Positions 1-64,000 of a stretch of 64,000 nt of DNA are shown piece by piece. The stretch's first letter is position 1; every line of letters starts with the position of its first letter. The DNA is from Fundidesulfovibrio agrisoli (GTDB taxonomy: Bacteria > Desulfobacterota > Desulfovibrionia > Desulfovibrionales > Desulfovibrionaceae): positions 62,001 through 126,000 of the forward strand of contig NZ_JAKZKX010000004.1 of the NCBI RefSeq assembly GCF_022808715.1, in the 5' to 3' direction. Under the pieces are notes generated by a model. That model did no database searches, was not told the origin of the DNA, and saw nothing but the letters and a program-made list of their open reading frames with translations. The position numbers and the translations under genes were made by a program.

Positions 1-1197
1 CCGGATCTGGTTCTCATGGACATCATGCTTCCCGGCGGCATGGACGGCATAGAAGCCGCGACCCTCATCCGCGAGAATTTCGACATTCCGGTGGTCTACC
101 TCACGGCCTACGCCGATCAGCAGACCCTGAGCCGGGCCAAGATCACCAACCCCTTCGGCTACATCATCAAGCCCTTCGAGGACCGCGAGCTCCAGACCAC
201 CATCGAGATGGCGGTCTACAAGTACGAGACGGACTGCAAGCTGATGCTCTCCGAGCGTTGGCTGGGCACCACGCTCAAAAGCCTGGGCGACGCGGTGGTC
301 ACCACCGGCCCGGCCGGGCTGGTGCAGTACATCAATCCCGTGGCCGAGCAGATGCTCGGCACCACGCTGGAGCAGGCCGTGGGCAAGTCCGTGCCGGAGC
401 TTTTCAGGCAGGAGGACTGCGCCCTGACCGCCACGGGCAGCCACACCTGCACGCTGAGCTGCGTGGACGGGGCGGAGCTGCCCATAGAGGCCACGGTCTC
501 CCCCATCCTGGACGACTGGGGCGCGCGCATCGGCACGGTCATGGTCTGCCGCGACATCTCCGAAAGGGTTCGCGCCGAGCATAAGATGCACGAGTACGTG
601 GCCTCGCTCAACCGCACGCTGGAGGCCACGGTCTCGGCGCTGGCCGTCACGGCCGAGAAGCGCGACCCCTACACCGCGGGCCACCAGCAGCGCGTCTCCG
701 CACTGGCCTGCGCCATAGCGCAGGAGATGGGGCTCGCGGAGGAGAAGGTGCATGGCCTGCGTGTGGCGGGGCTGCTGCACGACATCGGGAAAATCTACAT
801 CCCTGCGGAAATACTGGCGAAGCCCTCGACGCTCACCTCCATCGAGATGGGCCTGATAAAGACCCACGCCGAGGTGGGGCACGAAATCCTGGAACACATC
901 CCCTTTCCCTGGCCCGTGGCCCGCATGGTTCTGGAGCACCACGAGCGCATCAACGGCACCGGCTACCCCTTCGGCCTGCGCGCGGACCAACTGCTCCCCG
1001 AGTCCAAGATCCTCTCCGTGGCCGACGTGGTGGAGGCCATGAGCTCGCACAGGCCCTACCGCGCAGCCCTGGGCCTGAACCGCGCCTTGGGCGAGATCCG
1101 CGCCAACAGGGGCGAACTCTACGACCCCGAGGCGGTGGACGTCTGCGTGCGGCTCTTCGAAGAGAAGGGCTACACCTTCGACACCGAGGCCGGATGA
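1..1197 (+). CDS. REC-PAS-HD-GYP response regulator, 5' end outside window
   Basis: The reading frame is open from the first base, so the start lies upstream of the window. The remnant of a receiver domain includes the phospho-acceptor region (LMDIMLPGG) and the conserved K of IKPFE. A PAS domain follows (around NPVAEQMLG). The C-terminal half is a complete HD-GYP domain, with LLHDIGK, later HH-ER and the NGTGYP loop, the residues expected of a cyclic-di-GMP phosphodiesterase. It is cytoplasmic and no DNA-binding domain is seen. The likely role is to lower c-di-GMP in response to a partner kinase that would be encoded upstream. Its stop codon overlaps the next gene's start (ATGA), so the two are probably co-transcribed. 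Confidence 0.93.
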   Translation, partial: PDLVLMDIMLPGGMDGIEAATLIRENFDIPVVYLTAYADQQTLSRAKITNPFGYIIKPFEDRELQTTIEMAVYKYETDCKLMLSERWLGTTLKSLGDAVVTTGPAGLVQYINPVAEQMLGTTLEQAVGKSVPELFRQEDCALTATGSHTCTLSCVDGAELPIEATVSPILDDWGARIGTVMVCRDISERVRAEHKMHEYVASLNRTLEATVSALAVTAEKRDPYTAGHQQRVSALACAIAQEMGLAEEKVHGLRVAGLLHDIGKIYIPAEILAKPSTLTSIEMGLIKTHAEVGHEILEHIPFPWPVARMVLEHHERINGTGYPFGLRADQLLPESKILSVADVVEAMSSHRPYRAALGLNRALGEIRANRGELYDPEAVDVCVRLFEEKGYTFDTEAG

Positions 1198-2462
1198 TCG
1201 CGCCCGCCGCGCCGTTCGAGCGGGCCTCGGCCCTGTTGCGCGCCGCCCTGGAGCAGGGCGTGCTGGACGGGGAAGACTCCGCCGTCCTGCTCTACGACCT
1301 GGACGGCCTGGACGCCCGCCTCCAGGAGCTGGACCTGGCCTTCCCCGCCTCCACCCTGCACGCGGTGGCCGTGAAGGCCGCCCCCTTCCCCTGGCTGCTG
1401 GACCGCCTGGCCGACGCCGGCGCGGGCCTGGAGGCCGCCTCCCTGCCGGAGCTGCGCATCGCCCTGGCCAGCGGCTGCCCGCCGGAGCGGGTGGTGTTCG
1501 ACTCCCCGGCCAAGACCGTGGCCGAGATCAGGGAGGCCCTGGAGCTGGGCGTGGGCCTCAACGCGGACAACTTTCAGGAACTTGCGCGCCTGGACGCGCT
1601 GCTGGCGGGCGCGAAGCCCAGGGGAGCCGTGGGGCTGCGCGTGAACCCGCAGGTGGGGCAGGGGGCCATAGCGGCCACCAGCGTGGCCGGGCACTATTCC
1701 AAGTTCGGGGAACCCATCGAGAAACGGGCCGAGATCGTGCAAACCTACGCGGACCGGCCCTGGCTCACGGCCCTGCACCTGCATGTGGGCTCGCAGGGCT
1801 GCCCGCTCGAACTGATGGCCTCGGGCGTGCGCGCCGTGCTGGACCTGCGCGCGGACATCGAGGCGGTCTGCGGCCAGGGGCGCATCCGCCGCTTCGACAT
1901 CGGCGGGGGCCTCCCCGCCACCTACCGCCCGGAAAACCCCGCGCCCGGCTTCGCGGACTACGCCGCCCTGCTGCGGCAGCGCTGCCCGGAGCTGTTCACC
2001 GGCGAGATGGAGCTGGTCACGGAGTTCGGGCGGGCCGTGTTCGCCGCCGCCGGAGTGGCCGCGAGCCGCGTGGAGTACGCCAAGCGCCAGCCCGGGCACC
2101 GCACCGCGGTGATCCACCTGGGCGCGGACATGTTCCTGCGGCCCTGCTATGCCCCTGATACCTGGCATCACGAGATGGCCGCCGCCAACCCGGACGGCTC
2201 GCTCAAATCCGGCCCCGTGGAGGACTGGCACGTGGCAGGGCCGCTGTGCTTCTCCGGGGATTTTCCGTCCCGCCTGGCCCCGCTGGCGGAGGTGGAGCCG
2301 GGAGACTTCATCCTCATCCGCGACACCGGGGCCTACACCCTGGGCATGTGGTCGCGCTACAACAGCCGCCAGATGCCCAAGGTCGTGGGCGTGGAGGGCG
2401 GCAGGGCGCGCGTGCTCAGGGAGCGCGAGACCCCGGAGAAGGTCGTCACATTCTGGAGTTGA
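1194..2462 (+). CDS. Group IV PLP-dependent decarboxylase (diaminopimelate decarboxylase-like)
   Basis: This 422-aa protein has the alanine-racemase-fold plus beta-domain layout of the Orn/DAP/Arg decarboxylase family 2. Visible hallmarks are the PLP-binding lysine in HAVAVKAAP, the HLHVGSQG segment, the glycine-rich phosphate-binding GGGLP, EFGRAV, and the C-terminal active-site region GPLCFSGD followed by RDTGAYT. The family decarboxylates basic amino acids or polyamine precursors. The substrate cannot be fixed from sequence: meso-diaminopimelate (lysine synthesis) is possible, but the variant C-terminal motif (CFSGDF rather than the usual CESGD) leaves room for another substrate. It overlaps the upstream HD-GYP gene by 4 bp. 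Confidence 0.8.
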   Translation: MIAPAAPFERASALLRAALEQGVLDGEDSAVLLYDLDGLDARLQELDLAFPASTLHAVAVKAAPFPWLLDRLADAGAGLEAASLPELRIALASGCPPERVVFDSPAKTVAEIREALELGVGLNADNFQELARLDALLAGAKPRGAVGLRVNPQVGQGAIAATSVAGHYSKFGEPIEKRAEIVQTYADRPWLTALHLHVGSQGCPLELMASGVRAVLDLRADIEAVCGQGRIRRFDIGGGLPATYRPENPAPGFADYAALLRQRCPELFTGEMELVTEFGRAVFAAAGVAASRVEYAKRQPGHRTAVIHLGADMFLRPCYAPDTWHHEMAAANPDGSLKSGPVEDWHVAGPLCFSGDFPSRLAPLAEVEPGDFILIRDTGAYTLGMWSRYNSRQMPKVVGVEGGRARVLRERETPEKVVTFWS

Positions 2463-2503
2463 GCCTTACGGGCAACCGGCCCCCCCGGCGTCTCCGGATG
2501 AAA

Positions 2504-2544
2504 GGCGAAACCCTCGCGTGCTCCATGCCCGCGAGGGTTTCGCC
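2504..2544. terminator. Bidirectional hairpin between convergent genes
   Basis: A perfect 15-bp inverted repeat (arms 2504-2518 and 2530-2544) with an 11-nt loop lies between the plus-strand decarboxylase and the minus-strand lipoprotein gene. A short T stretch follows only on the minus strand. Confidence 0.65.
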
Positions 2545-2585
2545 GTTGCGGCATCAGGCCGGGAGATCCGCAGAAGCCTTTGCGG

Positions 2586-3224
2586 CTATTTCGAGGGGTT
2601 GGCCAGGGCCTGCCTGATGTCCCCCTCCAGTTCCGCCAGTATCTCCGCCAGGGCCGTGTTGTAGGCCCGGGCCAGGGCCGCGGCGTCGTTTCCGCCCGGC
2701 TGGAAGGCCACCGTCCTGGAATAATCCTTCTCGAAAAGCACCGTGTAGGCCTCCCCCTTGTTGCTCACCAGGAAGAACTGGATCTCCAGCACGGCCTTGG
2801 GGGCGCCCTGGTCCGTGAAGTCGCCGTAGAGGGCGTTGACCATGCCCTCCAGCAGGTGCGTGTCCGCCACCTGGCTGGTGGAATCCACCACGTTGCCGAA
2901 CAGGCCCGCGCGGCCCAGCCACTGGCGCGCCTGCCCCGTGAGGTTCTGCGCGGGCTGGGTGAAGAAGGTGTTGTAGTAGTCCGAGTCGAAGCGCGAATCG
3001 CCCAGGCGGTAGACCATCTCCTTGCCCTGGAAGGCCGGGTTGATCTGCAGGGGGCGCACCTTGAGCACGGTTGAGGCTTTGGGGGCCGGAGCCGTTTCGG
3101 GGCGCTGGGCCGAGATGTTGAAGAGCCTGCGGTCCGGGGCAGGGCGGGAAAGGGGCGAAGCCGCGCAGGCCGCGAGCGTCGCGGCCGCCAGGCACAGGAT
3201 CAGGGCTTTGAGCGGCGTTCTCAT
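2586..3224 (-). CDS. ABC-type transport auxiliary lipoprotein (PqiC/ABC_trans_aux-like)
   Basis: This 212-aa lipoprotein has a signal peptide and a lipobox ending LAAC near residue 19. The body resembles the ABC-type transport auxiliary lipoprotein family found with MCE/Mla systems. It is the last gene of a four-gene minus-strand operon (STAS-MlaE, MlaF, MlaD, this gene) and its start overlaps the mlaD stop by 4 bp. The probable role is an outer-membrane-anchored partner of the MCE protein in moving phospholipids across the periplasm. Function is inferred mainly from context and the lipobox. Confidence 0.8.
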   Translation of the reverse strand: MRTPLKALILCLAAATLAACAASPLSRPAPDRRLFNISAQRPETAPAPKASTVLKVRPLQINPAFQGKEMVYRLGDSRFDSDYYNTFFTQPAQNLTGQARQWLGRAGLFGNVVDSTSQVADTHLLEGMVNALYGDFTDQGAPKAVLEIQFFLVSNKGEAYTVLFEKDYSRTVAFQPGGNDAAALARAYNTALAEILAELEGDIRQALANPSK

Positions 3225-4210
3225 CGCTTCTCCGGGTGCACCTTGGCCGGCGGGGCCCCGAAGATCAGGCGCGAGGGGTTGCGCTTGGCGTCGCCGGTGA
3301 GGTCGTTGAGGTTTTCCATCATGCGCTTGCCCTGCTGCAGCAGCTCCTGCACCTCGTCGCGCTGGCTGCCCATGAGCAGGCCCAGCTCCCGCAGGAAGCG
3401 GCGCAGGTCGGAAACGGCCTGGGGCAGGTTCTGGGTGGAGACGTTCAGGTTGTTGAGCAGCTGCCCCAGGTTGGCCAGGGATTCGCGGGCCTCCTTGCTT
3501 TCGATCAGGGCCGCGAGCTGCTGGTTGGTGCCGCGCAGGTCCTGGATGAGCGAGTTGACGTTGCCGGTGAGCCCGGGGACGTTGGCGTCCTTCACGGCCT
3601 CGCGCAGCACCACCAGCAGGGAGTTGATGTTGCCCACGGCCTGGTCCACCCCGGCCTCGTCGATCTTGCGCAAGAGCTTGGAGAAGGTCTCGAAGGTCTC
3701 CTCCAGGCGGGCGATGGTGCTGGGGGAAGAGGGCACGTAGGGGTATTGCGGGATCCAGTCGATGGGCAGGGGCTTGCTCGCCCCGCTCCTGGCGTAGTCC
3801 ATCTCCAGGTAGGCGGTGCCCGTGAGCCCCTGGGGCGCGATGCGGATGCGCAGCCCGTTGGCCACCTCGCGATCCAGGGCCTCGCGCAGGTTGGAAGCCC
3901 CCCCCGCGGCCAGCGGGGTGCCGGGGTCCAGGGCCATTTCCACCAGCACGTAGCGGAAGGGCACGTCCTTGATGTCGTGGTACTTGTTGAACACGAAGCG
4001 CACCCGCTCGATGGAGCCGATCTTCACGCCCTTGAATTTCAGGGGGGAGCCCACGTCGATGCCCTGCACGGACTCGTTGAAGTAGGTCTCCAGCATGATC
4101 TTGTCCTGGCGTAGCGCGCCGATCCCGAAGAAAATCAGGGCCAGGACCAGCAGCGTGACCGAGCCTATGACGAACAGGCCCAGTTTGAAGTAGTTGGACG
4201 GGGCGCTCAT
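3221..4210 (-). CDS. mlaD: MlaD-type MCE domain protein
   Basis: This 329-aa protein has one N-terminal membrane helix (about residues 9-31), then an MCE domain (about 38-120, including GSPLKFKGVKIG), then a long helical C-terminal region rich in Leu, Gln and Asn. The layout is typical of single-MCE substrate-binding subunits of Mla-type lipid transporters. A GAGGAG Shine-Dalgarno lies just upstream of the ATG. It is positioned 7 bp after mlaF and overlaps the lipoprotein gene, supporting a single transporter operon. The long C-terminal helical part may bridge the periplasm; that is inference. Confidence 0.9.
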   Translation of the reverse strand: MSAPSNYFKLGLFVIGSVTLLVLALIFFGIGALRQDKIMLETYFNESVQGIDVGSPLKFKGVKIGSIERVRFVFNKYHDIKDVPFRYVLVEMALDPGTPLAAGGASNLREALDREVANGLRIRIAPQGLTGTAYLEMDYARSGASKPLPIDWIPQYPYVPSSPSTIARLEETFETFSKLLRKIDEAGVDQAVGNINSLLVVLREAVKDANVPGLTGNVNSLIQDLRGTNQQLAALIESKEARESLANLGQLLNNLNVSTQNLPQAVSDLRRFLRELGLLMGSQRDEVQELLQQGKRMMENLNDLTGDAKRNPSRLIFGAPPAKVHPEKR

Positions 4211-4217
4211 GCTCTCC

Positions 4218-4976
4218 TCACGGCTCCGGGGTCGGCGTGCGGTTGAAGAATTGACGGACTTTGGGGTTGGCGGACGTGTCGCGCAGCAGCGCCGGAGGCC
4301 CCTGGGCGATGACGCCCTTGGCCTGGGCGTCGAGCATGACGGCCTGGTCCGCGATGGCGAAAATGCTGGCCAGCTCGTGGCTGACGATGACGAAGGTGAT
4401 GCCCAGGTTGCGCGACAGCGAGAGGATCAGCTCGTCCAGCCCGGCCGAGGTCACGGGATCGAGCCCGGCCTGGGGCTCGTCCAGAAAGAGGATGGCCGGG
4501 TCCAGGGCCATGGCCCGGGCGATGGCCGCGCGCTTCTGCATGCCGCCCGAAAGCTCCGAAGGCAGCTTGTGCTCCGCCCCGGAAAGCCCCACCTGGGCCA
4601 GCTTCACCCGGGCCACGGCCTCGCGGGCGGCCAGGGGCAGGCGGGTGAACTCCTCCAGGGGCAGGCAGACGTTCTCCATGAGGGTCAGCGAGCCGAACAG
4701 CGCGCCGGACTGGTAGGTCACGCCGAAGCTGCGCAGGATGCGCTTGCGCTCGCGCCCCCTGGCCGTGGTGATGTCGCGCCCTTCAATGAACACGTGCCCG
4801 CTCAGGGGCTGGTGCAGCCCGATCATGTGCTTGAGCAGGGTGCTCTTGCCGCAGCCCGACCCGCCCAGAATCACGGTCACCTCGCCGCGCGCGGCCTCGA
4901 AGCTCACATCGCGCAACACGGCTTCGCCGCCGTAGCCGGCGTACAGGTTGGAGACGACGACGGCGGGCGCTTCCAT
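4218..4976 (-). CDS. mlaF: MlaF-type ABC transporter ATPase
   Basis: The 252-aa ATPase begins at the ATG at 4976, where its start overlaps the stop of the permease gene (TGATG). The reading frame stays open far upstream, but that extension is a shadow of the permease gene. Walker A (GGSGCGKST), the signature LSGGMQKR and Walker B with FLDEPQAGLDP are intact, followed by the switch His in VSHE. It powers the MlaE permease in the cytoplasm. The tight coupling with mlaE and mlaD marks it as a lipid-asymmetry/phospholipid transporter subunit. Confidence 0.93.
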   Translation of the reverse strand: MEAPAVVVSNLYAGYGGEAVLRDVSFEAARGEVTVILGGSGCGKSTLLKHMIGLHQPLSGHVFIEGRDITTARGRERKRILRSFGVTYQSGALFGSLTLMENVCLPLEEFTRLPLAAREAVARVKLAQVGLSGAEHKLPSELSGGMQKRAAIARAMALDPAILFLDEPQAGLDPVTSAGLDELILSLSRNLGITFVIVSHELASIFAIADQAVMLDAQAKGVIAQGPPALLRDTSANPKVRQFFNRTPTPEP

Positions 4977-6103
4977 CACCAGCCCAGGGAGTAGAAGGTC
5001 ACGGCGAACACGCCGTCGGCCACGGCCACCAGGATGATGCCCGCCACCACGGCGCTGGTGGTGGCGCTGCCCACGGAGCTGGCCCCGCCGCTGGTGCGCA
5101 GCCCGCGCTGGCAGCCGATGGCGCAGACCAGCAGGCTGAACGCGCAGGACTTGAACAGCCCCCCCATCAAATCGGGGAGATGCACGGACATCTGCACCTG
5201 GTTGACGAAGGCCGCCAGGGGATAGCCCAGGGAGAGCATCACCAGGGCTCCGCCGATGAGCCCGGCCAGGTTGAAGAACAGGGTCAGCAGCGGTGTGACG
5301 GCCATGGCCGCGCCCACCCGGGTGACCACCAGGAAGCGCACCGGGTCCAGCCCCATGGTCTTGAGGGCGCTGATCTCCTCGTTGACGTTCATGGTGCCCA
5401 GCTCGGCCGCGAAGGCCGAGCCGGAGCGCCCGGCCAGGATGATGGCCGTGACCAGGGGGCCGAGCTCCCGCAGCATGGAGAGCCCCAGCAGGTTGGCCAC
5501 GAAGATCTCCGCGCCGAAGCGGCGCAGGGGCATGGCGGACTGGAAGGCCATGATGAGGCCCATGAGGAAGCCGATGAGCACGATGATGGGCAGGGCGTTG
5601 GCACCGGCGGTTTCGGCCACGTGAATGGCGTCGCGCCAGCGCACCCGGCGCGGGTTGGCCAGGGCGGCGGCGAAGGCCGCGCAGAACTCGCCCACGAAGG
5701 CCACGATGGAGGCCATGTCCTCCAGGAGCACGGCGGTCTTGCGGCCCACCTCCTCGGCCAGGCCTGGACGCTGGCGCGGGGTCGGCGGCGGCGCCACGTC
5801 CGCTGGTGAGAACTGGTCGAACAGGATGCGGAAGCGCCGCTCCAGGCCGGTCAGGGTGAAGGAGGCGCCGTGCAGTTCGGCCTGGCGGCGCAGCTCCAGC
5901 AGCAGGGCCAGGCCGGAGCCGTCGCAGAAGTTCACCTCGCTGGCGTCGACGCGCATGACAGAGCCCGGTCCGGCGGCCGCCTGCGCGGCTTTGGTCCAGA
6001 GCCGGGCAACGCCGGTTGCGTCCAGGCGGCCTGAAAGCCGCAGCTCGACGCCGCCCGGGATGGCCGCGTGCGTCATGGTGGCGGAGAGGTTCTGGACTGG
6101 CAT
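4976..6103 (-). CDS. mlaE: STAS-MlaE fusion permease
   Basis: The 375-aa protein carries an N-terminal STAS domain (about residues 1-95, with MRVDASEVNFCDGSG) fused to a MlaE-type permease (about 125-370), which has the conserved GRSGSAFAAELGTM segment and several hydrophobic helices. In the E. coli Mla complex the STAS protein MlaB is a separate subunit that binds MlaF; here it appears built into the permease. It is the first gene of the operon. No strong Shine-Dalgarno is visible before this ATG, so a start at 6076 (MTHAA) remains possible. Confidence 0.9.
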   Translation of the reverse strand: MPVQNLSATMTHAAIPGGVELRLSGRLDATGVARLWTKAAQAAAGPGSVMRVDASEVNFCDGSGLALLLELRRQAELHGASFTLTGLERRFRILFDQFSPADVAPPPTPRQRPGLAEEVGRKTAVLLEDMASIVAFVGEFCAAFAAALANPRRVRWRDAIHVAETAGANALPIIVLIGFLMGLIMAFQSAMPLRRFGAEIFVANLLGLSMLRELGPLVTAIILAGRSGSAFAAELGTMNVNEEISALKTMGLDPVRFLVVTRVGAAMAVTPLLTLFFNLAGLIGGALVMLSLGYPLAAFVNQVQMSVHLPDLMGGLFKSCAFSLLVCAIGCQRGLRTSGGASSVGSATTSAVVAGIILVAVADGVFAVTFYSLGW

Positions 6104-6199
6104 GGGAGGGCTCGGTGGGTGGAAGCGCTGTCACAGGCTTGTACGCCAGGGGCACAGGCCGGTCAATTGAGGAGTCCCCGCCGGGGGCGATTTGCCGCG

Positions 6200-6215
6200 T
6201 GGAATAGTGCTTGCC
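6200..6215 (+). promoter_or_regulatory. Sigma-54-type promoter candidate
   Basis: TGGAATAGTGCTTGCC shows the GG and GC doublets at the exact -24/-12 spacing (ten bases between them), plus the TTGC box of the sigma-54 consensus. It lies about 66 bp upstream of the TPR gene start. No enhancer site was identified. Confidence 0.45.
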
Positions 6216-6281
6216 GCCGGGGGCTAAATTGTGCAGATATTGAAGGTAGTCCCCTCAAACACTCTCTCAGGAGGAACCCGC

Positions 6282-6848
6282 ATGAGAAGCAGATCCATCA
6301 TCCTGTTGTTCGTGCTGGCCGTTTGCGTGTGCGCCGCGCCAGCGTTCGCCGCCAAGAAGAAGGGCACGATGTCCGAGCAGCAGCAGATGAGCTCGGATTA
6401 CGCCAAGGCAGTGGAGCTGGTGAACGCCCGCAAGTGGAAGGCTGGCATTGAAGCCATGACCGCCATCATCGACAACCCCAAGACCAGCAAGGACATCCTG
6501 CCCAACGCCTACGCCGACAGGGGATCCTGCTACGCCAACACCAAGATGCCCGAAGAGGCCGTGAAGGATTTCGACAAGTCACTGGAGCTGCGCCCGGACG
6601 TGGCGAACACGCTGTACAACCGCGCCCGCGCCCTGGCCATGCTCAACAAGCATGACGCCGCCATCAAGGACCTGACCAAGGCCATCGAACTGTCCCAGCC
6701 GAGCATCATCCAGGCCGGATACCTCTACAACCGGGGCGTGAGCTACATGGCCGTGGACAAGACCGCCGAGGCCAAGGCCGACTTCAAGGCCGCCAAGAAG
6801 CTCAACCCCAAGCTGAAGATCCCCATGAAGGCCAAGGACACCATGTAG
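6282..6848 (+). CDS. Exported tetratricopeptide-repeat protein
   Basis: The start is placed at 6282 because a perfect AGGAGG (6269-6274) sits 7 bp upstream and the protein then begins with a clean signal peptide ending APAFA. The mature part of this 188-aa protein consists of TPR units (for example NAYADRGSCYANTKMPEEAVKDF and NTLYNRARALAMLN). It is lysine-rich and probably periplasmic. It is transcribed divergently from the Mla-type operon and has its own terminator, so it appears monocistronic. A partner protein cannot be named; TPRs mediate protein-protein contacts. Confidence 0.88.
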   Translation: MRSRSIILLFVLAVCVCAAPAFAAKKKGTMSEQQQMSSDYAKAVELVNARKWKAGIEAMTAIIDNPKTSKDILPNAYADRGSCYANTKMPEEAVKDFDKSLELRPDVANTLYNRARALAMLNKHDAAIKDLTKAIELSQPSIIQAGYLYNRGVSYMAVDKTAEAKADFKAAKKLNPKLKIPMKAKDTM

Positions 6849-6894
6849 GCTCGACCGGGCCCCTCCTGAGAATGGGGGAAGCCGCGCATCAACG

Positions 6895-6926
6895 AGGCTC
6901 CCGCGCCATGCGCCGGGAGCCTTTTT
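6895..6926 (+). terminator. Rho-independent terminator of the TPR gene
   Basis: A 9-bp stem (AGGCTCCCG / CGGGAGCCT, 6895-6903 and 6914-6922) is followed by a T run up to 6926. Confidence 0.85.
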
Positions 6927-7396
6927 CATTGTCTGGCCTCCCTTTGCCCCGACACGGTCCGGTTTGACCGCCGGAGAAATTTTCGCTCCAGCCTCGAAAA
7001 ATCCCACCAACGAAAACTGGAGCCCGGTCCCGAGGGAGGCCCCCGGGCTCGGCCGGGCCAGGATTCGGGTTCGCCTCCAACCTGCCGCGAATGCGAAAGG
7101 TTCCTGGAGATGCGGCGGCCCGGGCATGGCTTCGCCCGACAATCCATGAAGGGCTCTCTCCAAACATTGGAGGGAGAAGGCCGGAACAATCGCGCAATTC
7201 GTTGCGCGATATGGATAATTAATATGTTATTATAGTGTGTTGGTAGTCTCCAGGGGTGCTTGGCATGATGGGTGCTTCATGCCGCTCGTCACCCGGCGGC
7301 GGGACTCAGGGCGCGGCGGCGGCACAACCGCCAGCCCTCGGACCCGGAAAGGACCGCCGGTGACGGACTTCATGCCTGTGCCTCTGGAGGTTTCTT
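6927..7396 (+). promoter_or_regulatory. AT-rich promoter region and structured leader upstream of the mini-RHS gene
   Basis: No gene is seen in this 470-bp gap. It contains a perfect 9-bp hairpin with a TTCG tetraloop (7189-7210), then the most AT-rich stretch of the neighbourhood (7211-7236), which looks like a promoter. A leader of about 150 nt follows, with a 7-bp hairpin (GGCATGA / TCATGCC, 7262-7283) and further GC-rich pairing. No known riboswitch consensus could be matched. Confidence 0.4.
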
Positions 7397-7723
7397 ATGT
7401 TCTCATCCCCCGCCCCCCGCCTGTTGAAGCTCTGCCGCAAAGCCCTGCTCCCCGCCTCGATGATGGTCGCGGTTCTGTTGTTCGGCACCCCCGCCTCCGC
7501 GACGGCCATCAGCTACACTTACGACGCCGCCAGCCGGGTGGCCAAGGTCGTCTACGAAGACGGTATCAGCAAGAGCATCGTGTTCGACAGAGAGGGCAAT
7601 ATCGCCAGTTCCACCACCCAGGCGACGAGCGTGCTGCTCCCGGGCATGATGGCCCTGTTGCTGCCCGGCCAGGGGCAAGCCAGCCCCCAGGAGCAGGGTC
7701 TGCAGTCTTCATTGCTGCAGTAG
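7397..7723 (+). CDS. Small exported protein with a single RHS/YD-repeat
   Basis: The 108-aa protein starts at an ATG 6 bp after GGAGG (7386-7390). It has a basic N-terminus and a hydrophobic signal segment ending ASATA, then one RHS/YD-like repeat (ISYTYDAASRVAKVVY ... IVFDREGNI), then a short hydrophobic stretch (VLLPGMMALLLPG) and a Gln/Ser-rich tail. RHS proteins are normally giant, with dozens of such repeats; this is a complete small gene with its own promoter region and a very strong terminator. It could be a decayed relic or a mini-protein. Function unknown. Confidence 0.65.
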   Translation: MFSSPAPRLLKLCRKALLPASMMVAVLLFGTPASATAISYTYDAASRVAKVVYEDGISKSIVFDREGNIASSTTQATSVLLPGMMALLLPGQGQASPQEQGLQSSLLQ

Positions 7724-7774
7724 CCGCCTCCAGAGAGATACAATACGCATAACGGGCGAAGAGGCCTGAACGAC

Positions 7775-7824
7775 CGCGCCGCCGCCGCCGGATCATCCGG
7801 CGGCGGCGGCGCGTTTATTTTCTC
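7775..7824 (+). terminator. Very strong terminator of the mini-RHS gene
   Basis: A perfect 17-bp GC stem (7775-7791 and 7797-7813) with a 5-nt loop is followed by TTTATTTTCTC. Confidence 0.9.
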
Positions 7825-7847
7825 GGGAGCCGGCAGGGGCGCGGGCT

Positions 7848-8699
7848 TCAGCTTGGGGCCTGCTTGCGGCAGGTGACGTAGAAGTTGGTCTTGTCGCCGC
7901 TCATGTTGTGCAGGGAATAGACGCCGTCCAGAAAGAGCCTCGCCGGGAGGCTCGATGTGGCCTTCCTGGAATCGTAGTTCTCCTGCACGAGGGCCTCGAT
8001 GGCGAACCCGGACTGTTCGATGTAGCGTTTTATAGCCAGCTTATTGAAATAATACAGATGGTAGGGGGGGTGAAGCTTGGCCAGCGGGCCGCTCACACCC
8101 GCTCTGTGCAGCAGCATGCCCACCCGGTCCAGCACGTTGTCCGTGCTGACGGTGCTCAGGAACAGCAGGCCGTCCGGGGCCAGCACGCGCCAGATCTCCC
8201 GCAGGAGGGCCATGGGGTCGCGCACGTGCTCCAGCAGGTCGAAGGCGGCCACCACCTGGAAACTTCCGTCTGGCAGGCCGCATTCCTCAATGGGCTCCTC
8301 CAGGACGGCGCAGCCGAATTTCTCCCGGATGGCTTGGGCCAGCGGCTGCGAGAACTCGATGGCCTCCACCCTGAGCCCCCGGGTGGAGCAGAATTCAAGG
8401 AAGTGCCCCACGCCCGGCCCGATCTCCAGCACGCTGCCGCCGGGAAAGCGCCGCGAGGCGGTTTCCGCCGCCTGGAGCATGTGCTGGTAATGGTTGGTCT
8501 GGAGGTCGTCCTCAAGGCTGAAGTATTCCGCGGCGACATATTCCTGCGCGGCGTAGAGGCTTTTGAGTTCGGCTTTCGTTGGGGTGGGGTCGTACCAGCG
8601 CATGCCGCACCCGCCGCAACGCAGCAGGTCGCGTCCGTGCAGCCGGGCCATGAGGTGCTGGTCGCGCCCGCCGCAGAGGTTGCAAGACGAAGGTTTCAT
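7848..8699 (-). CDS. Class I SAM-dependent methyltransferase with N-terminal zinc-ribbon
   Basis: The 283-aa protein starts with a CxxC...CxxC zinc-ribbon-like module (C6, C9, C28, C31). It continues with a Rossmann methyltransferase fold: motif I VLEIGPGVGHF near residue 90, then the acidic loop VEAIEFS, and FDLLEHVRDP. This is the Methyltransf_11/23 architecture often found with sugar or polysaccharide biosynthesis, but no such genes are adjacent, so the substrate is unknown. It is separated from the HAD gene by only 34 bp on the same strand, suggesting co-transcription. Confidence 0.85.
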   Translation of the reverse strand: MKPSSCNLCGGRDQHLMARLHGRDLLRCGGCGMRWYDPTPTKAELKSLYAAQEYVAAEYFSLEDDLQTNHYQHMLQAAETASRRFPGGSVLEIGPGVGHFLEFCSTRGLRVEAIEFSQPLAQAIREKFGCAVLEEPIEECGLPDGSFQVVAAFDLLEHVRDPMALLREIWRVLAPDGLLFLSTVSTDNVLDRVGMLLHRAGVSGPLAKLHPPYHLYYFNKLAIKRYIEQSGFAIEALVQENYDSRKATSSLPARLFLDGVYSLHNMSGDKTNFYVTCRKQAPS

Positions 8700-8733
8700 A
8701 CTTGGCCCTGTGGTAAGGTGTGTGCGGTGGCCG

Positions 8734-9378
8734 CTAGATGTGCTGCAGCAGCTCCACGGGGTGGTCGATGAACACGCGCTGGCCCGCGGCCTCCAGGTCC
8801 GCCCGGGGGCGGAAGCCCCAGGTCACGCCGACGCAGGCCATGCCGGAGTTCTTGGCGCAGAGCACGTCCATGGGCGTATCGCCCACCAGCACCATGTCGG
8901 CTGTATCGAGCCCGAGGCGGGCAGCAAGTGCCAGGGCTCCGGCGGGGTCGGGCTTCTTGGGGTATTCGCCCTCGCCCAGGACCACGGACCAGCTCCAGCG
9001 GCCCAACAGATCGCGCACCACCAGGCGGGTGAAGTCGTCGGGCTTGTTGGAGAGCACGGCCAGGGGCAGGCCCCGGGCGGTGAGCTTGTCCAGCAGTTCG
9101 GGGATGCCGGGATAGGGGCGGCTCTTCTCCTTCCAGTTGCGGTCGTATTCGCGGCGCATGTGCTCCACGGCCTCGTCCAGGCGGTGCAGGGCTTCCTGGG
9201 GCAGGGCGCGCTGCATCATGGTGCGGATGCCGTCTCCCACGAAGATTTTGTAGCTTTCCAGCGGATGGGCGGGCAGCCCCATGGTTTCAAGGGCCGCGTT
9301 GGAGGCGTCGGCGAGGTCCTCCAGGGAGTCGATGAGGGTTCCGTCCAGGTCGAAGACAACAGCGCGTACAGACATCAC
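8734..9378 (-). CDS. gph: HAD-family phosphatase, phosphoglycolate phosphatase-like
   Basis: The 214-aa protein has the HAD catalytic motif DLDGTLIDS at its N-terminus, the helical cap, motif II (LSNKPDD) and motif IV (VLVGDTPMDV). This matches Gph/phosphoglycolate-phosphatase-type enzymes, which dephosphorylate small phosphorylated metabolites. The exact substrate is not certain. Its start overlaps the stop of the upstream ATC-hydrolase-like gene by 4 bp, so the two are translationally coupled. Confidence 0.85.
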   Translation of the reverse strand: MMSVRAVVFDLDGTLIDSLEDLADASNAALETMGLPAHPLESYKIFVGDGIRTMMQRALPQEALHRLDEAVEHMRREYDRNWKEKSRPYPGIPELLDKLTARGLPLAVLSNKPDDFTRLVVRDLLGRWSWSVVLGEGEYPKKPDPAGALALAARLGLDTADMVLVGDTPMDVLCAKNSGMACVGVTWGFRPRADLEAAGQRVFIDHPVELLQHI

Positions 9379-9839
9379 TCACTCCATATGAACCGGAAGC
9401 GGCAGCGCGAGCCCCCGTTGCCCAGGGTCTCGGGCCGTTCCATGCTGATGTGTGGGGAATAGGCGCGCGCGAAGGGCAGGTCGCGCGCGCAGGAGATCAG
9501 GCCCGCCAGCTCCTCCGGCAGGCCCATGGCCTTGTAGCGTTCCACGTAGTCGCAGCGCGTCACGTCGAAACGCAGCTCGCGTTCGGATTGCTCCACGTTC
9601 TCGATGGCGAGCGCCCCCGAACCGCGCCACAGCCCGAGCACGGTGCAGAAATGACCGAAACTCGGGCCGCCCGGAGCAAGGGCCGCGAACTCGCGCCCGG
9701 CCTGGGCCGCGAGGGATTCCACGGCCCCGCGCACGGCCTCGAGGGCCTGGGCCTGGTCCATGCGGGCCAGCAGGCTCCGGTACATGGCCAGAAAGATGCC
9801 CGCCTCCACGGCGCGACGGTCCAGCAACGGGATGTTCAT
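9375..9839 (-). CDS. L-2-amino-thiazoline-4-carboxylic acid hydrolase-like protein
   Basis: The start is set at 9839 (MNIPLLDRR), preceded by GGAG 5 bp upstream; the long upstream extension of the frame is the shadow of pyk. The 154-aa product has the general features of the ATC hydrolase family, including SFGHFCTVLGLWRG, the central FDVTRCDYVERYKAMG and a C-terminal FARAYSPHISMERPETLGNG. In Pseudomonas such an enzyme opens a thiazoline ring towards cysteine; in anaerobes the physiological substrate is usually unknown. It lies between pyk and the HAD phosphatase gene. Confidence 0.7.
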   Translation of the reverse strand: MNIPLLDRRAVEAGIFLAMYRSLLARMDQAQALEAVRGAVESLAAQAGREFAALAPGGPSFGHFCTVLGLWRGSGALAIENVEQSERELRFDVTRCDYVERYKAMGLPEELAGLISCARDLPFARAYSPHISMERPETLGNGGSRCRFRFIWSE

Positions 9840-9857
9840 GGGGGCTCCGATACGGTG

Positions 9858-9877
9858 CGGGGGCCTTGCGGCCCCCG
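9858..9877 (-). other. Hairpin between pyk and the ATC hydrolase gene
   Basis: An 8-bp GC stem (CGGGGGCC / GGCCCCCG) with a 4-nt loop sits 9 bp after the pyk stop and just before the next ribosome binding site. It has no T tract, so it may act as an attenuator or RNA stabiliser rather than a full terminator. Confidence 0.4.
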
Positions 9878-9886
9878 TTCGTCGGC

Positions 9887-11308
9887 TTATTTGTAGTACA
9901 GCTTGATCTGGTTTGTGAAGCGCTCGGTCTGGCCCGGAGTGGGCTGGCCCGAGGTGATGACCACCGATTCGCCCGGCGCGAAGTCCGGGCTCTCGGCCAC
10001 GAAGCGCTCCGCCCTGCGGGAGTGGCTCTCGGCCGAGGCCTCGATCAGCCGCGGCACCACGCCCCAGACGAAGTTGAGGTTGTGGATGATCTTCTCGTCG
10101 GGCGTCAGGGCGTAGATGGGCAGCGCGGGCCTGCGGGAGGAGAGCAGCCGCGCCGTGACCCCTGAGGTCGAATGGCTGACCAGGGCCTTGGATTCGGCGT
10201 TGTCCGCCAGGATGCAGGCGGAGTAGGCCAGGTATTTCGAGGGGTTCTTCTCCTTCTTGGGAGGGTAGGGCCCCTGGATGCGCTCCAGGTAGTACTGCAC
10301 GGCGTTGTCGGAGATCTCGCGCATGTACTCCACGGCCTTGACCGGGTGGTCGCCCACGGCGGTCTCCTCCGAGAGCATCACGCAGTCGGCCCCGTCCATG
10401 ATGGCGTTTGCCACGTCGGTGGACTCCGCCCGCGTGGGGATGGGGTTCTTGACCATGGAGAGAAGCATCTGCGTGGCCACGATGGCGGGCTTCTGGGCGT
10501 GGCGGCAGGCCCGGATGATGCGCTTCTGGATGATGGGCAGCTGCGAGATGGGGCACTCAAGCCCCAGGTCGCCGCGCGCCACCATGACGATGTCGGTCAG
10601 GGCCAGTATCTCGTCCAGGCGGTCCACCGCGTTCTGGCGCTCCAGCTTGGCCACAACGGGAATCCAGACGCCGTGGCGGGCGATTTCGTCCTTGATGTGG
10701 CGGATGTCGTCGCCGTTCTGCACGAAGGAGAGGGCCACCGCGTTGAGCCCGGCGTCGATGCCCTCGTGCAGGTCCACGATGTCCTTGGCGGTGAGCGCCG
10801 GCAGGGCGTGGTGCTTGCCCGGGAAGGCGATGCCCTTGCGCGAGGCCAGCATCCCGGCGTTGTGGGCCTGGATCTCGTAGAGCCGGTCGTTCTTGACGGT
10901 CCTGGTCACGGTGAACTGGAGCATCCCGTCGGAGAGGTTCACGGGCATGCCCGGCTGCAGGCCCTCCAACAGGGGGGGCACGTCCAGGGGGATGAACAGC
11001 TTGTCGCCGCCGGGGTTCTCGTCCGGCAGGCCCAGCAGCAGGGTCTGGCCCTTGTTCACCTGGCGGGGGGCGTTTTCGATCTCGCCGATGCGGGTCTTGG
11101 GGCCGCAGAGGTCGCCCAGGGCGGTGAGCGGCAGGCCAAGCTCGGACTCCACCTCGCGGATGGCCTTGATGACCGGCACGAAATCGGCGGCCACGGAGTG
11201 GGAGAAGTTCAGGCGGAAGATGGTGGCCCCGGCCAGGGCCAGCTCCTTGATGGACTGCTTGGACATGGAGGCCGGGCCAAGGGTGGCGATGATTTTGGTG
11301 GTGGTCAT
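9887..11308 (-). CDS. pyk: Pyruvate kinase
   Basis: The 473-aa protein is a full-length pyruvate kinase: N-terminal TKIIATLGPAS, RLNFSHS, the GDLCGPKTR segment, the catalytic VAKLERQNAVD, MVARGDLGLE and KPAIVATQM, ending with an allosteric-type C-domain that carries SHSTSGVTARLLS. It converts phosphoenolpyruvate and ADP to pyruvate and ATP. The motif FRLNFSH replaces the common RLNFSHG. It is transcribed divergently from the class V aminotransferase gene. Confidence 0.96.
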   Translation of the reverse strand: MTTTKIIATLGPASMSKQSIKELALAGATIFRLNFSHSVAADFVPVIKAIREVESELGLPLTALGDLCGPKTRIGEIENAPRQVNKGQTLLLGLPDENPGGDKLFIPLDVPPLLEGLQPGMPVNLSDGMLQFTVTRTVKNDRLYEIQAHNAGMLASRKGIAFPGKHHALPALTAKDIVDLHEGIDAGLNAVALSFVQNGDDIRHIKDEIARHGVWIPVVAKLERQNAVDRLDEILALTDIVMVARGDLGLECPISQLPIIQKRIIRACRHAQKPAIVATQMLLSMVKNPIPTRAESTDVANAIMDGADCVMLSEETAVGDHPVKAVEYMREISDNAVQYYLERIQGPYPPKKEKNPSKYLAYSACILADNAESKALVSHSTSGVTARLLSSRRPALPIYALTPDEKIIHNLNFVWGVVPRLIEASAESHSRRAERFVAESPDFAPGESVVITSGQPTPGQTERFTNQIKLYYK

Positions 11309-11373
11309 GTGCGCTCCTGGTCGGCGGGGTTCTGTGGCGGAAAGCTACCTCAAGCCCCGCTGAAAGTGTACCG

Positions 11374-11402
11374 TTAATTGCCTGTTTCCGCCCACTTGGC
11401 AA
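11374..11402 (-). promoter_or_regulatory. Possible sigma-70-type promoter of pyk
   Basis: On the minus strand, TTGCCA (11402-11397) and AATTAA (11379-11374) are separated by 17 bp, about 65 bp upstream of the pyk start. The -10 match is imperfect. Confidence 0.35.
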
Positions 11403-11458
11403 AATGGGTGCAATGGACGGCGCTTTGTTGTAAAAGCCGCCCCAGCGAGGACGCAAGA

Positions 11459-12622
11459 ATGCTCAACAAACCGAGACTGCTGACGCCGGGCCCCACGCCG
11501 CTTCCGGAGGAAGTGCGGCTGGCCATGGCCCGCGACATGATCCACCACCGCAAGCCCAACTTCCTGCCCGTGATGGAGGATGTGCGCTCGGGGCTGAAAT
11601 ATCTCTTCCAGACCACCCAGGAGGTCATGCCCCTGGCGGCATCCGGCACCGGGGCCATGGCCGCCGCCGTGACCAACCTTTTCGCCCCTGGCGAGAAGAT
11701 CCTCTGCATCGAGGGCGGCAAGTTCGGCGAACGCTGGGGCGAAATCGCCGACATGCACGGCCAGGTGCCCGTGCGCCTGCAGGTGGAGTGGGGCCACGCC
11801 GTGGACCCCGCCGCCGTCGCGGCCGCCCTGGACGCCGACCCGGAAATCAAGGGCGTGTGCGTGCAGGCCTCCGAGACCTCCACGGGCGTGCTGCACCCCA
11901 TCAGACAGCTGGCCCAGGTCACCGCCGGGCGCGACGTGCTCCTGGTGGCGGACGGCATCTCCGCCGTGGGCATCTCCCCCTGCCCCATGGACGCCTGGGG
12001 CATCGACTGCCTGCTCACCGGCTCCCAGAAGGGGCTGATGCTGCCGCCCGGCCTGGCCTTCGTGGCCTTCTCAGACAAGGCCTGGGCCAAGTGCGACACG
12101 GTGCGGCCCTCCAACTTCTATTTCCAGCTGAAGGGCGAGCGGGCCAAGATCGCCGCCAACCAGACCATGTTCACCTCCGCCGTGGGGCTGCTGGTGGGCC
12201 TGCGCGAGAGCCTGCGCCTGTTCAGGGAGTTCGGCCTGGAGAACATGATGCGCAAGCAGTGGGCCCTGACCATGATGGCCCGCGCCGGAGCCAGGGCCAT
12301 GGGCCTGGAACTGCTTGCCAAGACGGACTTCACCTGGGGCCTGACCGCAATCAAGATGCCCCTGGGTGTTGAAAGCTCCGCCGTGCTCAAGTCCGCCTCG
12401 GCCGATTTCGGCGTGGTGCTGGCCGGGGGCCAGGGCCACATGAAGAACCAGGTGGTGCGCCTGGGTCACATGGGCTACGTGGATTTCGGCGACGTTCTGG
12501 CCGGGCTTGCGGCCCTGCGCGCCGCGTTCACCGCCTCGGGCGGATACGTTGGCTGCACTGACCCGCTGGAGCAGGCCATGGCCGCCTATTCCGAAGCCCT
12601 GGCCCAGGGTCCCGCGCTCTGA
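11459..12622 (+). CDS. Class V aminotransferase (alanine-glyoxylate/serine-pyruvate type)
   Basis: The start is at 11459 (MLNKPRLLTPGPTP), preceded by GAGG; the frame extends upstream but without homology-like sequence. The 387-aa protein shows LTPGPTPLP at its N-terminus, ASGTGAMAAAVTN, the PLP-aspartate region VADGISAVGI and the Schiff-base lysine K191 in TGSQKGLMLPPG. This is the alanine-glyoxylate/serine-pyruvate aminotransferase branch of fold type I PLP enzymes. It sits 28 bp upstream of a DUF1844 gene and not far from argC, which may indicate one transcription unit. Confidence 0.9.
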   Translation: MLNKPRLLTPGPTPLPEEVRLAMARDMIHHRKPNFLPVMEDVRSGLKYLFQTTQEVMPLAASGTGAMAAAVTNLFAPGEKILCIEGGKFGERWGEIADMHGQVPVRLQVEWGHAVDPAAVAAALDADPEIKGVCVQASETSTGVLHPIRQLAQVTAGRDVLLVADGISAVGISPCPMDAWGIDCLLTGSQKGLMLPPGLAFVAFSDKAWAKCDTVRPSNFYFQLKGERAKIAANQTMFTSAVGLLVGLRESLRLFREFGLENMMRKQWALTMMARAGARAMGLELLAKTDFTWGLTAIKMPLGVESSAVLKSASADFGVVLAGGQGHMKNQVVRLGHMGYVDFGDVLAGLAALRAAFTASGGYVGCTDPLEQAMAAYSEALAQGPAL

Positions 12623-12650
12623 TAGCGCTTACGTGTAAGGAGCATACCCC

Positions 12651-12959
12651 ATGACTCAGGACAACAAGTGCTCGGGCTGCCCCGACGGCCACGCCGATTA
12701 CGAGGGCATTTGCCTGCCCCAGGTGGATTTCATCACCTTCGCCTACTCCATGGCCTCCGCCGCCATGGTGCACCTGGGCGAAATGCCCGACCCGGAGACG
12801 GGGGGCAGCAGCCTGAACAAGCCGCTGGCCAAGCACACCATCGACACGCTCTCCATGCTTGAGGAGAAGACCCGGGGCAACCTGACCCCGGAGGAGTCGA
12901 GCCAGCTCACGCAGATGCTCGGCCACCTGAAGATGCTCTACGTGCGAAAAGCCGGGTAG
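12651..12959 (+). CDS. DUF1844 domain protein
   Basis: The 102-aa cytoplasmic protein starts at ATG after AAGGAG. It has the DUF1844 signature: FITFAYSMASAAMVHLGEMPDPETG, then LAKHTIDTLSMLEEKTRGNLTPEE. Three cysteines near the N-terminus (CSGCPDG and the later C of GICLP) are unusual for the family and could be metal- or redox-active. It lies between the aminotransferase gene and argC. No biochemical role is established for the family. Confidence 0.85.
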   Translation: MTQDNKCSGCPDGHADYEGICLPQVDFITFAYSMASAAMVHLGEMPDPETGGSSLNKPLAKHTIDTLSMLEEKTRGNLTPEESSQLTQMLGHLKMLYVRKAG

Positions 12960-13094
12960 GGCCGGGCCGCACGGCCCGCCCCGCCCGGACGCCACGATGC
13001 GCGGCGCCGCCCGCCCCGGCGGAGGCGCGCCCTTTTGTTTCCCACACACTTCGGCCATGAGCGCGGGGCCCGAGCGCCCGCGAGGAGGAAGGAC

Positions 13095-14147
13095 ATGTCG
13101 CGGATACCTGTCGGCCTGGTCGGCGTCACCGGCTATACGGGCATGGAGCTGGCCAGGATGCTGGCCATGCACCCCGGATTGGAGCTCACGCGGGCCACGT
13201 CCCGCGCGGAGGCGGGCAAAAGCCTGGCACAGATATATCCCTTCGTGCGCGGCACGCGCCTGGACGGGCTGACCATCACCGAGCCCGACCCCGCGGACCT
13301 GGCCGAGGCCTGCGAGCTGGTCTTCCTGGCGGTGCCCCACGGCGCGGCCATGGACACGGCGGCCAAGCTGCTGGAGGCGGGGCTGCGCGTGGTGGACCTC
13401 TCGGCGGACTTCCGGCTGCGCGACCCGGCCGTGTACGCCAAATGGTACGCCCTGGAGCACCGCCACCCCGGCCTCATCGAGGACGCCGTCTACGGCCTGC
13501 CCGAGCGCTACGCCGACAAGATCGCCAAGGCCCGGCTGGTTGCCAACCCCGGCTGCTACCCCACCTCGGTGATCCTGGGGCTTTGGCCCGCGCTGGAAGC
13601 CGGGCTCATCTCCCCGCAGGACATCGTCTGCGACTCCAAGTCCGGCACCTCCGGGGCCGGGCGCAAGGCCGCCGTGGGCACGCTGTTCTGCGAGGTCTCG
13701 GACACCTTCCGGGCCTACAACCTGGGCAAGCACCGCCACACCCCCGAGATCGAGCAGGAGCTCGGCGCCGTGGCCGGGGAGGAGATGGTCGTCTCCTTCA
13801 ACCCGCACCTGCTGCCCATCAACAGGGGCATCCACTCCACCATCTACGCCAAGCCCAAGGGCCAGATAACGGCGGAGCAGGTGCAGGCCCTCTACGAGAA
13901 TCACTACGCCGCCCACCCCTGGGTGCGCGTGCTGCCCCAGGGCAGCCTGCCCGAAACCCGCCACGTGCGCGGGACCATGTTCTGCGACATCGGCCTGGTG
14001 CACGACCCCAGGACCAACCGCCTCATCGTCTGCAGCGCCATCGACAACCTGTGCAGGGGCGCTTCCGGCCAGGCCCTGGCCTGCGCCAACCTCATGCTCG
14101 GGCTCGAGCTGCGCGCCGGGCTCGACCTGGCCCCGCTGATGCCCTGA
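13095..14147 (+). CDS. argC: N-acetyl-gamma-glutamyl-phosphate reductase
   Basis: The 350-aa protein is ArgC, third step of arginine synthesis: NADPH reduction of N-acetylglutamyl phosphate. The start at 13095 follows GAGGAAGGA. The N-terminal nucleotide-binding VGVTGYTGMEL and the catalytic cysteine C154 in VANPGCYPTSV are intact, as is the C-terminal CSAIDNLCRGASGQA. Its pathway partner argJ lies about 16 kb away at 29848, so the arginine genes are scattered here. Confidence 0.95.
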   Translation: MSRIPVGLVGVTGYTGMELARMLAMHPGLELTRATSRAEAGKSLAQIYPFVRGTRLDGLTITEPDPADLAEACELVFLAVPHGAAMDTAAKLLEAGLRVVDLSADFRLRDPAVYAKWYALEHRHPGLIEDAVYGLPERYADKIAKARLVANPGCYPTSVILGLWPALEAGLISPQDIVCDSKSGTSGAGRKAAVGTLFCEVSDTFRAYNLGKHRHTPEIEQELGAVAGEEMVVSFNPHLLPINRGIHSTIYAKPKGQITAEQVQALYENHYAAHPWVRVLPQGSLPETRHVRGTMFCDIGLVHDPRTNRLIVCSAIDNLCRGASGQALACANLMLGLELRAGLDLAPLMP

Positions 14148-14173
14148 GCGCTTCCTTCCGTCCGCGCGTCGCC

Positions 14174-14199
14174 GGGGGGAGGGGCCTGCCCCTCCCCCC
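14174..14199 (+). terminator. GC-only hairpin after argC
   Basis: An inverted repeat GGGGGGAGGGG / CCCCTCCCCCC with a tiny loop lies 27 bp after argC. It lacks a T tract, so its terminator activity is uncertain. Confidence 0.4.
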
Positions 14200-14393
14200 C
14201 CCCCGCGCAGGGCGCGGCTTTCTCCAGGCCAACAGGAACACACCCGAATTGTCCCTCCTCCGCCCGCACCGGGCGCCGCTTCAGGGAGCCTCCTGGGGGA
14301 GAGCGCGCCCTGTGAGCCTGGGCCGGAGTTGCCCAAGCGGCAGTTCAGGCGTAGGCTCACATCGGGCAGACGATCAACAGCCCCTGTGAGCGT

Positions 14394-15689
14394 ATGCAAA
14401 AGAACGAGGAACCCGAAACGTCACCCGCCGAGTTGGAGCAGGTATTCGTCGCGCGCCAGCCCATTTTCGACCGCGAGATGAAGGTCTGGGGCTACGAGCT
14501 GCTCTACAGGCGTGCCGATGATTCGGCCGAGGCTGGCGTCAACGACGACGCCCTGGCCACCTCCGCGGTCATCGCCGACGGAGTCACCCTGGGCCGCGCC
14601 GGCCTTGACCCCCAGGAAAAGACCCTGGTCAATTTCCCGGTGGGCCTGCTCTGCCAGGGCGCCGGGTTCGCCCTGCCCAGGGAGAGCTGCGTCATCGAGA
14701 TTCTCGAAACCGTCCCCCCCAGCCCCGAGGTGCTCAAGGCCCTGCACGCGCTCAAACGGGCGGGCTACACCCTGGCCCTGGACGACTTCGTGGGCCAGCC
14801 CGAGTTGGAGGCCTTCCTGCCCCTGGCGGACATCGTCAAGGTGGACGTGCTGGCCCTGCCCGAGTCGGAGGCGGCCGGGCTGGTGAAGCGCCTGCGCGGC
14901 GGCGGGCGAATGCTCCTGGCCGAGAAGGTCGAGGACGAGGCCATGCGCGCCAGGACCCTGCAAATGGGCTTCGAGCTGTTTCAGGGCTTCTTCTTCCAGC
15001 GCCCGGAGATCGTCTCGGGCAGCAAGATGTCCACTTCGCAGCTGACGCGGGTCAAACTGCTGGGCGAACTCTCCGACGAGGACTTCGACCCCGGCAGGAT
15101 TTCCAGGATCATCGAGACGGACCTTTCGCTCTCCTACCGACTGCTGCGCTACATCAACTCCGCCACGTTCGGCAGGCGCGACACGGTGGACTCCATCCGT
15201 CAGGCGGGCATGATCCTCGGGCAGCGCAACCTGTCCAAGTGGCTCCAGGCGGTGCTCATGGCGGACATCAACCCCACGCCCAAGGGCCGGGAACTGGTGT
15301 TCCAGTCGGTGCGGCGGGCCAAGTTCCTGGAGCTGCTGGGCAAGAACATCGAGCGGCCGCCCGTGCGGCCCGACTCGCTCTTCGTGCTGGGGCTGTTCTC
15401 CCTGCTTGATTCGCTGCTGGGCATGCCCATGGACGAGGTGATCTCCGGCCTGCCCCTCGCCCCGGCCCTGAACCAGGCGCTTCTGGGCTTCGACGGCCAG
15501 GCCAGGGACCTGCTGCTCCTCGCGGAGGAGATGGAGCAGGCCGACTGGCGAAGCGCGGGGCAGTACCTCACGGAGCTGAAGCTGCCCGCCTCGGCCGCCA
15601 CCATGCTCAACGCCGACGCCCTGCGCTTCGCCGGGGAGCTCGTGCGCGAGATTCAGGTGCTTCCCCCCAAGGGCCAGGTCCGCCGCTGA
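14394..15689 (+). CDS. EAL-HDOD signalling protein (YuxH-like)
   Basis: The 431-aa protein has an N-terminal EAL domain and a C-terminal HDOD domain. The EAL part shows WGYELLYR (the ExLxR motif), NFPVG, the EILE glutamate, LALDDF, VKVD and FQGFFFQRP, so many catalytic residues of c-di-GMP phosphodiesterases appear retained, although YuxH-type proteins can be degenerate. The HDOD half (from about residue 210, LTRVKLLGELS and SYRLLRYINS) is a protein-interaction module typical of signalling and motility regulators. It precedes the SBP/kinase/receiver cassette by about 130 bp. Confidence 0.9.
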   Translation: MQKNEEPETSPAELEQVFVARQPIFDREMKVWGYELLYRRADDSAEAGVNDDALATSAVIADGVTLGRAGLDPQEKTLVNFPVGLLCQGAGFALPRESCVIEILETVPPSPEVLKALHALKRAGYTLALDDFVGQPELEAFLPLADIVKVDVLALPESEAAGLVKRLRGGGRMLLAEKVEDEAMRARTLQMGFELFQGFFFQRPEIVSGSKMSTSQLTRVKLLGELSDEDFDPGRISRIIETDLSLSYRLLRYINSATFGRRDTVDSIRQAGMILGQRNLSKWLQAVLMADINPTPKGRELVFQSVRRAKFLELLGKNIERPPVRPDSLFVLGLFSLLDSLLGMPMDEVISGLPLAPALNQALLGFDGQARDLLLLAEEMEQADWRSAGQYLTELKLPASAATMLNADALRFAGELVREIQVLPPKGQVRR

Positions 15690-15817
15690 GCGGGCCCGTC
15701 CCTCGCCCCCGGGCGGAGCGGGGTTGTTTTCCTCAGGGCTTTTGGCTAGTTGCATTATTTGGAAACGTGGTCGGTCAGGGAAGTGCCATCTCTCACATCC
15801 AAGCTGCGGGGCGCGGC

Positions 15818-16948
15818 ATGGGAATGAAGACGATCATCACCGCCAGCGTGCTCGCCTGCGTGCTGCTGGCGGCCGGGGCGTATTACCTCAACACCCCGGT
15901 GGTCATCGGGTTCAGCGGGCAGCTCACGGGCACCTTCTCGGACCTGGGCGTGCAGGGCCGCAACGGGGCCATGCTGGCCGTGGAGCTCGTCAACGCCGCG
16001 GGCGGCATCAACGGCCGCAAACTCAAGCTCCTGGTCCGGGATGATGGCAACACCCCCGAAAAGGCCCTGGCGGCCGACCTAGAGCTCCTGGCCGCCGGCG
16101 CCGTGGCCATCGTGGGCCACATGACCACCTCCCAGACGTTGGCCGTGCTCCCCGAACTCAGGTTCGCCGACGCCGTGCTGGTCTCGCCAACCACCGCCAG
16201 CCCCAAACTCACCGGCCTGGACGACAACTTCTTCCGCGTCATCCCCGACAACACCAGCTGGGCCCGCACCCTGGCGGGCTACGCCTTCGACGGCCCCGGG
16301 CTCCGGAAGGTCCTGCTCCTGGGGGATTCCGACAACGTCGGCTACACCGACACCTTCCTGGAAGGCTTCCGCAAGAGCTTCACCGCACTCGGGGGCGAGG
16401 TGCTTGGCGAGGTGGCCTTCTCCTCCCGTTTGAAGCCGGATTGGGGCAGGCTGGCCGCCGACGCAGCCGCCTCGGGGGCGCAGGCCGTCGTGCTGGCGGC
16501 CTCCGCGCGGGACGTGGCCGCCTTCGCCCAGGCCCAGGTGCGCGGGGGCTTCCGGCTGCCGATCCTCTGCCCGACCTGGCCCTACACCCGGGAGATCCTC
16601 ACTGCCGGAGGCTCCAACGTGGAAGGCATCGTCTTCTCCACCAGCTACACCGAGCAGAACGACTATCCCGGGTTCGAGGCGTTCCGCCAGGCCTACCGCA
16701 ACCGCTTCGGCTGGGACCCGAGCTTCGCCGCGGCATACTCCTACGAGGCCGTCCTGCTCCTGGCCAAGGCCCTGGACGCCACCGGCGGAAAGCGCAAGGG
16801 GCTGGAGGCGGCCCTGGCGGGCGCGGGCATCATCCATGGCGCCATCGGCGACTTCCGCCTGGACGCCAACGGCGACGTGGAGCGCGGCAACTTCATCGTG
16901 ACCATCCGCGACGGCAGGTTCGTCACCGTGCCCCAAGGGGGAGAATGA
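15818..16948 (+). CDS. ABC-type (Leu/Ile/Val class) periplasmic solute-binding protein
   Basis: The start is probably 15818 (MGMKTII) or 15824; the upstream extension has no signal-peptide character. The 376-aa protein has an N-terminal membrane/signal segment, then a two-lobed Peripla_BP_6 fold (VIGFSGQLTGTFSDLG, GGINGRKLKLLVRDDG, VGHMTTSQT, FRVIPDN). No ABC permease or ATPase is nearby; it is immediately followed, 1 bp away, by a histidine kinase gene. The likely role is therefore ligand recognition for signalling rather than import. The ligand is unknown. Confidence 0.85.
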   Translation: MGMKTIITASVLACVLLAAGAYYLNTPVVIGFSGQLTGTFSDLGVQGRNGAMLAVELVNAAGGINGRKLKLLVRDDGNTPEKALAADLELLAAGAVAIVGHMTTSQTLAVLPELRFADAVLVSPTTASPKLTGLDDNFFRVIPDNTSWARTLAGYAFDGPGLRKVLLLGDSDNVGYTDTFLEGFRKSFTALGGEVLGEVAFSSRLKPDWGRLAADAAASGAQAVVLAASARDVAAFAQAQVRGGFRLPILCPTWPYTREILTAGGSNVEGIVFSTSYTEQNDYPGFEAFRQAYRNRFGWDPSFAAAYSYEAVLLLAKALDATGGKRKGLEAALAGAGIIHGAIGDFRLDANGDVERGNFIVTIRDGRFVTVPQGGE

Positions 16949-16949
16949 C

Positions 16950-19013
16950 ATGATCCCGGGCTCCATCGCGGTCATCCTCCAGCGCGGGCTCATGCGGCGA
17001 ACGCTGCTCCCGGCGGTGATCTGCCTGGTGGTCATGGCCCTGGTCATGGCCAAGGGGCAGGAGCAGATGCTGGGCCGCCAGAACGAGGAGCTGGCCAAAC
17101 GCCTGGCGCACTACGTGGAGCACTACATGGACGGCGTCTGGCGGGGGCTGGAGCACTTCGTCGATACCTCCCCGAAGCCCGGTCATGCGGTGCGCAGGGA
17201 GGCCCTGGGAGAAATGCTCGGCCTTGCGGCCCAGTTGGAGCGCGTGTTGCTGGTGGATAGCTCCAACACCGTGGTGGCCAGCGTGCCCCCCGCGCCCGAA
17301 GGAGTGGACTTCCCCATCCGCTTCGACGAGGCCTCCGGCCGCAGGCTGCTGCTCTCAAGGCCCATATATTCAGCCCAGACCGCCAAGACCACGGTGTTCA
17401 TCGGGGTCAGGGCCCTCAGCGGCGAGACCCTGGTGGCCGAGCTGGACCTCTCGGAAATGACGGCCAACATCGAGACGATGGCCGCTCTGGGTCTCGGGGA
17501 GGTCGTGGTCTGCGACGCCTACGGCAACGTCATCTCCCACCCGGACGCGCGCCAGGTGGCCACGCAGGCCAACCTGGGCGGGGACCGGCTTTTCGGGATG
17601 GACCTCGGCTCCGCCGGATACGCGATCTTCGAGCAGGACGAGGGCATCTATCTTGGCGCGCGCGCCCCCGTGAAGGTGCTGGGCTGGAAGGTGATGGTCA
17701 GCACCCCCGTGGGGGAGGCCCTGGCCCCGCTGCTCGCGCCGGTGGTGGGCGCGGCTTCGCTCATGGGCGTGGTCTTCCTGGTGCTTACGCTCATGCTGCG
17801 CAGGGAGCTGCACCGCAGGATCGTCCGGCCCATGGCGGCGGTGGTGCACGGCCTGGACGGCCTGACCCCGGGGGCGCAATACCAGCCCAGCGAGAATCCG
17901 GCCTTCTCCGAGCTGGCCCGCTTCGAGAAGGCCATCGTGGCCATGGGCGAACGCATCCAGGAGGGCGAGGCCATCCTGCGCGAGAACGAGCGCCGCTTCC
18001 GCGCCCTGTTCGAACAGGCCGCCGTGGGCCTCACCCAGTGCACCCTGGAAGGGCGCTACCTGCGCGCCAACAGGCGCTTCCAGCAGATAGTCGGCTACAC
18101 CATGGACGAGCTCCGGCGCATGACCTTCCGGGACATCACGGACCCGTCCGACATCCCCGCCGAGGAACAGGGCCTGGAGGCACTCCAACGGTCCGGTGAG
18201 GCTTTCTTCGAGCAGGAGAAGCGCTACGTGCGCAAGGACGGGGGCCTGATCTGGGTGCATCTGAGCATGTCGGCCGTGCGCGGGGAGGAGGGGCGCATCC
18301 TGTATTTCATCGGCGTGGCCGAGGACATCACCGCCAGGAAGACGGCCGAGCAGGCCCTGCTCGCCTCCCTGGCGGAAAAGGAGGTGCTGCTGCGCGAGAT
18401 ACACCACCGGGTCAAGAACAACCTCCAGGTCATCTCCAGCCTGCTCTATCTCCAGTCCGACCACCTGCAGGACCCGGAGGCCCTGGCCATGTTCCAGGAG
18501 AGCCGCAACCGCATAGGCTCCATGGCCCTCGTGCACGAGGAGCTCTACCGCTCCGGCGACCTCTCCAGCGTGCCGGTGGAGCCCTACCTGCAGCGCCTTG
18601 TGCCGCGCCTGCTGGCGGCCTCCTGCGACGGCAGGGACATTTCCTGCAAGCTCGACGTCGACGACGTGCAGCTCGTGGTGGACCAGGCCATCCCCTTCGG
18701 GCTGATCGTCAACGAACTGGTCACCAACTCGCTCAAGCACGCCTTCAAGGGCAGGGAGCGGGGCGAAGTGGCCGTGTCAGTGCGCCTGAAGGGCGGCGAG
18801 ATCACGTTGCGCGTCGAGGACGACGGTGTCGGGCTCCCGCCGGATTTCGATCTGGAAGGCACGGCCACCCTGGGCATGCAGCTTGTTGTTCAGCTTGCCA
18901 TGCAACTGCGAGGCAGGTTATGCGTAAGGCAAGGATCCGGCGCCGCCTTCGAGTGCGTCTTTCAGGCTAAGGAGCCAAGTCGTAATGAGTCCCGCGAATG
19001 TGTTGATCGTTGA
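16950..19013 (+). CDS. Cache/PAS HisKA_2-type sensor histidine kinase
   Basis: The 687-aa membrane protein has a first transmembrane helix (about 18-36), a periplasmic Cache-like sensor region (about 37-255), a second helix (about 262-285), a HAMP-like linker and a PAS/PAC unit (about 345-465). The kinase core follows: the HisKA_2 motif REIHHRVKNNLQV with H486 the likely phosphorylation site, then a HATPase domain (NELVTNSLKHA, DDGVGLPP). It starts 1 bp after the binding-protein gene (GGGGGAG ribosome site) and its 3' end overlaps the receiver gene by 29 bp. Together the three genes form an apparent ligand-sensing pathway. Confidence 0.92.
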   Translation: MIPGSIAVILQRGLMRRTLLPAVICLVVMALVMAKGQEQMLGRQNEELAKRLAHYVEHYMDGVWRGLEHFVDTSPKPGHAVRREALGEMLGLAAQLERVLLVDSSNTVVASVPPAPEGVDFPIRFDEASGRRLLLSRPIYSAQTAKTTVFIGVRALSGETLVAELDLSEMTANIETMAALGLGEVVVCDAYGNVISHPDARQVATQANLGGDRLFGMDLGSAGYAIFEQDEGIYLGARAPVKVLGWKVMVSTPVGEALAPLLAPVVGAASLMGVVFLVLTLMLRRELHRRIVRPMAAVVHGLDGLTPGAQYQPSENPAFSELARFEKAIVAMGERIQEGEAILRENERRFRALFEQAAVGLTQCTLEGRYLRANRRFQQIVGYTMDELRRMTFRDITDPSDIPAEEQGLEALQRSGEAFFEQEKRYVRKDGGLIWVHLSMSAVRGEEGRILYFIGVAEDITARKTAEQALLASLAEKEVLLREIHHRVKNNLQVISSLLYLQSDHLQDPEALAMFQESRNRIGSMALVHEELYRSGDLSSVPVEPYLQRLVPRLLAASCDGRDISCKLDVDDVQLVVDQAIPFGLIVNELVTNSLKHAFKGRERGEVAVSVRLKGGEITLRVEDDGVGLPPDFDLEGTATLGMQLVVQLAMQLRGRLCVRQGSGAAFECVFQAKEPSRNESRECVDR

Positions 19014-19350
19014 AGACGAGGCGATAGCCGCCATGGCTACCGCCGCCATGCTGCGCAAACTCGGTTTCACTGTCTGCGGCAAGGCCGCCTCCGGCGAGGA
19101 GGCCCTGCTCCTGCTCGACGACAAATGCCCTGACCTCATCATCATGGACATCCGCCTCGAAGGCGAGCTGGACGGCATCGAAACCACCCGCCGCCTCAAG
19201 ATGCATCGCGACGTGCCCGTGATCTTCGTGACCGCCTACACCGACGAAACCACCCGCTCCCGCGCGCAGGAGACCAAGCCCCTGGCCTTCATCAACAAGC
19301 CCCTGGACATCACCATGCTGCAGAAGGCCCTGGCCGCCCTGCCCAACTGA
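18985..19350 (+). CDS. Stand-alone receiver-domain response regulator
   Basis: The 121-aa protein is a single receiver domain: acidic pocket EDE (10-12), phospho-acceptor D55 in IIMDIRLEG, T/S in FVTAYTD and the conserved K in INKPLD. It has no output domain. The gene begins inside the kinase gene, with AAGGAG upstream, so expression is coupled. It resembles the receiver of the HD-GYP protein at the left edge of the window (MDI/MDG pattern). It probably acts by protein-protein interaction or as a phosphorelay shuttle. Confidence 0.92.
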   Translation: MSPANVLIVEDEAIAAMATAAMLRKLGFTVCGKAASGEEALLLLDDKCPDLIIMDIRLEGELDGIETTRRLKMHRDVPVIFVTAYTDETTRSRAQETKPLAFINKPLDITMLQKALAALPN

Positions 19351-19535
19351 CCCGCGCCGCATACCGCGCCGCACAATCCCGCCAGGTGGAGCGGGCAAGC
19401 CTGCTTTCTCGCCAGAAGGCCCGCGCCGCGTTCCTCTCGCCGCAAACCCTACCTGCCTGATTCCACAAGCTCTTTCTTGGCTTGGCCCCGCTTCTGCCGT
19501 ACAATGCACGGCACACCCCAGCAAGGAGCCATGCC

Positions 19536-21248
19536 ATGCCGCAGCACGTCGTCATAATCGGCGCGGTGGCGCTCGGCCCGAAGGCCGCCTGCCGCTTCAA
19601 GCGCCTCGAACCCGATTCGAAAGTCACCATGATCGACCGCGATTCCATCGTCTCCTACGGTGGATGCGGCATCCCCTATTTCATCTCCGGCGACGTGTCC
19701 GACCTGCGGGAGCTGCGCACCACCAGCTTCAAGCTGGTGCGCGACGAGGCCTTCTTCCGCGACTGCAAGGACATCGAGGTGCTCACCCGCACCGAGGCCC
19801 TCTCCATCGACCGGGCGGCCAAGCGCGTGCGCCTGCGCAACCTTGACACCGGGCAGGAGTCGGAGCTGGCCTACGACAAGCTGGTGCTCTCCACCGGGGC
19901 GTCCGCCCGCAGGCTGAACATCCCCGGGGAGGATCTGCCCGGCGTGCACAGCGTGGGCAACCTGCACGACGCCTCCGCCGTGAAGGACCTCATCAGCGGC
20001 GGCCACGCGGGCAAGGCCGTGGTGGTGGGCTCCGGCTTCATCGGGCTGGAGGTGGCCGAGGCCCTGGCGGACATGTGGGGGCTCGAAGTCTCCATCGTCG
20101 AGATCCAGGACAGGCTCCTGCCCCGCAACATAAGCCCGCTCCTGGCCCGCATGGCTTCCGAACACCTGACGGAGAAGGACGTGGCCCTGCACTTCGGCGA
20201 GAAGGTGCTGGCCATCGAGGGCGAGGGCCGGGTGGAGCGCGTCATCACGGACAAACGCACCATCGAGGCCGAGCTGGTCGTCATGGCCGCGGGCGTGATT
20301 CCCAACGGGCAGCTGGCCCGCGAGGCCGGGCTGGCGGTGAGCCCGCGCGGGGCCGTGGTCGTGGACGAAACCATGCGCACCTCCGACCCGGACATCTTCG
20401 CGGGCGGGGACTGCGTGGAGGTGCCCAACCTGGCCGCCGGGGGCACGCTGCACCTGCCGCTGGGCTCCATGGCCAACCGTCAGGGCCGCGTGATCGGCAC
20501 CAACCTGGCCGGAGGGGATGACCGCTTCCCGGGCGCGGTGGGCTCCTTCGCGGTGAAGATCTTCGAGCGCGCCATCTCCGGCGCGGGCCTGACCCTCGAA
20601 CAGGCCAAACAGGCAGGGTTCGACGCCATTTCCGCCACGGCCATCCAGTTTGACCGGGCGCACTTCTTCCCCGGCAAGGAACTCATGACCCTCGAGGCCA
20701 CCATCGACCGCAAGACCCGCAGGGTGCTCGGAGTGCAGGGCTTCGGCCCATCCGGCGACGCCCTGGTGGGCCGCGTGGGGGCCGTGGCCGCGCTCATGCA
20801 GAAGGGCTGCACCGTGGAGGACCTCTGCCTGCTGGAGTACCCCTATTCCCCGCCCTTCGCCTCGGCCATGGACATCGTGAACACCCTGGGCACCGTGGCG
20901 GACAACATGCTCGCGGGCAAGAACCAGGGGCTGGACCCCGCCAGCTTCTGCGAACTGTTCGACGCCGACAGCCAGGAGCACTACTTCCTGGACTGCCGCG
21001 AGCCCGACAACGCCGCCCCCTACCTGGAGAAGCACCCCGGCAAGTGGCACAACATCCCTCAGGGACAGCTGCGCAGCAGGCTGGACGAGGTGCCGCGAGA
21101 CAAGACCGTGGTGCTGGTCTGCAACACGGGCATCCGCTCCTACGAGGCCCAGATCACCCTGGAGCAGGCCGGGTTCAAGGGCGTGCTCAACCTTCACGGC
21201 GGCATGGCCGCGCTCAAGCAGAGCGGGGCCGATCCGTTGAAGAAGTAG
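19536..21248 (+). CDS. CoA-disulfide/persulfide reductase fused to rhodanese
   Basis: The start at 19536 follows AAGGAG. The 570-aa protein has a FAD/NAD(P)H pyridine-nucleotide-disulfide oxidoreductase (residues 1 to about 450) with active-site C44 in YGGCGIPYF, the single-Cys signature of CoA-disulfide reductases. A second nucleotide-binding site (VVVGSGFIGLEVAEAL) and the FAD site GGDCVEVPNLA follow. A C-terminal rhodanese domain (about 465-570) carries the persulfide-forming C529 in LVCNTGIRS. Characterised fusions of this type reduce CoA or sulfur persulfides with NADH (Npsr). In a sulfur-metabolising anaerobe it would handle polysulfide/persulfide. The first dinucleotide loop (GAVALGPKAA) is a variant of GxGxxG. 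Confidence 0.9.
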   Translation: MPQHVVIIGAVALGPKAACRFKRLEPDSKVTMIDRDSIVSYGGCGIPYFISGDVSDLRELRTTSFKLVRDEAFFRDCKDIEVLTRTEALSIDRAAKRVRLRNLDTGQESELAYDKLVLSTGASARRLNIPGEDLPGVHSVGNLHDASAVKDLISGGHAGKAVVVGSGFIGLEVAEALADMWGLEVSIVEIQDRLLPRNISPLLARMASEHLTEKDVALHFGEKVLAIEGEGRVERVITDKRTIEAELVVMAAGVIPNGQLAREAGLAVSPRGAVVVDETMRTSDPDIFAGGDCVEVPNLAAGGTLHLPLGSMANRQGRVIGTNLAGGDDRFPGAVGSFAVKIFERAISGAGLTLEQAKQAGFDAISATAIQFDRAHFFPGKELMTLEATIDRKTRRVLGVQGFGPSGDALVGRVGAVAALMQKGCTVEDLCLLEYPYSPPFASAMDIVNTLGTVADNMLAGKNQGLDPASFCELFDADSQEHYFLDCREPDNAAPYLEKHPGKWHNIPQGQLRSRLDEVPRDKTVVLVCNTGIRSYEAQITLEQAGFKGVLNLHGGMAALKQSGADPLKK

Positions 21249-21261
21249 CAGAAAGAGAAGA

Positions 21262-21305
21262 GCGGGGCGCCGCCCCGCACCCCGCCAGGGGGATGATCCC
21301 CCTGG
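21262..21305 (-). repeat. REP-like palindromic element (reverse orientation)
   Basis: Two consecutive perfect palindromes (GCGGGGC/GCCCCGC, 21262-21278; CCAGGGGGAT/ATCCCCCTGG, 21285-21305) lie after the persulfide reductase gene. The layout mirrors the element at 21378-21465. Confidence 0.6.
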
Positions 21306-21316
21306 ACCCCGCAATT

Positions 21317-21350
21317 AAGCCCGGGAAGGCTACGCCTTCCCGGGCTTTTA
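21317..21350. terminator. Rho-independent terminator
   Basis: A perfect 14-bp stem (21317-21330 / 21334-21347) with a 3-nt loop is followed by TTTATTATTA on the plus strand. It terminates the persulfide reductase gene. Confidence 0.88.
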
Positions 21351-21377
21351 TTATTACAGGGCCACATTGCCTGCGCT

Positions 21378-21465
21378 CGTGAACGCGAAGCAATTGGGGG
21401 TGCAGGGGCATCATGCCCCTGCCGGTGGGGTTCGGGGAGGCAGCGCCTCCCCGAGGCTGTTGTCC
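21378..21465 (+). repeat. REP-like element with CGTGAACGCGAAGC signature
   Basis: It begins with CGTGAACGCGAAGC (21378-21391), shared with the repeats at 31.8 and 35.1 kb. The palindromes CAGGGGCAT/ATGCCCCTG and TCGGGGAGGC/GCCTCCCCGA follow. Confidence 0.6.
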
Positions 21466-21480
21466 GTGTGCGTGGCGCGC

Positions 21481-22191
21481 TCAGGGGCGCGGCGGCAGCT
21501 CCAGCTCGAACTGCCGGATGGGCATGATGCCGGCCTGGGCGGCGTCCACGGAGGCCTCCAGCGTGTGGCCGCCGGTGGTCTTGTCCTGGCTGACGAAGTG
21601 GAAGTGCCACCCGGCCACCCAGGCCCCGGTGGGCTGGTCGGGCGCGCGCAGGGCGATGAGGGTGCCGCGCGCGTTCAGCAGTTCCTTCTTGTTCTGCTTG
21701 AGCAGGGCCTGCCCCAGGTCCGGGTAGGGCGGCTGGGAGATGGGAACGCTGCGGATGAGCAGGCGGGAGAACGTGCCCTCGATGCGCACGGCCGCGAAGC
21801 CGTCCTTGGGCAGCCGGGCGTCCAGGGCCTGGCCCAGCTCCTTGAGGGTGGCGACGCCGGAGAGGTCCAGCGTGGAGGCGGGCTTGAAGAACACCAGGTC
21901 CGCAAAGGGGGAGAGCGTGGCCCCGGCCGGACGCGAGAGGCTCAAATTCGCGTCGGCCCGGTAGATCACGCCGTCCAGCACGATCATCTCGCCGTCCAAA
22001 CCGTGGAAGGTGCCCAAGCCGAAGTCTCCGTGGGCGCGCAGGGCGTCCAGGCTGATGCTGCCCGCGTATTCGCCCGCCGCGAAGGAGTCGAATACGGCGT
22101 ACTGGTAAAGCGCGGGCGTGGTCTGCTTGGGGGCGCAGGCCGCCAGCAGGAGCAGCAGGACGGGGAGGAGAAGGCGGCGGGCGGATGTCAC
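21481..22191 (-). CDS. budA: Alpha-acetolactate decarboxylase, lipoprotein form
   Basis: The 236-aa product starts at a GTG with GGAGG 4 bp upstream. A signal peptide ends in a lipobox (LLAAC, lipidated C19). The body matches acetolactate decarboxylase: YQYAVFDSFAAGEYAG, the diagnostic GDFGLGTFHGLDGEM, and the zinc-ligand region GWHFHF...GGH (H196, H198, H209). The enzyme converts 2-acetolactate to acetoin. Most fermentative versions are cytoplasmic; a lipid-anchored periplasmic location is unusual unless acetolactate leaks out of the cell. No acetolactate synthase gene is in the window. Confidence 0.85.
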   Translation of the reverse strand: MTSARRLLLPVLLLLLAACAPKQTTPALYQYAVFDSFAAGEYAGSISLDALRAHGDFGLGTFHGLDGEMIVLDGVIYRADANLSLSRPAGATLSPFADLVFFKPASTLDLSGVATLKELGQALDARLPKDGFAAVRIEGTFSRLLIRSVPISQPPYPDLGQALLKQNKKELLNARGTLIALRAPDQPTGAWVAGWHFHFVSQDKTTGGHTLEASVDAAQAGIMPIRQFELELPPRP

Positions 22192-22541
22192 GGGGCCTCC
22201 AGGGGAAGAGGTTGCAGGGGAGGGGCCTCCGGCGGCCGACGGGCTACGCCCTTTGGAATCCCGTCCGGCTCCGCGGGATCATCAGATGATTACGGTCCCG
22301 GTAAGCACGGTTGAGCGGCTGGACGCATCTGTGGAATTCCCGCCCAGGCCGTTCCGTTCACTCCGCCGGCCCGGGCCGGGATGGTCAGTCTCACAGCGAC
22401 CTCTCGGAACAGCAACGGCCCGAAATTCGTCCGCGCAGGCGGTGCTCCAAAGCCTTCCGCACCATATCCCCGCCCTGAGACGGGCTGTCTCCGCCCAGGA
22501 GGGCCCCCGGCGGAGACTCCAACACGACGTTCTTTCTTGCC
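22192..22541. other. Intergenic region with one repeat and one hairpin
   Basis: No gene is supported in these 350 bp. The region holds the REP-like element at 22225-22261 and, near the end of the MBL gene, a 9-bp stem GTCTCCGCC / GGCGGAGAC (22487-22495 and 22509-22517) that could weakly terminate the minus-strand MBL transcript. Confidence 0.5.
22225..22261 (-). repeat. REP-like element, GCCTCCGGCGGCC family (partial)
   Basis: GCCTCCGGCGGCC followed by a hairpin loop and CTTTGGAATCCCG matches the element at 31778-31836, but the CGTGAACGCGAAGC end is absent. Confidence 0.6.
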
Positions 22542-23291
22542 CTATCCGATGGGGTCGCCCTTGGCGAAGCTCGGCTCATGGATCGGCAGCAGGATGTCCG
22601 CCATGTCGCGGCATTCCAGCACGATATCGTAGGCCTTCTTCAGGTCCACGCAGGTGGAGGGCGGAATGACCTCCATGCCCAGCCCCTTCACTTCCTTGGG
22701 CGGGTAGAAATTCTCCATGATGCAGCAGAACCCGGTGATGAGCGCCTTGCCCTTGGCCGTATCCACCAGCACGCTCATGGTGCCCTCGGTGTGGGCCGGG
22801 GTGTGGATCATCTTCACGCCGGGCGCGACCTCGGTGTCCTCCTTGAGGGGGACGATCTGCCCGTTCTCCTCCACGTCCAGGATGAAGTCCTCCTGGTAGC
22901 GGTAGTCCAGCGGATGCGGGTCGTGCACCAGCTCCAGCTCCTTCTCGTGCACGTAGAACACGGCGTTCTCGAACTTGTAGTCGTTCTCGCAGTGGTCGCG
23001 GTGCAGGTGGGTGTGGATCACGATGTCGATGTCCGCCGGGGTCAGGTTGAAGCGGCCCAGGGCCTCCTCGATGGTTTCGATCTTGCCGCCGATGAACTCC
23101 TCGCGGTCGGGGGAGACGATGGGCTTAAGCTCCCCCGTATCCACCAGGATCTTCTTGTCGCCGCCCAGGATCAGCCAGGCGTACAGCGGAATCACGTAGG
23201 GCGTGCCCATCTGCTGCTGATAGGTCATGAAGCCTTTCTCGAAACGCTTGCTCCCCACCACGAGGGGGTGGATGGTGTATGTGGCGGACAT
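22542..23291 (-). CDS. Metallo-beta-lactamase-fold hydrolase, N-acyl-homoserine-lactonase-like
   Basis: The 249-aa protein has the MBL metal-binding motif HTHLHRDHCEN, a further His in TPAHTEGTMS, and the C-terminal H of LPIHEPSF. The N-terminal layout (ILGGDKKILVDTGE) resembles the AttM/AiiA lactonase branch. Such enzymes open lactone rings (quorum-sensing signals or metabolic lactones); the real substrate here is unknown. It is a single gene on the minus strand, with a promoter expected in the 79-bp gap before it. Confidence 0.85.
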   Translation of the reverse strand: MSATYTIHPLVVGSKRFEKGFMTYQQQMGTPYVIPLYAWLILGGDKKILVDTGELKPIVSPDREEFIGGKIETIEEALGRFNLTPADIDIVIHTHLHRDHCENDYKFENAVFYVHEKELELVHDPHPLDYRYQEDFILDVEENGQIVPLKEDTEVAPGVKMIHTPAHTEGTMSVLVDTAKGKALITGFCCIMENFYPPKEVKGLGMEVIPPSTCVDLKKAYDIVLECRDMADILLPIHEPSFAKGDPIG

Positions 23292-23370
23292 ATCTTTCTC
23301 CCGGGGAATTCAAACTGTGTTCACGGCAGGATAGCCACGCCGAGGGCCTGTGGCAAGGCCGGGGCGGGGC

Positions 23371-26300
23371 TCACAACAGGCCCAGCTGTTTCTCCTTGCG
23401 CAGGGTCTTGGCCACCAGGTGCGAACGGCTGGCCTCAACCAAGTCGAGCTTCTTGAGGAAACGGCTGGGCTTGAGCATCAGGAGCCTGCCGTACAGCTCG
23501 CGCTTCTCGGCGTGGCTCAGGTACAGGCGGGTCTTGGCGCGGGTCAGGCCCACATAGAGCAGGCGCTCCTCCTCGCGTTCGTCCACGGGGGCGTCCGCCG
23601 GGGAGGGCTTGCCGGTGAGGATGCCCGCGCCCGCGTAGGGCAGGATGCCGTCCTCCAGTGCGGGCATGAAGACCACCTCGAACTCCAACCCCTTGGAGGC
23701 GTGCAGGGTCATGATCCGCACCTTCTCCGCCCTTCGGCCCACCAGCTCCAGCTCGCTCTGGGCGTTCACGAAGGAGAGCAGCCCGGCCCAGCCCCGGTGC
23801 TCCTTGTAGGCGGCGCACAGGGCGCGGAACTCCGGCCCCTGCCAGAAGAGGTGGTCGAAGGGCGGCACGTCGCGCAGGTAGAAGGCGATCTCCTTGGGGC
23901 CGCTGGCCAGCACGCGGTCCGGGCAGGCCAGGGCGGCCGCGCCCTCGATGCCCGCCATGCCCAGGAAGCGCCCTGCGGCGTTGAGGATGGCCGTGACCCT
24001 TGGGTCGGCCCAGAAGGCCTCGGCCTCGGGCACGGAGCAGGGCACCCCGAAGCGGGTGAGCACCTTGGCGATGGGCTCCATCAGGCCCTTGAAGCGCACC
24101 AGGATGGCGATGTCGCCCGGCGAGAGCGCGTGCCCCTGGCCCTTGGTCAGGGTGAGCGAGGTGGGGCCGAGCAGCTTGCGGATCTTTTCGCCGATCCAGG
24201 AAATCTCGCGCAGGCCCTGGGGCGCGGTGAACTCCGTGATCTCGCCCTGCCCGGCCGGGCGGACGGCCTCCAGCTTGGGCGAATCGGGGAAGAGGCCGTG
24301 GGCCAGGTCCAGGATGCGTTGGCTGGAGCGGTAGTTCTCCAACAGGCCCACGGTCTGCAGGTCGCGCCAGAAGCCCTCCAGGGTGCGCCGCACGCCCTGC
24401 ACCGCGCCCCGGAACCCGTAGATGGACTGGTTGGGGTCGCCTATGGCGAAGAAGCTGCGCGTGGAGCCGTCGGCCAGGGCGCGGATGATGGCAAGTTGCA
24501 GGGGGGAGAGGTCCTGCACCTCGTCCACCAGCACGTGCTTGAAATCGTTCCGGTAGATGCCCGCGTCGATCTTCTCCAGCCAGAATTCCAGCAGGTCGGT
24601 GTAGTCGGCCAGGTTCCAGGAGGCCTTCTGGCGGGCGAAGCGCGCGGCGTGGTCCTCGGGCGTGGGGTCGGCGGGCTTGGCGGCCTCGGGCGGCTGGCCC
24701 GGGGCCTTGGGCCACACGGGCAGAGGGCGGCGCAGCATGCGCTCGCGGTCGATGCCGAGCTGCTGCCAGGCCTGCTTGAGCTTGGGGCCGGCCAGCTCCG
24801 GGTTCACCTCGGCGTAGAGCCTGCGGGCGGCGTCCTCGCTCAAGAGCACGGGCTTCTCGCCGTAGGCCTCGGTCCAGTATTCGTAGGCCAGGGCGTGCAG
24901 GGTGTCGGCGCGCACCCCGGCCTGGCCTTCTTTATCGCCCAGGCGCTCCCGCAGCTCCTGGGCGGCGCGCCGGGTGAAGGTGAGCACCAGGATCTCGCCC
25001 GGGTCGGCCCCGCCGCCGGTCAGGTGGCGGATGCGGGCCATGAGCGTGTGCGTCTTGCCCGTGCCCGGCCCGGCCAGCACGAGCATGCGGCGGGAGGGGC
25101 TGGTGGCGGCGTAGCGCTGGTGTTCGTTGAGGGAGTTCGGCGGAGTCTCGTTCGGGACGGCGGGGGCTGTGGACGGCTGCTGAATCTCGGCGGGGGCGGC
25201 TGCGGGCCTCCTGGCGGCGGCGCCCCCCGGCGGGCTGACCAGGGCGGCCCCGCGCACGATGCGGGTGAGCTCCTCCGGGCTGAAGACCCGGATGCGCCCG
25301 TACTGCCCGTCGAAGCCGGGTTCGCGGAACACCTTGCCCTGGCGCATGCGCGCGATGGCCTCGGCCAGCACCGGCGAATCCTTGGCCAGGTCCTCCTGGG
25401 GGACCTCGGAGAGGATGTGCATCTCCGGCCCCAGGCGGGAGAGCAGCCTGGCCATGTGCTTCTTGACCTTGCCCGTGCCCGCGCCCACGCCGTCGATCTC
25501 GCCGAGCACCTCGCCAAGCGGGATCAGCGAGACGAACCCCGGCTGCCCCGGCGGGTTCAGGGGCTGCTCGCGGTCGGCCAGCTCCATGACGCGGTGCAGC
25601 ACGCCGATGGTCAGCGGCTTGCCGCATACCGGGCAGAGCCCGCCCTTGGCGCGGGTCTCGTGGGGGTCCATGACCACGCCGCAGTCCGCGTGGCCGTCCA
25701 TGTGGTACTTGCCCTCTTCGGGGAAGAACTCCACCGTGCCCAGGAAGTCGTGCCCCACGCCTTCTCCGCGCAGGGCGCGGTAGATGCCCTCGTAGGAGAC
25801 CTCGCCCGAGAACAGGTTGGCCTCGCGCCCCAGCTTCTCGCCGGAGTGGGCGTCGGAGTTGGAGATCAGGCGGAAGCGGTCCAGCCCGGAGAGCAGGCGG
25901 TTCATGTCCGGGTCGGAGGAGAGCCCCGTCTCCAGGGCGAAGATATGCTGGGAGTAGGCCCCGTAGCACTCCTCCACGGTGTCGAACCCCGACTTGGAGC
26001 CGAACAGCGAGAACCACGGCGTCCAGATGTGGGCGGGCACCAGGAAGGCCAGCGGGTCCGTCTCCAGGACCATCTCCAGCAGGTGGCGGCTGTCCAGGCC
26101 CAGGATGGGCCGTCCGTCCGAGGCCAGGTTGCCCACGCGCTCGAGCTTGGCGTTGAGCTTGCGGGCCGCCTCGAAGCTGGGCGCGTAGACAAGGTTGTGC
26201 ACCTTGCGGACTTTTCCGCCGCGTTTGTAGATGGAGCTGATTTCGGCCGAGAGCAGGAAGCGGGTGCGCCCCGGCAGGTGGGAGCCGTCCAGCCAGGGGA

Positions 26301-26529
26301 TTTCGGCCTCCAGGCCGGAGTTGTCCTTGAGGTGGAGGAGGCCGTCGCCGCCGGGGGCGAGCTGCTCCTCGAGTTCGGCCAGCCAGCCGGGGTGCGTGAA
26401 ATCCCCTGTGGCGACCACGTCCAGGCCTTTGGCCCTGGCCCAGGCGGCGAGGTGGCGGGGCGTCAGCCCTTTGCTGGTCGCCCTGGAAAACCTGGAGTGG
26501 ACGTGGAGGTCGGCCCGATACTGATCCAT
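23371..26529 (-). CDS. EndoQ-like PHP nuclease fused to UvrD/Rep helicase
   Basis: The 1052-aa protein joins two enzymes. Residues 1 to about 425 match endonuclease Q/TIGR00375 proteins: PHP metal motifs DLHVHSRFSRATSK (residues 7-20), GDFTHPGWL (42-50) and SNSDAHS (223-229), plus a Cys region (C283, C299, C302) that may bind zinc. After a Pro/Ala-rich linker (about 430-465) comes an SF1 helicase: Walker A AGPGTGKTHT (486-495), TFTRRAA, VDEVQDLSPLQ, GDPNQSIYGFRG, LENYRSSQRI, TLHASKGLEFEVVF and YVGLTRAKTRL. EndoQ nicks DNA 5' of deaminated bases; a linked helicase suggests nick-and-unwind repair. The protein is large but all motifs look intact. Confidence 0.9.
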   Translation of the reverse strand: MDQYRADLHVHSRFSRATSKGLTPRHLAAWARAKGLDVVATGDFTHPGWLAELEEQLAPGGDGLLHLKDNSGLEAEIPWLDGSHLPGRTRFLLSAEISSIYKRGGKVRKVHNLVYAPSFEAARKLNAKLERVGNLASDGRPILGLDSRHLLEMVLETDPLAFLVPAHIWTPWFSLFGSKSGFDTVEECYGAYSQHIFALETGLSSDPDMNRLLSGLDRFRLISNSDAHSGEKLGREANLFSGEVSYEGIYRALRGEGVGHDFLGTVEFFPEEGKYHMDGHADCGVVMDPHETRAKGGLCPVCGKPLTIGVLHRVMELADREQPLNPPGQPGFVSLIPLGEVLGEIDGVGAGTGKVKKHMARLLSRLGPEMHILSEVPQEDLAKDSPVLAEAIARMRQGKVFREPGFDGQYGRIRVFSPEELTRIVRGAALVSPPGGAAARRPAAAPAEIQQPSTAPAVPNETPPNSLNEHQRYAATSPSRRMLVLAGPGTGKTHTLMARIRHLTGGGADPGEILVLTFTRRAAQELRERLGDKEGQAGVRADTLHALAYEYWTEAYGEKPVLLSEDAARRLYAEVNPELAGPKLKQAWQQLGIDRERMLRRPLPVWPKAPGQPPEAAKPADPTPEDHAARFARQKASWNLADYTDLLEFWLEKIDAGIYRNDFKHVLVDEVQDLSPLQLAIIRALADGSTRSFFAIGDPNQSIYGFRGAVQGVRRTLEGFWRDLQTVGLLENYRSSQRILDLAHGLFPDSPKLEAVRPAGQGEITEFTAPQGLREISWIGEKIRKLLGPTSLTLTKGQGHALSPGDIAILVRFKGLMEPIAKVLTRFGVPCSVPEAEAFWADPRVTAILNAAGRFLGMAGIEGAAALACPDRVLASGPKEIAFYLRDVPPFDHLFWQGPEFRALCAAYKEHRGWAGLLSFVNAQSELELVGRRAEKVRIMTLHASKGLEFEVVFMPALEDGILPYAGAGILTGKPSPADAPVDEREEERLLYVGLTRAKTRLYLSHAEKRELYGRLLMLKPSRFLKKLDLVEASRSHLVAKTLRKEKQLGLL

Positions 26530-26624
26530 CTCGCCCCGTGGGGCGGCTGCGCTGGCGGCCCCGGTCTGTGGCGGCGCTTATCATGAGGAGCGCCCGCCAT
26601 GGTTTCCGGAGCAGTCTAGCGGGT

Positions 26625-27884
26625 TCAGGCGTGGGGGGCAATACCCGCCGCGAAACGTTCAAAGTCCCTCAATGCCTGGGACTGGGCCTCCAGGCGCAGG
26701 CCGTCGAAGTCGCGTCCGCGCCCGATCAGGGCTGAGGTGACGCTGTGGTCCAGGGCTCCCTCCGCGCAGGAGTTGCCGATGATGGTGGTGATCTGGCCCA
26801 GGTCCATACCCTTGCGGTAGGGCCGGTCCTCGGCGAGGGCGGTGAAGATGTCGGCCACGGCCAGCACGCGGGAGGCCAGGTCGATCTGCGAGGCGCCCAC
26901 CCTGCCGGGGTAGCCCTTGCCGTCGAGGCGTTCGTGGTGCTGGCCCACCCAACGGGCCACGTCCGAGAGCCCGGGCACGCCCGAGAGGGCGTTGAAGCCG
27001 TGCTCGGCGTGCTGGCGCATGGTCGCCATTTCGCCGGTATCCAGCGCCCCGGGTTTGAGGATGATCTCCGCGGGCACGGCGAGCTTGCCCAGGTCGTGCA
27101 GCTGGCCGGCGATCTCGAGCTGCTCCAGATCCTCCTGGGACATTCCCAGCTCCTTGCCGAGCGCCACGGCGATGGCCGTGACCCCGCGCGAGTGCGTGGC
27201 GGTGAACCGGCAGCGGAAGTCGATGATCTGGCTGAAGACCCGCGACAGCGCGGAAACCTCGCCGAAGCTGAGCACGGGGTTGCACTCCGGGGCGATGCCC
27301 CATCGGGCGCATTTCGCCGGGCGCTCGGCCATCTCCTCCCAGAATTCGGGGCTTGCGGCCAGGTCCTCGAAGGCGTCCACCCATTCGGGATTGAACATCT
27401 TGTTCTTGCCGGAGCGGATGCGCTCGACGACGCCGTCGGGGTCCAGGGGTTGGTCAGGGGAGCGGGGCAGCAGGGTGTCCACCCGGTCCACCAAATAGAC
27501 CAGGTTGCCCAGCGCCTTGCCGGGGCCGGGGGGGCCGTAGCTGGTGCGCATCCAGGCCCAGGGGGTGTGGTGGGCCTGCACCATCTCCGCCGCGGCCTGG
27601 AAGCCGGGGTAGCAGCGCAGCAGGCGGAAGCCCGTTTCTGGGTGGGAGGTGTCGTTGGAGTCGAAGGAGAGGGCGTCCAGCCTGTCCTTGAGGGCGAAGG
27701 CGCCCACGTCGTGGAGCATACCTGCAAGACCCAGGTCGGCGATCTGCTGGTTCTCGAGCCCGGCGGCGCGGCCCAGCCTGGCGGCCAGGGCGCCCACCCG
27801 GCAGTGATGGCCCACCACGGCGGGGCTGATGAGGTCAAGGGAACCCGAAAGACACTCTGCGAGATCGAACAACCTGATGGTCAC
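26625..27884 (-). CDS. Tandem HD / HD-GYP domain protein
   Basis: The start is placed at GTG 27884, preceded by GGAG with 6-bp spacing; the longer upstream frame lacks domain character. The 419-aa protein has an N-terminal HD-like half (GHHCRVGALA, GMLHDVGA) that lacks a GYP loop, and a complete C-terminal HD-GYP half (GQLHDLGKLAVPAEII, HHERLDGKGYPGR, ADIFTALAEDRPYR). No receiver or membrane segment is visible. The C-terminal half probably hydrolyses c-di-GMP while the N-terminal half may be regulatory. This is the second HD-GYP protein in the window. Confidence 0.88.
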   Translation of the reverse strand: MTIRLFDLAECLSGSLDLISPAVVGHHCRVGALAARLGRAAGLENQQIADLGLAGMLHDVGAFALKDRLDALSFDSNDTSHPETGFRLLRCYPGFQAAAEMVQAHHTPWAWMRTSYGPPGPGKALGNLVYLVDRVDTLLPRSPDQPLDPDGVVERIRSGKNKMFNPEWVDAFEDLAASPEFWEEMAERPAKCARWGIAPECNPVLSFGEVSALSRVFSQIIDFRCRFTATHSRGVTAIAVALGKELGMSQEDLEQLEIAGQLHDLGKLAVPAEIILKPGALDTGEMATMRQHAEHGFNALSGVPGLSDVARWVGQHHERLDGKGYPGRVGASQIDLASRVLAVADIFTALAEDRPYRKGMDLGQITTIIGNSCAEGALDHSVTSALIGRGRDFDGLRLEAQSQALRDFERFAAGIAPHA

Positions 27885-28080
27885 GACGTACTCCTGAAAC
27901 GACCGGTTCAAAAATAAAAGAGTACGGACCGTCTTGCAAGGGGGGACGGGGCTTAAAATCCCGATTTGGTATGAATTGTTTCGTCGGCACCTATCAATGG
28001 ATCGGGGAGCCGGGCCAAAACGCCGGCCCCCTTCCATCAGGCCCTCGGCCCAGGCACGGAGCGGTTTCAGCGAGCCCGGC

Positions 28081-28881
28081 TCAGGCCTGGCCGCAGTCGC
28101 CGGGGTCGCCGTGTGATTTCTCAAGGGCGTGCTGCATGGCCGGGAGCACGGCGGCCAGGGTCTCGCGCACGCCCTTGGGGGAGCCGGGCAGGTTCACGAT
28201 CAGGCTGTTGCCGAGGAAGCCCGCCACCGCCCGGGAGATCACCGCGCGCGGCGTGGCCTTGAGCCCGGCCAGGTGCATGGCCGTCTCGAAGCCGGGCAGC
28301 CGTTTCTCGAGGACGGCCAGCGTGGCTTCGGGGGTGATGTCGCGCGGGGCCACGCCCGTGCCGCCTGTGGTGACGATGATGTCGAAGCGCTGGGTCAGGG
28401 CGAGGTCCATGAGCATGGCTTTGAGCTTGTCCGTGTCGTCGGGCAGGATGTGCCCCTGGATGCAGGAGAGTTCAAGCTCGGCCGCCACCATGTCCCCGAT
28501 GAGGGGGCCGGAGCTGTCCTGGCGCAGGCCCGCCGCGCCCTTGTCCGAGAGGGTCACCCAGGCCAGGCTGTAGCCGCCAGTCCAGGCGGCGAAGGTGGCC
28601 GCGCCCGTGGGCAGGTAGACCTCGTCCAGGGCGTCGGCCAGGAGCACGTCCAGGGCCGGGGCCGCCCCGCCCTGGGGCCAGCGCATGCGGCCAGCCACCT
28701 GGAACAGCGGCGTGGAGCGCTGCCTGCCCAGATACGCGCCAACGCCCAGCTCCGGCAGGGCTCCCACCACGGTGAGCAGGGGGGATGCTCCGCCCGCCTC
28801 CGCGCCGGAGGCCATGAGCACGCGTTGCCCGGGTTGGATGGTCGTGTCCTGGGCCACGGCGAGCAGCACGGAGTCGGTCAT
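28081..28881 (-). CDS. MogA/MoaB-type molybdopterin protein with N-terminal extension
   Basis: The start at 28881 follows AAGGTGG. The 266-aa product has a C-terminal MogA/MoaB domain (about 95-255) with [27 protein letters not shown] and [11 protein letters not shown], the molybdopterin-binding signature of enzymes that adenylylate molybdopterin before Mo/W insertion. An extra N-terminal domain of about 90 residues is not recognised. Formate dehydrogenase genes in this window (fdhE, fdhB) would need this cofactor. It is transcribed divergently from rfbA. Confidence 0.87.
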
Positions 28882-28962
28882 ACGCGAAACCACCTTGACT
28901 GTTGCAATTTTGGAGGGCATGGGCCACAAAACCTGATTGAAACTCCACTTCCGAGGAAGCGC

Positions 28963-29844
28963 ATGAAAGGCATCATCCTGGCCGGCGGCTCCGGCACGAG
29001 ACTCTATCCCATCACCAGAGTGGTCAGCAAGCAGCTCCTGCCGGTGTACGACAAGCCCATGATCTACTACCCGTTGTCCGTGCTCATGCTGGCGGGCATC
29101 CGGGACATCATGATCATCTCCACCCCGCACGACCTGCCCCGCTTCGAGGAGATGCTCGGCGACGGCTCCTGGCTGGGCCTCAATTTCCATTACAAGGTGC
29201 AGCCCAAGCCCGAGGGCCTGGCCCAGGCCTTCGTGCTGGCCGAGGACTTCATCGGCAAGGACAAGGTATGCCTCGTGCTCGGCGACAACATCTTCTACGG
29301 CCAGGGCATGGCCAGCGTGCTGCAGCGCTGCGCCCAGCTCGACAGCGGCGGCGTGGTCTTCGGCTACAAGGTGCGCGACCCCGAGCGCTACGGCGTGGTG
29401 GAGTTCGACGAGGCCCACAACGTCATCTCCATCGAGGAGAAACCGAAGCAGCCCAAGAGCAAGTTCGCCGTCACCGGCTTGTACTTCTACGACAACCAGG
29501 TGGTGGAGATCGCCCGCAACCTCAAGCCCTCCCCGCGCGGCGAGCTCGAGATCACGGACGTCAACAACGAGTACCTCAAGCGCAAGCAGCTCAAGGTGGA
29601 GTTCCTGGGCCGCGGCTTCGCCTGGCTGGATACGGGCACCCACGAGTCCCTGCATCAGGCCGCCGGGTTCGTGCAGGCCATCCAGGACCGTCAGGGCCTC
29701 AAGGTCTCCTGCCTGGAGGAGATCGCCTTCCGCATGGGCTACATCACCGACGCCGACCTGGAGCACCTCGCCCAGGACATGCTCAAGAACTCCTACGGCC
29801 AGTACCTCATGGACGTGGTCCGCGAAGCCAGAGGGGAGGGTTGA
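28963..29844 (+). CDS. rfbA: Glucose-1-phosphate thymidylyltransferase
   Basis: The 293-aa enzyme has the nucleotidyltransferase signature [15 protein letters not shown] at its N-terminus, [16 protein letters not shown], the GDNIFYG metal site, and EKP and [10 protein letters not shown] further on. It makes dTDP-glucose, the first step to dTDP-rhamnose. No rfbB/C/D genes are in the window, so the pathway is split. The start follows GAGGAAG. It is 3 bp from argJ, an odd functional pairing that nevertheless suggests co-transcription. Confidence 0.95.
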
Positions 29845-29847
29845 ACC

Positions 29848-31041
29848 ATGACCAAAGCCGTTCCCGTTCCCAAGGGATATTCCTTCGCCGCCCATGATTC
29901 GGGCTTCCGCTACCAGGGGCGCGACGACGTGGCCCTCATCGTTTCCGACCGCCCCGCCGCCGGCGCGGGCGTGTTCACCAAGAACCTGTTCCAGGCCGCG
30001 CCCGTCACCGTGGCGCGCCAGAACCTGCAAAGCGGCGAGACCATCCGGGCCTTCCTGGCCAACGCCGGGCAGGCCAACGCCTGCACCGGGGCCCAGGGCA
30101 TCGCCAACTGCAAGGAGACCCTGGACCTGGTGGCCGAGCGCCTGGGCCTGGAGCCGGAGGACATCCTCCCCGCCTCCACGGGCGTCATCGGCCCGCAGCT
30201 GAAGATGGACATCTGGCGCGCCCAGGTTCCCGCCCTGGCGGGCAAGCTGGGCCAGTGCTCGCCCATCCAGGCGGCCAAGGCCATCATGACCACCGACGCC
30301 TTCCCCAAGATGGCCTGGGGCTCCGTGGAGTACGACGGCGGCGAGGTCCGCCTGTTCGGCATGGCCAAGGGCGCGGGCATGATCTGCCCCAACATGGGCA
30401 CCATGCTCTGCTTCATCGTCTGCGACGCCCAGGTGGACACCGAGCGCTGGCAGGAGATGCTGGCCTCCGCCGTGGACGCCAGCTTCAACGCCGTCACCGT
30501 GGACGGCGACACCTCCACCAACGACTGCGTGCTGGCCATGGCCAACGGTGCCTCGGGCGTGCGGGTGCAGACCGAAGGCGAACTCGCCGCGCTCTCCGAA
30601 GCGTTGCGCGAAGTCTGCCAGGCCCTGGCCTACATGGTGGTGGAGGACGCCGAGGGCGGCACGCGCATCATCCGCGTGCACGTCACCGGCGCGGAGGACA
30701 ACATGCAGGCCGAGACCTGCGCCCGCGCCGTGGGGCACTCGCCCCTGGTCAAGACCGCCATGTTCGGCCGCGACGCCAACTGGGGCCGCATCGTGGCGGC
30801 GGTTGGCCGCAGCGGAGCGGACTTCGACCCGGAGAATGTGACCGTGGCCATCGGCGGCATCCCGGTGTTCGCCGAGGGCCAGCCAGTGGAGGGCGACCTG
30901 GACGCCCTGCTGGCCCCGCACATGCGGCGGACCGAGGTGGCCGTGGATATCGACCTGGGCGCCGGGGACGGCGAATACCTGCTCCTGGCTGCGGACCTGG
31001 GCTACGAGTACGTGAAGATCAACGGGGACTACCGCTCATAG
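29848..31041 (+). CDS. argJ: Bifunctional glutamate N-acetyltransferase / ornithine acetyltransferase
   Basis: The 397-aa precursor is ArgJ, which recycles acetyl groups in arginine synthesis. The autocleavage region MICPNMGTMLCF contains the Thr that becomes the nucleophile of the beta chain. VTVDGDTSTNDCVLAMANG and GRDANWGRI are also typical. It probably shares a transcript with rfbA (3-bp gap) and ends at a strong terminator. argC is 16 kb away. Confidence 0.95.
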   Translation: MTKAVPVPKGYSFAAHDSGFRYQGRDDVALIVSDRPAAGAGVFTKNLFQAAPVTVARQNLQSGETIRAFLANAGQANACTGAQGIANCKETLDLVAERLGLEPEDILPASTGVIGPQLKMDIWRAQVPALAGKLGQCSPIQAAKAIMTTDAFPKMAWGSVEYDGGEVRLFGMAKGAGMICPNMGTMLCFIVCDAQVDTERWQEMLASAVDASFNAVTVDGDTSTNDCVLAMANGASGVRVQTEGELAALSEALREVCQALAYMVVEDAEGGTRIIRVHVTGAEDNMQAETCARAVGHSPLVKTAMFGRDANWGRIVAAVGRSGADFDPENVTVAIGGIPVFAEGQPVEGDLDALLAPHMRRTEVAVDIDLGAGDGEYLLLAADLGYEYVKINGDYRS

Positions 31042-31067
31042 CGGAGAGAACCGGAACCGAGACGAAT

Positions 31068-31101
31068 AAGGCCCGGGCGCGTGAGCGCCCGGGCCTTTTT
31101 T
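31068..31101. terminator. Strong bidirectional terminator
   Basis: A perfect 13-bp stem (31068-31080 / 31085-31097) with a GTGA loop and T run to 31101 lies between argJ and the convergent glycosyltransferase-like gene. Confidence 0.9.
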
Positions 31102-31835
31102 CATTCACGGGGCAGGGATTGCGCGATGGCAAGCGTCCGCCTCCCCGCCCCCTCCGGCGGCTCCCGCAGCAGCGCCTCCAGGTCCTCCACAGTGTCCAGG
31201 TCCGCCAGCGGGGGCAGTTGGGCTGGTTCCAGCGGCGTAAGCACCCGCTTGGTGGCCTCGAACACCTCCGGCGTGCTCCAGGGGATGTTATCGAACGCCA
31301 CGGGCAGGTAACGCGCGGCCTTAAAGCCCACGGTCCAGTAGCCGCCGTCGGGGCTTGGCCCGATGAGCGCCGGTTCCGAGCGCAACAGGCGGCAGAGTTG
31401 CGACGCCCTGCGCGCCGTGAGACCGGGCAGGTCCGACCCCAGGGCCGCGGCCGACGCATAGCCTTGCGCGAAGGCCCAGGCGAAGGCGTTGTGCAGGCGC
31501 CGGCCCAGATCCGTCCCTTCCTGCGGGATCACCCGTGAGAGCGACGGCAGCCAGCGGCGGACCTCCTCCAGGGCGTCCGCCGGGTCCACGAAGCCGATGA
31601 CATCCGCGCCGCAGCCGTGCAGCGCCTCCAGCATGTCCTCCACGCAGGCGCGGTACAGGGCCAGCGCGGCTTCGTCCCCCAGATGGGCGGCCAGGCGGGT
31701 CTTCACGCAACCTAAACGCGGGGCGCGCAGCATGAAGATGATGCAGAGAGGAGAAGAGGGAGAGGAAGTCAGAAGATGCCTCCGGCGGCCAAAGGAACTT
31801 CGTTCCTTTGGAATCCTGTATTGCTTCGCGTTCAC
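31101..31835 (-). CDS. TIGR04282-type transferase of arsenosugar clusters
   Basis: The product matches the DUF2064/TIGR04282 family (cofactor-guanylyltransferase-like fold), seen as FMLRAPRLGCVKTRLA, SDLPGL and PSPDGGYWTVG. This family accompanies the radical SAM protein ArsS and a second transferase in arsenosugar-type clusters, both of which lie nearby at 32322 and 33260. The start is doubtful. The first beta strand (LCIIFML) precedes the first in-frame ATG (31733), so a start further upstream is needed. The only candidates are a GTG at 31835 or a CTG at 31772 behind GGAGG, and both lie within or at the edge of a REP-like repeat. The length is therefore 213-244 aa. Confidence 0.8.
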   Translation of the reverse strand: MNAKQYRIPKERSSFGRRRHLLTSSPSSPLCIIFMLRAPRLGCVKTRLAAHLGDEAALALYRACVEDMLEALHGCGADVIGFVDPADALEEVRRWLPSLSRVIPQEGTDLGRRLHNAFAWAFAQGYASAAALGSDLPGLTARRASQLCRLLRSEPALIGPSPDGGYWTVGFKAARYLPVAFDNIPWSTPEVFEATKRVLTPLEPAQLPPLADLDTVEDLEALLREPPEGAGRRTLAIAQSLPRE

Positions 31836-31836
31836 G
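31778..31836 (-). repeat. REP-like element covering the 5' end of a gene
   Basis: Read on the minus strand it runs CGTGAACGCGAAGC, a hairpin (CCAAAGGAAC / GTTCCTTTGG), then GGCCGCCGGAGGC. It matches the copies at 34943-35004 and 35060-35122. Confidence 0.75.
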
Positions 31837-32087
31837 GCGCGAGCGTGTCGCAGGATAGAGAAACGCTGGAATGTATCAAGTCCTGACCGGGCCGAGAGGA
31901 TGCGGGCTTTGCCTTCAGTCAGCGGGCCGCAGATATTTGCCCCGAGTCAGCGCATCCAATCCTTCGGCAAGCTATCAAAGCGCAGCTTTTCCGGTCGGCC
32001 AAGCCCAGACACGCCGCGCGCCTGTCGCCGGTGCGGCACGGCCCGGGCTGTCTTGCGCTGGCGCTTGCGCCAGAGGGCCGAAGGCCA

Positions 32088-32140
32088 GGCAGCTTGGACA
32101 GCCCGGCCGGGCCGCACCGGCGACAGGCGTGGTACAACCC
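32088..32140 (+). repeat. 53-bp direct repeat, copy 1
   Basis: It is identical to copy 2 (32190-32242) except for one base. The two starts are 102 bp apart. The core CAGCCCGGCCGGGC is palindromic. Confidence 0.85.
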
Positions 32141-32176
32141 GATTTCTTGCCCGATTTCTTGCCCGATTTCTTGCCC
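32141..32176 (+). repeat. 12-bp tandem repeat, three perfect copies
   Basis: The unit GATTTCTTGCCC occurs three times in a row, then once in degenerate form (GTTGCTCTTGCCC). It lies between the two 53-bp direct repeats. Confidence 0.9.
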
Positions 32177-32189
32177 GTTGCTCTTGCCC

Positions 32190-32242
32190 GGCAGCTTGGG
32201 CAGCCCGGCCGGGCCGCACCGGCGACAGGCGTGGTACAACCC
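32190..32242 (+). repeat. 53-bp direct repeat, copy 2
   Basis: It shares 52 of 53 bases with copy 1, and both end in GTGGTACAACCC. Confidence 0.85.
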
Positions 32243-32321
32243 AATTATGTGCCCACTGCTCCGGCCAAGCTGTTTGGCCAGCCCCGGGGCGCACCGGCCA
32301 GGTGCGCCTCGTCAACGAGTG

Positions 32322-33263
32322 TTAAGCCAACGCGCCCTTGCAGCTCGACCCTGCCCCGGCGGTGCAGCCCAGGCAGTGCGGCCCCGTGACCACCACGCGT
32401 CCGGCCAGGGCGTCCCTGTCGAAAGCGTCGATGTGGTCCGGCGCGCCGTGGTTTATCCGCAGCCCCAGGGCCTGGTTGAAGTCGCAATCGTACAGCGCCC
32501 CGTCCCAGCCCACGTTCACCTGGCTGCGGCACATCAGCCCGCCAAGCGTGTCCGGGTTGAACTTCTCGCGCAGCAGGCTCCAATAATCCTTGTCCTGCCC
32601 CTTGCTCTCCAACTCCTCCAGGTAGCGGCCCAGGGGCATGTTGGTGATTGTCCGCAGGTTGGAGAACGCCACCCCGTGCAGGCTGAGCGCCTTGCGGTAG
32701 TCGCCCTCCAGGGCTTTTTCATCCGGCGGCAGGTAAGGGCCGAGGGGATGGTTGAAGACCAGATCCAGGGCCGGGCCGCCCGGCTGGGCGTAGCCCAGGG
32801 CGTTGAGTCTGCGCATGGCCTCGATCACCCTGGAGTGCACGCCCGCGCCGCGCATGGGGTCCACGTTTTCGGCCAGATAGCAGGGCAGGGAGGCCACCAG
32901 GCCAATGCCCAGCCCGGCGTACAGCTCATAGTAGTGCTCGAAGCCGGGCTCCGTGAGGATGGCCAGGTTGGTGCGCACCTGCACGGCGAGCCCGGCCCCG
33001 CGCAGGGTGCGCAGGAAGCCGGGCAAGCCGGGATTCAGCTCCGGGGAGCCGCCCGTGACGTCCACCAGCGCGGGGCGGACCTCCAGCGCGGCCCGGGCCA
33101 CCTTGTCCAGGGTGGCCTCGTCCATCACCTCGGTGCGGTGCGGCCCGGCCTCCAGGTGGCAGTGCGTGCAGGCCAGGTTGCACTTGAGGCCCACGTTCAC
33201 CTGGAGCACGTCCAGGCCCGAGGCCTGAAGCTCGCCCCCGGCCAGTTGTTCGAAAGCGTTCAT
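32322..33263 (-). CDS. arsS: ArsS-like radical SAM protein (arsenosugar biosynthesis)
   Basis: The 313-aa protein starts at ATG 33263 behind GGAG. It has a radical SAM cluster motif CNLACTHC (C28, C32, C35) followed by HLEAGPHR, the TGGSPELNP strand, and a C-terminal Cys-rich tail (CLGCTAGAGSSC). This is the layout of the rSAM/selenodomain family now called ArsS, proposed to transfer the 5'-deoxyadenosyl group to dimethylarsenite. No in-frame TGA is seen, so this is a Cys form rather than a selenoprotein. It overlaps the glycosyltransferase gene by 4 bp. No arsM is in the window. Confidence 0.88.
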   Translation of the reverse strand: MNAFEQLAGGELQASGLDVLQVNVGLKCNLACTHCHLEAGPHRTEVMDEATLDKVARAALEVRPALVDVTGGSPELNPGLPGFLRTLRGAGLAVQVRTNLAILTEPGFEHYYELYAGLGIGLVASLPCYLAENVDPMRGAGVHSRVIEAMRRLNALGYAQPGGPALDLVFNHPLGPYLPPDEKALEGDYRKALSLHGVAFSNLRTITNMPLGRYLEELESKGQDKDYWSLLREKFNPDTLGGLMCRSQVNVGWDGALYDCDFNQALGLRINHGAPDHIDAFDRDALAGRVVVTGPHCLGCTAGAGSSCKGALA

Positions 33264-33973
33264 GAATTCTCCTTCAACGGCCCAGCGGCCCGGTGCAGCG
33301 GCGCGAGCCTCTCCGGCGGCACGCCCAGCATATATAATAGGATGATATACCAGTTCAGAAAAGTCCTGCGCCAGATGCCCTCGGCCTCCCAGCGCCTGGA
33401 CGAGGCCAGGGTGCGCCCCTTGGCGAAGCCGATGCGCAGGCCCGCCCGCCGGGCGCGGACCATGATGTCCACATCCTCCAGGATGGGCATGTCCGCGAAG
33501 CCGCCCAGCGCGTCGAAGGCGGCGCGGGTGAAGAATTGGGCCTGGTCGCCGTAGGGGGCCAGGGTCAGCCGGGAGCGCAGGCTGGCCATCCAGGCGATGA
33601 GCCGCAGGGACCACTTGTCCGAGCGGATGCCCAGGTCGAAGGCTCCGGCCTGGCGGCTTCCATCGGCCAGCAACTCGTCCATGGCCTCGAAGGCCCCGCC
33701 CGGCAGGGCGCAGTCCGCGTGCAGAAAGACCAGCACCTCGCCCACGGCGTGGCGCGCGGCGGCGTTCATCTGCCTGGCCCGTCCGCGCGGCGCGGGCACT
33801 GCCAGCACGCCGGGGCGCTCCAATGCGGCCAGGGTGGTGCGCTGCGGGTGGCCGTCCGCCACGAGGATCTCCACGCGCCGCCCGTAGCCCACAGTGCGGA
33901 TGTGGTCCACCAGGGCGTTGATGCGCTCCTCTTCCCCCAGCACGGGAACGATGACCGAATACGAAAGGGACAT
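33260..33973 (-). CDS. TIGR04283-type family 2 glycosyltransferase (arsenosugar cluster)
   Basis: The 237-aa protein has a GT2 fold: YSVIVPVLGEEERIN, VADGHP, GRARQMNAAARHA and the DXD-like FLHADCALP. Further on come GDQAQFFTRAAFDALGGF, PILEDVDIMVRARR and a C-terminal membrane-proximal helix with FLNWYIILLYMLG. These are features of TIGR04283 (rSAM/selenodomain-associated transferase 2). It is the first gene of the minus-strand pair with arsS (ATGA overlap). The probable role is sugar attachment or processing in an arsenosugar-like product. Confidence 0.88.
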   Translation of the reverse strand: MSLSYSVIVPVLGEEERINALVDHIRTVGYGRRVEILVADGHPQRTTLAALERPGVLAVPAPRGRARQMNAAARHAVGEVLVFLHADCALPGGAFEAMDELLADGSRQAGAFDLGIRSDKWSLRLIAWMASLRSRLTLAPYGDQAQFFTRAAFDALGGFADMPILEDVDIMVRARRAGLRIGFAKGRTLASSRRWEAEGIWRRTFLNWYIILLYMLGVPPERLAPLHRAAGPLKENS

Positions 33974-34077
33974 GGCTCACGCTGCATAACAGGCCCTGAG
34001 CCTTCCCGCAAACGTTGGCTTGGTTGCCTCTTGACGTATTTGCGAAAGCGGTCCAACTCCCTGCCGAGGAGTCTCAT

Positions 34078-34776
34078 ATGCTGATCAGAACGTTCGAGCA
34101 CGAGCCCTTCGAGGGCCCGGCCAACATAGAGGCCTGGGCCGCCAAGCGCGGCCACACCATGGTGAGGACCTTCCTGCACGCCGGGGACGCCCTGCCCCAG
34201 GCGCCCGACTACGACATGCTGGTGGTCATGGGCGGCGGCATGAGCGTGCACGACGAGCTTCAGTTCCCCTGGATGCGCGAGGAGAAGGAGTGCCTCAAGC
34301 AGGCCGTTGCCAGGGGCCGCAGCGTGCTGGGCGTGTGCCTGGGCGCGCAGATGCTCTCCGAGGCGCTCGGCGGGTTCGTGACTCCAGGCCTTCACCGGGA
34401 GATCGGCTGGCACCCCGTGCGGCTGACGCCCTGGGCCGCGGGGAGCCCCGCCTTCGCCGGGCTGCCCAAAAGTTTCATGGGCTTCCACTGGCACGGGGAG
34501 ACGTTCTCAATCCCGCGCGGGGCCACGTTGCTGGCCGAGAGCGACGCCTGCGCGCATCAGGCCTTCGCCGTGGGGGCCAAGCTGGTGGGGGTGCAGTTCC
34601 ACTTCGAGACCACGCTTGCGAGCATGGAGCAGTTTCTGGCCGGAGCCGGGGACGACCTGGGCCAGGGCGGCTATGTGCAGACCGCGGAACAGATGCGTGA
34701 AGGCGCTGCGCTGCACATGGCCGCGCTGGAGGCGATGCTGTTCAGGCTGCTGGACAACATGGCCCGGGAGATTTGA
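34078..34776 (+). CDS. Type 1 glutamine amidotransferase
   Basis: The start is at 34078 behind GAGGAG. The 232-aa protein is a stand-alone class I amidotransferase: MGGGMSVHDE, the nucleophile C87 in GVCLGAQM, FHWHGETF and the catalytic His in VQFHFET. It lacks a synthetase partner domain, and no neighbouring synthetase is visible, so the ammonia acceptor or substrate is unknown. It is divergent from the arsenosugar-type glycosyltransferase gene and is followed directly by a large hairpin. Confidence 0.88.
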   Translation: MLIRTFEHEPFEGPANIEAWAAKRGHTMVRTFLHAGDALPQAPDYDMLVVMGGGMSVHDELQFPWMREEKECLKQAVARGRSVLGVCLGAQMLSEALGGFVTPGLHREIGWHPVRLTPWAAGSPAFAGLPKSFMGFHWHGETFSIPRGATLLAESDACAHQAFAVGAKLVGVQFHFETTLASMEQFLAGAGDDLGQGGYVQTAEQMREGAALHMAALEAMLFRLLDNMAREI

Positions 34777-34804
34777 GGGGAGTTCGGATTTGTTTGGGTT
34801 GTAG

Positions 34805-34893
34805 TCTCTCCGGGAGCGCCCTCCGGCGCGGGACAGGACGATATATTTGAAGAATATCGCCCTGTCCCGGCCCGGAGGGCGCTCCCGGAGAGA
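34805..34893. repeat. Large 40-bp-arm inverted repeat
   Basis: Arms 34805-34844 and 34854-34893 match at 37 of 40 positions around a 9-nt loop. It begins 29 bp after the amidotransferase gene, has no T tract, and could be a MITE-like remnant or an mRNA-stabilising hairpin. Confidence 0.85.
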
Positions 34894-34896
34894 CAG

Positions 34897-35122
34897 CCCG
34901 TCGCAGCGCGGAATATTTGCGACGATAAACCGTGTATCCCTCCGTGCAACGCGAAGCCGGAAGGGAGTCCAGAGGGCCGAAGGTCCTTTGGCCGCCGGAG
35001 GCATCCGGGCGATCCCGTCTCAGCGCGGGAGTGTGGCGGCAAAGAGCCGTAGCGGTCGCCGTGAACGCGAAGCCGAGAGGGAGTCCAGAGGGCCGAAGGC
35101 CCTTTGGCCGCCGGAGGCCATC
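34897..35122 (+). repeat. About 117-bp tandem duplication carrying two REP-like elements
   Basis: Two diverged units begin CCCGTC(G/T)CAGCGCGG at 34897 and 35014. Each ends with the REP-like segment CGTG(A/C)AACGCGAAGC ... CCAGAGGGCC/GGCCCTTTGG ... GCCGCCGGAGGC (34943-35004 and 35060-35122). The second copy lies just before the ribosome site of the next gene. Confidence 0.75.
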
Positions 35123-35154
35123 TTCAACCATTTAACGTCCAACAGGAGTCGTCA

Positions 35155-35685
35155 GTGCGCAAGGCGGAACGCGAGATCAAGGATTTCAAGCTGGTGGAGG
35201 CGCTCCTGCAGCGCGCCGAGTACGTCCATATGGCCCTGTGGGACGGCGCCAGCCCCTACGTGATCCCCGTGAGCTTCGGCTACAAGGACCGGGTGCTCTA
35301 CTTCCACAGCGCGCTCAAAGGCCGCAAGGCCGAGTGCCTGCGCACCTGCGACCGGGTGAGCTTCGACGCGGTGCTGGAGTACGAGCTGTGCCGCCAGTTG
35401 AAGTCCTGCGGGTACACGGCGCACTTCAAGTCCGTGGTGGGCGTGGGCCGGGCCAGCCTCATCGAGGACAAGGACGCCAAGCGCGCCGCGCTGGACATCA
35501 TCATGTCGCACTACGACGGCCCCACGGGCCACTACCCCGACGAGGTGCTGGACGTGACCGCGGTGGTCCGGGTGGACATCGAGGAGCTGACGGGCAAGTC
35601 CAACCCGCCCTGGCAGGGCGACGAGGCGCTGGAAGTGGTGGAAACTGTGGGCGGCGAGGGCGAGCGCCTGTCCTCAGCGGACTAG
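35155..35685 (+). CDS. Pyridoxamine 5'-phosphate oxidase-like flavin-binding protein
   Basis: A GTG start at 35155 is chosen because AGGAG lies 6 bp upstream and the earlier in-frame ATG lies inside a REP-like repeat. The 176-aa protein matches the NimA-like branch of the split-barrel FMN-binding family: VHMALWDGASPYVIPVSFGYKDRVLYFHSALKGRK, then FKSVVGVGRASLIED. Such proteins bind flavin or deazaflavin, and some detoxify nitro compounds. The substrate is unknown. It is monocistronic, with a strong terminator. Confidence 0.85.
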   Translation: MRKAEREIKDFKLVEALLQRAEYVHMALWDGASPYVIPVSFGYKDRVLYFHSALKGRKAECLRTCDRVSFDAVLEYELCRQLKSCGYTAHFKSVVGVGRASLIEDKDAKRAALDIIMSHYDGPTGHYPDEVLDVTAVVRVDIEELTGKSNPPWQGDEALEVVETVGGEGERLSSAD

Positions 35686-35704
35686 ACCGGTTAAAGTTGA
35701 GTTT

Positions 35705-35742
35705 CAACGCCCCGCGACGCGCGTCGCGGGGCGTTTTCGTTT
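35705..35742 (+). terminator. Rho-independent terminator
   Basis: A perfect palindrome of 14-bp arms (ACGCCCCGCGACGC and its complement, 35707-35734) is followed by TTTTCGTTTT. Confidence 0.88.
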
Positions 35743-37073
35743 TAGATGCCTTCCAGCTCGGCCACGCACTCCACGTGCGGGGTGTGGGGGAAGAGGTCCA
35801 CGGGGGTGACTCGGCGCACGGCGTACTTTTCGGCCAGCCGGGCCAGGTCGCGGGCCAGGGTGGAGGGGTTGCAGGAGACGTAGACCATCCGCTTGGCGGC
35901 CGAGGCCAGGAGCGTGTCCACGGTCTCGGGGTGCAGGCCGGAGCGGGGCGGGTCCAGCACGATGACGTCCGGGGCGGCCTGTTCGCGGGCCAGGGAGTCC
36001 TTGAGGTCGCCGGGCACGAAGGCGCAGTTGAGCAGGTTGTTGGCCGAGGCGTTCTCCCGGGCGTCCTCCACGGCTTCGTCGTTGACCTCGAACCCGGTGA
36101 CGGCCCGGGCCTTGCGGGCCATGTACAGGGAGAGGCCCCCCGCGCCGCTGTAGAGGTCCCACACGGTCTCCTGCCCGGTGAGGCGCGCGGCCTCCACGGC
36201 CTTGGCGTAGAGCAGGGCGGCGGCGCCGGTGTTGGTCTGGAAGAAGGCCTCGGCGCTCACGCCGAAGCGCAGTCCGTCCATCTCCTCCTCAAGGAAGCCG
36301 TCGCCCAGGGTCCAGGCGCGGCTCTCGGGGATGGCGTAGTCGCCCCGGTCGCGGCGGATGCCCAGCACCACGCCGGTGAGCTCGTCCGGGAAGCGGTCCA
36401 TGAGCTCCTTGCCCAGGCCCTGCAGCTTGCCCACGGGGGAGCGCGGCCCCACGATGATCATGGCCAGCCACTTGCCCGAGCTTTCGGAGCGGCGAAGCAC
36501 CAGGTGCCGCCAGACGCCCGTGCCGGTCTTGAAGTAGAAGGGCGGCAGGGTGGTGCGGGCGGCCAGCTCGCGCACGGCCGCCAGGATGCGCATGGCGGTC
36601 TCGGGCATGAGGAAGCACTGGGTGACCTCCTCCACGCGGCCCGGCTCGAAGCGGCGGCGCAGGCCGATGCGCGGTCCGGGGGCGAAGGAGAACTCCATCT
36701 TGTTGCGGTAGCGGCGCTCCAGCGGCGAGGCGATGACGGGCTCGACCTCGATCTCGATGCGGCCCAGGCGGCGCAGCTGCTCCTGGACGATCTCGCGCTT
36801 CCAGGCCAGCTGGGCCTCGTAGGAGGCGTCCTGCCAGGTGCAGCCGCCGCAGACGCCGAAGTGCGGGCAGAAGGGCTGCACGGCGTGGGGAGAGGGTTCG
36901 ATCACGCGGGTGGCCACGGCGTGCAGGCAGCTCTTTTCGGTCTTGACCACGCGGGCTTCAACAAGGGAGCCGGGGAGGCCGCCTTCGACGAACACGACGC
37001 GCCCGTCCTGGCGGGCCAGGCCGGCCCCGCCGAACGCCGGACGCTCGATACGGATTTCCATGGTTTCTGTCAT
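35742..37073 (-). CDS. rlmD: 23S rRNA (uracil-5-)-methyltransferase RlmD/RumA
   Basis: The protein (443 aa from the ATG at 37073) has an N-terminal TRAM-like RNA-binding domain and a 4Fe-4S motif CPHFGVCGGC with a likely fourth Cys in VTQCF. The SAM-binding domain shows VWDLYSGAGGLSLYMA, VLDPPRSGLHP and the catalytic Cys in VSCNPSTLARD. It methylates C5 of a 23S rRNA uridine. Alternative starts are 37088 and 37061; none has a good ribosome site. The end of the gene is convergent with the flavin-binding protein gene. Confidence 0.92.
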   Translation of the reverse strand: MTETMEIRIERPAFGGAGLARQDGRVVFVEGGLPGSLVEARVVKTEKSCLHAVATRVIEPSPHAVQPFCPHFGVCGGCTWQDASYEAQLAWKREIVQEQLRRLGRIEIEVEPVIASPLERRYRNKMEFSFAPGPRIGLRRRFEPGRVEEVTQCFLMPETAMRILAAVRELAARTTLPPFYFKTGTGVWRHLVLRRSESSGKWLAMIIVGPRSPVGKLQGLGKELMDRFPDELTGVVLGIRRDRGDYAIPESRAWTLGDGFLEEEMDGLRFGVSAEAFFQTNTGAAALLYAKAVEAARLTGQETVWDLYSGAGGLSLYMARKARAVTGFEVNDEAVEDARENASANNLLNCAFVPGDLKDSLAREQAAPDVIVLDPPRSGLHPETVDTLLASAAKRMVYVSCNPSTLARDLARLAEKYAVRRVTPVDLFPHTPHVECVAELEGI

Positions 37074-37180
37074 GCGCAGAGCATGCACACGGAATGGGCG
37101 TCTGGCAAGGGCCGGAGAGGCAAACCAGAGTCTTGCGGGCGGGAAGAGTTGGATGTATGGCGGCCCCGGGAGGAACCGCG

Positions 37181-38215
37181 ATGAAACCTATTTTGGCCGC
37201 GCTGCTGCTGGCCCTCACGGCTCTGCCCGCCCTGGCCCAGGAGTGGCAGGTGCGCGGCATCTGCGACATGCGCCGAAACCCCGGCCCCGGGCGCGGGGGG
37301 GAGTGCGTCCAACTGGCCACGGAGGTGCTCATGCTCCTGCCGGACAAGGCCGGGCCGGACAACTACGCCGTCATCGCGGACCTCGCCGACAATTTCGAGA
37401 AGTCCTCCGTCACCTGGGATGCTCCCTGCCCGGACCCAAAGCACTGCCCCGAAGCCGCCTACACCATCCGCTACACCTCTGTTTCAAAGAAAGTGCTGAA
37501 GCTGGCCAAAGACCAGATTTACACCGCCTTCGTCTGCCGGGAGAACCTCTCGGATGCGGCGCCGGACGAGGCCGCCTGCAGGCTCAAGCTGCTCAAGGTG
37601 GTGCGCGAGCTGGTGAACAGGGCCCGCAAGGAGGGGGCGCTGCTGGCCCTCATCAAGTGCGGCGGGCAGGAGAGCGAGGCCATCCGGCCGGACGGCGCGG
37701 GCGCGCGCGGCTACGAGCTGATGTACGCCTTCGTGCAGTTGCCGGACCTGCTGCCCATCGCCGGGGACGACCCCAAGTCCGCGGCCAGACAGGCCATGAA
37801 CCAACTGGTGGAGCCGGATAAGGGACAGGCCAAGGCTGCGGTGCAGCCCGTATCCAAGCCCACGCCGGCGGGCCAGGGAGTGAAGGCGGCGCCCGCTTCC
37901 GCACCGGCTTCCGCCAGCGGCGCCGCGGCAGGCGCGGCCACGGGGTCCGCCGGATCGGCCGGGTTCACCACGATAGGCACCGTGACGGCCGGGCCGGGCG
38001 AGATCGTGCTGCAGGTGGCCTCGCTGCCCAACCTGGTGCAGGCCGAAACCCTGGCGGACCGGCTCTCCCGGGCGGGCATCGAGTCAGGGTTCGAGCACGC
38101 CGAGGTCAACGGCCGGGAAGTGTACCGGGTGCTGGCCAAGGGCAGGGGTGCCCCCGAAGCGTTCCGCCAGAGGCTGGCGGAGATGGGTTTCCCCGGGGCG
38201 ATCCAGAGAAGATAG
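37181..38215 (+). CDS. Exported SPOR-domain protein
   Basis: The start at 37181 follows GGGAGGAA and gives a good signal peptide (LLLALTALPALAQ). The 344-aa protein has an N-terminal Cys-containing domain (C26 and others, CPDPKHCPEAAYTIRY) that I do not recognise. An Ala/Pro/Gly-rich linker (about 225-275) and a C-terminal SPOR domain (about 275-344, IVLQVASLPNLVQAETLADRL) follow. SPOR domains bind denuded septal peptidoglycan, so a cell-division or envelope role is likely. It is monocistronic, divergent from rlmD. Confidence 0.82.
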   Translation: MKPILAALLLALTALPALAQEWQVRGICDMRRNPGPGRGGECVQLATEVLMLLPDKAGPDNYAVIADLADNFEKSSVTWDAPCPDPKHCPEAAYTIRYTSVSKKVLKLAKDQIYTAFVCRENLSDAAPDEAACRLKLLKVVRELVNRARKEGALLALIKCGGQESEAIRPDGAGARGYELMYAFVQLPDLLPIAGDDPKSAARQAMNQLVEPDKGQAKAAVQPVSKPTPAGQGVKAAPASAPASASGAAAGAATGSAGSAGFTTIGTVTAGPGEIVLQVASLPNLVQAETLADRLSRAGIESGFEHAEVNGREVYRVLAKGRGAPEAFRQRLAEMGFPGAIQRR

Positions 38216-38251
38216 ACCTGCCGGGCCGCGTTCGCGGCCGGTTCATGCCCG

Positions 38252-39997
38252 CTACGGCCCGTCCGCGTTCGCGGCAAGACGCCGGGCATCCCTCCCCTCG
38301 TCCACGACAGTCATGATGGAAAAAGACCTGTAGGCCACGGTCAGGAGCCTTGGATCGTCCGGGGCGAATTTCATGTTGCGCCCGTTCCATTCCGAATACT
38401 GCACCTCGATGATGTTCAGTCCCTGTTCACCATCGAACTCGAAAGAATGGTCCTGGGCGCACATGGTACAGTCTTTCCCGGGCGGATTATAAACGCTCGC
38501 CTGCAAACCGTTGACGACGTATCTGATGGAAAGCCCGGGAATGGGGCTTTCGAATGATGCCAACATTCGCAATTTTGTCCGTTGCTGCAAGTTGACGCAA
38601 ATGACACTAGTGGGGCCGATGCCCCATAAGAATGGTGTCTTGTTGCGGCCGTCCAGCTCTACAACTCCAAATCCAGCTGTTTTGTATCCTGGCTCCGCCC
38701 GTTGTTCTTTGAACAGGTCGATGACCGTTCTGGAATACATTCTGTCGGTAATCGCATGGAAATTTATGGCGAGCAGGGCCACGGCGACAACGAGCGGGGC
38801 AATGGCGAAGGTGCGCGCCCATACGGGAGAACGGAACATTGCGGTGATTTCCGCGACGGCCGCCGCCATCAATTCCTTCGAGGGTCTTACCGTCCAATTT
38901 CCCTGCCGTATGGCCCTCCTGACTTGCTCCACGGGTTCCTGAATGAAATGGTTGAGGGCAATGGATAGGATGATCGACAGCAGTACGGAGACAACGCCGT
39001 ATGCATTATGTTGCTGGAGTATTTTTGCGATTGGAAATTGCACGATTATGTTGGCTACCAACATGTGGCAAATGTAGATGGGGTAGGAGAGTTCCCCGAT
39101 GGCCCTGTCAAACACCAAGTTTTTTGAATGGCGGAATGCGAACGGAAGCGAGATTATGAATATGGTCAAATAGGCAGAGTACAAGGTCTGTCTGCCAACA
39201 GGGAGGGTGCAGAGCCAGAGGGTCGCTGCGATCAGGAGTATGGAGCAGAATTTTGAAATTGTGTCCAGCAGCGCGCTCTCCTTTGTCAGGTATGCCCTAT
39301 AGAACCTGTAGAGCAGGCCGCCTGTGACGAAGAAGATGAGTTCCGAAGGAAAGAAACGTTGGTCCCAGACGTCGCCGTGCAACCCCGACCAGGAGACCGC
39401 CGCCCGGGCGAGCAGCGATAGTGCGGCTATGGCGGCCAGGGTCGCGACGCCCTTTCTCGCGAACAGCGGCACGATCAGGTAGAAGGAATATTCAAGGCCC
39501 AAACTCCACCCCTGCGGGACCATTAGAAAATTGGCCGCCAGGGGGGCCGGCAGGTCGGGTGAGAAGAAAAGCCTGCCTGTGTCCGGGGCGATGCTGAGAA
39601 ACAGCCCGACGTCAATGAAAAGCGCAGTGAGGTTAGAAACAGCGAGATAGAGTTTGGTTACAATGTCGAATTTGGTCCACTGTGAAACCTCCGCTGCCAT
39701 GACGATGCCGTATTTCGAATAGATGACGGCGCTGGCCAGGGCGACAGTGAAGTAGATCGGCAGAAGCCTCAGAAATCTGTTGAGGTAGAACGAACCCGGG
39801 GTCGAGTATCCTCCCTCAAGGATCATGAACATGTAAAAGCCCGAGATGATGAAGAAGGCTTCCACCGCCAGCCCGCCGTCGACACCGTTGATTCCCGGAA
39901 TGCCCTGTGTATGGCTGATAACCACACATATGGCCAATATCGATCTGAGGAGGCCAAGCCCGAACGGAAAGGTGCGTGACATGCGCGGTGATCTCAT
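38252..39997 (-). CDS. Acyltransferase 3 family membrane protein (OafA/YrhL type)
   Basis: The 581-aa protein has about ten transmembrane helices (residues 10-370), with the acyltransferase-3 hallmarks ISHTQG in the first helix, AVEAFFIISGFYMF, and R-L-P-I-Y. About 190 residues follow that are largely extracytoplasmic after a last helix (FAIAPLVVAVALLAINF). It probably O-acylates a polysaccharide or lipid headgroup. Its base composition is clearly more AT-rich than its neighbours and codon use is less biased, a sign of horizontal acquisition. No Shine-Dalgarno is seen at the chosen start. Confidence 0.88.
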   Translation of the reverse strand: MRSPRMSRTFPFGLGLLRSILAICVVISHTQGIPGINGVDGGLAVEAFFIISGFYMFMILEGGYSTPGSFYLNRFLRLLPIYFTVALASAVIYSKYGIVMAAEVSQWTKFDIVTKLYLAVSNLTALFIDVGLFLSIAPDTGRLFFSPDLPAPLAANFLMVPQGWSLGLEYSFYLIVPLFARKGVATLAAIAALSLLARAAVSWSGLHGDVWDQRFFPSELIFFVTGGLLYRFYRAYLTKESALLDTISKFCSILLIAATLWLCTLPVGRQTLYSAYLTIFIISLPFAFRHSKNLVFDRAIGELSYPIYICHMLVANIIVQFPIAKILQQHNAYGVVSVLLSIILSIALNHFIQEPVEQVRRAIRQGNWTVRPSKELMAAAVAEITAMFRSPVWARTFAIAPLVVAVALLAINFHAITDRMYSRTVIDLFKEQRAEPGYKTAGFGVVELDGRNKTPFLWGIGPTSVICVNLQQRTKLRMLASFESPIPGLSIRYVVNGLQASVYNPPGKDCTMCAQDHSFEFDGEQGLNIIEVQYSEWNGRNMKFAPDDPRLLTVAYRSFSIMTVVDEGRDARRLAANADGP

Positions 39998-40128
39998 GTG
40001 GCGAAGGGTATTGGTGCTCTTGTGATGCCTTCAAAAAACTGCCGGTTTTGACCGCGCCGGGCGTGCGAGGCCCTCCGTCGGGGATGCGGTCAGCTAGCCG
40101 AGCCCGGCCGAAACTGTCAACGGGTGCG

Positions 40129-40158
40129 AAAAAACGCGGCCGTTTCCGGCCGCGTTTT
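40129..40158 (-). terminator. Rho-independent terminator of secA
   Basis: The stem AACGCGGCCG / CGGCCGCGTT (40133-40142 and 40147-40156) is followed on the minus strand by TTTTTT. Confidence 0.88.
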
Positions 40159-40186
40159 CATTTGCTGACTGGCGAGTTCGAGAACC

Positions 40187-42700
<2,514 letters not shown>

Positions 42701-42724
42701 GCTGTCTCCTTACTGACGTCGGGG

Positions 42725-42760
42725 GCGCGCGGTGCGCGCCGGGCGGGGGCCTGGGCCCCC
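42725..42760 (-). terminator. Two consecutive GC hairpins after the oxidase operon
   Basis: GCGCGC/GCGCGC (42725-42739) and GGGGGCC/GGCCCCC (42745-42760) lie between the minus-strand oxidase pair and secA. There is no T tract, so termination is uncertain. Confidence 0.4.
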
Positions 42761-42780
42761 TCGGGCGGTATGGGCCCGTT

Positions 42781-43953
42781 CTAGGAAATGATCTCCAGCC
42801 AGTGTCCCACGCCGATTCCGGCCGGGGCTCCGGCCCGCAGTTGGATCACGCAGCCCGCGCAGCCGGAGAGCATCAGCTCCCCCTGCTCGGGCGCGTAGAA
42901 TTCGAGGCAGCGCTTGGCCACCTGGTCGGACAGCTCGGGGGCGGAGAGCTTGAGCGATCCGCCGAAGCCGCAGCAGAGGTTCTTCTTGCCGCGCGTGGAG
43001 AGCCTCTTGCCCAGGAGCCCGCTCAGGAACTTCTGGTCCTGCCCGGCGCCCGCGCCGTGGCAGGGCGCGTGGTAGTGCACCTTGTCCGGGGCGTTGTCCC
43101 GCACTTCGTACACGGCCTTGCCCGCCAGGGAGGAGAGCGGGGTCAGCGCGTGGACCCAGCGCTCGCGCTCGCCCAGCTCCCAGCCGAGCTCCGCGTCGGC
43201 GTAGCCCTTGAGGCCGCATCGGCAGGTGGCGCAGAAGACCACGATCTCGGGGCGCCCAGCATCGCGCCAGGCCTGCACGTTCTTGAGCTGCATCTGGCGC
43301 TGCGGCTCCTTGAGCCCGGCGTGGCCCAGGGTGCAGGCGCAGCAGGTGAAGCCGGGGTTGGGCAGCAGGTCGAAGCCCATGCCGCGCAGCATCTTCCCGG
43401 CCGTCTCGTTCCACTGCGGGCGCACGTGGCTGGCCACGCAGCCGGGGAACACTACGGCCTTGCGCCCCCGGCCGCAAGCCTCGAAAGAAACGGCCTTGAC
43501 CCACGGCTCGGCGGCCTTTCCGGCGTCCAGGGCCTTGAGGCCCGAGAGCATGGATTCCAGCCTGCCGTAGCGGAAATGCGGGGCGAAGCGCGAGAGCGTG
43601 GCCATCATGGGCCAGAGCACCTTGGCCTGGCCCACCCACAGGCCCCAGAGCACGGAGCGGATGTTGGGGTTGGCGGCGCGCATCTCCGTCACCAGCCTGG
43701 GGGCGCAGAGCTTGTTGGGGCAGGCCTTCTCGCACTTGCCGCAGCTCAGGCACTTGCCGGTGAGACGCAGGGCGGCCTTGGCCGCGATGTCGTGGTCGGG
43801 GTCGTCCAGGGCGGTGTTCAGGGCGAACTTGGCGCGGGGGCTCAGTTCCTCTTTTCCGGTGGCGGCGAAAAGGGGGCAGACTTCCAGGCAGCGCCCGCAG
43901 AAGACGCACTTGGGCTCGCGCGGGGCCTGGGAGGCGGTGGTGTCGGTGCTCAT
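42781..43953 (-). CDS. GlcF-like Fe-S subunit of an FAD-linked oxidase
   Basis: The 390-aa protein has two N-terminal 4Fe-4S motifs (CVFCGRCLEVCP and CLSCGKCEKACP) and two C-terminal cysteine-rich CCG domains (FTCCACTLGHAGL; LCCGFGGSLK, with a C-terminal CAGC). This is the iron-sulfur partner of GlcD/Dld-type oxidases in D-lactate or glycolate oxidation. It starts right at the end of the FAD subunit gene (stop and start adjacent), so the two proteins are almost certainly made together as a membrane-associated 2-hydroxyacid dehydrogenase. Confidence 0.9.
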   Translation of the reverse strand: MSTDTTASQAPREPKCVFCGRCLEVCPLFAATGKEELSPRAKFALNTALDDPDHDIAAKAALRLTGKCLSCGKCEKACPNKLCAPRLVTEMRAANPNIRSVLWGLWVGQAKVLWPMMATLSRFAPHFRYGRLESMLSGLKALDAGKAAEPWVKAVSFEACGRGRKAVVFPGCVASHVRPQWNETAGKMLRGMGFDLLPNPGFTCCACTLGHAGLKEPQRQMQLKNVQAWRDAGRPEIVVFCATCRCGLKGYADAELGWELGERERWVHALTPLSSLAGKAVYEVRDNAPDKVHYHAPCHGAGAGQDQKFLSGLLGKRLSTRGKKNLCCGFGGSLKLSAPELSDQVAKRCLEFYAPEQGELMLSGCAGCVIQLRAGAPAGIGVGHWLEIIS

Positions 43954-45333
43954 TTAGTATCCCTTGCCCGGGTTCATGATCCCCAGGGGGTCCAGGGCGG
44001 CCTTGACCGCGTGCATGGCGGCCAGGGCGTCGGGGCCGACCTTGCGGGCGATCCAGCCCATCTTGGAGAGGCCCACGCCGTGCTCGCCGGTGATGGTGCC
44101 GCCCAGCGACAGCGTCAGCTCCAGCACCTGGGCCTTGGCGTCCTTGATGCGCCTGCTCTCGTCCTGATCGGAGGCGTCGAACACGTAGTTGACGTGGATG
44201 TTGCCGTCGCCCAGGTGGCCGTAGGTGATGATCTTCACGTTCAGGTTCCTGGCGATCTCGCTGATGCGCTTCACCGTTTCGCCCACGCGGCCGCGCGGCA
44301 CGGCGATGTCGTCGGAGCTCTTGTCCGGCCCGTAGACGAACACGGCCTGGTTCACCTGGCGGCGGTGGCTCCAGAGGGCGTCCTCCTCTTCGGGGGTGCT
44401 GGCCTGCTCCAGCAGGGAGGGCGCGTTGGGCTCCACGGCTCGGCGCACGCGCTCCAGGTCGTGCTTGAGGGCCTCGCGCGAGCCGTCGATGGAGATGAGC
44501 AGCGCGGCCTTCGATCCCTCCGGCCAGGGCACGGAGCCGAGGCGGCCCAGGGCCCAGAGCACGTCGCCGGACATGAACTCCATGGCAGTGGGCAGGATGC
44601 CCGCCCGGAACACGTCGCGCATGGCGGCCAGGGCCTGGTCGTCGTTGGGGAACACGGCCAGCAGCGTCGCCTGGGATTCGGGCAGGGGCAGAAGTTTGAG
44701 CGTGGCCTCGGTGATGAGGCCCAGGGTGCCTTCGGAGCCCACGAACAGGCGGGCCAGGTCCAGCCCGGCAACGTCCTTGTGGCAGCGCGAGCCCAGGCGC
44801 AGCACCGTGCCGCCGGGCATCACCGCCTCCACGCCAAGGACCCAGTCCCGGGTGCAGCCGTACTTCACGGCGCGCAGGCCGCCCGCGTTCATGGCGATGT
44901 TGCCCGCGATGGAGGAGAACTGGGCGCTGGCCGGGTCCGGCGCGTAGAGCAGGCCCTTGGCCTTGGCGGCCTCCTGCAGTTCGCCGGTGACCACGCCTGG
45001 CTGGCACACGGCCACGAAGTCGTCGCCGTCGATATCCAGGATTTTGGCCATGCGCGCCGTGCTGACCACGATGCCCGGGGTGGTGGGCACGCAGCCGCCG
45101 ACAACGTTGGTGGCCCTGCCGCGCGCGTAGATGGGCACGCGCCACTCCTGCGCGAGGCGCAGCAGCTCGGAGCACTGTTCGGTATTTTCGGGGCGCACCA
45201 CGGCCAGGGGCTGGGCGAACTTGCGGCTGGCGTCCTTGCCGAAGGTGAGGGTCTCCTCCTGGCCGAGGATCAGGGCGTCGCCTGGGAATACGGCCTGCAG
45301 CGAGCGCAGGAGCGAATGGGGCAGGGTGGACAT
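43954..45333 (-). CDS. GlcD/D-lactate dehydrogenase-like FAD-binding oxidase
   Basis: The 459-aa protein has an FAD-binding type 4 (VAO-family) domain: PIYARGRATNVVGGCVPTTPG, SSIAGNIAMNAGGLRA and SEGTLGLITEATLKL. The FAD-oxidase C-domain ends TGEHGVGLSKMGWI...MNPGKGY. Together with the downstream Fe-S subunit it should oxidise D-lactate or glycolate and feed electrons to the membrane pool, a core reaction in lactate-using sulfate reducers. The substrate is not proven by sequence. Confidence 0.9.
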   Translation of the reverse strand: MSTLPHSLLRSLQAVFPGDALILGQEETLTFGKDASRKFAQPLAVVRPENTEQCSELLRLAQEWRVPIYARGRATNVVGGCVPTTPGIVVSTARMAKILDIDGDDFVAVCQPGVVTGELQEAAKAKGLLYAPDPASAQFSSIAGNIAMNAGGLRAVKYGCTRDWVLGVEAVMPGGTVLRLGSRCHKDVAGLDLARLFVGSEGTLGLITEATLKLLPLPESQATLLAVFPNDDQALAAMRDVFRAGILPTAMEFMSGDVLWALGRLGSVPWPEGSKAALLISIDGSREALKHDLERVRRAVEPNAPSLLEQASTPEEEDALWSHRRQVNQAVFVYGPDKSSDDIAVPRGRVGETVKRISEIARNLNVKIITYGHLGDGNIHVNYVFDASDQDESRRIKDAKAQVLELTLSLGGTITGEHGVGLSKMGWIARKVGPDALAAMHAVKAALDPLGIMNPGKGY

Positions 45334-45583
45334 GCTCGGTGGGCCTGTAATCTCTTGTGGATGTTGGGAATTTGTCCGGGAACGGCTGGGGAGGGCGCGC
45401 GCCTGGAGCGGCCCCCGGGCGGCCGCCGTATTTTTTCAGGATCACTTACATCAGAAATCCCGCTAGTCAAGGCCGCAGGAGCCCGAAAAGCGTGGCTGGC
45501 CCTTGCCGCAAACGCCTTGCGGGGGTATCGGGAAGGTTGGCCCGGGAGGGCCGGAACCGGAGTCCGGCGAGGGGGAGGGTGTT

Positions 45584-46240
45584 ATGAAGCCTTTCGTGCG
45601 ATTCGTGCTCATCATCGTGCTCACGGGAGCCTATTTCTGGCTGGCCGTGCTGGGTTGGGGCGGGGCCGGGGCGTTCTTCGCGCAACCGGCCATGTGGGCG
45701 CTGGCGGCGGTCACGATGTCGCTGGCCGTGGCCTCCTGCTTCGCGGGCGGCAACGTGAGCCCGGGCGTGAAGGAGGACAAGGGCAACCGCTGGGTGCTCT
45801 GGGCCTTCATGGTGCTCGGGCTGCTGGACGGCTACCTGCCCGCGCTCACGGACAGGCTGGATGTGCTGACCCTGGGCGGCGACGGCGTGCGCTGGCTCGG
45901 CCTGGCGCTGTACTGCGCGGGCGGGGCGCTGCGGCTCTGGCCGGTGTTCGTGCTGGGGGACCGCTTCAGCGGGCTGGTGGCCATCCAGCCAGGGCACAGG
46001 CTGATGACGGGAGGGATTTACAGGGTGATCCGCAACCCCAGCTACCTGGGGCTGCTGTTGAACACTCTGGGCTGGGGGCTGGCGTTCCGCTCAGGCGTTG
46101 GCGTGATGATATCGGCGCTGATCGCGGTCCCGCTGCTGGCCAGAATCAAGGCCGAGGAAAGGCTGCTGGCCGAGACCTTCGGCGAGGAGTACGAGGCGTA
46201 CCGCAAGCGGACGTGGCGGCTGGTGCCGGGGGTGTATTGA
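45584..46240 (+). CDS. ICMT/PEMT-family integral membrane methyltransferase
   Basis: The start at 45584 lies behind GGGGGAGGG. The 218-aa protein has about five hydrophobic helices and the C-terminal isoprenylcysteine carboxyl methyltransferase-type motif GGIYRVIRNPSYLGLLLNTLGWGLAF, then EERLLAETFGEEYEAYRKR. In bacteria this family methylates lipids or unknown acceptors. It is convergent with smpB (6-bp gap) and divergent from the oxidase operon. Confidence 0.87.
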   Translation: MKPFVRFVLIIVLTGAYFWLAVLGWGGAGAFFAQPAMWALAAVTMSLAVASCFAGGNVSPGVKEDKGNRWVLWAFMVLGLLDGYLPALTDRLDVLTLGGDGVRWLGLALYCAGGALRLWPVFVLGDRFSGLVAIQPGHRLMTGGIYRVIRNPSYLGLLLNTLGWGLAFRSGVGVMISALIAVPLLARIKAEERLLAETFGEEYEAYRKRTWRLVPGVY

Positions 46241-46246
46241 GCGGGG

Positions 46247-46713
46247 CTAAAACCTATCCATCTCCCTCGCCGCCTCTCTATCCAAATCCCTTTCCTTCAG
46301 CGCATCTCTCCTGTCGTGCACGTTCTTGCCGCGCGCCAGCGAGATCTCCAGCTTCACCCGTCCGTGCTTCAGATACAGCTTCACGGGCACCACGGTGAGG
46401 CCCTTCTGCTCCACCTTGGCTTTCCAGGCTCTGATCTCATGCGTGTGCAGCAGGAGCTTCCGCTCCCGCTCGGGGTCGTGCTGGGCGTAGCCCGCGTTTT
46501 CATAAGGGCTGATGTGCACGCCGCACAGGTAGGCCTCGAACGACGAGGTGAACTTCACGTAGCCGTCCTTGAAGTTGACCTTGCCCGCGCGCAGGCTTTT
46601 GACTTCCGACCCGGTGAGGGCCAGGCCCGCCTCCATGGAGCCAAGCAGCTCGTAGAAGTGGCGGGCTTTCTTGTTGATGGCGATGATCTTGACGGCTTCG
46701 CCGGATTTGGCGC

Positions 46714-46717
<4 letters not shown>
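46247..46717 (-). CDS. smpB: SsrA-binding protein SmpB
   Basis: The 156-aa protein is SmpB: NKKARHFYELLGSMEAGLALTGSEVKSLR, then ISPYENAGY and the basic C-terminal tail VHDRRDALKERDLDREAAREMDRF. It delivers tmRNA to stalled ribosomes. Its start overlaps the ptsI stop by 4 bp, so it sits at the end of the PTS operon. No tmRNA gene is in the window. Confidence 0.96.
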
Positions 46718-48501
<1,784 letters not shown>

Positions 48502-48510
48502 GGGGGCGCC

Positions 48511-48819
48511 TTATTGTTGGAAGCGTTTCTTGAACATGTCCGCCAGGCAGTCCAGGGCCTCCCGGGCGTCGTCGCCTTTGGCGCGCAGCTCCAGGTTGGC
48601 CCCGTGCCGGGCGGCGAGGGTGAGGATGTCCAGGATGGACTTGGCGTCCACCTGCTGGCCGCCCTGGATGATGGAGATGTCCGCGGAGAACTTCTGCGCC
48701 TCCTGCGCCAGACGGGCCGCCGGGCGGGCGTGAAGGCCCTGCTCGTTGAGCACGCAGACGATGCGCACGTAACCGTCCGTGGAGGCGTCGGATTCGGGAA
48801 GAGATTGTGTGTCGGACAT
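48511..48819 (-). CDS. ptsH: PTS phosphocarrier protein HPr
   Basis: The 102-aa protein has the active-site histidine in QGLHARPAA (H30, later than the usual H15 because of an N-terminal extension of about 15 residues) and a Ser in VDAKSILDIL at the HPr-kinase site. The start is taken at ATG 48819 (weak GGTGA upstream); a GTG at 48828 is also possible. It receives phosphate from enzyme I, encoded just downstream. Confidence 0.93.
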   Translation of the reverse strand: MSDTQSLPESDASTDGYVRIVCVLNEQGLHARPAARLAQEAQKFSADISIIQGGQQVDAKSILDILTLAARHGANLELRAKGDDAREALDCLADMFKKRFQQ

Positions 48820-48845
48820 GTTGTTCACCGGTTAAAACCAATCCA

Positions 48846-49595
48846 TTATAAACGAATCCACAAAAAAAACAAACCCGCGGCTATTCCCGCCCCCACGAGA
48901 ATCTCCCGGTTTATCCTCAGCCGTCCGGCCCCGTAGGCCAGGCCCAGCACCATGAGCACGCCGCTCGTCCAGGCCATGGGGTCGGTCTCCCTGGGCCAGA
49001 CGATGGCCCAGAGCAGCACCAAGAGCGCCCCGTTGAGCACCTTGAGCCGCCGGGCCCAGTTCACCAGGTCCCAGCCCTTGATGCGCGTGAGCGCGGCGAA
49101 GCCGTGGCGGTAGCCCATGATGAAGGTCGCCAGTTTGAAGGCGTTGAGCGCCGTGAACAGCGCCAGGGCCAGCAGAAAAGCCCCCACGGGCTGGCCCGAG
49201 GCCAGCAGGCAGGCGGTGGAGAGCGCCCAGAAGCCGATCAGGCTGCTGCCGAAGAACGAGTCGCCCACGGCCGAGAGCGTGAAGACCACGGTGCTCTTCA
49301 CCTGCTCCAGCATGGCCTCGGGAAACTGCTTGCGCGCGATGCGCGACTCCAGGGCCAGGAACACCCCCACCAGGAACGGCGTCCAGAAGGGGTGGGTGTT
49401 GTAGAGGCTGGTGTAGCGCTTCCAGGCGTGGCGCAGCTCCACGGGGTCGGGGTAGATGGCGTTGAGCCCGGGCTCCATGGCCAGGGCGAGGCCGACCGTC
49501 TGGAGCCCGCGCGTGTTGAAGGCCGCCCCGACGAAGTAGGTGCGCAAGAAGGTTCGGATGAGCAACGACGCGTTGAGCGTGCCTGGGGTAGCCAT
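48846..49595 (-). CDS. Mannose-family PTS EIID component
   Basis: The start at 49595 gives a 249-aa membrane protein. It has the EIID-family pattern NTRGLQTVGLALAMEPGLNAIY, NTHPFWTPFLVGVFLALE and several C-terminal helices. EIID normally forms the membrane channel with EIIC. Here no EIIC, EIIA or EIIB gene is adjacent: the operon runs EIID, HPr, EI, SmpB. Other components may be elsewhere or the protein may have a regulatory role. Confidence 0.85.
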   Translation of the reverse strand: MATPGTLNASLLIRTFLRTYFVGAAFNTRGLQTVGLALAMEPGLNAIYPDPVELRHAWKRYTSLYNTHPFWTPFLVGVFLALESRIARKQFPEAMLEQVKSTVVFTLSAVGDSFFGSSLIGFWALSTACLLASGQPVGAFLLALALFTALNAFKLATFIMGYRHGFAALTRIKGWDLVNWARRLKVLNGALLVLLWAIVWPRETDPMAWTSGVLMVLGLAYGAGRLRINREILVGAGIAAGLFFLWIRL

Positions 49596-49680
49596 AGTGT
49601 GCGTCCGGCGGAAGCTCGCGGGCCTCCGTCCCGTCGTTTGTGGCAAATGCCGAGGGAAATGACAAGCACGGCCAGCGGGC

Positions 49681-49709
49681 TTGCCCTGCACGATGTACCG
49701 GCCTATAGT
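49681..49709 (+). promoter_or_regulatory. Sigma-70-type promoter of the TPR gene
   Basis: TTGCCC and TATAGT are separated by exactly 17 bp, 35 bp upstream of the ATG at 49744. Confidence 0.55.
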
Positions 49710-49743
49710 GAATTTTATTGCCATTTTCCTGCAGGAGCTGAGC

Positions 49744-50553
49744 ATGAGCGGGGCGAGCGCCAAGTCGGTCAAGGAAGACATTGCACGAGCCGTCGGGTAC
49801 TCCAGGCGGTTCATGGCCACCAAGGCCCTGGCTGCGGGCAGCAAGGCCTTCGAGGCCTACGCCACCAGCACGGCGATCATGGGCAGGGCCAAGTTCGAGC
49901 TGGAGATCCTCCTGGCCGACATGCTGCGTGAGATGGAGCTCGTGCCCGACATCAAGGCTCAGTTGCGCGGGCCCTTCATCTACAAGCGCGGCAGCGAGAA
50001 GCAGTTCTCGCAGGCTTTGGCCGGGTTGTGCGCCCACCTGGAGAAGCTGGAGCAGGCCGCGGCCGAGAAAGTGCTGAGCGACCGGCAGGACCGCATCGCC
50101 ACCTTCTTCGAGAAGGCCGCCGAGGCCCTGAGGGAGAAAAACCTGCCCGCCACCAGGCGCCTGCTCAACAACGTCTGCGAACAGTATCCGGACGAGCCGG
50201 GCATCTTCAGCCGGGCCGCCAGGATGCTCGCGGACGCCAAGCTGCCGAGCGACGTGATCCCCTTCACGGAGCGCGCCATCGAGGTCAACCCCAAGGACGC
50301 CGCCGCCTACGGCATGGCCGTGGAGGCCTGCCAGGCCATCGGCGAACTCACCATGGCGGAGAAATTCCTGCGCGAGGCGCTCAAGAACTTCGGCGCGCAC
50401 CCCAAGACCTACGTGACCCTGGCCAAGGTGCTCTACAAGATGGGCCAGTGGGACAAGGCCTACGACGCGGCGCGCTCCGCCCTGGACCGCGACCCCAAGC
50501 TGGCCGAGGCCAGGGAGGTGGTGGAGCTGACCGAGAAGAAGGTGATGGGCTAG
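49744..50553 (+). CDS. Cytoplasmic TPR-repeat protein
   Basis: The start at 49744 lies behind AGGAG. The 269-aa protein lacks a signal peptide. The first half is helical (EDIARAVGYSRRFMATKALAAG, then FELEILLADMLREMELVPDI). The second half has TPR-like units (ALREKNLPATRRLLNNVCEQYPDEPGIF, AIEVNPKDAAAYGMAVEAC, HPKTYVTLAKVLYKMGQWDKAYDAARSALDRDP). It likely scaffolds other proteins. It is divergent from the PTS operon. Function unknown. Confidence 0.85.
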   Translation: MSGASAKSVKEDIARAVGYSRRFMATKALAAGSKAFEAYATSTAIMGRAKFELEILLADMLREMELVPDIKAQLRGPFIYKRGSEKQFSQALAGLCAHLEKLEQAAAEKVLSDRQDRIATFFEKAAEALREKNLPATRRLLNNVCEQYPDEPGIFSRAARMLADAKLPSDVIPFTERAIEVNPKDAAAYGMAVEACQAIGELTMAEKFLREALKNFGAHPKTYVTLAKVLYKMGQWDKAYDAARSALDRDPKLAEAREVVELTEKKVMG

Positions 50554-50571
50554 GCGTTTTTTCATCGGCGC

Positions 50572-50615
50572 AAAGCCCGTGCGGCCCTTCATCTGGAGGG
50601 CTGCACGGGCTTTTT
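50572..50615 (+). terminator. Rho-independent terminator
   Basis: An 11-bp stem (AAAGCCCGTGC / GCACGGGCTTT, 50572-50582 and 50603-50613) with an inner stem is followed by TTTTT. Confidence 0.88.
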
Positions 50616-50693
50616 CGTATCTCGCGGTGAGAGGGGCGATGCGTTGCGCCAGGCCCGCGATGGCGCGGCCGAAGGGCCTGGGAGCGTTCGAGC

Positions 50694-51479
50694 CTACTTT
50701 ATCAGCCGTTTCCTCATGGCCTCCACGGCGAGCGGATAGAACACCACCGTGAACAGGGCCAGGTACCCGGCATTCCACCATATCTTCGCCGTGGCCGTGC
50801 CCAGGCACAGGGCGCGGCTGGCCTGCGTCAGGTGGTAGAGCGGCAGGAGCTGCGCCAGGGCCGAGGCCCAGGCGGGCAGCCCGTCCACCGGGAAGAACGC
50901 CCCGCTGAACAGGAACATGGGCGTGATGAACAGGAAGATGGGCAGGTTGAACATTTCGATGGTGGAGGTCTGCCCGGTGAGCCACATGCCCACCGAACCG
51001 AAGGCCAGCCCCCCCAGCGCCGAGAGCGGGATCAGCCAGAGCCCCTCCGGCAGGGAGATCAGCCCGAAGCAGGCGATGACCGTGCCCATGAGCAGCGTGC
51101 TGGCCACCGCCTTGGTCGCCCCCCAGACGATCTCCGCCGTGATGACGTCCTCCAGGGAGAGGGGCGTGGCCAGCATGGCGTCGAAGGTCTTCTGGTAGAA
51201 CATGCGCACGAAGGACGAGTAGGTGTTCTCGTAGAAGGACTGCCACATCACCGATGCCGCGATGAGGCCCGGCGCGATGTAGGCGGTGTAGGGCACGGTC
51301 GCGCCGTCCACGCGCACGCTGCCCACCAGCCCCCCGATGCCCGCGCCGAAGGCCAGGATGTAGAGCACCGGCTCGGCCATGGGCGGTATGAAGTTGATCT
51401 TCCAGGTGCGCATGTAGACCAGCAGGTTGCGCGCCCAGACCCGCCACAGGCGCGAGGAGATTCTCGAGAGCATTTTCAT
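50694..51479 (-). CDS. ABC-2 type exporter permease
   Basis: The 261-aa protein has six hydrophobic segments and the ABC-2 pattern FGAGIGGLVG, MWQSFYENTYSSFVRM and LFSGAFFPVDGLP (NodJ/DrrB-like). It overlaps the ATPase gene by 4 bp and forms a two-gene exporter. The substrate is unknown (polysaccharide, lipid or antibiotic exporters share this layout). Confidence 0.88.
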   Translation of the reverse strand: MKMLSRISSRLWRVWARNLLVYMRTWKINFIPPMAEPVLYILAFGAGIGGLVGSVRVDGATVPYTAYIAPGLIAASVMWQSFYENTYSSFVRMFYQKTFDAMLATPLSLEDVITAEIVWGATKAVASTLLMGTVIACFGLISLPEGLWLIPLSALGGLAFGSVGMWLTGQTSTIEMFNLPIFLFITPMFLFSGAFFPVDGLPAWASALAQLLPLYHLTQASRALCLGTATAKIWWNAGYLALFTVVFYPLAVEAMRKRLIK

Positions 51480-52384
51480 TCGCGCAGCTCCCTGCCGGTG
51501 AGGCGCAGGAAGACGTCCTCCAGGGTGGAGGGGCGCAGCACGTGCTGCCCGGGCGGCAGCGCGGCGCGCAGGGCCTCCAGCTCGGAAAAATCCTCCGCGA
51601 ACACAATCACGCGCCGCCCGAAATCCTCCGTATCCATGCCGGAAGCCTCGGCGGCGGCCCGTGCGGCCTCGCTGGGGTTGGTGATCTCCAGCACGGCCTT
51701 GCCCGAGTGGGAGGCGATCAGCGCGGCCGGGGTGCCCCGCACGAGGGGCTTGCCGTGGTCCATGATGAGCAGCTCGTCGCAGAGGGCGGCGGCCTCGTCC
51801 ATGTAGTGGGTGGTGATGAAGATGGTCAGGCCCTGGGCGCGCAGGTCCAGCAGCCTGTCCCAGAGCTGGTGGCGGGACTGCGGATCCAGCCCGGTGGTGG
51901 GCTCGTCCAGGATGACGAGCTCCGGGGCGTTGACCAGGGCGCGGGCCAGCATCAGCCTGCGGGCCAGGCCGCCGGAGAGGGCGCGCACGTCGTCCTTGCG
52001 GCGTGTTTCGAGGGAGAAGAATTCCAGCAGCTCGGCGGAGCGCGCCCGTGCCGCGGCTGCGTCCATGGCGAAGTAGCCCGCGAAGGCCAGCATGTTCTGC
52101 TCCACGGTGAGGTCCGGGTCCAGGGTGTTCTCCTGCTGGCAGACTCCGATGCGCGCCCGGATGGCGCGCCAGTGGACGTCGATATCCTGCCCGAACACGC
52201 GCAGCTCGCCCCCGGTTTTGGGGCTGAACCCGTAGACCATGCGGATGGTGGAGGTCTTCCCGGCCCCGTTGGGCCCCAGCAGGCCGTAGACGCTGCCGCG
52301 CGGCACCCGCATGTCCAGCCCGTCCACGGCGGCGAAATTGCCGAATTTCTTGCGCAGGCCCACGGCCTCGATCACAGCTTCCAT
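51476..52384 (-). CDS. ABC-2 exporter ATP-binding protein
   Basis: The 302-aa ATPase has Walker A LLGPNGAGKTS, the signature LSGGLARRLMLAR, Walker B VILDEPTTGLDP and H-loop THYMDEA. It pairs with the downstream permease (4-bp overlap). Its NodI/DrrA-like C-terminal domain ends with the typical TLEDVFLRLTGRELRE. It is divergent from cheD. Confidence 0.93.
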   Translation of the reverse strand: MEAVIEAVGLRKKFGNFAAVDGLDMRVPRGSVYGLLGPNGAGKTSTIRMVYGFSPKTGGELRVFGQDIDVHWRAIRARIGVCQQENTLDPDLTVEQNMLAFAGYFAMDAAAARARSAELLEFFSLETRRKDDVRALSGGLARRLMLARALVNAPELVILDEPTTGLDPQSRHQLWDRLLDLRAQGLTIFITTHYMDEAAALCDELLIMDHGKPLVRGTPAALIASHSGKAVLEITNPSEAARAAAEASGMDTEDFGRRVIVFAEDFSELEALRAALPPGQHVLRPSTLEDVFLRLTGRELRE

Positions 52385-52473
52385 TGCCGCTCCATAACAG
52401 AGGCGGCCTGCCTGCGCCAGTGGCCGGGCCGGAACCGGCCAGGTAGGTTGTCAGTGGGGGAGGAAGGTGCTAG

Positions 52474-52488
52474 ATTCCTAATAGGAAT
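52474..52488. promoter_or_regulatory. Perfect short palindrome in the divergent promoter region
   Basis: ATTCCTAATAGGAAT is a 7-bp inverted repeat with a one-base centre, in the gap between the exporter and cheD. It could be a dimeric repressor site. Confidence 0.35.
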
Positions 52489-52544
52489 TGTCCCGACCAG
52501 GTTGCGTTTCCGCCTCAGGGATTTTCGGCTGCGGAGGTGCGCCC

Positions 52545-53081
52545 TTGATCTGCCCGCGAACGAATCCTCCCATGGTGCTGAGGGAGATGCAGGCCCGCCA
52601 CCCGGACGCGGCCACCGAATACCTCAAGGTGGCCGAGGGCGGGTTGTTCATGTCCCCGACCATCGTCCAGACCGTGCTGGGCTCCTGCCTGTCTGGCGTG
52701 TTCTATTCCCCGGCACGCCGCGCCGGGGCCATCTTCCACGCCTTCCTGCCCTACCGCGCCGACTACAATGAAAGAGGCCGGCACACCGTGTTCAAGTACG
52801 TGGATACGGCCATCGCCCACATGGTGGAGCAGTTCCGGCTCCTGGGCGTGCGCCCGGGCGGCTTGCGCGTGGCCCTGGTGGGCGGCGCCAACGGGATGGT
52901 GTCGGACGACACCTGCGGGGTGGGCCGCAAGAACGCGGATTGCGCGCTGGAGGTCTGCCGCGCACTCGGGCTCAGGCCCGAGTCCATGGACTTGGGCGGC
53001 GCCAAGGGCCGCAAGGTCTTCTTCGAGACGCACACCGGCGAGCTGCACGTCCATCCCCTCAGTTCGATGCCCCCAGCCTGA
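52545..53081 (+). CDS. cheD: Chemoreceptor glutamine deamidase CheD
   Basis: The protein has the CheD catalytic pair: Cys in TVLGSCLSG and His in AGAIFHAFLP. VALVGGANGM and the FET-GELHVHPL ending also fit. It deamidates glutamines of chemoreceptors. The start is taken as TTG 52545 because GGAGG lies 7 bp upstream (178 aa); the ATG at 52572 has no ribosome site. It stands alone, without other che genes. Confidence 0.88.
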   Translation: MICPRTNPPMVLREMQARHPDAATEYLKVAEGGLFMSPTIVQTVLGSCLSGVFYSPARRAGAIFHAFLPYRADYNERGRHTVFKYVDTAIAHMVEQFRLLGVRPGGLRVALVGGANGMVSDDTCGVGRKNADCALEVCRALGLRPESMDLGGAKGRKVFFETHTGELHVHPLSSMPPA

Positions 53082-53228
53082 ATCGTACGCTCCTTCCTCC
53101 TGTATCCTGATGGCGGCAATGCCGCGCATCTGGGGCGCACGCGGCGGCCCGCCACGATCCGCGTCAGGATGGCCCCCGCGTCGGGCTCCGGGCCGGCCAT
53201 GCGGCCGGAGCGTTGCCGTCGGCGGGGT

Positions 53229-53630
53229 TCAGACCTTGCCCGCGTCCATGGCCCGGGCGTCTTCCACGACGGCCGTGGCGAAGGCGCGCTTGTTGACGTA
53301 GGCCATGGCCCCGATGAAGCGTTCCGCTCCGTCGAGGTCGGGCGTGGCGTGCAGGTGCACGTGCCTGCCGGAGAGGTGCTCATTGTTCTGATAGAGCAGG
53401 ACGTAGTAGATCAGGTACTGGCTCTGGGTGCGGAAGAGGGCGATGGTTTCCAGGTGGGTCTGGTTCTGGGCGGCGGGCTCCAGGCAGTCGTCCGCCGCGT
53501 GGTAGAAGGAGAGGAGCTTGCCCGTGAAGCGTATGTGGGTGTCGCCCCGCTTGAGGCAATAGGTGCGCTGCTTGCCCAGGCTGGTGGAATTGATGTCTCG
53601 TTCCCGATGCGTAAAGAAGCGTGCGAACAT
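53229..53630 (-). CDS. Small conserved-looking protein of unknown function
   Basis: The start at 53630 (MFARFFTHRE, with TGGAG upstream) gives 133 aa. It has no signal peptide or membrane helix; it is polar with several aromatic residues and His (HLSGRHVHLHATPDLDG). I do not recognise the family. The frame could extend to 53759, but that part is low-complexity and unlikely to be translated. Confidence 0.55.
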   Translation of the reverse strand: MFARFFTHRERDINSTSLGKQRTYCLKRGDTHIRFTGKLLSFYHAADDCLEPAAQNQTHLETIALFRTQSQYLIYYVLLYQNNEHLSGRHVHLHATPDLDGAERFIGAMAYVNKRAFATAVVEDARAMDAGKV

Positions 53631-53965
53631 GGATTCTCCAACTTGGCATGAAAGAGGCCGTCTGCCTTTGTAGCCTGCGACTGCCCGGGTGGCAAGCTCA
53701 CTTCGAGTCTTTCGCGTCGGAGGATGCGGCTTGCCAACCCCAGCGCCATGGGCCATCATGTGGCATGAAGCCCGTCGATCCAGCAGGCGCGCCTCCGCCC
53801 CCGGGCAACATCGAGCGCCCTGTCACGTTCCGCCACCAGCCGCCGCCTTCCGGCGCGGAAGCCGCGGGAGCACCATCCCCGCAGTTGCCGCGCCATACGG
53901 ATTTTCCCCAGCCAGCCGAACAGGCCCTCAAGGGCCGCATCGTCAACGCGCAGGCCTGACCCGTC
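53631..53965. other. Gene-free region
   Basis: A 335-bp gap between a small minus-strand gene and the membrane fusion lipoprotein. The small open frames here look like noise, and no hairpin or repeat stands out. Confidence 0.5.
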
Positions 53966-55198
53966 ATGCCGTTTTTCCCGCAGGCTCCCCGAAAGCCCCG
54001 CCCGTTCGGTCCGCTCCTGGCTCTGGCGGTGGCCCTGGCCCTGCTGGCCGGGGCCTGCGACAAGCCCGGGGGCACCGCCCCGGCCGTGCTGGAGTGGGGC
54101 GAGGCCACCGTGGGCGACGTGCTGCGCGTCATCGAGGCCCCGGGCGTGGTCAAGGCCAGGCCGGAAGGGCTGGTGCGCGTGGGCAGCAGGCTCAAGGGCC
54201 AGGTGATTCTGCTCACGGTGCGCACCGGGGACATCGTGCGCAAGGGCCAACTGCTTGCGCAACTCGACAACCGCGAGCTCACGACCCAGCGCGATCAGGC
54301 CAAGGCCCGCCTGGATGCGGCCGTCAGCGAATACGAGCGCACCGAGGCCCTCTTCGCCGGACGCCTGGAGGAGGCCCGCGCAGCCATCGCGGCGGGGCGC
54401 GGCAAGCTGGACTACGCCGCGCGCGGCCGCGAGCGGCGCGACGCCCTGCGCAGCCAGGGGCACATCTCGCAGGATGCCCTGGACGCCTCGCGGCGCGACG
54501 AGGCCGTGGCCGCGCAGACCGTGCGGGCCGGGCAGGCCGCGCTGGAGCGCATCGGCAGGGAGCGCGACGCCGAACTGGCGCGCACCCGCCGGGAACTGGA
54601 GGCCACCAGGGCCGAGCTGGAACTGAGCGAGGTCTACCTCTCCATGACCCGCCTCGAGAGCCCCATCGACGGCATTGTGGGGCAGGTGCACACCCAGGAG
54701 GGGGAGCAGGTGGTGGCCGAACTGGAGACGGTGAACATCGTCACCGTCATCGATCCGCGCTACCTGGAGCTCTGGGTCTACATCAACGAGGCCGAGGCCG
54801 CGGCAATCCGCAAGGGCACGCCCGTGCGCTTCTTCCGGCCCGCGCGCAAGGAGCAGGTTTTCGAGGCCAGGGTGGAGCGCGTCTCGCCAGCGCCGGAGAC
54901 CGTCGGCAAGGTGCTCTATTACCCGGCCATCGTGCCGCTGGCCCCGCTGTCGTCGCTGGAGCTGCGGCCGGACATGAACGTGCAGTGCCTGGTCAAGATG
55001 GAGGAGGCCGGGGGCGATCTCAGCGTGCCCAACGAGGCCGTGGTGGCGAGGGGCGGCAAACGGTTGATTTACGTGGATGACGGGCGCGGCGGCGTCAAAC
55101 CCGTGGAGCCGCAGCTGGGCCTCAAGGGCAACCAGCGCACCCAGGTGCTTTCCGGCCTGGAGCGTGGCCAGCGCGTGGCCCTGAAGCTTGCCCCCTGA
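53966..55198 (+). CDS. Membrane fusion/periplasmic adaptor lipoprotein (HlyD/RND type)
   Basis: The 410-aa protein has a lipobox (LLAGAC, C31) and the membrane-fusion-protein layout. A lipoyl half (GQVILLTVRTGDIVRKGQLLAQLDN), a coiled-coil hairpin (about 90-215, rich in Ala, Arg and Glu) and a second lipoyl/barrel part (SPIDGIVGQVHTQEGEQV, VSVPNEAVVARGGKR) are visible. Such adaptors link inner-membrane pumps to TolC. No pump or TolC gene is adjacent, so its partner is elsewhere. Confidence 0.87.
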   Translation: MPFFPQAPRKPRPFGPLLALAVALALLAGACDKPGGTAPAVLEWGEATVGDVLRVIEAPGVVKARPEGLVRVGSRLKGQVILLTVRTGDIVRKGQLLAQLDNRELTTQRDQAKARLDAAVSEYERTEALFAGRLEEARAAIAAGRGKLDYAARGRERRDALRSQGHISQDALDASRRDEAVAAQTVRAGQAALERIGRERDAELARTRRELEATRAELELSEVYLSMTRLESPIDGIVGQVHTQEGEQVVAELETVNIVTVIDPRYLELWVYINEAEAAAIRKGTPVRFFRPARKEQVFEARVERVSPAPETVGKVLYYPAIVPLAPLSSLELRPDMNVQCLVKMEEAGGDLSVPNEAVVARGGKRLIYVDDGRGGVKPVEPQLGLKGNQRTQVLSGLERGQRVALKLAP

Positions 55199-55324
55199 AG
55201 TCCGTGCTGGTGTCAGCGCGGCAGTAAGCCCGCCTTGCTGGACGCGTTTGCCGTCCTGTGGCAGTATGAAGCGTCTTCCGTACGCGGTGGCAGTTTGCCG
55301 CGCAACACCGAAACAGGGGTGACC

Positions 55325-56203
55325 ATGTTCAACGATATCGAGCGGGAAGAGAAACTGGCCAACCGCAAGTTTGCCGCCATGCGCGGCAAGGAGCACATCC
55401 CGGCCCAACTGCTCGGGCTGGTGGAGGCGGTGTACCGCATCCAGAACGAAGCCCGCGCCGCCTGCATCGTGCAGGAAGTTCCCGCCGGGGAGCTCTCCAG
55501 CGTGGACCAGGTGATCCAGGGCAAACCCCTGCTGGCTCGGGAACGCTTCCCCTATGACGCGGCCCAGGCCGAAGCCCTGTTCAAACGCTTCGCGGACCTC
55601 CTGACGGACCTGGGCGGCCCCATGGCCCAGGCGGCCGACGTGATCCGCGCCGAAGGCGACGAGCTGATGCGCGCGGCCCACGCCGCCTTCCTCGCCGGCG
55701 ACCTGGACTTCTTCAAGAATTTCGCCGCGCGCACGCCCCAGGCTCCGCGCGCCCTGGCCTTCCTGGCGCAGTCCAGCATGACGCCCTCCCTGATGGCCCT
55801 GGCCTCGGTGCTGTCCCTGGCCCTGCCCCAGGACAGGAACTGGGACCATGCCGCCTGCCCGATCTGCGGCAGCCTGGCCTTCCACTCCTCGCTGCGCGGC
55901 AAGGAGGGCGTGCGCGTGCACTGCTGCTCCTTCTGCCGGGCCGAGTACCGCACCTTCAGGCTGCAGTGCGCCTACTGCGAAGAGCGCGACGCGGCCAAGC
56001 TGCCCTTCTTCACCGCCGACGAGGAGCCCGGCTACCGGGTGGACGTCTGCGAGAGCTGCAAAGGCTACATCAAGACCACGGACTTCCGCGAGCTGGACCG
56101 CCCCAGCCTGCCCGCCCTGGACGACCTGGAATCCCTGACCCTGGACATCCTGGCCATGCGCAAGGGCTACTCCCGGCCCACGGCCTCGGCCTGGGGGTTC
56201 TAG
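55325..56203 (+). CDS. fdhE: Formate dehydrogenase accessory protein FdhE
   Basis: The 292-aa protein has the FdhE C-terminal rubredoxin-like Cys motifs CPICGS, CSFCRAEY, CAYCEERD and CESCKGYIKT. The N-terminal half is helical. FdhE assists maturation of formate dehydrogenases. It is 26 bp upstream of the domesticated-transposase-like gene and about 7 kb from a truncated fdhB at the window edge. Confidence 0.9.
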   Translation: MFNDIEREEKLANRKFAAMRGKEHIPAQLLGLVEAVYRIQNEARAACIVQEVPAGELSSVDQVIQGKPLLARERFPYDAAQAEALFKRFADLLTDLGGPMAQAADVIRAEGDELMRAAHAAFLAGDLDFFKNFAARTPQAPRALAFLAQSSMTPSLMALASVLSLALPQDRNWDHAACPICGSLAFHSSLRGKEGVRVHCCSFCRAEYRTFRLQCAYCEERDAAKLPFFTADEEPGYRVDVCESCKGYIKTTDFRELDRPSLPALDDLESLTLDILAMRKGYSRPTASAWGF

Positions 56204-56228
56204 GAGGCCGGGCCCAGCCCGGGCGGCC

Positions 56229-57044
56229 ATGGACAGCCAGCCGCAGTCAGCCCTTTCCGACGATCAGGCGGCCAGGGAGCGCATCGTCTCCCTGTGCCGC
56301 CAGGCGGGGGCTTGGGGCTGCCCGCGCTGCCGGAGCGAGAAGACGTACAGGCTGGGCTCCGGGCGGCTGCGCTGCCCCGGCTGCGGCTACACCTTCCACG
56401 AACTGACCGGGCGCTTCATGGGCGCGGGGGGGCTCCGGCCCGCGCAGTGGCTGCGCATGGCCGAGCTCTTCGCCGGGGAGACCCCGGTGAAGCAGAGCGC
56501 CGCGCAGCTCGATATCTCCTACAACACGGCCTACAAGGCCATGGACGCCCTGCGCCAGGCCATCCTCTCCCAGGCCACGGACGCGCGCCAGATCAAGCGG
56601 AGCCTGGCCGAACGCGACGCCGAGGAGACCCCGCCGGTGTTCGGCGTGATGGAGCACGGGCGCTGGGTCTTCGTGGACCTCCTGCCGGACGTGGAAGCGG
56701 CCGACCTGACCCTCTACAAGAGCAACTTCCGGCTCAGGACCGCCAGGGTGGGGTCGGTGGTCTACACCGGCCCCGTGCGCGGTTATCTTGGGCTGGTGTG
56801 CTGCGGGGGGCCGCAGTGGGTCTCTTCGGCCCTGAGAGGCCGCAACGGCGGGCTGGACCTGGGCGGCGCCAACCCCTTCTGGGGCTTCCTCATGGAGCGC
56901 CTGGCCCGGCTGCAGGGTGTTTCCCCTGAAAAATTTCCGTATTATCTCAAGGAATTGGAGTTCCGCTGGAACCATCGCGGGCAGGATCTCGCCGATCTGG
57001 TGACGCGCCTCGCCCTGGCCTTCTCGCCCGGCCCCGAGGAGTGA
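56229..57044 (+). CDS. Domesticated IS1595-like transposase-derived protein
   Basis: The 271-aa protein keeps IS1595-family features: a zinc ribbon (C31, C34, C49, C52), a helix-turn-helix-like stretch (about 84-108), VFGVMEHGRWVF, GSVVYTGPVRGY, NPFWGFLMERLARLQGVSPEKF and a C-terminal basic helix. The catalytic residues look lost. The segment normally containing the first Asp is missing, the second Asp position is Gly (YTGP instead of YTDG), and the region of the Glu reads ANPFW. No terminal inverted repeats are seen. It probably acts as a DNA-binding regulator, perhaps of the adjacent fdhE. Confidence 0.78.
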   Translation: MDSQPQSALSDDQAARERIVSLCRQAGAWGCPRCRSEKTYRLGSGRLRCPGCGYTFHELTGRFMGAGGLRPAQWLRMAELFAGETPVKQSAAQLDISYNTAYKAMDALRQAILSQATDARQIKRSLAERDAEETPPVFGVMEHGRWVFVDLLPDVEAADLTLYKSNFRLRTARVGSVVYTGPVRGYLGLVCCGGPQWVSSALRGRNGGLDLGGANPFWGFLMERLARLQGVSPEKFPYYLKELEFRWNHRGQDLADLVTRLALAFSPGPEE

Positions 57045-57065
57045 GCCGCGCACGAGGCGGGCAAT

Positions 57066-57099
57066 AAAAAACGGCCCGACTCCGTGAGGAGGCGGGCCG
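57066..57099 (-). terminator. Rho-independent terminator of the RRM gene
   Basis: The stem CGGCCCG / CGGGCCG (57072-57078 and 57093-57099), with inner CTCC/GGAG pairing, is followed on the minus strand by a T run (AAAAAA at 57066-57071). Confidence 0.8.
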
Positions 57100-57122
57100 C
57101 AAGGTGATGCTCTGGGGAGCTT

Positions 57123-57392
57123 CTACCAGCGTCCGGCCGGACGGCGCTCGCGGGGGCGGGCTTCGTTGACCTTCATGGTGCGGCCGCCGTAATCGGAGCC
57201 ATTGAGGGCCTCGATGGCCTGCTTGGCGCCGTCGCCATCCATTTCCACGAAGCCGAAGCCGCGGGGGCGGCCGGTCTCGCGGTCATTGATGAGTTTCACG
57301 GACGTAACCTGGCCGTACGTCTCGAACAGTTGGCGAACCTGGTCTTCGGTGGCGCTGAAAGGCAGATTCCCGACGTAGATGTTCGTCTCCAT
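57123..57392 (-). CDS. RNA recognition motif (RRM) protein
   Basis: The 89-aa protein is a single RRM: RNP2 NIYVGNLPF at residues 4-12 and RNP1 RGFGFVEM around residue 44, then a short basic tail (RPRERRPAGRW). Small RRM proteins of this type in cyanobacteria and other bacteria are often cold-induced RNA chaperones. It is preceded by a long AT-rich leader and promoter region. Confidence 0.92.
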   Translation of the reverse strand: METNIYVGNLPFSATEDQVRQLFETYGQVTSVKLINDRETGRPRGFGFVEMDGDGAKQAIEALNGSDYGGRTMKVNEARPRERRPAGRW

Positions 57393-57507
57393 ACTCGCAA
57401 ATGCTCCTGCAAGAGGTTACCACAATCGGCGGGCGCCGTTGCCCGGCCGTTTCATCCCGCAAGGCACCGCATCGGATAACCTCAAACGCGCCCCGCAAGT
57501 AGGTTCG

Positions 57508-57549
57508 ATATACCGGGCCGTACCCCCGCATGAACGAGGCCCGATATAT
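57508..57549. repeat. Inverted repeat upstream of the RRM gene
   Basis: ATATACCGGGCC (57508-57519) and GGCCCGATATAT (57538-57549) form an 11-of-12 inverted repeat in the presumed 5' leader. Confidence 0.6.
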
Positions 57550-57568
57550 GAGATGGCATTTAGGCGGC

Positions 57569-57595
57569 CGTATATGGGAATCGGAAGTGTGTCAA
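57569..57595 (-). promoter_or_regulatory. Possible promoter of the RRM gene
   Basis: On the minus strand a perfect TTGACA (57595-57590) lies upstream of TATACG (57574-57569), but the spacing is only 15 bp. It lies in an AT-rich stretch about 180 bp before the start, giving a long leader if used. Confidence 0.35.
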
Positions 57596-57813
57596 CAGGA
57601 AAAAAGTAAGTGGTTTGGAGTCGTTCCGAACAAAGAAAGTGCCGCGAATAATATCGCGTTCCCGGGGCGGGGCGGAAATGCGCTGATTGTACGAAAAAGC
57701 AAAACCGCGAGTAAGGCAATTTCCGGGCGATCCTGTCCAATCCCCCGATGTGACTGCGAAAGTCAAACCAATTCAGCGTGTCCCGCGCGGGCGGACCGGG
57801 AGGCGGCGAGGCC

Positions 57814-58524
57814 CTAGAGCGCCAGCGCCTGCCGGGCCTGCTCAGTGGTCTCGTGCACCTGGGCCAGGGCGGCGATGCCCGCGGCCTCGAACACGCGGCG
57901 GAAATTCAGCGGCTTGCAGGCGATGGCCGCGACGCCGTGGCGCAGCTTGAACGACTCCAGGATGGAGGCCAGCCCGGAAATTGCGGCCCCGTTGAGCGAG
58001 GCGAACTCCCCAACCGCCACCAGCAGCTTGCGCAGTTGCGGCGCGTCGGCCAGTTGGGCGGCGACGTCGTCCATGTTGCCGGAGTTGGCGCCTGTGATCT
58101 CCAGCACGGCCAGTTCCCCCTCCATGCGCAGGAAGGCCGGGGCCGCGGCGCTGGCGCTGCGGCTCAGGCGTTCGCTGGCCCGATGCAGGGCTGTGGTCAA
58201 CGCCGACTGCGAGATGGGTTTGTCTATGAAATCGGTGGCCCGCAGGTTGAGCGCGGCCAGGGCCAGCTCCACGTCGCCGTGGCCGGTGATGACGATGATC
58301 TCGGTTTCCGGGCGCATGGCCTTGATGCGCGAGAGCACCTCCAGCCCGTCGATGCCCGGCATCTTGATGTCGGTGAGCACGATGGGGAAGTCGCCCTGGG
58401 CGAAAATCTCCAGGCCCTGCTCGCCCGACTCGGCCACGGAGGGCTCGTAGCCCATGGCCTGGAGCAGCAGCTCGAACATGGCCAGGGTGGGCTTTTCGTC
58501 GTCGATCACCAGAACGCGCGTCAT
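57814..58524 (-). CDS. REC-STAS response regulator
   Basis: The 236-aa protein has an N-terminal receiver (acidic DDE at 8-10, D52 in LTDIKMPGID, T in IVITGHGD, K in DKPIS) and a C-terminal domain (about 133-236) with the pattern of a STAS domain (AVLEITGANSGN, KLLVAVGEFASLNGAAISGLASILE, IACKPLNFRRVFEAAGI). There is no DNA-binding domain, so output is probably by protein interaction as in partner-switching systems. It is the last gene of a five-gene minus-strand operon and overlaps the kinase gene by 4 bp. Confidence 0.85.
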   Translation of the reverse strand: MTRVLVIDDEKPTLAMFELLLQAMGYEPSVAESGEQGLEIFAQGDFPIVLTDIKMPGIDGLEVLSRIKAMRPETEIIVITGHGDVELALAALNLRATDFIDKPISQSALTTALHRASERLSRSASAAAPAFLRMEGELAVLEITGANSGNMDDVAAQLADAPQLRKLLVAVGEFASLNGAAISGLASILESFKLRHGVAAIACKPLNFRRVFEAAGIAALAQVHETTEQARQALAL

Positions 58525-60542
58525 AAAACCTCACCGGTGCGGGCAGGGGCCGCAGGAGGGAAAAGCAGCCTGAACGTGGTGCCTTTGCCCACTTCGGTCT
58601 CAACCTGGAGCTCCCCGCCGTAGTCCTTGATGATGCCGTAGGATATGGCCAGGCCCAGACCCATGCCTTCGCCCGCCCGCTTGGAGGTGAAGAAGGGCTC
58701 GAAAATCTTCGTGACGTCCTTGGGGGGGATGCCGCACCCGTTATCCGTCACGGAAACGACCAACTGGCCGTGTTCCATGAAGGATCGTATCAGGATAGTC
58801 CCACCCCCCCGCTTCAGGGCTTGTATCGCATCGCGGGCATTGGCCACAAGGTTGAAAAACACCTGCTCCAGCCGGTTGGCGTGGGCCAGCACAAGGGGCA
58901 GGCCCTCGGCCAGTTCAAGCTGCACGCCGATGTTTTGCAGGGCCATTTGCTGCCCGATGATGGCGAACACGCCCTTGATGGGCTGGCGGATGTCCACCTG
59001 GTCGGGCATCAGGTCGGACTGGCGCCCGAACTCCCGCAGGTGGGAGATGATGGCCGCGGCGCGGTCCACCTGGGCGCTGATCTCGTCGGAGACCTGCTGG
59101 AACTTCTCCATGGGCAGGGCCTTGTCCATGCCCGCGGCCAGCTTGAGGAAGTCGCTGCCGAGCTTGATGGCGTTGAGCGGCTGGTTGAGCTCGTGGGCCA
59201 TGCCCGCGCTCATCTCGCCCAGGGTCTTCATCTTGCTGGCCTGGATGAGCTGGGCGTCCTTCTCCACCAGGTCGGTGACGTCCGTGGCCGAGAAGATCAC
59301 CACCACGCGCTCGCGGTAGGGGGCCATGGTGGCGTGTATGTTCACGTAGATGGTCTTGCCCGAGCGGGTGATGTGGCCCACCTTGGCGTAGAGCACGTGG
59401 TCGCCGGAGGTGCCCTCGGTGATGAAGCGCTGCACGCCCTGGGGGGTGCCCAGGGGCTCGATGGAGCCGATGGTCATGTCCTGGAGCTGGGCCAGGGTGT
59501 AGCCGTAGAGCTCCTGGGCGCGGGGATTGGCGTCCAGGAAGTAGCGGGTGGCCACGTCCAGCACCAGGAAGGGGTCCGGGTTGGCCTGGAACAGGGGGCG
59601 GTAACGCTCCTCGGATTCGCGCAGCCTGTGCCGGTACAGCCGGATGGACCAGACCATGTTGGCGAAGGCGTCGGCCAGTTGCACCACCTCGTCGCCGTGG
59701 CGCTTGCGGTAGAACTTGCAGGGGTTGCAGGTGCGGGGGGGCATGTCCTCCCCGGGGGCCAGTTCGTCCAGGTGCCAGCAGGGCAGATCCGTGTCGGAGT
59801 AGGCCGGGCATTCCCCGGGCTGCGGGGGGGTGCCGCCCAGGTCCAGGGGCTGGTCCAGCCGGCCCCGGCTGATGATCTCCGCCGCGCTGGTCAGCTTGCG
59901 CAGGGGCTCCACCACATAGCCCGAAAGAACCAGGGCGATGAGGAAGATGATGACCACCACCAGGGAGATGAAACCCAGGAAGGTCAGGCGCAGCTTGGCC
60001 ACCAGGGCGTCGATGTGGCTCTGGCGCAGGCCCACGTGGGCCCGGCCCAGGGTGTAGATGCCCTCCTGGATGGGCACGGAGATGTCCACCACGTCGGAGT
60101 TCTCGATGCGCAGGGGGCGCACCAGGGTGTCCTGGCTGTCGGCCGGGGCCACCACGTCCAGAAGCTCGGAGGGGAAGGGCCGCACGAAGGTGTTGGCCAG
60201 GAGCTTGCCGTCCACGTCCATGACGAAGCTGTAGGCCACCAGGGCCTTGCGGTCGCCCAGTTGGGAGACGTCGAAGAGCAGGGCCACCAGCTCTTCGGGG
60301 CGTTTGTCAAGGATGAAGCCGCCCGCCCGCTCCGCGATGGACTGGGCGATGGCGATGCCGCGCAGCTCCAGCTCGCGGTCCAGCGTGCCCACCAGGATGC
60401 CCCGCGCCAGCAGGGCGATGGCCCCGCTGATGAGCAGCACCACTCCCACCGTGGACAGGAAGATCTTGTTGCGCAGGCTGAGCGTGCGCACCCTGTTGAG
60501 CATGGCTTGCGCCCGGCCGGCGGACTGCGAGGCGGCGTTCAC
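58521..60542 (-). CDS. PAS sensor histidine kinase with four-Cys insert near HAMP
   Basis: The 673-aa membrane kinase has two helices (about 27-50 and 187-210) flanking a periplasmic region, a HAMP-like segment, and an inserted cysteine cluster (C245, C255, C272, C275) in CPAYSDTDLPCWHL ... CNPC. A PAS domain (about 311-425) is followed by the kinase core: H450 in GMAHELNQPLNAIK, NLVANARDAI, DNGCGIPP and GMGLGLAISYGI. The Cys cluster might bind metal or respond to redox; that is inference. It overlaps the genes on both sides by 4 bp. Confidence 0.9.
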   Translation of the reverse strand: MNAASQSAGRAQAMLNRVRTLSLRNKIFLSTVGVVLLISGAIALLARGILVGTLDRELELRGIAIAQSIAERAGGFILDKRPEELVALLFDVSQLGDRKALVAYSFVMDVDGKLLANTFVRPFPSELLDVVAPADSQDTLVRPLRIENSDVVDISVPIQEGIYTLGRAHVGLRQSHIDALVAKLRLTFLGFISLVVVIIFLIALVLSGYVVEPLRKLTSAAEIISRGRLDQPLDLGGTPPQPGECPAYSDTDLPCWHLDELAPGEDMPPRTCNPCKFYRKRHGDEVVQLADAFANMVWSIRLYRHRLRESEERYRPLFQANPDPFLVLDVATRYFLDANPRAQELYGYTLAQLQDMTIGSIEPLGTPQGVQRFITEGTSGDHVLYAKVGHITRSGKTIYVNIHATMAPYRERVVVIFSATDVTDLVEKDAQLIQASKMKTLGEMSAGMAHELNQPLNAIKLGSDFLKLAAGMDKALPMEKFQQVSDEISAQVDRAAAIISHLREFGRQSDLMPDQVDIRQPIKGVFAIIGQQMALQNIGVQLELAEGLPLVLAHANRLEQVFFNLVANARDAIQALKRGGGTILIRSFMEHGQLVVSVTDNGCGIPPKDVTKIFEPFFTSKRAGEGMGLGLAISYGIIKDYGGELQVETEVGKGTTFRLLFPPAAPARTGEVL

Positions 60543-61780
60543 TGGCAGGCGCTGGGGGCGAAGGGTTTCTTCCAGTCGGTTACCAGCACGAAGCGGCCGT
60601 CCTCCAGCTTGGTGAAGTAGACGCGCTGCAGGCCGCGGTGGTCGTTCGGCCCGTAGGTCAACGTGTTGGCCAGGCCCAGGGAGAAGTCATGGATGTCCTC
60701 GATGGCGTCGATGAAGCGCTCGCGGGTCAGGTCCGGCCCGGCCCGGCGCAGGCCCTCCACCAGCACCTTGGCATTGATGAAGCCCTCCAGGCCCACCGAG
60801 GTGGGGCTGTACCCGGGGTAGGCGGCGCGCAGCAGCTCGTCGTAGTCCTTCACGCCGCTCAGCAGCCCGCGCGTTTCGGGCAGGTCCGGCGGGGGCATCA
60901 CCTGGGAGACGAGCACCCTGGCCTTCTCGTCGGGGCCGAGCATGCGGGCGATCTCCTCCGCGCCCACGAAGGAGACGGCGTAGAACACCAGCTCGGGGTT
61001 CTTCTCCCTGGCCAGCTTGATGAACTTGGCCGAGGGCGCGGCCGAGCCGATGATGACCACGGCCTGGGCGTCGCTTTCGGTGATCCTGGCCAGGCCTTCC
61101 TCCACGTCCAGGGTGCCGCGCGCGTAGGAGCCCCGTGCCACAGGGGCCATGCCGTAGCTGCGCAGGGCGAACTCGGTGCCCTTGAGGCCGTCGAAGCCGT
61201 AGGCGTCGAACTGGTAGAACACGCCGATGCGCTTGAGGCCCAGGTCCCCCACGAGGTGCTCAACCGCGGCGGCGGTCTCCTGGTAGTAGGAGGGCCGCAC
61301 GTTGACCACATAGCGCTGGAAAGGGTCGCGCAGGTCGTTGGCCCCGGTGAAGGCCCCCACCAGCGGGATGCGCGCGCCCACCAGCATGGGCAGTATCCTG
61401 GTCGTGGTGGGGGTGCCCACGTAGCAGCTCAGGGCGAAGACCTGGTCCTCGACGATGAGCATCTGGGTGTTGGCCACGCAGCGGGGCGGATCGTAGCCGT
61501 CGTCGCGGGTGATGAGCGTGATCCTGCGGCCGTGCACCCCGCCCTGGCTGTTCACGTGGTTGATGTAGGCCATGGCCCCGCGCAGGGTCTCCTGCCCGAG
61601 GTGGGAGGCGTGGCCGGAGAGCGGCAGGCTGGCCCCGATGCGTATCTCGCCGCTGGTGACGCCGATGCGCCCGGTGTCGGCCTCCTTGGGCGGCGGGGGC
61701 TCGCAGGCCGCCAGCAGGGCCAGCGCGAGGAGCGACGCCGCCAGGGCAGTGAGGCGAATGAAGGGGGAGCGGCGGTTCAT
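60539..61780 (-). CDS. Solute-binding lipoprotein (Peripla_BP_6) linked to a kinase
   Basis: The start is at 61780 (MNRRSPFIRL); the longer frame upstream is not supported. The 413-aa protein has a lipobox (LLAAC, C26) and the Leu/Ile/Val-binding-protein fold (IGASLPLSGHASHLG, GGVHGRRITLITRDDG, QRYVVNVRPSYYQET, GVFYQFDAYGFDG). No permease or ATPase genes accompany it. It overlaps the kinase and peroxiredoxin genes by 4 bp each, so it probably senses a ligand for the kinase rather than importing it. Confidence 0.88.
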   Translation of the reverse strand: MNRRSPFIRLTALAASLLALALLAACEPPPPKEADTGRIGVTSGEIRIGASLPLSGHASHLGQETLRGAMAYINHVNSQGGVHGRRITLITRDDGYDPPRCVANTQMLIVEDQVFALSCYVGTPTTTRILPMLVGARIPLVGAFTGANDLRDPFQRYVVNVRPSYYQETAAAVEHLVGDLGLKRIGVFYQFDAYGFDGLKGTEFALRSYGMAPVARGSYARGTLDVEEGLARITESDAQAVVIIGSAAPSAKFIKLAREKNPELVFYAVSFVGAEEIARMLGPDEKARVLVSQVMPPPDLPETRGLLSGVKDYDELLRAAYPGYSPTSVGLEGFINAKVLVEGLRRAGPDLTRERFIDAIEDIHDFSLGLANTLTYGPNDHRGLQRVYFTKLEDGRFVLVTDWKKPFAPSACQ

Positions 61781-62400
61781 TGCAGCTTGTCCAGCTCCTT
61801 GGCCAGGGCGCCGAGGTCGGGGCGGGCGTTGATGTCGTGCACGTCGATGAAGCGGATCACGCCCTGCTTGTCGATGAGGAACAGCGCCCGTTCGGACACG
61901 CCCTCGGGGCGCAGCACCCCGTAGGTGGCGGAAACCGCCCCGTGGGGCCAGAAGTCGGAGGCCACGGTGAACCACAACCCTCCCATCTCCTTGACCCAGG
62001 CGTGCAGGGTGGGGACGTTGTCGCAGGTGATGCCGATGAGCACGGTGTCATGCTTCTCGAAGACTTCGCGGGCCAGGTTGTAGCCGGGCCACTGCCCGGA
62101 GCAGACCGGAGTCCAGGCCGCGGGCACGAAGGTGAGCAGCACGTTCTTCTTGCCCGCGTACTGGGCCAGGCTCACCCGGGAGCCGGCGATGGTGGGCAGG
62201 GAGAAGTCCGGGGCCTTGTCCCCCACGGCCACGCGCAGGGTGCTGTCCACGGGTTTGAGGGTGCCTGGGTTGAAGATCAGCTCGGGCGGCACCTGCGTCT
62301 GGCAGAGCCCCGGGGATGCCGCGAACAGGCCGGGCAGAAGCGTGGCCAGCAGCAGGCCCGCGAACCACAGACGCGCGGAGGGCAGGGCGGTGGCGATCAT
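61777..62400 (-). CDS. Exported peroxiredoxin-like protein
   Basis: The 207-aa protein has a hydrophobic N-terminal signal/anchor segment, then a thioredoxin fold with the full peroxiredoxin motif P93xxxT97xxC100 (PAAWTPVC). A second cysteine lies in ITCDN. It probably reduces peroxides outside the cytoplasm. The gene lies inside a five-gene overlapping operon, between a thioredoxin-like protein gene and a solute-binding lipoprotein gene. Confidence 0.85.
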   Translation of the reverse strand: MIATALPSARLWFAGLLLATLLPGLFAASPGLCQTQVPPELIFNPGTLKPVDSTLRVAVGDKAPDFSLPTIAGSRVSLAQYAGKKNVLLTFVPAAWTPVCSGQWPGYNLAREVFEKHDTVLIGITCDNVPTLHAWVKEMGGLWFTVASDFWPHGAVSATYGVLRPEGVSERALFLIDKQGVIRFIDVHDINARPDLGALAKELDKLQ

Positions 62401-63053
62401 TTCTTCTTTCCCTTGGCCTTGGCTTCGGGCTTCGTGTCCTGGACGGGGGCCGGTTTGGCTCCGGTCTTGGCCTGGACGGAGTCGAGGAAGGCTTTGGGGG
62501 AGGTCATGCAGCCCAGTGACTCGTCAACGATGGTGAAACCGTCCGGCCCGCGCGAGAGGATGTAGTAGAAGGGCGTGCCCACCTGGCCCAGGGACTTGTA
62601 GGCGGTGAAGTCCTTGTCCTGGAAGAGTGGGAAGTCCACCTTGAACTTGTCGCGGTAGATGGCCACCTCGAAATCGGAGTTGCCCGCCCCGAGCCCCACC
62701 ATGGCCACGCTGCCGGCCAGGCCCCGCTCGCGGATGAGGGCGTTGGCCTCCACCAGGGCCGGGCCCTCCTTCTGGCAGAAGGGGCAGTACATGGAGAAGA
62801 CCACCAGGACCACGGTGTCGGCCTTGATGTCGGCCAGGCGGAAGCTTTTGGCCCCGGGCTTGAGGCCCAGCTGCGCGGCCTCCTGGGGCGTGAACGGCCC
62901 TTGGAGCACCAGGTCCGGGAAGGCCTGGCCCACGGGCAGGGGGCGCATCTCGGGGGATTGCGAGGCGTTGGCGGCCCAGGCCGCGCCGTTTGCGGCCATG
63001 GCCGCAAACAGGGCCAACACGGCCCAGACGAGTGTGCTGCGGAAATATTTCAT
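62397..63053 (-). CDS. Exported TlpA-like thioredoxin-fold protein
   Basis: The start at 63053 (MKYFRSTLVW) gives a signal peptide ending AAWA and a 218-aa protein with a redox-active CxxC (C90, C93 in MYCPFCQK), as in TlpA/ResA-type thiol-disulfide proteins, and a cis-Pro-like region (VGTPFYYIL). A third cysteine lies in ESLGCMTS. The tail is Lys-rich. It is the first gene of the operon, and its substrate may be the peroxiredoxin downstream. Confidence 0.83.
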   Translation of the reverse strand: MKYFRSTLVWAVLALFAAMAANGAAWAANASQSPEMRPLPVGQAFPDLVLQGPFTPQEAAQLGLKPGAKSFRLADIKADTVVLVVFSMYCPFCQKEGPALVEANALIRERGLAGSVAMVGLGAGNSDFEVAIYRDKFKVDFPLFQDKDFTAYKSLGQVGTPFYYILSRGPDGFTIVDESLGCMTSPKAFLDSVQAKTGAKPAPVQDTKPEAKAKGKKK

Positions 63054-63239
63054 GGAGTCACCGTCCCGGTGGTTTTTAATATAATAACGGAACAGGCCCG
63101 AAGCTTCCACTGGGATTTCTCCGTGTTGTGAAACGGCGTCACGGAGAAAGTAAGGCGGCGCGACCGCCTGCTGGCGAAAACCGGTTGGGAGGTCCAATCC
63201 TGCCGGAAACCGCCGCAGAGCGGGCACGCCGCCTTTTGT

Positions 63240-63323
63240 AAAAAAAACGCCGGCATCGCCCCTGCGGGAGGGGTGAAGCCCCGGCCGCGCCCCGTCGGGC
63301 GCGGCCGGGGAAACCGGCGTTTT
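63240..63323 (-). terminator. Branched terminator with T run after fdhB
   Basis: The outer stem AAAACGCCGG / CCGGCGTTTT (63243-63252 and 63314-63323) encloses a GC-rich hairpin (63278-63309) and is followed on the minus strand by a T run (A run at 63240-63246). Confidence 0.7.
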
Positions 63324-63331
63324 GCTTGCAT

Positions 63332-63360
63332 CGCCGGGAACAAGTGGGGTGTTCCCGGCG
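63332..63360 (-). other. Perfect hairpin just after fdhB
   Basis: CGCCGGGAACA / TGTTCCCGGCG (63332-63342 and 63350-63360) with a 7-nt loop. It lacks a T tract; it may add to termination or protect the transcript 3' end. Confidence 0.5.
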
Positions 63361-63386
63361 GTCATGCCGTCATCGGCTTCCGGGGG

Positions 63387-64000
63387 TTAGCCCCGAGCCT
63401 GGTTGCGCAGGCCCAGCACGGCGTCCAGGGCCGCGAAGCGGGTGACGGGGCCGGCGCTGTCCGCGTCCGCCATGAGCGTGGCGTGGTAGAGCCGGGGTTC
63501 GTGCTCGGTGAGGAACACCACGCGGACCTGCTCCCAATCCACAAGGACGGCCTTGGGGTTGGTCTGCTTCAGGGCCTCGAAGCGCTTCTTTGCCATGGCC
63601 AGCATCTCGTCCCGCTCACCGAAGTTCATGGCTCCGGTGGGGCAGGTCTTGACGCAGGCGGGCAGCATCCCGGCCGTCACGCGGTCGTTGCACATGTCGC
63701 ACTTGGACATCACCTTGGTGGCGGGGTCCTGCCGGGGGATGTCGTAGGGGCAGGCACCGCGCACCACGTCGAAGGGCAGGCCCTTGGTCTTCTCGGTGAA
63801 GACCACGGCACCGGTCGCCTTGTCCTGGGTGATGGCGTCCTTGACGATGGAGTCGGCGGCGTCCTTGCAAGGCGGCTCCACGCAGTGCCGGCACTGGTCC
63901 GGCAGGAAGAGCCACTTGAAGTCGTCGCGCGAGCCCACTTCCTTCATGCGCACCACTTTGAGCGTCACGAAGGACATGTCGGGCGGGTTCTGGTGGGAAC
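63387..64000 (-). CDS. fdhB: Formate dehydrogenase iron-sulfur (beta) subunit, 5' end outside window
   Basis: The frame is open to the right edge (reading HQNPPD before MSFVTLK), so the protein continues beyond the window. Cys motifs typical of the electron-transfer subunit of periplasmic formate dehydrogenases are visible: CRHCVEPPC, GACPYDIP, and CDMCNDRVTAGMLPACVKTCP. The catalytic subunit gene is expected just outside the window. FdhE, an accessory protein, is encoded 7 kb away at 55325. Terminator structures follow the gene. Confidence 0.85.
   Translation of the reverse strand, partial: SHQNPPDMSFVTLKVVRMKEVGSRDDFKWLFLPDQCRHCVEPPCKDAADSIVKDAITQDKATGAVVFTEKTKGLPFDVVRGACPYDIPRQDPATKVMSKCDMCNDRVTAGMLPACVKTCPTGAMNFGERDEMLAMAKKRFEALKQTNPKAVLVDWEQVRVVFLTEHEPRLYHATLMADADSAGPVTRFAALDAVLGLRNQARG

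Follow-up and report, generated by a model that had tools for sequence, protein, structure and literature searches.

Five minus-strand genes at 57814-63053 of a 64,000-nucleotide stretch of Fundidesulfovibrio agrisoli DNA (hereafter the window) may be accessory to FdhAB, the periplasmic selenocysteine formate dehydrogenase encoded next to them, and provide it with a three-component sensor and a pair of thiol enzymes. We assign this reading a probability of about 0.5, and the fdhAB genes are the most likely object served by the set. This role is suggested by gene content, gene order, conservation, linkage to fdhA, intact active-site motifs, and the presence of the switch cysteines in the neighboring enzyme. 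Among CO2-reducing enzymes the FdhAB of D. vulgaris is a leading one, with a surface disulfide that gates its activity. The tlpA, prx and sensor genes that follow fdhAB here offer concrete candidates for the missing switch partner and for the sensing of formate by sulfate reducers.

In coding order, the set comprises a TlpA/ResA-like exported thioredoxin-fold protein (62397..63053, 218 aa, active-site motif CPFC), an exported peroxiredoxin (61777..62400, 207 aa, peroxidatic motif PAAWTPVC with C100), a Peripla_BP_6 binding lipoprotein presumed to be the ligand sensor (60539..61780, 413 aa, lipobox Cys26), a histidine kinase (58521..60542, 673 aa, with a transmembrane segment and sCache_3_2, HAMP, PAS, HisKA, and HATPase_c domains), and a REC-STAS response regulator (57814..58524, 236 aa). 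These assignments come from the listing of open reading frames, Pfam, alignments and, for the kinase and regulator, structural models. As the first-pass annotation of this DNA had stated, the genes overlap at every junction (gap of -4 at 4/4 junctions: ATGA, ATGA, GTGA, and ATGA), and no transporter gene (permease or ATPase) was found in the unit among the ORFs and Pfam matches. The fixed stoichiometry that it had drawn from the overlaps is not supported, since they vary even within the genus: exact 4-bp overlaps at all junctions are confined to the window locus and its closest sibling L046 (93% identical), and gaps in other congeners reach 99 nt. A plasmid search gave no match, and a literature search found no description of this gene combination, in line with the annotation's remark that no system with the full set was known.

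The conserved core is the triad of binding protein, kinase, and REC-STAS regulator, which is present in 37/39 loci and is conserved throughout the order and into further classes of the phylum. All six species of the genus that have the locus share the five-gene order, and the association of redox proteins with a periplasmic sensor that the first-pass annotation had reported is borne out. The tlpA-prx pair is nonetheless separable from the signaling triad, because in three relatives (L059, L068, and L072) it follows fdhAB on the strand opposite to the triad. The annotation's proposal that the genes belong together is supported by the triad across the order and by the five-gene order in six species; the scattering of genes among relatives that it had named as contrary evidence is seen in part. 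Orthologous loci elsewhere combine the triad with a CxxC TlpA, MauE, and a rhodanese-domain protein. The last two were not found at the window-genus locus, where the peroxiredoxin is present.

The triad is tied to periplasmic FdhA in related sulfate-reducing bacteria. The binding protein occurs in 39/48 FdhA-bearing genomes versus 0/11 FdhA-less genomes (P = 6e-7, Fisher's exact test), and fdhA is found within 10 kb of 26/34 determinable triad loci versus 0.48 expected, although the genomes counted are related and P values overstate their independence. The other eight loci lie away from fdhA. The arrangement of fdhA and triad varies between families (same strand downstream, divergent, or convergent), and the linkage has therefore been retained through rearrangement. 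In L052, L074, L078, and L079 fdhAB adjoins the triad and neither tlpA nor prx was found beside it; in L052 the triad directly follows fdhAB on the same strand. A block of SBP-HK-REC/STAS-TlpA-rhodanese-MauE in other classes has no fdhA within the stretch examined (L138-L140, of which two lie close to the end of a contig).

The window ends inside fdhB (63387..64000, minus strand; full gene L007:6387-7112, from Pfam/NCBIfam), the end of which lies 333 bp upstream of tlpA. The selenocysteine fdhA stands upstream of fdhB and past the window end (L007:7127 to about 10180, same strand as the five genes, from ORFs and a UGA-containing translation). This context was beyond the view of the first-pass annotation. 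The structures nearest to the neighboring FdhA are 1h0h and D. vulgaris FdhA, and alignment to 6sdr shows that it keeps C845, C872, and M405 (D. vulgaris numbering); two FdhA paralogues in the window genome lack both switch cysteines (S/E and T/A). Both cysteines are present in 23/27 triad-linked FdhA copies and in all nine copies with prx nearby. They are also found in 19/35 fdhA copies unlinked to the triad, and tlpA/prx are therefore not needed wherever the switch exists. D. vulgaris (Nitratidesulfovibrio) FdhAB, of which the neighboring FdhA is a selenocysteine orthologue with all three residues, has an O2-protective allosteric disulfide switch (PMC11134731, PMC13397495). In the available portions of these two papers no periplasmic thiol protein or sensor is named as a dedicated partner of the switch, and the word "thioredoxin" is absent from the available text of PMC13397495. 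Two plus-strand genes flank the set on its other side: a putative FdhE-like formate dehydrogenase accessory protein (55325..56203; TIGR01562 at 4.7e-22, below the curated cut-off, and neighborhoods) and a Zn-ribbon protein resembling the IS1595 transposase, whose gene runs convergently to the operon (56229..57044; Pfam, neighborhoods, and a 17-row alignment). The Zn-ribbon gene recurs beside fdhAB/triad loci of relatives.

Both thiol proteins carry the motifs of their families. The TlpA-like protein matches Pfam AhpC-TSA (2.5e-8) and Redoxin weakly but above cut-off and a ResA-type NCBIfam model at 1.2e-8, below the family cut-off. It combines predicted export (called from the N-terminal sequence alone) with a thioredoxin-like fold and the CxxC of TlpA/ResA-type proteins, which is kept in all aligned relatives. 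The peroxiredoxin (AhpC-TSA, 8e-32) has the PxxxT/SxxC signature, and PxxxTxxC is found in 9/9 homologues.

The binding lipoprotein matches Peripla_BP_6 at 1e-57, its closest solved structures are 4kv7 and 3lop, and both the lipobox Cys26 and C101 are invariant in the alignment. Divergent cousins (38-39% identity) adjoin fdhAB and a kinase in L152, L154, and L156, accompanied by an NtrC-type regulator in L154 and L156 and a NarL-type regulator in L152. Many further members of the clade adjoin kinase- or receptor-like genes rather than permeases, with neighbor types partly called from length and opening sequence only. Genes for putative methyl-accepting chemotaxis-protein-like receptors adjoin clade members L147 and L149. 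We rejected a role for the lipoprotein as a transporter component, given a triad without a permease and clade members beside signaling genes. A genome-contig scan with a single-sequence query recovered only four loci; an alignment query is better suited.

In the kinase, a transmembrane segment precedes a periplasmic sCache_3_2 domain (residues 54-184, Pfam), and the HAMP connector carries a four-cysteine insert (C245, C255, C272, and C275) that the topology places on the cytoplasmic side. The insert occurs in 22/25 kinase orthologues, is absent from three, and has no convincing match in Pfam or NCBIfam. It may serve redox sensing or metal binding; the kinase model, with a pTM of 0.40 and an insert modeled at low confidence, does not allow a metal site to be claimed.

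The region between fdhB and tlpA fits a transcription unit of the five genes' own, separate from fdhAB, because it holds a very stable terminator-like hairpin followed by U8 (63240..63320, minus strand, fold z -3.8) and because extra sequence separates the two genes in two congeners. A simple terminator scan missed this hairpin. A second, 90-nt hairpin behind fdhB (63147..63235, minus strand) has the invariant apical sequence GGAYUGGACCUCCC, z of -5.7 to -7.0 in four species, and covariance-model matches in 6/21 genomes, all of them congeners with one locus per genome. An Rfam search of eight loci returned an FMN riboswitch in L059 and nothing else. No sigma-70 promoter was found by a scan of 57390-63500, and ten matches to a sigma-54 pattern in L007 equal the chance level.

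We propose that the lipoprotein would bind a periplasmic small molecule, in all likelihood formate or some close metabolic relative, and in its liganded form act on the Cache domain of the kinase, which would in turn phosphorylate receiver D52. The STAS domain would then bind or release a cytoplasmic partner, and formate dehydrogenase production would be adjusted. Meanwhile, the exported TlpA and peroxiredoxin would act on FdhAB, most plausibly by setting the state of the C845/C872 switch or by removing peroxide nearby. The most complete version, in which this one locus sets both the amount and the activity of FdhAB through a formate-sensing triad with a serine-independent, receiver-driven STAS output and thiol enzymes that set the disulfide switch, is doubtful. 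Control of fdh expression would be indirect at best because the unit encodes no DNA-binding output: as the first-pass annotation had noted, the regulator ends in STAS, and Pfam finds no DNA-binding domain in it.

How the regulator works bears on one alternative. Its receiver is recognized by Pfam (Response_reg), with the acidic pocket, acceptor Asp, and conserved Thr and Lys of receivers (D8, D9, D52, T80, and K102) invariant in 37 sequences. STAS (PF01740) is found in 37/37 orthologues (best E = 2.5e-16), although the match in the window protein itself (E = 0.008) misses the cut-off. The REC-STAS model (pLDDT 92.5) has a strand and helix order that fits the STAS fold; nearly all matches listed by VIA-align for it are to the receiver and say nothing on the STAS part. 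A classical anti-anti-sigma factor, in which an RsbW-like kinase adds and a SpoIIE-type phosphatase removes the phosphate of a STAS serine in a general stress response, would account for the universal STAS domain, and two strong matches to RsbW-like HATPase_c_2 proteins and six SpoIIE-type phosphatase matches are encoded elsewhere in the window genome. However, the Ser/Thr that SpoIIAA and RsbV have at the start of the second helix is replaced by glycine (Gly179; motif ~S-I/V-N-G-A-G-I) in all 37 homologues, Asn or Ser takes the place of the Asp before it, and neither enzyme was recognized in the analyzed neighborhoods. The partner switching that the first-pass annotation had modeled is therefore disfavored in its classical sense, and we judge this alternative quite improbable. 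In a possible variant, a receiver-driven STAS domain would bind an anti-sigma factor with no phosphorylated serine involved. An output with Gly for the phospho-acceptor serine throughout would broaden known STAS signaling.

Two further alternatives detach the sensor from formate dehydrogenase. A general periplasmic redox or peroxide sensor as modeled by the first-pass annotation, in which the lipoprotein or the four-Cys insert conveys TlpA/Prx chemistry to the kinase as its input and fdh is merely adjacent, would explain why redox proteins adjoin sensor genes in six species, why the insert is so widespread among orthologues, and why lipoprotein C101 is invariant. We consider it unlikely, since four triads stand beside fdhAB with no tlpA/prx found adjacent, tlpA-prx is on the opposite strand in three relatives, and the insert is cytoplasmic by topology and missing from three orthologues. 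Alternatively, the triad could steer a chemotaxis-like or post-translational process unrelated to formate, with fdhA linkage inherited as old synteny within one order and arising by chance at three distant loci. The eight unlinked triad loci, the block outside the order without fdhA, and the receptor-like neighbors of L147 and L149 speak for this, but linkage has outlasted rearrangement into arrangements that differ between families, and three distant genomes link such genes to fdhAB with different regulator types, which makes it rather unlikely.

Among known systems, the triad is best modeled as working like the TorTSR and AioXSR sensors of periplasmic Mo/W enzymes, with a non-DNA-binding output. 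In TMAO respiration, the periplasmic binding protein TorT works with the membrane histidine kinase TorS and the response regulator TorR, and their genes adjoin those of the periplasmic molybdoenzyme that they serve; the kinase is of the hybrid type, and the regulator is an OmpR-type DNA-binding protein. AioBA is a molybdoenzyme, and AioR is NtrC-type. In the available text of PMC7565993, the periplasmic sensor AioX, the transmembrane kinase AioS, and the regulator AioR control the arsenite oxidase AioBA. Like these systems, the window locus has an exported binding-protein gene beside a kinase and a regulator, without permease or ATPase genes, and oxidoreductase genes directly upstream (fdhA-fdhB). 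It departs from TorTSR in its orthodox kinase, its STAS-ending regulator and its enzyme, and from AioXSR in that AioX belongs to another binding-protein family and an NtrC-type regulator appears only in distant cousins L154 and L156. DNA-binding regulators are confined to L152, L154, and L156; because the window regulator has a STAS output, we describe the triad as resembling these systems rather than as a member. The RsfS-RsfR system of Mycobacterium smegmatis, whose response to respiration is passed on to a partner-switching module (PMC10950880), shares the two-component form of the kinase and REC-STAS pair, but RsfR is a receiver-PP2C phosphatase rather than a receiver-STAS protein and no binding lipoprotein is described in that system. 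Finally, MauD/MauE of methylamine dehydrogenase maturation recall the relatives in which a TlpA-like protein with CxxC and a MauE/DoxX membrane protein come after the triad, whereas no MauE was found at the window-genus locus, a peroxiredoxin is present there, and the target enzyme is a different one.

Five minus-strand genes in the window (57814-63053) encode a TlpA-like protein, a peroxiredoxin, a binding lipoprotein (SBP), a histidine kinase (HK) and a REC/STAS protein, and the most likely reading, at roughly even odds, is that together they form a three-component sensor dedicated to formate dehydrogenase plus thiol service proteins. The 4-bp overlap at each junction proposed in the first-pass annotation is real and exactly 4 bp. 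Upstream on the same strand lies fdhB, cut by the window end, and then fdhA on the contig beyond it (L007), so that the gene order is fdhA-fdhB-tlpA-prx-SBP-HK-REC/STAS. fdhA is split by one in-frame UGA, taken as selenocysteine, and the solved structures nearest to its product are D. vulgaris FdhAB and 1h0h, the D. gigas enzyme (PMC11134731). Past the opposite end, two genes converge on the operon, one FdhE-like and one for an IS1595-transposase-like Zn-ribbon protein; both are recurrent at relatives' loci. The latter (56229-57044, plus strand), a repeated neighbor of fdhAB and of loci with the SBP-HK-REC/STAS triad, is possibly a domesticated transposase serving as a DNA-binding protein. Directly downstream of the operon on its own strand is a gene for an RRM-type RNA-binding protein (57123-57392, minus strand), a position kept in 6/6 congeners.

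The triad is linked to fdhA. Among 59 genomes, the window's own and relatives, lipoprotein orthologues occur in 39, all among the 48 with a related FdhA and none among the 11 without (Fisher P = 6e-7, a value that ignores relatedness). The triad is intact in 37/39 loci, one of the two exceptions being cut by a contig end. Of the loci that no contig end interrupts, 34 in all, 26 have fdhA within 10 kb, where copy number and genome size predict 0.48; among the other eight, two (L061 and L076) adjoin the IS1595-like gene and one of these also an FdhE-like gene. The triad shares the strand of fdhA in L052, diverges from it in L067, L070 and L078 and converges on it in L057 and L062, and the linkage has therefore outlived rearrangement. 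Salidesulfovibrio brasiliensis is the only named, cultured species among these loci. In two loci (L064:7708-10005, plus strand; L143:8648-10972, minus strand) a single open reading frame carries two copies of the binding protein (765 and 774 aa, respectively).

More divergent binding proteins (38–39% identity) adjoin fdhAB in L152, L154 and L156. In all three, a kinase and a DNA-binding regulator accompany them; the regulator is NarL-type in L152 and NtrC-type in the other two. Members of this binding-protein clade thus neighbor fdhAB with three regulator types, the strongest hint of a signal concerned with formate metabolism. In L156 (1-17001), fdhAB genes flank the SBP-kinase-NtrC-type regulator set on both sides.

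Pfam assigns the first two proteins to Redoxin/AhpC-TSA, the lipoprotein, whose lipobox Cys26 is invariant, to Peripla_BP_6, and the kinase an sCache_3_2-HAMP-PAS-HisKA-HATPase_c architecture, and it finds a receiver domain in the last protein. The STAS half of that protein is below cut-off on its own; STAS is detected in 37/37 orthologues (best E = 2.5e-16), and the strand/helix order of an AlphaFold model (pLDDT 92.5) is compatible with it. Receiver residues D8, D9, D52, T80 and K102 are invariant, while the STAS residue phosphorylated by classical anti-sigma kinases is Gly in 37/37, the preceding Asp being replaced by Asn or Ser. Together these residues favor a receiver-driven STAS that would bind a partner without serine phosphorylation. 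RsbW-like and SpoIIE-type proteins are encoded elsewhere in the genome. The HAMP connector of the kinase carries a four-Cys insert (CPAYxxTDLPCWHxD...CxxC; residues 245-275, window 59718-59810, minus strand) in 22/25 orthologues, which no curated Pfam or NCBIfam family matches convincingly; the predicted kinase model has low confidence there, and we claim no metal site from it.

Thiol-redox genes accompany the triad in different configurations. In six species of the window's genus tlpA-prx lies between fdhB and the triad, and at L059, L068 and L072 it lies behind fdhAB on the strand opposite to the triad. About 15 further loci have, behind the triad, a distinct CxxC TlpA together with a rhodanese-domain membrane protein and MauE, a block that also accompanies the triad in other classes of the phylum (L138–L140). 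The triad is therefore the core, with thiol partners in two alternative forms. The rhodanese-domain protein (~580 aa, e.g., L062:2841-4577, minus strand), usually flanked by tlpA and mauE where it occurs, has its domain at the C terminus with Gly at the catalytic Cys position in all aligned copies; we read its N-terminal part as two GAF-like regions, not confirmed by Pfam.

One possible target of TlpA and Prx is FdhA itself. In D. vulgaris FdhAB an allosteric surface disulfide gates activity and O2 protection, with C872 and M405 named (PMC11134731; PMC13397495). By counting on an alignment to 6sdr, cysteines fall at 845 and 872, and both are conserved with M405 in the window FdhA; the genome's two other FdhA copies have S/E and T/A at the cysteine positions. 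The partner of C872 in the D. vulgaris disulfide is Cys845. Both cysteines are present in 9/9 FdhA copies with prx nearby (eight flagged in the comparison, plus G018, whose prx is in L068), and in 23/27 triad-linked vs. 19/35 unlinked copies (P = 0.014; one truncated G042 copy is counted twice in the linked set). The pattern is compatible with TlpA and Prx acting on this switch but is no proof of it, since many FdhA copies have both cysteines without tlpA-prx.

The 333-bp fdhB-tlpA spacer holds two hairpins, the first very stable and terminator-like, with U8. The second, behind fdhB (63147-63235, minus strand), spans 90 nt with an invariant apical GGAYUGGACCUCCC; across six sequences seven pairs of its helix are changed on both sides, and covariance searches of 21 genomes found it in six congeners only, at a single locus per genome. 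At L048 and L050 other sequence separates it from tlpA, so that the hairpin belongs with fdhB, as a candidate regulatory or 3′-end RNA element of fdhAB, and a separate promoter may well serve the five genes. A scan found no sigma-70-like promoter, and such a scan says little for this organism.

We found no description of this gene set in the literature searched for it. TorTSR (TMAO respiration) and AioXSR (arsenite oxidase) are sensors of periplasmic molybdoenzymes defined in part by a DNA-binding regulator, which the triad lacks, and we therefore do not file it as a member of either; a formate dehydrogenase sensor would nevertheless resemble both in function.
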